30,389 bases of DNA from Funneliformis mosseae (Eukaryota > Glomeromycota > Glomeromycetes > Glomerales > Glomeraceae). Made by a program: the position numbers and the translations under genes. The notes under the pieces were generated by a model. It ran no database searches. It was not told the DNA's origin and saw only the letters and a list, made by a program, of their open reading frames with translations. The stretch is taken from NCBI GenBank assembly GCA_910592005.1, contig CAJVPP010000536.1:1-30389 (forward strand), read 5' to 3'. Shown here in pieces: positions 1 to 30,389 of this stretch (the stretch's first letter is position 1; each line of letters opens with the position of its first letter).

Positions 1-43
1 TAAAAAAAAAGCCACAAATATTTATGTAAATCATGTAAATCAA

Positions 44-142
44 GTAATACAAAAAACTCCCGATTTTAAGCACCACCCAAAGATTTTATCCGATTTTCCC
101 TTCAAAAATGTGGTGCTTAAAATCGGGAGAATACGGTAATAC
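44..142. repeat. Perfect 20-bp inverted repeat (small MITE-like hairpin) with 7-bp flanking direct repeats
   Basis: The arm CTCCCGATTTTAAGCACCAC (57-76) is the exact reverse complement of 110-129, with a 33-nt loop. The hexamer-plus-one GTAATAC occurs immediately outside on both sides (44-50 and 136-142) in direct orientation, as a target-site duplication would. The arms are more GC-rich than the surroundings. It looks like a miniature inverted-repeat element or two abutting transposon ends. The family is not identified. Confidence 0.7.
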
Positions 143-221
143 ATTCTGAGGATCCTAAATCGATGATTAAAGATATTTCCTTATTTTTGATATGTATTTG
201 ATAATATAAGGCAGTTGACTT

Positions 222-2537
222 TTATTCATCCTTTTTAGATGAGTTATATATCTCTTGTGATGCAAGGTATTCATTGTCTTCATTAACCTCTACAGTATCT
301 ATTGCTTTCACTCTAGAAGGTTCTCTATTTGATTTATTTTCTTCTAGATGAGCTATTTCCACTACTATTACAGAACTTTTTCTTTTATTTAGTTTTCTTA
401 TAATAGGTTTTGCAATTTCTTAACCATGTCCATTGCAAATTGTTGGTTTAGAGCTAATAATTAACCATTTGTTATATTTGCTGGTATATCAAAGAATTGT
501 TGAGTTGTATATAGCTCAACTATATTGACTACTAGAGGTACTGTAAGGGGTTTTCATCTTCCTTTTGATTTAGTAGTTCTTTTTATTACAATATTTTTTT
601 GTTAGTTTTTTTTTTCTTAATTACATCCTCTTTATCAACAATTCTCCTTTTTCTATTTACAAATGCTTTCTGTATAGATAAGTTTGAGGGAACTATAGAA
701 GATTCTATATTATTACCCTTTTGAGATACACCCTTCTAGTTTAAAGACTAATTACTATTATTAGCCTCTTATTATTGTAACATTTGTATCAATAGTTGCA
801 GTGCTTGTAAATTTATAGTATTATTATTTTATGCAATACTATTATTATTCATATTAACAGGTGATGGTGAAGGATATTATTTACTAATGTTAGATTGACG
901 ATAGGTAGTAAGTTATTATTTTGCTAACTATTTGCAAAGGTAATAAGTAGATAGTTTCTCCTTATGTATCCTGTTGTTTATAGTTAAGCAAGTAATGTTT
1001 TCTTTCTATTGCTAGTTATTATTTTGAATATTGTAATATAGTTTATTACTTTGAACGAATGCTTATTAGTTATTTTATTGATAGGGCTGGTATTGCTGCT
1101 AAGCATTTCGTTGATTACCTTAATAGCTTTGATTATTTCTTCTATTATTATTACTTATATTCATCTATTGTATTTATTATGTTAAAATAATAATAGCATT
1201 ATTTAAATCACTTATTGGAATTGAGACAACTTTTAGAGGGGTGGACTTATTTATGTAAGCTTTAATAGCAGCAGTATCCTTATATGTAAGTTCATATTGT
1301 TTGGCTCAATATAAAGTATTTGCTCATGTTTAATCATTGAATGGTTTGACAAGGATACGGAGTTCAGCAAAAGTCCAAAAATAAGTCATCTAGCTTTGTA
1401 AACGTCAGGATATTGAAAGGCTAGTATTTCAACTCTATGGTATAATTCAAGTAAAGTATTGGTATAGTTATCAACTATTTCACCAGGTTGATGTCTTCTT
1501 CTCTCTAGTTCAGTTGTTTAAATCTTTACCAATGTTTAAGATCTGAAAGCGGTTGAAAAGGTTATAATGAAATCTGTATTATCATTATTACCAGTTTATG
1601 CAATAATATGATTAACATGACTGTTTACTAGTGCTTAATTTGTGATCCACTATGTTAAAGCTGAATTTTTCAAATATACAGATACAACTTTGAGCTTTCT
1701 ATTATCATTGATTTTGTTTGCATTACAAGCACATATAAAATCTTCTATTTAGCTAATCAGATTTTGATTTCTATCATCAAAATAAGAAAGGTTAATGATA
1801 TGAGATTCTTTCGTGATAAATTAGCATTCATAATTTGAGCATTAGCTTATAGTTGATTGATTAAATTGAAAATTCCATTATTAACATTAGCATTGGGTAA
1901 AGCATTTGAATTTAAAATTCTAGCAACGTTTTATAAGACAGCAGTTAATGCTTGAATGTCAGCTTGATTTGCAACCATTTCTTCAAATAAATTTTCTAAA
2001 TTTAATTCTTCATCTGTATATAATAAACTGTTTTTATATAGGTTATTGTTAATATTATTGCTTAAAACTATTGAATTAGACTCTTCAGTTATTTTAGTTA
2101 TTTCAAAAGGTAATACAGAAGTTATCTTAGAAATTTAGTATAACTGATATAAAGGATCTAATGCAAATCCACAAGTTAATATAAATGCATGTAAATATTT
2201 TGTATAACTGTAATAGGTAATTCTCAAATCCAGTATTATATCGAATACTAAAAATAAGATTTAATATTGCTTGATCTACTACGTTAGATGATCTAATATA
2301 AAAGTAGGTATAATTTAATTCTTCAATATATTGTTAAATATATTTAGTAAATGTTGTTGCAGGATATTCAATAGTATACTAAGTCCAAAAGTATTGAAAA
2401 CGCTCAAAAGTAATAGGTTCAGGAGGATAATAAAAATAGCAAGATCTGTTATAGTATTACGCAACTATATTATTTCGATTTAAAGTGATATGCAATCTAT
2501 TATACCTTTGATTCAACAAATAATGTTTATCAAACAT
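222..2537 (-). pseudogene. Retrotransposon gag-like protein, degenerate
   Basis: Reading from ATG at 2537 the N-terminus is open except for scattered stops and contains PPEPITFERFQYFW. After a frameshift near 1810 the classic capsid region follows: SYFDDRNQ...IEDF.CACNANK, LKVVSVYLKNSALT*W, a stretch beginning TELERRRHQPGEIVDNYTNT, then LLELYHRVE and YPDVYKAR. This matches Ty3/gypsy-type gag capsids of fungi. A basic, glutamine-rich tail ends in SQEIYNSSKKDE and a stop at 222. In-frame stops sit where Trp or Gln is expected (T*W, IIA*TG, RS*TL). No CCHC zinc knuckle, protease or reverse transcriptase could be found. The pol part is absent or lies outside the window. An LTR-like leader precedes it (2700-2945). 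Dead copy; gag assignment fairly secure, exact family not. Confidence 0.65.
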
Positions 2538-2699
2538 GAATGATTTAAATAAATTTCAAAAACTTTTCTGACAGAAGGTATCAAATATTACAGTCAGTTC
2601 TTTAAGAGACTTATGAGTGATAAGTAAAGCAATATTTATAGGTGATAAGTAGAAGGTTTAATTTAATAATTAGATTTAAAAGAATGTTAGTAAATTAAC

Positions 2700-2945
2700 A
2701 GTTTATTTAATAATTATAACAATAGGGTACTGCCTCAGTCAGCACTCTGTACTATACAATTATGTTAAGAAAATTAAACTAAATTATTTAATAAAACTAT
2801 AGTCAAACATACCGTTAAGCTAAAAGAAATTATTCTTTATTTATATAAAATGAAAAATATAAAGTTTTTAAAGATATAAAAGAAATAAATATAATAAATA
2901 AAATATATGAAATAAATAAAATAAAATAAATAAAAGAAATATATT
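2700..2945 (-). repeat. LTR-like leader upstream of the gag remnant
   Basis: On the minus strand an A/T-rich stretch carries a TATA-like TTTTATATAAATAAAG (2835-2850). It is followed about 95 bp later by TAGTACAGAGTGCTG and GAGGCAGTAC (around 2730-2755), and then by the gag start at 2537. A similar arrangement (TATATAAAA, then TAGTACAGA, then GAGGCAGTAC, then a TTGTTA..AATTATTAA-like stretch) recurs at 12955-13230 ahead of another minus-strand gene remnant. This suggests an LTR or leader shared by two related elements. LTR ends were not resolved, so the extent is approximate. Confidence 0.4.
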
Positions 2946-3089
2946 GTATAGTGTGTTTCATTAAAAATTATTAAGTCATTTATATATATTTCAAATTTTA
3001 AAAATTCATATAATCATGTGATAAATACAATACTAATTTGTGATTGGCTAAAAATTTAATCACATGACAAATATAATCCAATAAAATCT

Positions 3090-5510
3090 TTATTTTATTA
3101 ATTCATCAATGTTTTCAAAAACAAAGTCTGGAACAGTTTGATGTGATTTATATTTTTTAAAACATATATAGCTTGTAAACCTGTTAATCCTTTCCTATAA
3201 CACTCCATAAATTTTGCTGATTTCTAAGCATATTTACGTATATGACTTAAAGAAACTGAATCCAATGCTTTTGAAACAGTTTCTTATAATCCTTTCTATG
3301 TATAATTACAATGCTGCCGGGTATATCATTTTGCAGCTTCCTAATACATCTTAATATAATTGAATTCACAATGAAAGTTTGGATAAAAAATTACTTTATG
3401 TCCTAATCTTTCAATAATTTCTTGTAATAATAGTTTTTGATTACAAAAATCTTCTTGAACAGCTAAAATATAATGTGCACAACATCTTGGATTTTCTAAT
3501 GATATATTATTTTTACCACAAAAGGCTTTTAATCCAGAATTCCATAAATCACGCTCTTATAAAACCACTTTCATTCCTTTAAGTTTTTCACGAAGTGCTT
3601 CATTAGGATAATCAAAAGGAAATACCATAGATTGAACTTGACCATTAAATATTGTATCACGTATAATTGACTGCTTACAACCAGAATTAAGATTCATATT
3701 TACTGCATTAAGAGTATTATCAGCCAGTTTTGCATGATTAGAAGAATTATCAAAAGCAAATATAACAATCATACCTGGATGTGTTTTTTCAAAAATTAGT
3801 ATAGCCTGAGTTTTAATCTAATAATTTACATTTAAATTATATTAGTTTTTTTGAATAATTCAATATATAATAATTATTATAATAAAAAAATACCTGGTCA
3901 ATTAATTGATCAACATTTTATCATCCATCAAAATTTTTTCCAGAATTAATCATAACACGAGCTTCATTTGAAATTGTATCATCAAACTCTTTTTCATCTA
4001 ATTTTAATCTTCCAATTGTATCAGTTAAAAAATCACTAATATAAATAGTTCTTCCTTGACCTTTTTTTTCGTAAAGGTTGCTCATTTTTAAGTCTTCAAC
4101 CCAATTTTTATCCATCATTTAATTGAAAAGTTGTTTTATCATGGATAACAAGAACATGTACTTGTTGTTCACCTTCTAATTCTGAATCAATCCTAATTTC
4201 AAGTTTATCACCAGTAAATTTTGACATTAACTTTTGATAACTATAAAATTATATACATAAGATATACTGTAAATATAAAAATATAATATAATCTAGTTTA
4301 AATTAAATAAAAATAAATTTGTTACTGGAACATAATTTTAAGAAATTCTTTTCAATAAGCAATGACATCATCTCTTTTATGACTATTAATATACATTCCT
4401 TTTTGTATATTAACTAAAAACAAATCCCATTTTCTTTAACCATTGGATTGCTGTAAATTTACTATAAAATGTAAAGATTTTTAGTAATATACTTATAAAA
4501 TAAAGTAATTCATAAATACAAATATTATAAAATAAATACCTGATTTAGTTTTTTCTTCTATGCCAATAAAAGGCAAAATTTTATTAGAAATATAATCACA
4601 AAAGTTATAAACAGTTGTATTAAATTTGTGTTGTTATAAATATGATGTTACTTTTAATTGAACATCTTCATCATCAAGAACACTGCTTCCCTTAAGATGT
4701 TTTTCATGATTATTTTCAAAAACATCACCATATTTAATAAATGCTTTAGCCTAACTTTTAACACAATAAGCAAACTATATTTCTCAATTTAGAAAATCTG
4801 CAATAGTTTGACTTGCTTTTAATTTTGCATGTCCTTTGTTAAGAAGTTGTAAATAATGTTGGACAGCTTTAAGTCGCAGCTTATATCTGAAGTTAAATAT
4901 TCATTCTCGAGTTTTAGTTTATCTTCAATTATATTAATTAATGCATTAAATTGTGCATTTTTTATGATTTTATCATCATTGGAATTATCATTGGAACTAT
5001 CGTTATTAGAACCATCACTATTGGAACTATCTTCACCAAAAAATTACCATTAGAACTATCTCTACCATCAAAAGAATCACCACTAAAATTACCACCAAAA
5101 GAACCACCACTAAAATCAACACCAGAACTATTACCACCAGAAGAATCATCACCAAAATTACCACTGGAAGAACTACCAGTATTGTGATTATTTAATAGTT
5201 GATAAAGAGTTTATTCATTTTTTTTTCGATTTTTTAATGCTTTAACTTTTTGTCAATATTTTGTCATTTGTGAGTTTCCTACATTTACTAACAGACGTTT
5301 CAAAAGTTTTAGTTCTTTCATATTTTTAGTTAAAACCAAAAAAAATTGCTTTGCCTTATCCTTATCAACTCATCTAACTTCATCATTTGTGTTAACCTCA
5401 TTATCCAAGTCTAAAATATTATTTGAATCATTTGAATCAGTATCATCATAATTTTTTGCAATTTGAATTTTTCTTTTTTTGCAATCTCTTGGCATTATTA
5501 GATTCGTCAT
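3090..5510 (-). pseudogene. DDE-type transposase of a fungal family, spliced, degenerate
   Basis: ATG at 5510 opens a charged N-terminus followed by a Ser/Gly/Asp-rich run (5040-5190). Then come a helical DNA-binding-like part, HVLVIHDKTTF (first catalytic Asp, about 4150), QGRTIYISDFLTDTIGRL, ARVMINSGKNFDG, VIFAFDNSSNHA (second Asp, about 3750), RDTIFNGQVQSMVFP, KVIFYPNFHCEFNYIK, and the tail LDSVSLSHIRKYA...YRKGLTG. I know this family from basidiomycete and arbuscular-mycorrhizal genomes. Functional members end the catalytic core with a FIE motif, but here it is YIK, so the catalytic Glu is Lys. Introns with GT..AG ends remain at 4462-4539, 4241-4325 and 3818-3893. Stops replace Trp (FDG** for GWW, MY*EAAK, NYT*KGL) and Gln (VVL*ERDLW). 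Several frameshifts are present. It cannot be functional. Stop at 3090. Confidence 0.8.
3818..3893 (-). other. Relic intron in the DDE transposase remnant
   Basis: The minus-strand sequence reads CAG|GTATTTTTTTATTATAA ... AAATTATTAG|ATTAAAACTC. The 76-bp gap removes an A/T-only stretch and joins ...NVDQLIDQ to IKTQAILIFEKTHPG, which is continuous in the family. Two more introns in the same gene (4241-4325 and 4462-4539) have the same form. Confidence 0.7.
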
Positions 5511-6319
5511 TTTGGATGCCCTATTGGTAAAAAAAATGATCAGTTGATCAACATATGCATATAGTCTAAACTATTTATATAGTGCCCTATATTATAAATT
5601 TAGGCATAATTCTGGCCGGAGTTATATGTTTCAAATCCATTTCCACTTAAGAAAATACTTGAACTTTGCCAATTAATAACTTTTGATCTAGATATCTAAT
5701 CAAAGTAATTCCAATATTATTTTATAGCAATAGGCAATATCTATCAAACTACGTTAAAATATTTTAAACATATACACTAGAAAATTTTTTATTTCATTTT
5801 TAAGTTTGATAAATTTATTGGATAGCTTTTTGTAATACAAACCGTATAAAAGAAATACATGCTATAGATGACAAAGATGATATAGAAGATAAATATGATT
5901 TTCTAAGGATTGATGTCATTCTTTAGATCATCATTATCTATGTCTTCTTTTATGTAATAATAATAAATTCTTGTAAAGTCATCTTTTTTTATAGTCACCC
6001 CTTTATAAATACATCTTTTATTTAATTATACCAATATTTAGTTCTGATTTTTTTCATTAATAAAATATCTTCTTTATAGTTACAAATCAATTATAGTCAC
6101 TATCACAACAATTCTTAGTCCTAATATAATAATAAATATATGAAAATTTCTCTGTTTATAATCATATCACATAATTAATAATTATATTTAAAAAATATGT
6201 TATGTGTATTAAAAAATAAGTTCCTTTTTTACAAAAATTTCACATTTTGAAATTTTTTTTTTTAAAGTTTCAAAAATGTAAAACTGTATTTTTTATTTTT
6301 AATTTTCTTTTATAATATA
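5511..6319. other. AT-rich spacer with no recognisable gene
   Basis: This lies between two divergent transposase remnants. I see no coding signal in either direction. The only structure is a weak A/T inverted pairing around 6230-6290 (a CACATTTTGAAAT-like arm facing TTTCAAAAATGT). Ends of the neighbouring elements should lie here, but no terminal inverted repeat could be matched. Confidence 0.5.
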
Positions 6320-8183
6320 ATGCTATCTATTACTTTACAAAAAATAAAACGAATTCATACTGCAATTAGTAATAAAATGAAAAAAAAAATATGTAAGTAT
6401 ATGATATCAAATAGCAATATAAAAAGTGTGAAGTTGCTTTATTTTTTAATATAAAATATAAGAAATTAAAGATTGATAGGTCAACAATTTCAAAAATATG
6501 ATAAAATTGTGAAAAACAATTAGTAGTTCTTTTTACTTTACAAACTCTATATATAGTTCAATATTGTCTTATTCATTTTCCTGAGCTTGAAAAGACTTTA
6601 CAAATTTGAACTTCTCAGACTATAGCTATTGGTCTTCCTTTAACTGATATGATTTTACAGCAAAAAGGGATAAAACTTACTCAAATACTAAATATTAAAG
6701 ATAAACAGCTAAACTTTACTAATAGTTAGTTATATAGATTTAAGCAATAAAATAAACTTCAAAGAGTTAAATTTTCAGGAGAAACTAATAGTGCTCATAT
6801 TAAAACTCTTTCAGAAGAACATGTATATTTACATACACTTTTAGCCAAATATGATAAGAAAAACATTAATAGTGCAGATGAAATAGGATTTTTTTTAGAA
6901 TGAAACTAAACCAAATATTAAATACAGGTATAATTACAAGATGTATTTTTTAATTGTTAAAGATTTTATTATTAATTAAATTATAAATTTTTTAATTTGT
7001 TTTATAGGATAAAACTTAAGTTTCTATTTTATTTTGTACTAATTCTACAGAATTTTATAAGATTCATCCTTTAATAATTGAAAAATCACTAAATTCTCAA
7101 TGCTTTAAAAATATTAATAAAGCAGATTTTCCTGTTATTTATTGTGCTAATTCAAAGGTTTGAATGAGATCAGATATTTTCATTAAATAGCTTAAATATC
7201 TTAATCATTATTTTTGTATAATAGATTAAAAAATTTTGCTTCTTATTAATAATGTAGAATCTCATTTTAATCTAAAATAATTTGAAAAAAATGATGATAA
7301 TAATGAAAAAATAGCAGGATCTAATAGTGAACAAAAATTTAGAAAATAAAAAAAAAAGCAAATCTTATTATTGATCTTATTAATATTGAACTTATTTACC
7401 TTTTACCAAATACAACTGCCTATTTTTAATCAATAGATACAGGTATTATCTATGGTTTTAAAGCTAAATACAAATAAGAATTTTGTAAATACTTAATTTA
7501 ATAATTTGATTCTAGAATAGATTATATAAAGAAAATTTTAGTATTTTTATAAATTATTTAAATTAATATTAATATTTTTGATTTTTATTTTAGAAAATAA
7601 GTTAAATATTAAAAAGGTGATTGATTATATCACTGAAGCATGAAATATTACCCAAAAAATAATTCAAAATTATTGGATTAAAACTGATATTTTTCTATCA
7701 TACAATGATAATGATATAGATAATATGAATAAAATGGATAATGATAATATAGATATACAAGATTTTGAAGAAGATAATAAAATTGAATTGCTTCTTAATG
7801 AGTTACCAAAAGTTGATAAAGTATAAAATTACTTTCAAATACTTAATCATAAAATTCAAATTGAAGAGTATTTTAATGAAAAATAAATAATTAGTATAAT
7901 ATAAGCTAAAAAAAATTAAGATATAGAAAGTAACGATGATGAAGAGAAGGAAATATAACTAGTATTAATTAAAAGTGTTATAGGTGGTTTAAAAATATTT
8001 ATTACTTTTTTTAAATAATAAAATGATATAGAATTTAATATTAAAGATTTACGTATATTTAGAAATTATTTACAACTAATTAGAATGAAGGAAATTAATT
8101 CAAAAAGGTAAAGTACACTTGATTTTTTTAAATAACAATTAATATTTTATTATTTGATATTTGTATTATATAATAAAAATTAA
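6320..8183 (+). pseudogene. Pogo/Tigger-type transposase (CENP-B HTH + DDE_1), degenerate
   Basis: ATG at 6320 starts KIKRIHTAISNKMKKKICKYM. In a shifted frame LKIDRSTISKI gives the first HTH. FPELEKTLQI*TSQTIAIGL, LTDMILQQKGIKLTQILNIK and LYRFKQ*NKLQRVKFSGE give the CENP-B-type HTH. The DDE_1 core follows: NSADEIGFF (first Asp), KILLLINNVESHFN (second Asp replaced by Asn; the family has DN), and LLPNTTAYF*SIDTGIIYGF (third Asp present). The C-terminus contains IQNYWIKTDIFLSYND and ends STLDFFK*QLIFYY. Stops sit at Trp positions (TLQI*TS, NS*LYRF, SKV*MRS, TEA*NIT) and Gln positions. A probable intron is 6928-7007; a second ends near 7593. A frameshift follows the A-run at 7350. Not functional. 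No terminal inverted repeats were recognised. Confidence 0.85.
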
Positions 8184-8293
8184 AAAAAAGGGTTGTTATA
8201 CCTGTAATTATATGCATATATGCATTTTTTCGTAAATGTGTTCATATAATTTAAAAAATTATATATTAAATTGTAAACTGCAAAGGTAGATGA

Positions 8294-8448
8294 TTGGAAG
8301 CAGTAATGTCATTTTTGATGTTTCAAAGATTTGTTGTTTCAGCTATATGTCCCAACCTATCCTACACTATGTTTTAAATATTCTATCTGTTCTATCTATG
8401 TCCCATTAGTATTCTATCAATATCCTATAACAACATTGATTGGAGGTA
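8294..8448. repeat. Dispersed ~155-bp repeat, copy 1
   Basis: It runs from AGCAGTAATGTCATTTTTGA through AGATTTGTTG, AGCTATATGTCCCAACCT and TTCTATCTGTTCTATCTATG to GATTGGAGGTAGT. It is richer in C and in TCC/CTAT motifs than its surroundings. The same sequence, with mostly transition differences, occurs at 19307-19479. It has no coding potential and no clear inverted ends. It resembles a short nonautonomous element. Confidence 0.65.
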
Positions 8449-8594
8449 GTAGATGAGAATTTTTATTTTTTTTTAAAAAAAATTGTAATTTACATTAACA
8501 TTTTTATATTAATTAGTTAAATTAGCATTGATTTTACTTAGGAAGTTTTTTCAATTTTATAAATTTTGAAATGTATTTTTTTAGAAAATTATTA

Positions 8595-9531
8595 TTTATC
8601 ACTATAGTGATATATCACTAGTCTTTGTATTTTACGTGATTATAATATTTATTATATAATTAACTAATTTAACGCATAATTATTAATTTAGATTATTGTC
8701 ATTTTTTTATTTCTTTTACTTTTCAATAAGTTATTCTCATTTATTTTACTTTTAGCCATTTCATATTTAAAATAATTTACTTCTTTGTATTAAATATATA
8801 ATATAAATGAAGAAGAAGGCTATAAAAGTACTAAAAATGGTATATTATTTGCTATTTAGAGTTATAGTTATATTAATATTAGATTAGATTAGAATTAGGT
8901 AAAATTAACTTTAAGATTATGTTAAGATAGAATAAGGATAGGTTGGCTAGTGTAAAAATTAGCTTTAATATTATATTAAAATTAGGGTAAGGATAGGTTA
9001 ATTAGTATAAAATTTGGCTTTGAAATTATATTAAGATTAGAGTAAGGATATGTAAGTTAGAGTAAAAAGCTTTGAGATTGTATTAGAGTTAGAATAAGAA
9101 TAGATGATTTTAGGTTAACTTTCATTTCTTTTTATAAAACTTTATATAAGAATTAAATTAAGCAGATTCTAATAAAATAGAATCACAGAAAATTATTTAT
9201 AAGTGATAAAGAAAATTTTGATTCTTCAGTATCAAAGTTATAAAATTCTAAGATGCATTGTGAAAAATGCTAATCATTAGAACAAAAATGTTTAAAATAT
9301 AATATTACTGTAAAAATTTGGAATGGTTGATTATTATCAAAAGAATTGAAAGGTACTTTTATATTTTTTTATGATTCTTTTATTTTTTATGTTTATATTA
9401 AGATTACTATTACACATTATCATATGAAGTAGAAGAAGCTAAAGTAGTATAATAAATAAAATTAAAAAAAATCATATAAAATATTAGTTATATGATTTTA
9501 AGGACTGGTGATATATCACTAAAGCAATAAA
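8595..9531. mobile_element. 937-bp element with 32-bp terminal inverted repeats (possibly hAT-like, nonautonomous)
   Basis: The left end (8595-8626) and the reverse complement of the right end (9500-9531) match at 27 of 32 positions, with the shared core TAGTGATATATCAC followed by AGTC. The core AGTGATATATCACT is itself palindromic. If the ends are taken at the TAGTG core, the flanking 8-mers TATCACTA and AAGCAATA agree at 5 of 8 positions, compatible with a decayed 8-bp duplication. Inside are a four-copy 55-bp minisatellite (8880-9110) and, near 9250-9355, a short readable stretch HCEKC*SLEQKCLKYNITVK with Cys pairs. No transposase was recognised. Class assignment is tentative. Confidence 0.55.
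8880..9110. repeat. 55-bp minisatellite, about four copies
   Basis: The landmark AAGGATAGG-like motif recurs at 8934, 8989, 9044 and about 9096, giving a 55, 55, 52 bp spacing. Each unit has the form AAAATTAGCTTTAAGATTAT followed by ATTAAGATTAGAGTAAGGATA. It lies wholly inside the TIR-bounded element 8595-9531. Confidence 0.75.
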
Positions 9532-10052
9532 TTATAAAATTTTTTTTTTTTTAATATTTTTAATAAAAAAATATATATATCAGAAGTATTATTTGGTTTG
9601 ACATTTTTTTGTCAACTTCTTTTTTTAGCAATTTACAATCTTTTATATTCTTTTATCTTTAATTGATAATATATAATCATATCATTAAAATTTTTGTATA
9701 TGTATGACTATATAATAAAACCTTCAGTATAAACACACCCTTTTATAATCATATCATTAGATGATTCTGAAAAGTATAACTATAGAGGAAAATGATTGAA
9801 TATGTAAATTTAAATCATCTATATACATTTTGTAAATTTAAATATTCTTTTATTTAAATTTAAAATTTCTTCTATATTTAGTATTATTATATAGATGCTA
9901 ATCAAAATTATGCAAATATTTTTTACTAGAATTATGCAGATTATTAAATAATCACGTATTATATTTATTACATGATTTTTATTTATTAATATAATAAATA
10001 AATAAATAAAGTTTTTTAGCTTTCTCATTTTTAGTTAAAATTTTGTAAAACT
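9532..10052. other. AT-rich spacer, no gene
   Basis: No coding signal. A short motif TTTTTACTAGAATTATG near 9915-9940, followed by an A/T run with a CAC(G/A)TATTxTATTTATTA-like stretch, also occurs at 25365-25415 just after the hAT remnant. It may be the decayed 3' end of a related element. A TTGACA/TGTCAA hairpin sits at about 9599. Confidence 0.4.
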
Positions 10053-10394
10053 ATGAAGCCACTTATCCTAAAAACCTGTAATATAATTATCTATGATAAA
10101 AATTATGAACAATCTAGTTATATTATTGTTAAAAAATTCAGGTATAATAAAATGACCATTTATAATATTCTTAAATACTTTCATAAAATTAGTACTTTTA
10201 TACCAAAAAAATAAGCTAATTACCTACCACTTCTTAATATATCAACTTAATAAGAGCTTAAACTTTTTGTTTAAAAAATTGCTAAAAACTGTTGACTTTG
10301 TTTAGTAAAACTTACAACAGTTTGGACAGTTCATATGAATAAACCTATTTCTGAATTACTATATATCATAAACTTATATTGGTCGAAATAGTTC
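10053..10394 (+). pseudogene. Tc1-like transposase, N-terminal DNA-binding fragment
   Basis: From ATG at 10053 one frame runs about 113 codons with only a few stops. It reads NIIIYDKNYEQSSYIIVKKF, then RYNKMTIYNILKYFHKISTF and IPKK*ANYLPLLNIST, which is the bipartite HTH of Tc1/mariner transposases. The GRP-like linker is altered to ANYLP. LTTVWTVHMNKPIS is the start of the region before the catalytic domain. The frame then dissolves into the repeats at 10440, and no DDE motif follows. It is a truncated, mutated remnant; the family call rests on the helix-turn-helix pattern only. Confidence 0.5.
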
Positions 10395-10439
10395 AAATTG
10401 ACTAAAAATTGGATGGTCAATTTTAGGCTAATTTTAATA

Positions 10440-10862
10440 CTATTTACAGCTAATTGGCTATATTTTCTGATCAGCACAAATAGGTGCTGATAGATGCTGA
10501 TCAACCCCAATCATACATGGCTATTCAACATCAATTTAGAACTTAAATTTAACCATAAATCAGTTTAAAATTAGTCTCAATTTGATAACAATTCAAACGT
10601 TGATAAATACTAATCAATTCTAATCAGATATAGTCATCTAGCATCAATTTAGAACTTAAATAATCATAAATCAGCCTAAAATTAATCTCAATTCAGCAAC
10701 AATTTAGATGCTGATAGATTCCTATCAACTCTAATCAGATAAGTAATTTAACCATAAATTAGCCTAAAATTAACCTTAATTTAGTATCAATTCAGCAACA
10801 ATTTAGATGCTGATCAATGCCAATCGACTTTAATTAGATAAGTAATTCAGCATCAATAATCG
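10440..10862. repeat. ~100-113 bp tandem repeat, four diverged copies
   Basis: The landmark CAAC/TTCTAATCAGAT recurs at about 10502, 10615, 10726 and 10825. Each unit carries CATAAATCAGCCTAAAATTA, an AATTCAGCAACAATTTAGAT-like stretch, GCTGATC and TAGCATCAATTTAGAACTTAA. A related sequence in the opposite orientation (GATTTAGGCTGATTT context) lies at 25780-25985. Confidence 0.75.
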
Positions 10863-10959
10863 ATACATTTTATTTATTAAATTTATTAAATATTAAAATT
10901 TTATTAATAAAAATATAATATAAATTTGCAAAAATATAACAAAATATCACTAAAATCTA

Positions 10960-11575
10960 CTAATTAATTTTCTATTAAAAATAGAATAAAATAATAAAAT
11001 AACACATTTCTTCTAAAATCCCCTAAAATCATCCTAAATATAGATAAATAAATAATATATGATAAAATATGATTTATTCTTTCTGAAATTGCCTAAAAAT
11101 ATAAAAATAATAAATATAAAATGTAAAAAATAGAAGAATTAACCTAAAATTATCCTAAAAAGTAAAAATAATAATAAAATAATAAAAAATTCAACCTGTT
11201 CCAATCAAAATCATCTAAAAAAAATGTAAAAATAATAAAATCGACTTATTCTTACTCCAAATAGCCCAAAATTATAAATATAATAATAAATTAATAAAAA
11301 ATTGACTTGTTCTTACTTCAAATTACCTAAAAAAATGTAAAGATAATAATAAAATAATAAAAATTAACCTGTTTTTACTCTAAATTACCTAAAAAAAATG
11401 TAAAATAATAATAAAATTGATCTATTCTCACACTGAATCAAAAGATAATTAATAAAATCGATCCACTTCTACTCTAAATCACCTGAAATAAATATAAAAA
11501 TAATAATAAATTGACTTATTTTTACCTTAAAGCATCTGAAAAATCGACCTGCTTCTACCCTAAATCATTCAAAAA
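10960..11575. repeat. A-rich tandem repeat with 35-62 bp spacing
   Basis: A degenerate unit, CCTGTTTTTACTCTAAATTA followed by CCTAAAAAAAATGTAAA and AATAATAATAAAAT, recurs at about 11197, 11245, 11307, 11369, 11421, 11463, 11515 and 11550. The strand is strongly A-rich. No coding potential was seen. Confidence 0.65.
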
Positions 11576-11576
11576 T

Positions 11577-12870
11577 TCATAATTCACTAATGTCTATTAT
11601 AGGATTATTTTCACTTTCTTCAATAGCAGATGAAACTCCTCTTTTAACTTTGATATATTTCTCAATTTCTGTTACATATTCTTCTGTAGTTGTAATACCT
11701 ACTTTAATCTCAGTATTATAGACTATATCAGATTGTGCTTTATATGATTATTTTAGAGCATTAAAGGGATATGACCAGTTATAATACTACACATCATTAT
11801 TATATTTTTTCTTTTGTTAAATTTTAAATGATAATGATGTAGCAGCATAAGGATCAAGTACTTTTCTCAATAAATTTTTCAACTAAAAGAAGAAAATAAG
11901 AAAGAATATTAGTAAATATATTAAATAAATTTAAAATATGCTAAATTAAATAAAGAAATAATAAACCTCAGCTGATCACTAAGAATAGTCATATATAATA
12001 ATAACAGATTTTTGACAATTTTCTTTATCTATTTCGCTGATTTCTGATAAATAGTATAGGTAATTGCTGAGAATTCAGAGTAAAGGTCACCCTTCATATT
12101 TTATAATTCATTAGTCATTTCTTTAAACAAATTCTTTGCAACTTTTACTCACCAAGCTATTTTCTAATAAATAATAAATAATATTAAATTATTGATTCAA
12201 ATAGATATAAATCAGAATATATTTTATTTACTTACTTCATATATTCAATTATTATTATAAATTTATCATAGCTCTGAAGGGTCCTTTTTATTTTTCTTAA
12301 TTCTTTGAGCTGACTAATATGACTTATAAAGGGTTTTTAGCCAGTTCGTAAGTTTTTTAACAGAAGGCCAAAAATTTGAAGCCAAGGATTTTCATAATTT
12401 CAGAATCAGACTATAATATAATGTGATATTTTTCTCACTATTAAAGGTTCATTATAGTTCAAATCATCCTTTGAGCTGATAGTTTTCAAAACTACTTTCA
12501 TTTCAGCTTAAATATAAAAAGCAGAAAAAAAATCAGTTAAAAATTTAAATTATTAGATATAAATTCAAATATACCTTAGTTTCTTTTACATTAACCTCTT
12601 CTGTTATAGAATTATTATCATCCTCAGAATTATTTTATATCAATTCTAATTTATTATCAGTACAATACACTAGTTTTTTTTCTTTTGATTTTGATGATAA
12701 TTTTCCAATTTTTCTTCATTTTGTAAGAGGACTGGTATCAGACTATCTCAATGATCTGATAGCTATAAACTCTTAAATCAGTCAAGTCTTAAATATTAAA
12801 AAAAATTAGTTATTATAAATATAGGGTATTATTAGACTAGTTCTTTTAGATCGTAAATAAATCACCTGCG
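11577..12870 (-). pseudogene. Spliced gene remnant of unknown family
   Basis: On the minus strand, exons separated by short introns can be joined: introns 12788-12865, 12507-12574, 12164-12235 (donor GTAAGT) and 11883-11966, each with AG at the acceptor. Readable segments in order are SSKSKEKKLVYCTDNKLE; NNSEDDNNSITEEVNVKETK; VVLKTISSKDDLNYNEPLIV; KKLTNWLKTLYKSYQSAQRI; FKEMTNEL*NMKGDLYSEFS; LLRKVLDPYAATSLSFKI; VYNTEIKVGITTTEEYVTEI; KYIKVKRGVSSAIEESENNP. The stop is at 11577. Stops occupy likely Trp/Gln sites (AW*VKV, NEL*NM, QSAK*IK). It looks helical, charged and acidic near the N-terminus, with no catalytic motif I recognise. The LTR-like leader just upstream (12955-13230) suggests it is part of a retroelement, but it could be the 3' part of the coiled-coil gene at 13300-14541. 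Function unknown. Confidence 0.5.
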
Positions 12871-12954
12871 ATATCACAATTTAACAAAAGATTTCTTTCA
12901 TACAAAAGATTAAAAATATAGATATAAGATAAAAGAAATAGAAATAAATGAGAC

Positions 12955-13230
12955 AAGTGGGTATAATGTGTGTAATTAATTATTTAACAAATAAAAGACT
13001 AGTACTGCCTCTATTAATACATCTGTACTAAATAATTTATTCCTTAAAAATTTACTATAAGACAGATTTTTCTTTTTCTATATCTCCTACTTTTATATAA
13101 AAATATATTCTAATAATAATAAACTAAATAAAATAAAGAAAATAGATAAAATATATAAAATAATACAAATAAATAAAATAATAAAAATAAATAAAATAGT
13201 TTAAATAAATAAATAAATAAATAAATTAAA
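12955..13230 (-). repeat. LTR-like leader, second copy
   Basis: The minus strand has a TATATAAAA box at about 13095-13105, then TAGTACAGATGTATTAATAG and GAGGCAGTACTAG (13005-13035), then a TTGTTAAATAATTAATTA stretch. The order and several words match the leader at 2700-2945 ahead of the gag remnant. An ATAAATAA-type A/T microsatellite flanks both on the same side. Homology is clear in the 40-60 bp core and uncertain outside it. Confidence 0.4.
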
Positions 13231-13299
13231 TGATAATTAGATTACTAAATTTAGAAAATAAAAATGCAAATCATTTATCTATTTAGTGATACAAATGCA

Positions 13300-14541
13300 A
13301 ATCCTTTTACTGTTGCACAAAATTGATTATCTCTTTTTTTAATTTTTGTAGATCATTTTGACATATTATTTTTAAGTGTAATAATATTAGTATATGAATT
13401 TTTACCTCTCCTATAAATCTTCATTTTTCTTACTAAATTTCTTGTTTATTTTAGCAAAAAATCAGTTTTTTTTCAAGAGATCAGAATTTTGTCGCTCTAA
13501 TTTTTAATTCTCTTAATAAATTTGACAAGTTTTTCTTAATTCTCTATGTAAGAATAAAGAAAATATATTGTTAATTATAAAATAATAAATGTAAATAAAT
13601 CAAAAATAATATACTTGATTCTAAATTATCTAAATCATTAAAAATCTTAAATTTAGCTACAGCTGAAGTACTTGTTGTTGGTTATCATTGAAATTTCAAT
13701 AGAAGTCAAATTTTCTCATATCATTTTTGTATTTCTCCTAAATTTACGTCTATAATTTAAAAAGTTATTTAGTATTAATATAAAAATAGTATATTATGAC
13801 TAACTTATACTTTAAAATAATCAGCTTATCCTTAAACAATATTATATAAACACATTTTTATCTTTTTTCTATTATAGAAAAGCAAAAAATCAGTTTATTG
13901 TTTAAAAAATTAGCTAGTTAATTGATAAAATTTAACTTACACTTTTAAGTTCTTCATCAGTTGATTTTTTTTATTAGGAGCATGTTGTTAGTGTTATTTA
14001 AAACTGAGATTCTATTATAAAAATTAAAAAATCAGTTTATTATTTAAAAAATTGACTGGTTGATTAATAAAATTCAACTTATATTCTGGCTTTTCATCAG
14101 CTGATTTTTTTCATTATAAGCATTTTGTTAATATTATTTGCAACTGAGATTCTATTTTAAAAATTAAAAAAATTGGTTATTATTTAAAAAAATTGACTGG
14201 TTGATTGATAAAATTCAACTTATATTCTAGCTCTTCATCAGCAGATTTTTTTATTAGAGGTATTTTATTGGTATTATTTGCGACTGAGATTTTATTATAG
14301 AAATTAAAAAAATCAGTTATTATTTAAAAAATTGACTGGTTGATTGATAAAATTTAACTTATGTTTCAGCTCTTCATTGGTTAATTTTTTTTATTAGAAA
14401 TGTTTTGATGATATTGCTAATAACTGAAATTCTATTATAAAAAAGTAAAAAAATCAGTTTATCATTTAAAAAATTAGCTAGTTAATTAATAAAATTTAAC
14501 TTATGTTCTTTTTGTTCTTGTAATAATTTTTTGGTTAGCAT
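13300..14541 (-). pseudogene. Spliced coiled-coil gene remnant with a tandemly repeated exon
   Basis: The first readable exon gives NTTKMLTKKLLQEQKEHK (ATG at 14541). It is followed by four or five 141-bp units, each with a copy related to ISVANNTNKIPLIKKSADEE then LEYK. An exon at 13615-13749 reads VNLGEIQK*YEKI*LLLKFQ then **PTTSTSAVAKFKIFNDLD. A canonical 71-bp intron follows (13544-13614, donor GTATAT). The next exon is strongly coiled-coil: KTCQIY*EN*KLERQNSDLL, KKN*FFAKINKKFSKKNEDL, *ER*KFIY. Most stops are at Trp or Gln sites. No family was recognised; gag-like or nuclear coiled-coil proteins are possible. The start region and its upstream 200 bp are duplicated at 19545-19745. The gene may continue into 12870-11577. 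Confidence 0.45.
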
Positions 14542-14560
14542 TTTGGTAGTATTTTGTGAA
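13880..14560. repeat. 141-bp tandem repeat made of exon+intron units, five copies
   Basis: The landmark AATCAGTTTAT recurs with CAG (or its TGG variant) at 13891, 14033, 14174, 14314 and 14455, spacing 142, 141, 140, 141. On the minus strand every unit holds AAACTGAT (a good branch point), a T-rich tract, TATAATAG (acceptor), then a 72-73 nt exon and a TAAGTTGAATTTTATTAATC-type start of the next intron. Copies differ by transitions and by one base in an A-run. Confidence 0.75.
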
Positions 14561-14745
14561 TAGAGAAATTGTAAAAGAAGAAATTTGATTGTAAAGATAA
14601 AATTTTATTTAAAAAAATAAAGTTTGAGTTAAAATTATTTTTTAAAAAGTGGAAAAATTAAGCTTATTTATATAAATTTTCATATATATACTGAAAATAA
14701 ACTCAAATAGTTATATCAGATAATACATTAAATCAATATAATACT
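14542..14745 (-). promoter_or_regulatory. Putative promoter/leader of the repeated-exon gene
   Basis: Upstream of the ATG at 14541 the minus strand has a TATA-like TTTATATAAATAAGC (14662-14676). An AACTCAAACTTTAT box and a purine/pyrimidine-rich leader follow. The whole block is conserved at 19600-19745 upstream of the second copy (there TTTATACAAATAAGC), which supports a shared promoter rather than random A/T sequence. Confidence 0.4.
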
Positions 14746-16669
14746 TAAAGTAAATCAGAAACAATTTATTAATATAATTAATACTTTAATTATATTAAAC
14801 AAGATTTAAAATAAATCAAAAATAATTTTTCAATATATAAAATCAAAATGAACTTAAAGACAATTCTTTTATTATGCATTAAGTCTTAAAGTAAATTAGA
14901 AATAATTATCAATATAATAAAATACTTTACTAGAAATATTTTTACGTTATCATTGTATGATAGTTTTATTAATTTATATTATTTTTTAAGGAAATTAAAA
15001 ATAAATTAAAAATAAAAAAAATAAAAATGAAACAAAAAGAAAATGAAACAATATAAAAAAATGAAATTAAAAAAATGAAACGAAACTATAAAATAAAATA
15101 AAAAAATTAAATAAAGAAAATGAAATAAAAATATAAAATAAAATTAAGTGAATAAAATGAGAAGAAAAAATGAAATTAAACGAACAAGATAAAATAAAAA
15201 AAATAAAATAAAATGAAAAATTATTGTCTTATAGGCATGTTGCTATTTTACTGTATATTTCAGTTTTGTCTTACAGATATGTCATAATTTTGTCTTATAT
15301 TTCGTATTTACCTCATAAATAGGCAAATTACGATTTTTCCTTTGAGTGTGCCTTAATTCTAAAAAGGTAAATATATTTAATATAAATCTAAAAAATCATT
15401 TAAATATTTTTAATTATTACTTGGCCTATTTCAGAATTGAATTCTGAAGAGATTGTAAGTAATATAAGTTTACCTTCTACCTCTTTTCACTTTATTTTAA
15501 TAATTGCAGAAGTCTTAAAAAATATCAATTATACTATTAAGTTATATTTATCATTATATATTATTTATTTATTTACTTATATTATAATCATTTATTAAAT
15601 TCATCTATTTCAGTTCACATTAGCAAGTTGAATATGCTATATTATATTTTCAATTTATTTTTTAAGTTACACTTTGCCAAAACCCCTTATTACCTCTATA
15701 CCTTATATAATACTCTTTGTTTCTCCTCCTTCTTTTCTCGACTAATAAATTGATTTTGTTGTCTTTTCAAATTATTCTTGCGATCATTTTTGTATTTGTA
15801 AAAAAATATGATTTAAGAGTGAAAATTTAATTATTTTAAGATTCAAAAGGTGAAAAATTATATAATAGTAAAATACTTTCCTTTATAAATAAATTTATTT
15901 ATTTTATTTGATATCTTGTAAAATGCTTTACTCATGATTAAAATAATATAATTTTGATTGAAATTCTGATTTGTATTAAAAACAAAAAATTAAAATAATA
16001 ATTTAAGCATCATATTGTAAGTATATATCATATTATTTATAAAACTAGATTAATCCAAATATAATAAGTAAAATTCATAATTGAGATAATACAATATAGA
16101 CTCTTCGTAATCAAAATTCTAATTTATTTTAAAAACAAAAAGTTAATATAATAATACATTGTATTATTTATAAAATTAGATTAATTTAAAAATAACTTAC
16201 GCAAATTAATAAATATAATACATCAAATAATCAGAGTAAATCAATAATAATAAATCATCATATCAGTGATAAATAAAAATTATTATAAAATTATTTTCTA
16301 CAATTTAATAAAAAATCAATAAGCAATTTCAACATAAGTTCAACAAAAAATTGGTCAAAAATTAATAAAAATAATGTGATTTCTCAACACAATTTTAATA
16401 AATTTTAATACATCATAGGGAGATATTATTTAATCAATATAGTATCATCATCATATTATTCATATTATTATTATTTTATACTATTTTATGTAAAAAAATT
16501 AAATTAGTAATGTAAAATCAAACTATATGCAATACATAAAAATAACAAATTATGTATAAATGTAAATCTCATAAAATGCAAGATCGCATTTAATTTTTAT
16601 AATAAAACTCAAAATATTGAAAGTAGATTTGTTTATTTAATTAATATTCATAATGCTAAGTTGTTAATC
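14746..16669. other. AT-rich spacer with low-complexity blocks
   Basis: No firm gene. 14990-15222 is almost free of C on the plus strand (repeated AAAATGAAA/AAAATAAAA words). 15225-15310 holds two to three copies of a TTTTGTCTTAYAGRYATGT unit. 15955-16070 and 16110-16200 are a diverged duplication (ATTCTGATTTGTATTAAAAA versus ATTCTAATTTATTTTAAAAA, about 153 bp apart). A lysine-rich minus-strand stretch (FISREKKEEKQRVLYKV, about 15770-15700) may be an exon relic, unproven. Confidence 0.45.
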
Positions 16670-18085
16670 TCAGGTATTAACATAATTTCCTATTTTATTT
16701 TCATAATATTTGCACTCTGAATCACTTTTATTATCTTCTTTTTGACTTTTTCTCTCTTCTTCTCCCTCTTCTTTAATACTAATATTTCTGTTATTTTTAC
16801 TTAATACTTTTGCAAAATCTAAAATAGAATTATCTTCAATACTATCTACTGCTGTAAAAATCTCACAATACTTGAAAGATCATTGTACCATTATAAGACC
16901 AATTTTATCCTATACCTATTTGATCTAAATTGCTACTAATAAGTATAATAACCATTTAATTTTACTCACTGATATATATTCCTTAATAGTCTCATCTATC
17001 TATTGATTATAAGTATGACAAACCTATAAAAAATTTAAAAGTATTTATATTTATATAGATTAAGTAAATTAATATTAAACTAACCTTTACTTTAAATACT
17101 TTATTTAAAGATACATCTAATAGTTATAAATGTAAAATTAACCTATTTGGTATAATAGCAATATCTGTATTCTTTTCATTAAATTGATGTTTTACTGAAT
17201 CTGTTCTAATCACTAAATGAATCAAGAATAAGAAAAACTGTGATTTAAATTCAAATTAGTCTATTTACGTTATATATTTTTCACCTACCAAAGCATTTCT
17301 TTCTCATCCATTTAGCCATTTGAATTAGTATAAATAAATATACTATCTGAAAACTGCTCTCATGATACTTTAACTAATTTAAAATTATAAATAGAGACAG
17401 TTTAGTACTATCTACAAGACAAGTAAGAGTTACTATAAAATAAATGCATTTATATCTTGCTATAATAATTGAAATAGTTCTCTTTTTATATTCTTTAATA
17501 GTTGTCTGACTTAGTAAATTAAATAACATAAGTGTCATCATTCATATTACTAATTAATTTTAAAGAATAATTATGTTCAGTTCTTCAATAAAAAATATAT
17601 AAGAAAAAACTTTGTTATTCTTCATTATATTCTTTAAGTAATTTCTATATAACTATAATACATCAGTGATTTACTAACAAATAATAAAACATAAACTTAT
17701 TTATCCATTTATAAGAATTTGACATTTATAAATATCAGAATATAAGGTAAGATATCCTTGTTTTTTAGCTAAATTATGAGCTTTTACACTAATTATATAT
17801 TTAGTTACAGTTTTTAATTGACTTTTTAACTTATAAAACTACTTTAAAAGCTCCATTTTAAGTTATTGATATTTTGGCCTTACATCAGTATTAAGGTGTT
17901 AAATATATAGAGCTGTATATATTAAATCATTTTTTATTCTTTTAGTCACGAACTTGTTTTGGTTATATATTATATTTATTTGCAGTAGCTCAAATATTAT
18001 ATTTATTTTTATGATAAAATACAACTATTAATTTTTTTTAATATTCTATTGTCAATGTTGTTTTTGTAAATTTGTAACTCATCAT
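16670..18085 (-). pseudogene. Pogo-like transposase with psq-type HTH, degenerate
   Basis: ATG at 18085 (or 18082) begins MSYKFTKTTLTIEY, then a psq-type HTH: NI*ATANKYNI*PKQVRD*K with the expected Trp of RDW as a stop. After a frameshift comes VRPKYQ*LKMELLK*FYKLK, then SQLKTVTKYIISVKAHNLAK and KQGYLTLYSDIYKCQI, the CENP-B-type HTH. The DDE_1 region is recognisable from TNSNG*MDEKEMLW*VKN, FLILDSF (second Asp retained) and IIPNRLILHL*LLDVSLNKVF (third Asp retained). An intron of 61 bp lies at 17024-17084. The C-terminus reads KYCEIFTAVDSIEDNSILDF and an acidic/Lys-rich tail ending NKIGNYVNT. Clearly a different lineage from the copy at 6320-8183, which lacks the psq-like start. Not functional. 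Confidence 0.75.
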
Positions 18086-18904
18086 ATGCAAAAATTTTCT
18101 CTTGGTATTTTTTAAAATACTAATAGTTGTTGATCATTTTTAAATTTAAAAATTTTTGTATTTTTTTTTTGTCATAAGGCAAATTATTTAAGGAGATATC
18201 ATGAGCTATAATCTAAAAAAGAAGTATTAATTTTTATATCTAGAAATTTTCTTATCAACTCTGATTTTTTAATAGATTACTTAATTTTATAAAGTTAAAA
18301 AGGCAAAGTTTAGAAATGCAGTGTTATTGATATAAGAGGTTGAAATTTCTTCTATAATATTATTTTATCATTTTGTATAGTGTCTTCTTCTATTGCTTGA
18401 ACATTTTTTATAATTTTTATATAAAGGAAGGAAAAGTATTAGGTTTTTTTCAATATTTGCAAAGTGTGCATTAAAGGTCATGTATACAATAAAAAGCGGT
18501 TGGAATAAGAAAATAAATTTAATTTTTTTTAGTTTTAAAGTTGTGTAATTGTAACCTTTATATGTAATATCTTTTATATACTATATCTTTCTTAAAATAG
18601 TATCAGTTTCTCATTTAGTATCTGTGAGTACTATTTAAATTGAAAAATCATAGTTAAGATTAAGATTTTAGGTATTATATGTAGTGGTATACAGTATTAG
18701 GATTTTTTTATAATATTTTATCAGATAAACTTTAATTATCTATTATTTTTTTAATTATATTCAATATAATTAATAATAAAAAAATTTTTAAAATGACAAA
18801 AATAATCAAGTTTTTAAGATAAGTTAGTTATTATTTAATTAAACTAAATATTAAAAAAAGAAAATACTATACTAATAAAAATCAAATAAAAAAATAATAA
18901 TTCT
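18086..18904. other. AT-rich stretch, possible exon relics, nothing firm
   Basis: On the minus strand KNVQAIEEDTIQNDKIIL (about 18405-18350) and LDIKINTSFLDYSS (about 18245-18205) look more protein-like than random A/T translation. They may be exons of the repeated-exon gene whose start lies at 19545-19600, interrupted by the pogo-like insertion. No motif was recognised, so this is not called as a gene. Confidence 0.25.
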
Positions 18905-19575
18905 AATTATATATTTATAATTAAAAAAATCAGTTTATTTTTTTATTATTTTTTGAGAAATTGACTAAAATTCAACTTAAGTTTTGTCTGATTTTAATAA
19001 TTAAAGGCATATTTTTATTATAAAAAATAAAAAAATCAGTTTATTACTTTGAAAAATTGATTAAAATTCAACTTAAATTTCATTTAATTTTAATAGTTAA
19101 AAACATATTTCTATTATAAAAGTAAAAAGAATCAGTTTATTTTTTGTTTATTTTTTTAAAAAATTAATTTAAGTTTTATCTGATTTTGATAGTTAGAGAC
19201 ATATGTTTCTATTATAAAAAGTAAAAAAAATCAGTTTACTTTTATATATTTTTTGAAAAATTGACTAAAATTCAACTTAAGTTTCAATTGATTTTGATAG
19301 CTAGAGGTAGTGATGTATATTTTTGATATCCCAGAGATTTGTTATCCTAGCTATATATCCTAGCTATATGTCTCAATCTGTCCCATACTATATTCTAAAT
19401 GTTCTATCTGTTCCATCTATATCCTATCAGTATCCTATCAGTGTTCCATTAATGTCTCATGACAATACTAGCTGAAGGTATATTTTTATATAGAAAATAA
19501 AAAAAATAGTTTATTTTTTGTTTATTTTTAAAAAATTAATTAAAATTTAACTAAGTTCTTTTTGTTCTTGGGACA
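18905..19575. repeat. ~100-bp tandem repeat related to the 13.9 kb array
   Basis: AATCAGTTTA recurs at 18931, 19037, 19133 and 19232 and again, altered, at about 19507 after an inserted repeat (19307-19479). Minus-strand units carry AAACTGATTTTTTT, TTTTTATAATAG, a short exon-like piece (YVSNYQNQIKLK in one unit) and AAGTTGAATTTTAGTCAATT. The intron half matches the 141-bp array; the exon half is shorter. Confidence 0.65.
19307..19479. repeat. Dispersed repeat, copy 2, inserted in the ~100-bp array
   Basis: It runs from GGTAGTGATGTATATTTTTG through AGATTTGTTATCCTAG, AGCTATATGTCTCAATCTGT and TTCTATCTGTTCCATCTATA to GCTGAAGGTA. It matches 8294-8448, with an extra TAGCTATATATCC duplication. It interrupts a repeat unit between TAGAGG and TATTTTTATATAG, and GGTA occurs at both edges, suggesting insertion with a short duplication. 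Confidence 0.65.
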
Positions 19576-19750
19576 ATTTTTTTAGTATTTTGGTAACATA
19601 TAAAAAGAAAAAATTTGAAATGATTGTAAAAAGATAAAGTTTGAGTTAAAATTATTTTTTAAAAAGTGAAAAAATTAAGCTTATTTGTATAAATATTCCT
19701 AATTTATCAGAAATAAACTTAAATAGTATATTAAATCAATATTAATAAAA
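19576..19750 (-). promoter_or_regulatory. Duplicated leader/start of the repeated-exon gene, second copy
   Basis: The minus strand matches 14500-14745: TTTATACAAATAAGC, AATTTTAACTCAAACTTTAT, then a start exon ending LSQEQKEL (compare LLQEQKEH at 14.5 kb). Homology fades beyond about 19745, where the first copy also stops matching. Confidence 0.45.
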
Positions 19751-19837
19751 GCATCCTTTTAATTTATCAAGTTCTTCAAATATTCAATATTATTTTAACA
19801 AATCAGTTTAATCTAAAAATTCAGTCTTTTAAAATAA

Positions 19838-20553
19838 TAAAACTATTATATCTAAGGAATAATAATATTATTATACTTAAAGAATGATAATAACATAATA
19901 CTTAAGCAATAATAATATTATTATTTCTTTAAAACGATAAAACTATTATACCTAAGAAATGATAAAATATTCTACCTAATATATAAATAAAACTATTATT
20001 TCTTAGATATAATAAAATATTGTACTTAAGAAATGATAAATGCATTATATTTAAGAAATAATAATACTATTATGCCTAAGAAATGATAAATATATTATAT
20101 ATGGTAATATCATTCTTTAGACATAATAATACTATTATACCTTAGGAACAATAAAAATATCATACTTTAGGAATTATAATACTATCATTTCTTTAAAATG
20201 ATAAAATATAATATCTAAGGTATAATAAAACCATTATTCTTTAGGTATAATAAAACATTGTAACTAAGAAATGATAAATATATTATACATGGTAACATTG
20301 TATCTTATGTATAATAAATGCATTATATTTAAGAAATAATAAAAAATATCATTTCTTAGAAATAATAATACTATTGTATCTTAGAAATGATAATACAATT
20401 GTATTTAAGAATTAATAAATGCATTGTATATGGTAATATCATTTTTTAGACATAATAATATTATTGTATCTTAAAAATAATAAAAATATTATACTTTAAG
20501 AACGATAATACTATTATATCTTAAAAAGATAAAACTATTATATTTAAGGAATA
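19838..20553. repeat. Satellite A: ~20-25 bp palindrome-rich array
   Basis: The unit TATTATACCTAAGAAATGAT followed by AAAAC recurs about thirty times with spacing of roughly 20-25 bp and transition differences. Some units appear in opposite orientation (ATCATTTCTTAGGTATAATA). The same family continues at 20727-20787 after an inserted MITE, and recurs at 23101-23172 and 25444-25775. Confidence 0.75.
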
Positions 20554-20724
20554 CAATTAACTCTTATTATAACGAACTCTATGTCTTAGACCTCAACTTC
20601 ACTATAAGGTTATAGTGAAGATTTTAAAAGATTTGATTGGCCAATTTGCTATAACAAGAGTATTTTTATTATATTTGTTTAAAAATTTGTTATATCAAGA
20701 GTTCACTATATCAAGAGTTGACTG
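20554..20724. mobile_element. 171-bp MITE with pogo/mariner-like TIRs and TA duplication
   Basis: The left end CAATTAACTCTTATTATAAC and the reverse complement of the right end CAGTCAACTCTTGATATAGT agree over 26 bp at 20 positions, mismatches mostly transitions. TA flanks both sides (20552-20553 and 20725-20726). In the middle is a near-perfect 11-bp hairpin CTTCACTATAAGG/TTATAGTGAAG (20597-20620). It interrupts satellite A. No coding capacity. Confidence 0.6.
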
Positions 20725-20787
20725 TAATAAATATATTATATCTAATATACAATGATAATATTATTTCTTAAGTACAATTAGAAATGT

Positions 20788-21255
20788 TAAAATCCAGTTT
20801 AGTTCTGAAACTTCCAGTTCTAAAAAGAATCTAGTCTATAGGATTGGATTTTAAGAATAGGTCCTGAGACTGCAGTCTTAAGATTGTAATCCTATAGAAA
20901 TTAAGACTTACAATCTTAAGATTACGATTTTATAGAAATTAGAACTTGTGATCTTAAAACTGCAGTCTTATAATTAGAACTTATGATTCTAAAACTTAAT
21001 CCTATATAATTAGGATTTGTAATCTTTAAATTACAATCTTATAGAAAATAATCATTTAAGAAGAATGATATATCATTTGACTTAAATTATAAAAGAAATA
21101 ATTATTCAAGATGAATTATTGACTTGAATGATAAAAGAAATAATCGTTAAGAAGAATAATAAAAAATTATTTGACTTGAATGATTATTTTTTTATAAAAC
21201 TGCAATCTTAAGACTATAGTTTTAGAACTGTAAATCCTAATTTTTATATAATTGC
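20788..21255. repeat. Satellite B (AAGACTGCAGTCTT family), interrupted by an inverted block of the 50-bp satellite
   Basis: Self-complementary words recur: GACTGCAGTCTTAAGATTG, CAATCTTAAGATTACG, ATCCTATAGAAATTAAGACT. At 21045-21190 it is split by a block of AAGAAGAATGAT/TTGACTTGAATGAT units. That block is bounded by AAAATAATCATTTAAG and, in inverse orientation, CTTGAATGATTATTTT (15 of 16 complementary). B resumes at 21191. Confidence 0.7.
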
Positions 21256-21445
21256 AGTTAATACTCTAAATGGTTCAGTTTGATCTAAATTATAAGCCAA
21301 TCTGAAACTGAACCAAAAATTTTGTTTAGTTCAGTTCAGATTATAAATCTTAAAAATGTTAATTCAAAACTGAACTGAATCGTAAATTGGTAAAAATCTG
21401 AACTGAACTGAAAATTTCAGATTAATCTAAAAGTTTAGTTTGATA
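21256..21445. repeat. Satellite C, left arm (CTGAAC/GTTCAG family)
   Basis: Repeated AATCTGAACTGAACTGAAAA, GTTTAGTTCAGTTCAGATTA and CAGATTAATCT words, mostly palindromic. The B-to-C junction TGCAGTTAATACTCTAAATG then GTTCAG is the inverse of the C-to-B junction near 22960-22985 (20 of 26 positions). Confidence 0.7.
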
Positions 21446-21469
21446 TATTCAAATCTTGAAGGAAACCTA

Positions 21470-21885
21470 ATGTGTAATTCTCTAAAGAGTTTTGCAATTA
21501 TTCCACAATTCCTTTGAAATTTCGCAAGTAATTTGTGATTCTCTTAAAATTTCACAATTACTTTATGATTTCCTTAAAGTTTCGCAAGTAATTTGCAATT
21601 CTCTTAAAGTTTTACAATTACTTTATGATTTTCTTTTAAGTTTCGCAAGTATTTTATACTTCTCTTAGAGTTTTACAATTACTTTGCGATTCCTCTTGGA
21701 GTTTTGCAAGTAATTTGCGATTCTCTTAAGAGTTTTGCAATTATTTTATGATTTTTTTAAAGTTTCGCAAGTAATTTATGATTCTCTTAGAATTTCGCAA
21801 TTACTTTGCGATTTTTTTTAGAGTTTCACAAGTAATTTGTGATTCTCTTAAGAGTTTTGCAATTACTTTACAATTCTCCTTATTG
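21470..21885. repeat. Satellite E: 30-bp unit with CGCAAGTAATTTGCG hairpins
   Basis: Two alternating 30-bp units, TTCTCTTAAAGTTTCGCAAG then TAATTTGCGA, and TTCTCTTAAAGTTTTGCAAT then TACTTTGCGA, repeat about fourteen times. The cores CGCAAgtaatTTGCG and TCGCAAttactTTGCGA are inverted repeats. The array is richer in CG dinucleotides than its surroundings. Confidence 0.8.
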
Positions 21886-22803
21886 TTTTAAATGAATGAT
21901 AAGAAAATAGTTCAAATAAAGGGATTGAAGTTATCATTCTAAAAGAACAATAAAAAATCATTCAATTGGAATGATTAAATTATCATTCTAAAAGAACGAT
22001 AAAAATTCATTCAATTAGAATAATTAAATTATCATTTTAAAAGAATGATAAAAGGATAGTTTGATTAAAATGATTAAATTATTGTTCTAAATGAACAATA
22101 AAAGAATTTTTCATTTAAAATAATTGAATTATCATTCTAAATAAACAATAAAAAAATCGTTCAATTAGAATAATGAAATTATCATTCAAAACAAATGATA
22201 AAAAAATCATTCAATTGAAATGATTGAAATTATCATTCCAAAAGAATAATAAAAGAATCATTCATTTAGAATGATTAAAGTTATCATTCTAAATGAATGA
22301 TAAGAAAATCATTTGATTGGAATGATAAAAGTTATCATTTCAAACGAATGATAAGAAAATTATTTAATTATAATGATTAAATTATCATTTTAAAAGAATG
22401 ATAAAAGGATCGTTTAATTGGAATGATTAAATTATCATTCCAAAAGAACAATAAAAGGATTGTTCAATTAGAACAATTAAATTATCATTCTAAAAAAATG
22501 ATAAAAGGATTATTTGATTAGAACAATTAAATTATCATTCTAAAAGGATAATAAAAAAATCGTTCAATTAGAACAATTGAAATTATCATTCCAAACAAAT
22601 GATAAAAGAATCGTTTGATTGAAATGATTAAATTATTGTTCTAAAAGAATAATAAAAGTATCATTCATTTGAAATAATTGAAGTTATCATTCCAAATAAA
22701 TGATAAGAAAATTGTTTGATTGAAACAATTAAATTATCATTCCAAAAGAATGATAAAAGGATTGTTTAATTAAAACAATAAAAGAATTGTTCAATTAGAA
22801 TGA
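21886..22803. repeat. Satellite F: 49-50 bp unit of two back-to-back hairpins
   Basis: TTATCATTCT-type landmarks are at 21931, 21980, 22029, 22079 and 22129, giving 49-50 bp spacing and about eighteen copies. Each unit contains ATCATTCTAAAAGAATGAT and AATCGTTCAATTAGAACGAT, both self-complementary. The architecture and words match the 50-bp satellite at 29092-29690. Confidence 0.85.
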
Positions 22804-23172
22804 TCTAAAATTTCAGATTAATTCAAAATTTTCAGTTCAAATTAGATTTATAATCTGAAAATATCTGAACTGAACCAAAATTTTTGGATTAAATTTTTTG
22901 CAATCCAAAATTAAACTGAAATTGATCTGAACCGAAAATTTTCAGATTAATCTGAATCATTCAGAGTCTTAGCTACAGTTTTAAGACTGCAAGTTCTAAT
23001 TTCTATAGAACTGTAATCTTAGAACTGCAGTCTTATAATTCAAAAGACTTTAAACTAGATCAGACTTCATAGAATTATTTAAGACTTAATTCTATAGGAC
23101 TTTTTAATATTTCTAAGTATAATAAATGCATTATACCTAAGGAATGATAAAACTATAATTTTTTAAAAATGA
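22804..23172. repeat. Mirrored right flank of the satellite nest: C, then B, then A
   Basis: 22804-22965 repeats the CTGAAC/CAGATTAATCTGA family. 22966-23100 repeats the AAGACTGCAAGTTCTAATTT / GAACTGCAGTCTTAT family. 23101-23172 repeats ATACCTAAGGAATGATAAAA. The order A-B-C on the left is repeated as C-B-A here with junctions in inverse orientation. Confidence 0.7.
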
Positions 23173-23411
23173 TTAGGGTATCTAGGAATATATGATACAA
23201 ATATATATGTATATTTTAAGATTTTTTCACATATATTATGTATCATATATTTTATAAAAAATCACATAAAATATGCATACACATATTCTACAATAAATAT
23301 AATTGGTTAATCATAATCGTTAATCATAATCATAAATCTAATTATGAAAAATATTGTCAATCATCATCGCTTTTTTTTATAATGGTAATAGCAATCGAAA
23401 GGATTAATTTT
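23173..23411. other. Spacer with a perfect 12-bp inverted repeat
   Basis: ATATATGATACA (23188-23199) is exactly complementary to TGTATCATATAT (23239-23250). It lies between the satellite nest and the hAT remnant and may belong to the 5' end of that element. No gene seen. Confidence 0.45.
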
Positions 23412-25290
23412 ATGCAAAAATATAAAGATAACTACTATATTAGTAGTGCTATAATATTTTATAAATTTTGTAATATAACGATTAATCATAAAAATAAATC
23501 AAAAGTTGATTAACATTTGAGAACAAATAAATATAAAAATTACAAAACTTCAATAAAATAAAGAAATAATATATCATAATAACAATCCACACTTGAAACC
23601 TTTAAACATACATTTTCTGAGAGAGATAAACTTAATTTAGAATTAGTTAAAGCCTTTATCGCAGCTGATATTTCATTAGAAAAAGTTAATAAATTAAGAT
23701 CTTTTTTTTATAAATTTTGTAAAAATAATATGTTTTATTATTGATTATTAATTTTTTTTTATTTTATTATCATTATTAATTATTTATTATAATTTTATTA
23801 GGTGGAACAATTGTGGGTGCTAATCAACTATGTGAAAAATTTTTATCAAAGTCTATAATTAAGAAATTGAAAAATTAAATATGTTATTAAAAAATAAAAA
23901 AATATGTATTATAGTAAATAAAACTACTAATACTTGTAAAAAGGCAGCAATTAATGTAATTTTTACTTTTAAAAACTAAATAAAATTAGTTGCTACAGAA
24001 TATGTTATTATAGCAAATAATATAACAATATCATAAATAATTTTATTTTCACTTTAAAAATATCAAATTTCTTTTGATAATATATTACTTATTATCACTG
24101 ATAATGACAGTTATATGATCAAAACATTTAAAAATTTATCATCAATTATGTCACAAATGAAACATAACAATTGTCTTGCACATATTATGAATTTAGTTGG
24201 AGAATGTTAGATAGATTTTCTTTTTTTCAACTTCTTAATACCATTACTTCAAATATTAAAAGTAGTTTTATTCATAATTCAGCAAGAAAAAGAATATAGA
24301 TTAACTATCTTTCTACAATGCTGTTAATAATCCTTCTTTACCTCCCTTTTTTAAAATTCTAGTAAAAAATTCTAATTTTAATATTACCTTACTACTATTA
24401 TAAATAAAAATTAGTGTAGTTAGTTTAGATTTGTATTTTGGCTTAGTGATTATATTCCATATATTATACCATTTTTTATTAAAGAAGAAAAATTGGATAA
24501 TAATAGTAAAGCAGTTTGTGATTTAGCAAAGATATTTTAAGATTTAATAGCAGTTTTTAATTTTGAAATTATGGCTCTTTTTATTAAATTTAATTTAAAC
24601 CAATAAATGAATTTTTAAATTAATTATTAAATTATATAACATTAAATTAAATTATTAATTAACTTTATTTTATTTAGTTTTATTTCTGATTTGGAATTTT
24701 TTAAATTAGAAATAAATCTTTAGCAGCTTTTATTGCCAATTGTGTGAACTAAACTTAAGCTATATTAGAATATAATGTAAATGATCTGCTAATTTCATCA
24801 GAAATAATTACAAATGTAATTATAATAATATTGATCCTTTGGAATTTAAACCTCATTTTAAACAAATATATTAAATTGCATTAAACAAATAAAATAAGTA
24901 TATTTAACATCATTCAGCATTACCTTTATTTAGAGATATTTAATGTTTTGATCACTGGTTTATTCATTCATAAATTAATAGACAAAATATTTTATTATAT
25001 ACTAATATAATTAAATTTTAAAATTCTATAAATGTTTTATAAGATGAATGAAGTATTTAAGTAGATTAAAAGAAGTAAATGAAGAAGGAGAATTGGATTT
25101 AAATAAATATTAGAAAGAAAAAAGTTTATTATTACCCAAATTTATCAAAAATAACATTGATTTATATTTGGTTACCAGTAGTTGGAGTAAATATAGAGTG
25201 CAGTTTTTCTAATTATAATATTTTAAGTGAAAGAAGAATGCATCTTCTGAAAAATCTATTTCAATACTTAATTTTTTATATTATAATAAA
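23412..25290 (+). pseudogene. hAT-superfamily transposase, degenerate
   Basis: ATG at 23412 leads into a decayed zinc-finger-like start (FYKFCNITINHKNKSKVD*H then LRTNKYKN). STLETFKHTFSERDKLNLEL and VKAFIAADISLEKVNKLR follow. The catalytic start, normally VDETTDNC, reads VNKTTNTC (about 23905-23935). TDNDSYMIKTFKNLSS, MKHNNCLAHIMNLVGEC*ID, SSFIHNSARKRI*INYLST and HHSALPLFRDI*CFDHWFIH continue the core. The C-terminal hAT dimerisation motif is IYIWLPVVGVNIECSFSNYN then ILSERR. The family and order of blocks are clear. Trp codons are stops at GEC*ID, RI*INYL and NKY*KEK; Gln sites are TAA. Probable introns lie near 23705-23800 and 24610-24678. Several frameshifts. Not functional. Confidence 0.8.
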
Positions 25291-25443
25291 AATAAATAAA
25301 TTGATTTTTTTTTGCGAATCATTTTTACTTTAATAATTTTACCTAAAATTTAAAAATTTAAACATAATTTTTACTAGAATTATGAACATATATTATCACA
25401 TATTTTATTTATTAACACATATATATTTTGAGATTTATCATTA

Positions 25444-25775
25444 CATATTTTTGGATACCTTAAAAATGATAATAATATTATATTTTAAATACGATAAAAT
25501 ATTATATATTAGGAATAATAAAATATTATATTTAAGAAATAATAAATGCATTATATCTGAGAAATAATAATACTATTAGACTTTAAAAATAATAAAACAT
25601 CGTACTTTAAGAAATAATAAAAATATTGTACTTAAGGAATGATAATATTATCAGACTTTAAGAATAATAAAACATTGTACTTTAAGAAATAATAAAAATA
25701 TTGTACTTAAGAAATAATAATAATATTATATCTAAATAACAATAATATGATTGTATCTTTAGAATGATAATATTG
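25444..25775. repeat. Satellite A, third locus
   Basis: Units such as TATTATATTTAAGAAATAAT and TTGTACTTAAGGAATGATAA recur with roughly 20-27 bp spacing, in the same family as 19838-20553. A longer sub-unit of about 65 bp (ATCAGACTTTAAGAATAATA / ACATTGTACTTTAAGAAATA) is visible at 25580-25710. Confidence 0.7.
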
Positions 25776-25985
25776 TTCTAATCAGATGTCAATCAGCTAT
25801 AAATAAGATAGATCAAATTATAGCTGATTTTTAATGTATATCAATTAACTATAAGTATAAAATTGACTATAAATAAGATAGATTAAATTTTAGTTGATTA
25901 TTGACTGATTTTTGATAATTTACCAATTTTAGATTGATTTAGGCTGATTTTTCACATATCTGATTTTTTTGATTTTGACTAGTAA
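25776..25985. repeat. Short field related to the 10.4-10.9 kb repeat, inverse orientation
   Basis: Words such as TCAATCAGCTATAAATAAGA, AATTATAGCTGATTTTTAAT, TAGATTGATTTAGGCTGATT and CACATATCTGAT correspond, reverse-complemented, to AAATCAGCCTAAAATTAATC and ATCAGATATAGTC of 10440-10862. Copies are few and diverged. Confidence 0.45.
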
Positions 25986-26346
25986 AAGTTATTCTATTTA
26001 TATAAAATTAATTTATTATAATAACTATTTTCTATAAATTAAATAAAATATATTTAATAAAATAAAATAATAATGTAAAATAAATAATAAATATAATAAA
26101 AGTAATAAAAATAATAAAAACAATAAGATAAATTAAAAGAATTATATAACTAAAGAAATTTTAAATATTATAAACTTTAGTAAAAATAATAAGTTATATA
26201 GAATTTATAAAATAAATAATTACTGTTAATCATTATTATTAGATATAGTTGATAAATCCTTCAATATGAGATCATCATTGATTAACAAATCCTACATAAT
26301 ATTAAATAATATGTTAATTTTTTTTTTATTAACAATTTATATAATA
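25986..26346. other. AT-rich spacer
   Basis: AAT/AAAT microsatellite at about 26040-26130. A minus-strand stretch LLINDDLILKDLSTISNNND (about 26295-26235) looks protein-like but has no recognisable family. No gene is called. Confidence 0.4.
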
Positions 26347-27612
26347 CAGTAATGGTTATAAGTATTTGACCGCCCCAAATTATCCAAAATTATTATATAA
26401 CTACCCCTTAAATTTTTCAGAAATATAATATAACACAATACATGATCACCTGTAAATTTATAAGTATCAATAATACAAAAAAAAAATTTAGATGATCATC
26501 AAACTTTCGCTTGAAAAAATGGAACTCTCTTTAGAGAAATGATATGAAATTATCTTTTTACGTGAACACTCAGCTGGTCCAAAGTTTAGTTTTAGATTTA
26601 TTGCTAAACAGGTACGTTGTAGTAAATCTACAGCTATTTATTGAGTTAAAAGATATTATGAAAATTGGGATTTAAGTACTTTAAAAAGACCAGAGCGGCC
26701 TTGTGTAATATCTGCAAAACAAGATGATAAGATTGTAAGATGGCAAAGAAAGAACATAATATAACAGCCATTCAAATACAAGAAAAAATGGAAGAAAGAG
26801 GTATTGAGCTTAGTGTAGAAACAGTAAGGTGACGTCTTCGTAAGTCTGAAAGAAAGTTAAGTAATGAAATTTCTAAACCTTTACTTAAAGAAGACCATCG
26901 AAAGAAAAGGTTGCAATAGGTAAAAAAACATAAGAATTTTGATTGGAATCAATTTATTTTTACAGATAAGAGTACATTTCAATTATATACATCAAAAAAA
27001 AGGTTTGGCAGTTTCCTGGTAGAAAAAAGTGTTTCGTTCTGTTAAGCATTCACCAAAAGTCCATATTTAGGAATGTTTTTTTGCTTTTGGATTTGGTAAG
27101 CTATTTTGCTTTCAGAGGAATCTTAATGCTGAATTTATATATACTATTTATGAGAAGGGTCTTCTGGCTTCCACCTCTAAATTTTTTGGTGAAGATAACA
27201 TAGATTGGATCTTGCAAAAAGATAATGATCCAAAGCATCAATTAAAAATCACGAAAAAATAGAAGGAAGAAAATGTCATTGAGATACTTTTTTGGCCATC
27301 AATGTCTCCAGATCAAAACTCTATAGAAAATGTTTGGAGGTTAATAAAAATTAATATACAAAAAAAAAATTTGATTAATTAGAGGGTTAAAGGGAGAACT
27401 TACAAAAGAATGGAACTGATTATCATCTTTACTTATCGCGAATTTGGTAACTAGCATGAAAAGATGTATAGCTGCACTTATAGAGTTAGATAATGACTAC
27501 ATAATGTATTAATTTTAGTTAGTTGGTTATGTATTTTTTAAATAAAAAAAATTGTGAATTTACTTACTTGTAGCCAGAGTTAGAGGCAGTCGGATACTTA
27601 TAACCACTACTG
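26347..27612 (+). mobile_element. Tc1/mariner element with readable TIRs and TA target duplication
   Basis: The left end CAGTAATGGTTATAAGTAT followed by TTGAC and the inverse of the right end CAGTAGTGGTTATAAGTAT followed by CCGAC agree at 21 of 24 positions. TA dinucleotides flank both ends (26345-26346 and 27613-27614), the expected target duplication. Length is 1266 bp, normal for a single-gene Tc1/mariner transposon. It carries one degenerate transposase gene (26492-27512). The right end abuts a LINE remnant. Confidence 0.9.
26492..27512 (+). pseudogene. Tc1/mariner transposase (DD34E), degenerate
   Basis: The ATG at 26492 opens IIKLSLEKMELSLEK* and then YEIIFLREHSAGPKFSFRFI AKQVRCSKSTAIY, the first HTH. 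The linker LKRPERPCVISAKQDDKIV and EKMEERGIELSVETVR*RLR form the second HTH. The catalytic triad is still readable: FIFTDKSTFQLYT (first Asp; the usual TDES is TDKS), KDNDPKH (Asp codon at 27221) and PSMSPDQNSIENVW (Glu codon at 27326). Exactly 34 residues separate the last two, so DD34E. Stops replace Trp/Arg at EK*YE, IY*VKR, VR*RLR and Trp at LQ*VKKH. Frameshifts occur near 26755 and 27005. The C-terminus MKRCIAALIELDNDYIMY ends at 27512. Once about 340 residues; now inactive. Confidence 0.9.
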
Positions 27613-27616
27613 TACT

Positions 27617-28857
27617 ATGTTAATAAAATGGAAACTTAATGTACGCCTCAATTCTTTTATAATATTAGCATATATAGATGATACATTATGGATCACTGAA
27701 TCTAAATAATAACTCAACAAAATTATAAATATTGCTAACAGTTTTTATGACCTAAATAGCATTAAAGTGAATTGATCAAAATCAGATCTGTTGATTAACA
27801 TAAATATAATCCAAACTATCCAAACATATGTTAATAGTTCTATACATATGATTACTACCACTAGTCTTAAAAATTCAATTAGATACTTAGAGGTCTAGAT
27901 CTCGCTCAAATGTAATAAGATGTTTATTATCAAATAAACTGTCTAGGACGTAAAGTTCCCAGTGGCCACTTTGTTTACCAAAAAACTGACAGATAAACAA
28001 CTTATATACACGTTTAATATTGTTATAATACCTTATATTAAGTATTGTACACAACTGACTCACTTATCAAAAACACTTGCAGATTACATTATATGACCCT
28101 TCAGAACTTTACTAAAGAAAAAACTCTGTCTATCACGAGATACGCACTCTTGTCTCCTTCACTCAAAACTCTTTTATAAAGTAACGCATCTTTATCATAA
28201 GCACATGCAAGTCTTCAATGATGCCTTACTGATGTCTTTAAATAATACTGATCTATTAGGTTTATCCACTGATATATGGCTGCTATAACTGCAAGTTAAG
28301 AAATGGTTATCTACCACTACTTGAATGGTCTCACAAAAACTCAAAGTATTTTAATAACTGGATTTCAGCACTTTTATGTGATCTTAAATGCTTTAACATT
28401 AACTTATCCCTATCAGAATAATTTACTTATAGACTACAAGGTAGATTCATTACTATTCAGTCAATTATTCCATAAGACTACATGAAATTAGCCTTCTATT
28501 TGTTCAAATATTCCCTAATATTTGTGAAACAATTAGTTAGCTGAGATGAAAGATCATTATATACTGCTAAAAATCTGAGATATCTGTTATCAATCCCTAG
28601 AAAAAGACCATCTTTAAAATAATACCTCAAGGCTAAAAGTGTACTCAATGTTGACAAGCTCAACTCCTTGCTTGTAACTACAACATACTGATAAAGTATT
28701 ATTTATAGATTCCTAATGCTACCCTACAAGACAAAATAATAGTCCACTCATTTATCACATATTGGGATTGCAACGCTAATATAATGATAATAGGTTGTAT
28801 TCTAAAGATAGCAGGCAGTTTTGCTAATGTCATCCATTATACATATATCCACTCTTA
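27617..28857 (+). pseudogene. LINE (non-LTR) reverse transcriptase, 3' part, degenerate
   Basis: The frame begins inside the palm domain: FIILAYIDDTLWITES, a YIDD active-site box (27668 onward). Then IINIANSFYDLNSIKVN*SK matches the region after the box in fungal LINE polymerases. The thumb/connection follows in one frame with few stops: LTDKQLIYTFNIVIIPYIKY, TQLTHLSKTLADYII*PFRT, LLKKKLCLSRDTHSCLLHSK, HLYHKHMQVFNDALLMSLNN, TDLLGLSTDIWLL. Shifted frames continue with NWISALLCDLKCFNINLSLS, ERSLYTAKNLRYLLSIPRKR and LKAKSVLNVDKLNSLLVTTT. The last block, THLSHIGIAT / IMIIGCILKIAGSFANVIHY, precedes an RNase H domain in related proteins. The N-terminal endonuclease and fingers are missing: the left limit is the mariner insertion. 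The right part is cut by a satellite nest. Confidence 0.75.
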
Positions 28858-28861
28858 GAAT

Positions 28862-29035
28862 TCTGAATGAGTCGAGTCAAGTCAAGTTTAAAGATCAACT
28901 CTATTTGACTCTCTTTTTTCAAGTTGAGTCAAGTCAAATTTATTTTATAGAATCTTTCAATTTGATTTGATTTGAGTTATATAAATTTTAAACTCAACTC
29001 AATTTGAATCAACTCGATTTTACTCAATTCAATTT
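28862..29035. repeat. Satellite G, left arm (GAGTCAAGTC / GACTTGACTC family)
   Basis: GAGTCGAGTCAAGTCAAGTT, AAGTTGAGTCAAGTCAAATT, ACTCAACTCAATTTGAATCA and AACTCGATTTTACTCAATTC are tandem self-complementary words. The family reappears inverted at 29691-29850. A G-run (TTGGGGAGGGGGGAAAAG, about 29069-29086), unusual in this AT-rich window, marks the boundary with the inner array. Confidence 0.7.
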
Positions 29036-29091
29036 TGAAAAAAAATAATAAAAAAAAAATGAAAAGATTGGGGAGGGGGGAAAAGAGCGAA

Positions 29092-29690
29092 TGATTTGTT
29101 ATCGTTCAAGTTGAACAATTAAGATCATCGTTCAAGTCAAATAATTCATCATTGTTTTTCTTAAACAATAAAAAAAATCATTCAAGTTAAATGATTTGTT
29201 ATCGTTCTTCTTGAACAATAAAAAAAATTGTTCAAGTCAAACAATTCATCATTGTTCTTCTTAAACGATAAAAAAAATTGTTCAAGTCAAACGATTCATC
29301 ATTGTTCTTCTTAAATGATAAAAAAAATTATTCAAGTTGAACGATTCGTCATCATTCTTCTTGACCACTTTTTGGGTATAATTTGGAAAGCAAAAAATAT
29401 GAGAGTTTACGCCACCCCTTTATGGCTTAAAAAAATATCATTCAAGTTAAACAATTTATCATCATTTTTCTTGAACGATAAAAAAATCATTCAAGTTAAA
29501 CGATTCATCGTCGTTCTTCTTGAACGATAAAAAAAATCATTCAAGTCGAACGATTTGTTATTGTTCTTCTTGAACGATAAAAAAAATTGTTCAAGTTGAA
29601 CAATTTGTCATCATTCTTCTTGAACAATAAAAAAATCGTTCAAGTTAAACTATTTGTTATTATTCTTCTTGAACAATAAAAAAAATCATT
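29092..29690. repeat. 50-bp palindromic satellite (same family as satellite F), about eleven copies
   Basis: The ACRATAAAAAAA landmark falls at 29165, 29215, 29265 and 29315, an exact 50-bp period. Each unit holds AATCGTTCAAGTTGAACGAT and ATCGTTCTTCTTGAACGAT, two hairpins separated by CGTC and an A-run. One unit is interrupted by about 70 unique bases (29363-29432) containing TTTACGCCACCCCTTTATGG, probably a transposon-end fragment. Confidence 0.9.
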
Positions 29691-29850
29691 TAAGTCAACT
29701 TGAGTCAACTCGAATCAAGTTGAGTTAAATATTTAATTTAACTTGAATTTGACTTGACTCACAAATCATCGAATCAAAAAAATATAAACTTGACTCAATT
29801 TAAATTTGACTTAGCTTATCTGACTCGTGAGTTAACTCAACTCGTCTGAA
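29691..29850. repeat. Satellite G, right arm (inverse of the left arm)
   Basis: AAGTCAACTTGAGTCAACTC, CGAATCAAGTTGAGTTAAAT, ACTTGAATTTGACTTGACTC and GACTCGTGAGTTAACTCAAC repeat the same family as 28862-29035. The outer edge CAACTCGTCTGAAACTCT is roughly complementary to AGAATTCTGAATGAGTCGAG at the left edge, so the nest is an imperfect inverted repeat about 1 kb long. Confidence 0.7.
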
Positions 29851-29854
29851 ACTC

Positions 29855-30190
29855 TATCTACTCTACTGAGATAAGTCTGCATCAATATGATGGGTATTCA
29901 CTCAATAGGCCTACATTATTTAAGAGTAACTCTCCCAATCTTAAGAAATACAATTGTATAGTAATTATGTCCTTCAGTCTCTATGTGAAAATAGTACTCA
30001 AGGATACCTGAAAGTAATATATCAGCGCATTATTATTAATACTTATGAAGGATATTATATCTTACATTTTTAACTGTTTTTATAATAGTTTTTTCCAGTT
30101 ATCCCTGATTGATTTTTGCCACCCTGCACCTTCTACATTAATATCAAAGTTTATTATGTTACTATATAGTCACATCCTACTAACTCATTT
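29855..30190 (+). pseudogene. LINE remnant, continuation after the satellite nest
   Basis: Reading resumes with EISLHQYDGYSLNRPTLFKS, NSPNLKKYNCIVIMSFSLYV and later LSLIDFCHPAPSTLISKFIM. Composition (more C than surrounding repeats) is like the LINE part at 27617-28857. No RNase H motif could be proven. The link to the LINE is inferred from position and base use. Confidence 0.4.
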
Positions 30191-30228
30191 GTAATAATTT
30201 TCTGCTAATACATATTTAGAATTCTATA

Positions 30229-30389
30229 CAGACGATTCTCTTAAGGGAGGACCAGAAATGATGTCATTTGATTTTTTGGGATTTCCTCCCCCTCCTCCCT
30301 TGTCATAAAATTAAATAAGGAAATCATATAGTTTAATCACGTGACAATAATTTTAGCTTTGATCATAAAATTAAAAGTTTAATTTATTA
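30229..30389. mobile_element. Probable end of another TIR transposon running off the window
   Basis: After TA (30227-30228) the sequence CAGACGATTCTCTTAAGGGA begins like a Tc1/mariner terminus. Nine bases AAGGGAGGA (30243-30251) are exactly complementary to TCCTCCCTT (30293-30301). The C-rich tract TCCTCCCCCTCCTCCCTT stands out in the AT-rich window. A CACGTG-containing TAATCACGTGACAAT follows at about 30335. The partner end is outside the window. Confidence 0.4.

What the first reader, a model, noticed from the sequence alone, without database searches (positions are those of the whole stretch)
19838..23172. Russian-doll nest of palindromic satellites with mirrored flanks (A-B-C-[E-F]-C-B-A)
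Five different tandem repeats, each built from short self-complementary words, follow one another. The order on the left (A, B, C) is mirrored on the right (C, B, A). Junctions are in inverse orientation: the B-C junction at about 21250-21275 is complementary to the C-B junction at about 22960-22985 at 20 of 26 positions. Within B, a further block (21045-21190) is itself bounded by a 15/16 complementary pair. This is direct from the sequence. One explanation is serial insertion of hairpin-forming arrays into each other; another is a single foldback element with very long composite terminal repeats that later expanded. I know of no named element of this form.
Basis: partly seen in the sequence, partly recalled or inferred. 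Interest (0 to 1): 0.78.

Follow-up and report, generated by a model that had tools for sequence, protein, structure and literature searches.

The report
Nested transposons with palindromic minisatellite cores
The mirrored pattern is best read as several families of jumping genes inserted one inside another; the unusual part is that families with unrelated ends carry related arrays of a small palindromic repeat in their middles.

Summary
Copies elsewhere in the same 82-Mb genome show that the layers are separate dispersed elements nested by ordinary transposition. C-[E-F]-C (21259-22971) is a hAT-type element: 8-bp target duplications agree at 7 or 8 positions in 19 of 24 paired copies, against 0 of 552 cross-pairs; its core varies in length. 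B (20779-23115) is a second hAT-type family (8 of 13 pairs; 0 of 156 cross-pairs). C sits in B's right arm. B sits in A, a 25-bp array that is the core of a larger, tentatively CACTA-like element. A third hAT element (23174-25462, perfect 8-bp duplication) and a TA-flanked 171-bp MITE also interrupt A. So A-B-C...C-B-A is mirrored because each layer was split, and the inverse C junctions are terminal inverted repeats. Nesting does not explain one thing: the cores of A, B and C share a 25-bp palindromic design and related sequence, beyond shuffled and random palindromic controls, although their ends are unrelated. Cores may pass between families by nesting followed by loss of arms; that is not shown.

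The parts
10380..11002 (+). 5' end and outer 5' arm of an A element (CACTA-like ends, tentative); whether it is the mate of the 3' end at 25992 is not shown
   Evidence: blastn to copy C808, 70%; terminus compared
19532..19831 (+). inner 5' arm of the A element
   Evidence: 19532-20527 matches C808 1434-2494, 69%
19832..20551 (+). A core, 25-bp palindromic array, left piece
   Evidence: TRF; 191 matches in own genome
20554..20724 (+). 171-bp MITE flanked by TA (20552-20553 and 20725-20726), inverted ends 21/30; pogo-like by recall
20725..20770 (+). A core, piece between the MITE and B
   Evidence: 20725-20778 matches C808 core
20771..20778 (+). target-site duplication of B, AGTACAAT (7/8 to the other copy)
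20779..21044 (+). B element, left arm, starts TAGAAATGTTAAAA
21045..21190 (+). D, core of B
   Evidence: TRF; arrays of 48-54 bp at this place in other B copies
21191..21250 (+). B element, right arm, first piece
   Evidence: joined flanks align across the junction in other B copies
21251..21258 (+). target-site duplication of C, ATTGCAGT (5/8 to the other copy, the three differences all transitions)
21259..21462 (+). C element, left arm, starts TAATACTCTAAATGGTTCAG
21468..21870 (+). E array (30/61 bp), part of the core of C
   Evidence: next to a C arm on 16 of 16 other contigs examined
21889..22804 (+). F array (25/50 bp), part of the core of C
   Evidence: F-type arrays between C arms in other copies
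22805..22971 (+). C element, right arm
22972..22979 (+). target-site duplication of C, GCTACAGT
22980..23115 (+). B element, right arm, second piece, ends ATATTTCTA
23116..23123 (+). target-site duplication of B, AGTATAAT
23124..23165 (+). A core, piece between B and the third hAT element
23166..23173 (+). target-site duplication of the third hAT element, AAAATGAT
23174..25462 (+). third hAT element, inverted ends 19/30 (TAGGGTATC / TAAGGTATC)
25103..25333 (+). remnant of a hAT dimerisation domain inside the third hAT element
   Evidence: PF05699, E 4.3e-05, 23.7 bits, cut-off 21.4
25463..25470 (+). target-site duplication of the third hAT element, AAAATGAT (8/8)
25471..25770 (+). A core, right piece
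25771..25992 (+). A element, 3' arm and 3' end
   Evidence: 69 matches in own genome

Best explanation
The nest is serial cut-and-paste insertion of non-autonomous DNA transposons. An A element was there first (CACTA-like by its ends, tentative). B, a TA-flanked MITE and a third hAT element inserted into A's 25-bp array, and C inserted into B's right arm. Each hAT insertion left an 8-bp target-site duplication, so each older layer reads as two halves around the younger one. Shown here: termini, duplications, inverted ends, and uninterrupted B and A copies elsewhere. Inferred: that hAT transposases made elsewhere moved B and C in trans by binding short repeated words in the arms, and that the cores change length by slippage or unequal exchange.
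For: C family: 24 end pairs in 63 sequences; 10 perfect and 19 at least 7/8 duplications, 0 of 552 cross-pairs at least 7/8, no perfect duplication at any other length from 4 to 12. B family: 13 end pairs in 31 sequences; 5 perfect and 8 at least 7/8, 0 of 156 cross-pairs. Third hAT element: perfect 8-bp duplication and a hAT domain remnant. Flanks of C, joined, align across the junction by at least 15 bases on each side in 22 of 25 matching loci, about 19 distinct copies as three contigs were fetched twice. Flanks of B joined align across the junction in A copies L091-L094 and L098. Inverted C ends 24/30. C arms hold CTGAA/TTCAG 21 times, shuffle mean 1.6, maximum 5 of 200. The C end pattern occurs 678 times in the genome against 1 for the reversed pattern. 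hAT dimerisation domains: 150 of 150 scored candidates (357 in all), 0 of 14 control genomes.
Against: The window's own C duplication is only 5/8; 8.7% of random 8-mer pairs of the window reach 5/8, though only 0.3% do so with all differences transitions. C is the younger insertion by nesting yet has the worse duplication (5/8) than B (7/8). Not every paired copy shows a duplication: C L037 and L040 2/8, L041 5/8, L095 6/8; B L063 0/8, L065 2/8, L070 and L074 3/8, L087 6/8, some of these perhaps from wrongly placed ends. No transposase gene bounded by C or B ends was found. A's 3-bp duplication is absent in the window (1/3). In the B-in-A test, 14 of the 19 spanning loci were fetched for C, E or B, not as A copies, and were not checked one by one.
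Confidence: 0.93

Rival explanations
1. A single foldback element whose long composite terminal repeats are A-B-C, later expanded.
For: The order is mirrored and inverse matches exist between the two sides.
Against: B and C occur elsewhere with separate termini and separate duplications; B copies without C exist; the arrays lie inside the elements and the terminal repeats are short.
Confidence: 0.03
2. An assembly artefact: arrays of different loci joined by a wrong overlap.
For: Repeats of this kind break assemblies; several matching arrays lie at contig ends (for example C560, C311, C4142, C2501). No reads were available.
Against: The joints fall at the termini of known families and carry 8-bp duplications, which wrong joins would not make.
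Confidence: 0.03
3. On the shared cores: the arrays of A, B and C arose separately and converged, because hairpin-prone 25-bp palindromes amplify easily or because one host or transposase protein binds the same word.
For: E, in the same element as F, is also built on a palindromic word but is not related to the A, B or G units. F folds strongly as a single strand, z -6.6.
Against: A-C and B-C unit scores were reached by 0 of 1200 shuffles and 1 of 1200 random palindromic units of the same design, so design alone does not explain the likeness; selection for one binding word could. The other arrays fold less strongly (E z -1.8, A -2.2, 29-kb array -2.5).
Confidence: 0.4

Closest known systems
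Non-autonomous hAT elements and hAT MITEs (Mar, PMC3517528: search listing and start of abstract; short BuT2 copies, PMC3942097: passages)
   Same: 8-bp target-site duplications, short inverted ends, no coding capacity, many dispersed copies
   Different: Here most of the length is a tandem array of palindromic units of variable length, and arms are full of short words in both orientations
CMITE families of corals (PMC2872659: passages)
   Same: Families with different terminal repeats share an internal region better conserved than the ends
   Different: All CMITEs use TTAA and are piggyBac-related, and the shared part is about 75 bp; here the shared part is an array and the families seem to belong to two superfamilies
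Foldback elements: Tetris (PMC4079207: passages) and Galileo (search listing)
   Same: DNA transposons with internally repetitive parts that can feed satellite arrays
   Different: There the tandem repeats lie within long terminal inverted repeats; here they are central
Helitron or MITE elements with central tandem repeats (review PMC6947457: passages)
   Same: Transposable element whose middle is a tandem array
   Different: Other superfamilies; a core shared between families with unrelated ends is not mentioned in the passages seen

Membership tests
hAT superfamily (non-autonomous), C | 8-bp target-site duplication | tested here: met
   19 of 24 end pairs at least 7/8, 0 of 552 cross-pairs; the window copy is 5/8
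hAT superfamily (non-autonomous), C | short inverted ends beginning YARNG (consensus recalled) | tested here: met
   family ends TAATG / TAAAG; the window copy has TAATA / TAAGA, one transition off at the last base
hAT superfamily (non-autonomous), C | subterminal repeats bound by the transposase | tested here: inconclusive
   CTGAA/TTCAG 21 times against shuffle mean 1.6; binding not testable here
hAT superfamily (non-autonomous), C | autonomous partner with the same ends | tested here: inconclusive
   two widely spaced end pairs looked at (L095, L099), neither held one; hAT domains are common in the genome
hAT superfamily (non-autonomous), B | 8-bp target-site duplication | tested here: met
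   8 of 13 end pairs at least 7/8, 0 of 156 cross-pairs
hAT superfamily (non-autonomous), B | short inverted ends beginning YARNG (consensus recalled) | tested here: met
   family ends TAGGG on both sides; window copy TAGAA, 14/20 between its ends
hAT superfamily, third element 23174-25462 | 8-bp duplication, hAT ends and hAT transposase | tested here: met
   AAAATGAT twice, TAGGG / TAAGG, degenerate PF05699; one copy only
CACTA / EnSpm (CMC), A | ends CACTA or CACTG with 3-bp duplication (recalled) | tested here: inconclusive
   by eye: (C/T)A(C/T)TRGTC ends; 3-bp duplication in 4 of 6 copies with both ends (C1685, C39, C1133, C3245), not in C808 or the window; the length was chosen after 8 and 9 bp failed
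CACTA / EnSpm (CMC), A | CMC transposase | not tested
   no search made
Foldback element | long terminal inverted repeats made of tandem repeats | tested here: not met
   arrays are central, termini lie in short ends of separate families
Tc1/mariner-pogo MITE, 20554-20724 | TA duplication and inverted ends | tested here: met
   TA on both sides, ends 21/30; family copies not searched

The most novel reading that the evidence does not exclude
One palindromic minisatellite module circulates among unrelated DNA transposon families of this genome: an element with the module inserts into another, the inner element's arms decay or are lost, and the outer element keeps and spreads the module. The nest in the window would be an early stage of such a capture, and A, whose array adjoins a stretch resembling the inner arm of C, a finished one.
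Probability: 0.35. Interest if true: 0.62.

Novelty: new variant of a known kind. Interest (0 to 1): 0.4.

Why it matters
It turns an apparently new kind of composite hairpin element into a readable insertion history, with termini that let B and C copies (and, less certainly, A) be annotated across an AT-rich genome. If the shared core is a captured module, these families would be a natural test of how satellite-like arrays move between transposons of different superfamilies, and of whether such arrays help transposition or merely ride along.

Tried and rejected
Foldback reading: rejected, see rivals. A ending at 23172: rejected, A-element homology returns at 25469-25992. Widely spaced C ends as autonomous elements: rejected for the two looked at. 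L095 (5.2 kb) is a C element whose left arm is split by about 4.3 kb of other DNA; in L099 the nearest pair encloses only 654 bp, and an ORF between the wider ends resembles a retroelement integrase by eye. 8- and 9-bp duplications for A: tried by eye first without a consistent match. A first duplication script for C used a short end pattern and mispaired internal words such as GATTAATC; it was replaced with longer patterns, and its counts are not used. Likeness of A's arm-core junction to the inner arm of C: among 50-base windows it ranks first in five of five A copies (0 of 300 shuffles each for these five and the window, letters shuffled singly); with core words cut from the C reference it ranks first in four and second in one (mean scores 25.1-31.2), but background windows of the same contig reach 28.4 and a B copy (L062) 29.1. 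So it is only suggestive. Host identity: an Rfam 18S search failed four times; 'like arbuscular mycorrhizal fungi' is recall from protein fragments. Rfam at gathering scores and ARAGORN on the window: nothing. Pfam on six fragments: one hit. Paper searches; in those listings I saw no paper on this nest or on a core shared across superfamilies, but I saw titles, starts of abstracts and, for seven papers, passages only.

Full report
Setting. GC is 17-30% per kb; no ORF of 100 aa or more with ATG, GTG or TTG start is present. It looks eukaryotic. A likeness to arbuscular mycorrhizal fungi is recall only; the 18S search did not complete.

Observation. TRF finds the A, D, E and F arrays; B and C are not tandem arrays. 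Inverse similarity between the left and right B and C stretches is real. The quoted 20/26 pair is misplaced: 6/26 at the stated coordinates, 21/26 at 21264-21289 / 22941-22966. The D boundary pair is 15/16.

C is an element. A search with the right-hand C and B stretch together (22805-23113) gave 64 matches from 40 scored of 555 candidates; apart from the window itself the long ones end at query positions 152 to 188, that is around the end of C at 167. Aligned copies have fixed ends, TAATGCTCTGAAC on the left and GAGCTTTA on the right, with unrelated DNA outside. In 63 sequences 24 end pairs were found; the 8-base flanks agree at 7 or 8 positions in 19 (10 perfect), against 0 of 552 cross-pairs (4 reach 6, 34 reach 5), and no other length from 4 to 12 gives a perfect duplication. 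The five that fall short are the window copy and L041 (5/8), L037 and L040 (2/8) and L095 (6/8). Between the arms lies F, or E with or without F. E adjoins a C arm on 16 of 16 other contigs examined; these come from the 30 loci cut out of 88 matches. The end pattern occurs 678 times in the genome, its reversed control once.

B is an element. Its ends are TAGGGATGTTAAAA on both sides. Of 13 end pairs in 31 sequences, 5 have perfect and 8 at least 7/8 duplications; 0 of 156 cross-pairs do (7 reach 6); L063, L065, L070, L074 and L087 fall short. D lies where other B copies hold arrays of 48-54 bp. Joined flanks of C align across the junction in 22 of 25 matching loci, about 19 distinct copies.

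A is the core of an element. A loci show a 5' arm, the array and a 3' arm. In the window the matching pieces are spread over 10.4-26.0 kb, with one arm piece present twice (14.5-14.7 and 19.5-19.7 kb), so one element or two cannot be told. Ends like CACTGGTC with 3-bp duplications in 4 of 6 copies, not in the window or C808, suggest CACTA; the length was chosen after 8 and 9 had failed (by eye). Joined flanks of B align across the junction in the A copies L091-L094 and L098; the other 14 of 19 spanning loci had been fetched for C, E or B and were not checked one by one.

Further insertions. The third hAT element (23174-25462) has a perfect 8-bp duplication, inverted ends 19/30 and a degenerate hAT domain. 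A 171-bp MITE flanked by TA lies at 20554-20724, ends 21/30. Outside the finding, G (28856-29856) has inverted ends 20/30 and a 7/8 duplication; 40 of 499 candidates were scored, 39 of them other places at 89-94% identity.

Shared cores. The word pair GAAYGAT-N6-12-ATCRTTC occurs at 3016 places against 13 for the reversed pattern. By autocorrelation, periods of 25 and/or 50 lead in A, F and the G array; E has 61 and 30, and the short D has 68 and 47. The words GAACGAT, GAATGAT and GAACAAT with their complements number 40 in F (shuffle mean 1.4), 26 in the G array (1.0), 17 and 14 in two A copies (0.45, 0.42), but 4 in the window's decayed A (0.15, maximum 2), 3 in D (0.25, maximum 2) and 0 in E. 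Unit consensuses were compared with circular alignment. A against two C units scores 48 and 47; two B units against two C units 42, 39, 38 and 28: in these six comparisons 0 of 1200 dinucleotide shuffles and 1 of 1200 random palindromic units of the same design did as well. A-B (28, 29): 0 of 400 shuffles, 1 of 400 random units. B-G (55, 52): none of 800. Against: A-G (16) was reached by 33 and 41 of 200, C-G (20, 22) by 24, 29, 5 and 3 of 200. E is not related to A, B or G, and only weakly similar to C (score 22; 0 and 1 of 200 shuffles, 17 and 3 of 200 random units). Units came from one A copy, two B copies, two C copies and the window for G, so this is a sample. Relatedness is thus supported for A-C, B-C, A-B and B-G, not for A-G or C-G. 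A piece like the inner arm of C at A's arm-core junction is suggestive only.

How it works. hAT insertion duplicates 8 bp (PMC3942097, passages), and subterminal repeats matter to a hAT transposase (PMC4763223, passages); the C arms carry CTGAA/TTCAG 21 times against a shuffle mean of 1.6. I infer movement in trans, array growth by slippage, and decay afterwards: differences within C duplications are 15 transitions and 2 transversions in pairs with at least 5/8, and CpG observed/expected is 0.42 in the window against 0.84 in the fetched loci taken together. Methylation of CpG at transposons is reported for Rhizophagus irregularis (PMC8647823, passages); whether this organism is a relative is not known.

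Verdict. The nest is ordinary in mechanism and well documented. The likeness of cores between families with unrelated ends is the part worth following.

Noticed in passing
window 28856-29856: A further hAT-type element (G): ends TAGAATTC / TAGAGTTT, 8-bp duplication TCCACTCT / TCTACTCT (7/8), arms of GTCAA-type words, core array 29093-29695 related to B cores; other copies are 89-94% identical, so it looks younger.
   Followed up: partly
window 59-127: A perfect 18-base inverted repeat (59-76 and 110-127, CCCGATTTTAAGCACCAC) read directly from the sequence; perhaps the end of a small element.
   Followed up: no
window 13867-14509 and 18946-19238: Arrays of 140 bp and 96 bp that match the 5' arm of A elements, so the arm of A is itself repetitive; one arm piece is present twice in the window.
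   Followed up: partly
window, whole: CpG observed/expected 0.42 against 0.84 in the fetched loci taken together, as if this stretch were old or long methylated.
   Followed up: no
L095 (C80:32100-37900): A C element whose left arm is split by about 4.3 kb of DNA with several ORFs, one of 233 codons; the insert was not identified.
   Followed up: partly
window 26500-27500: Pieces that by eye resemble a Tc1/mariner transposase with stops; Pfam gave no family for the two fragments tried.
   Followed up: partly
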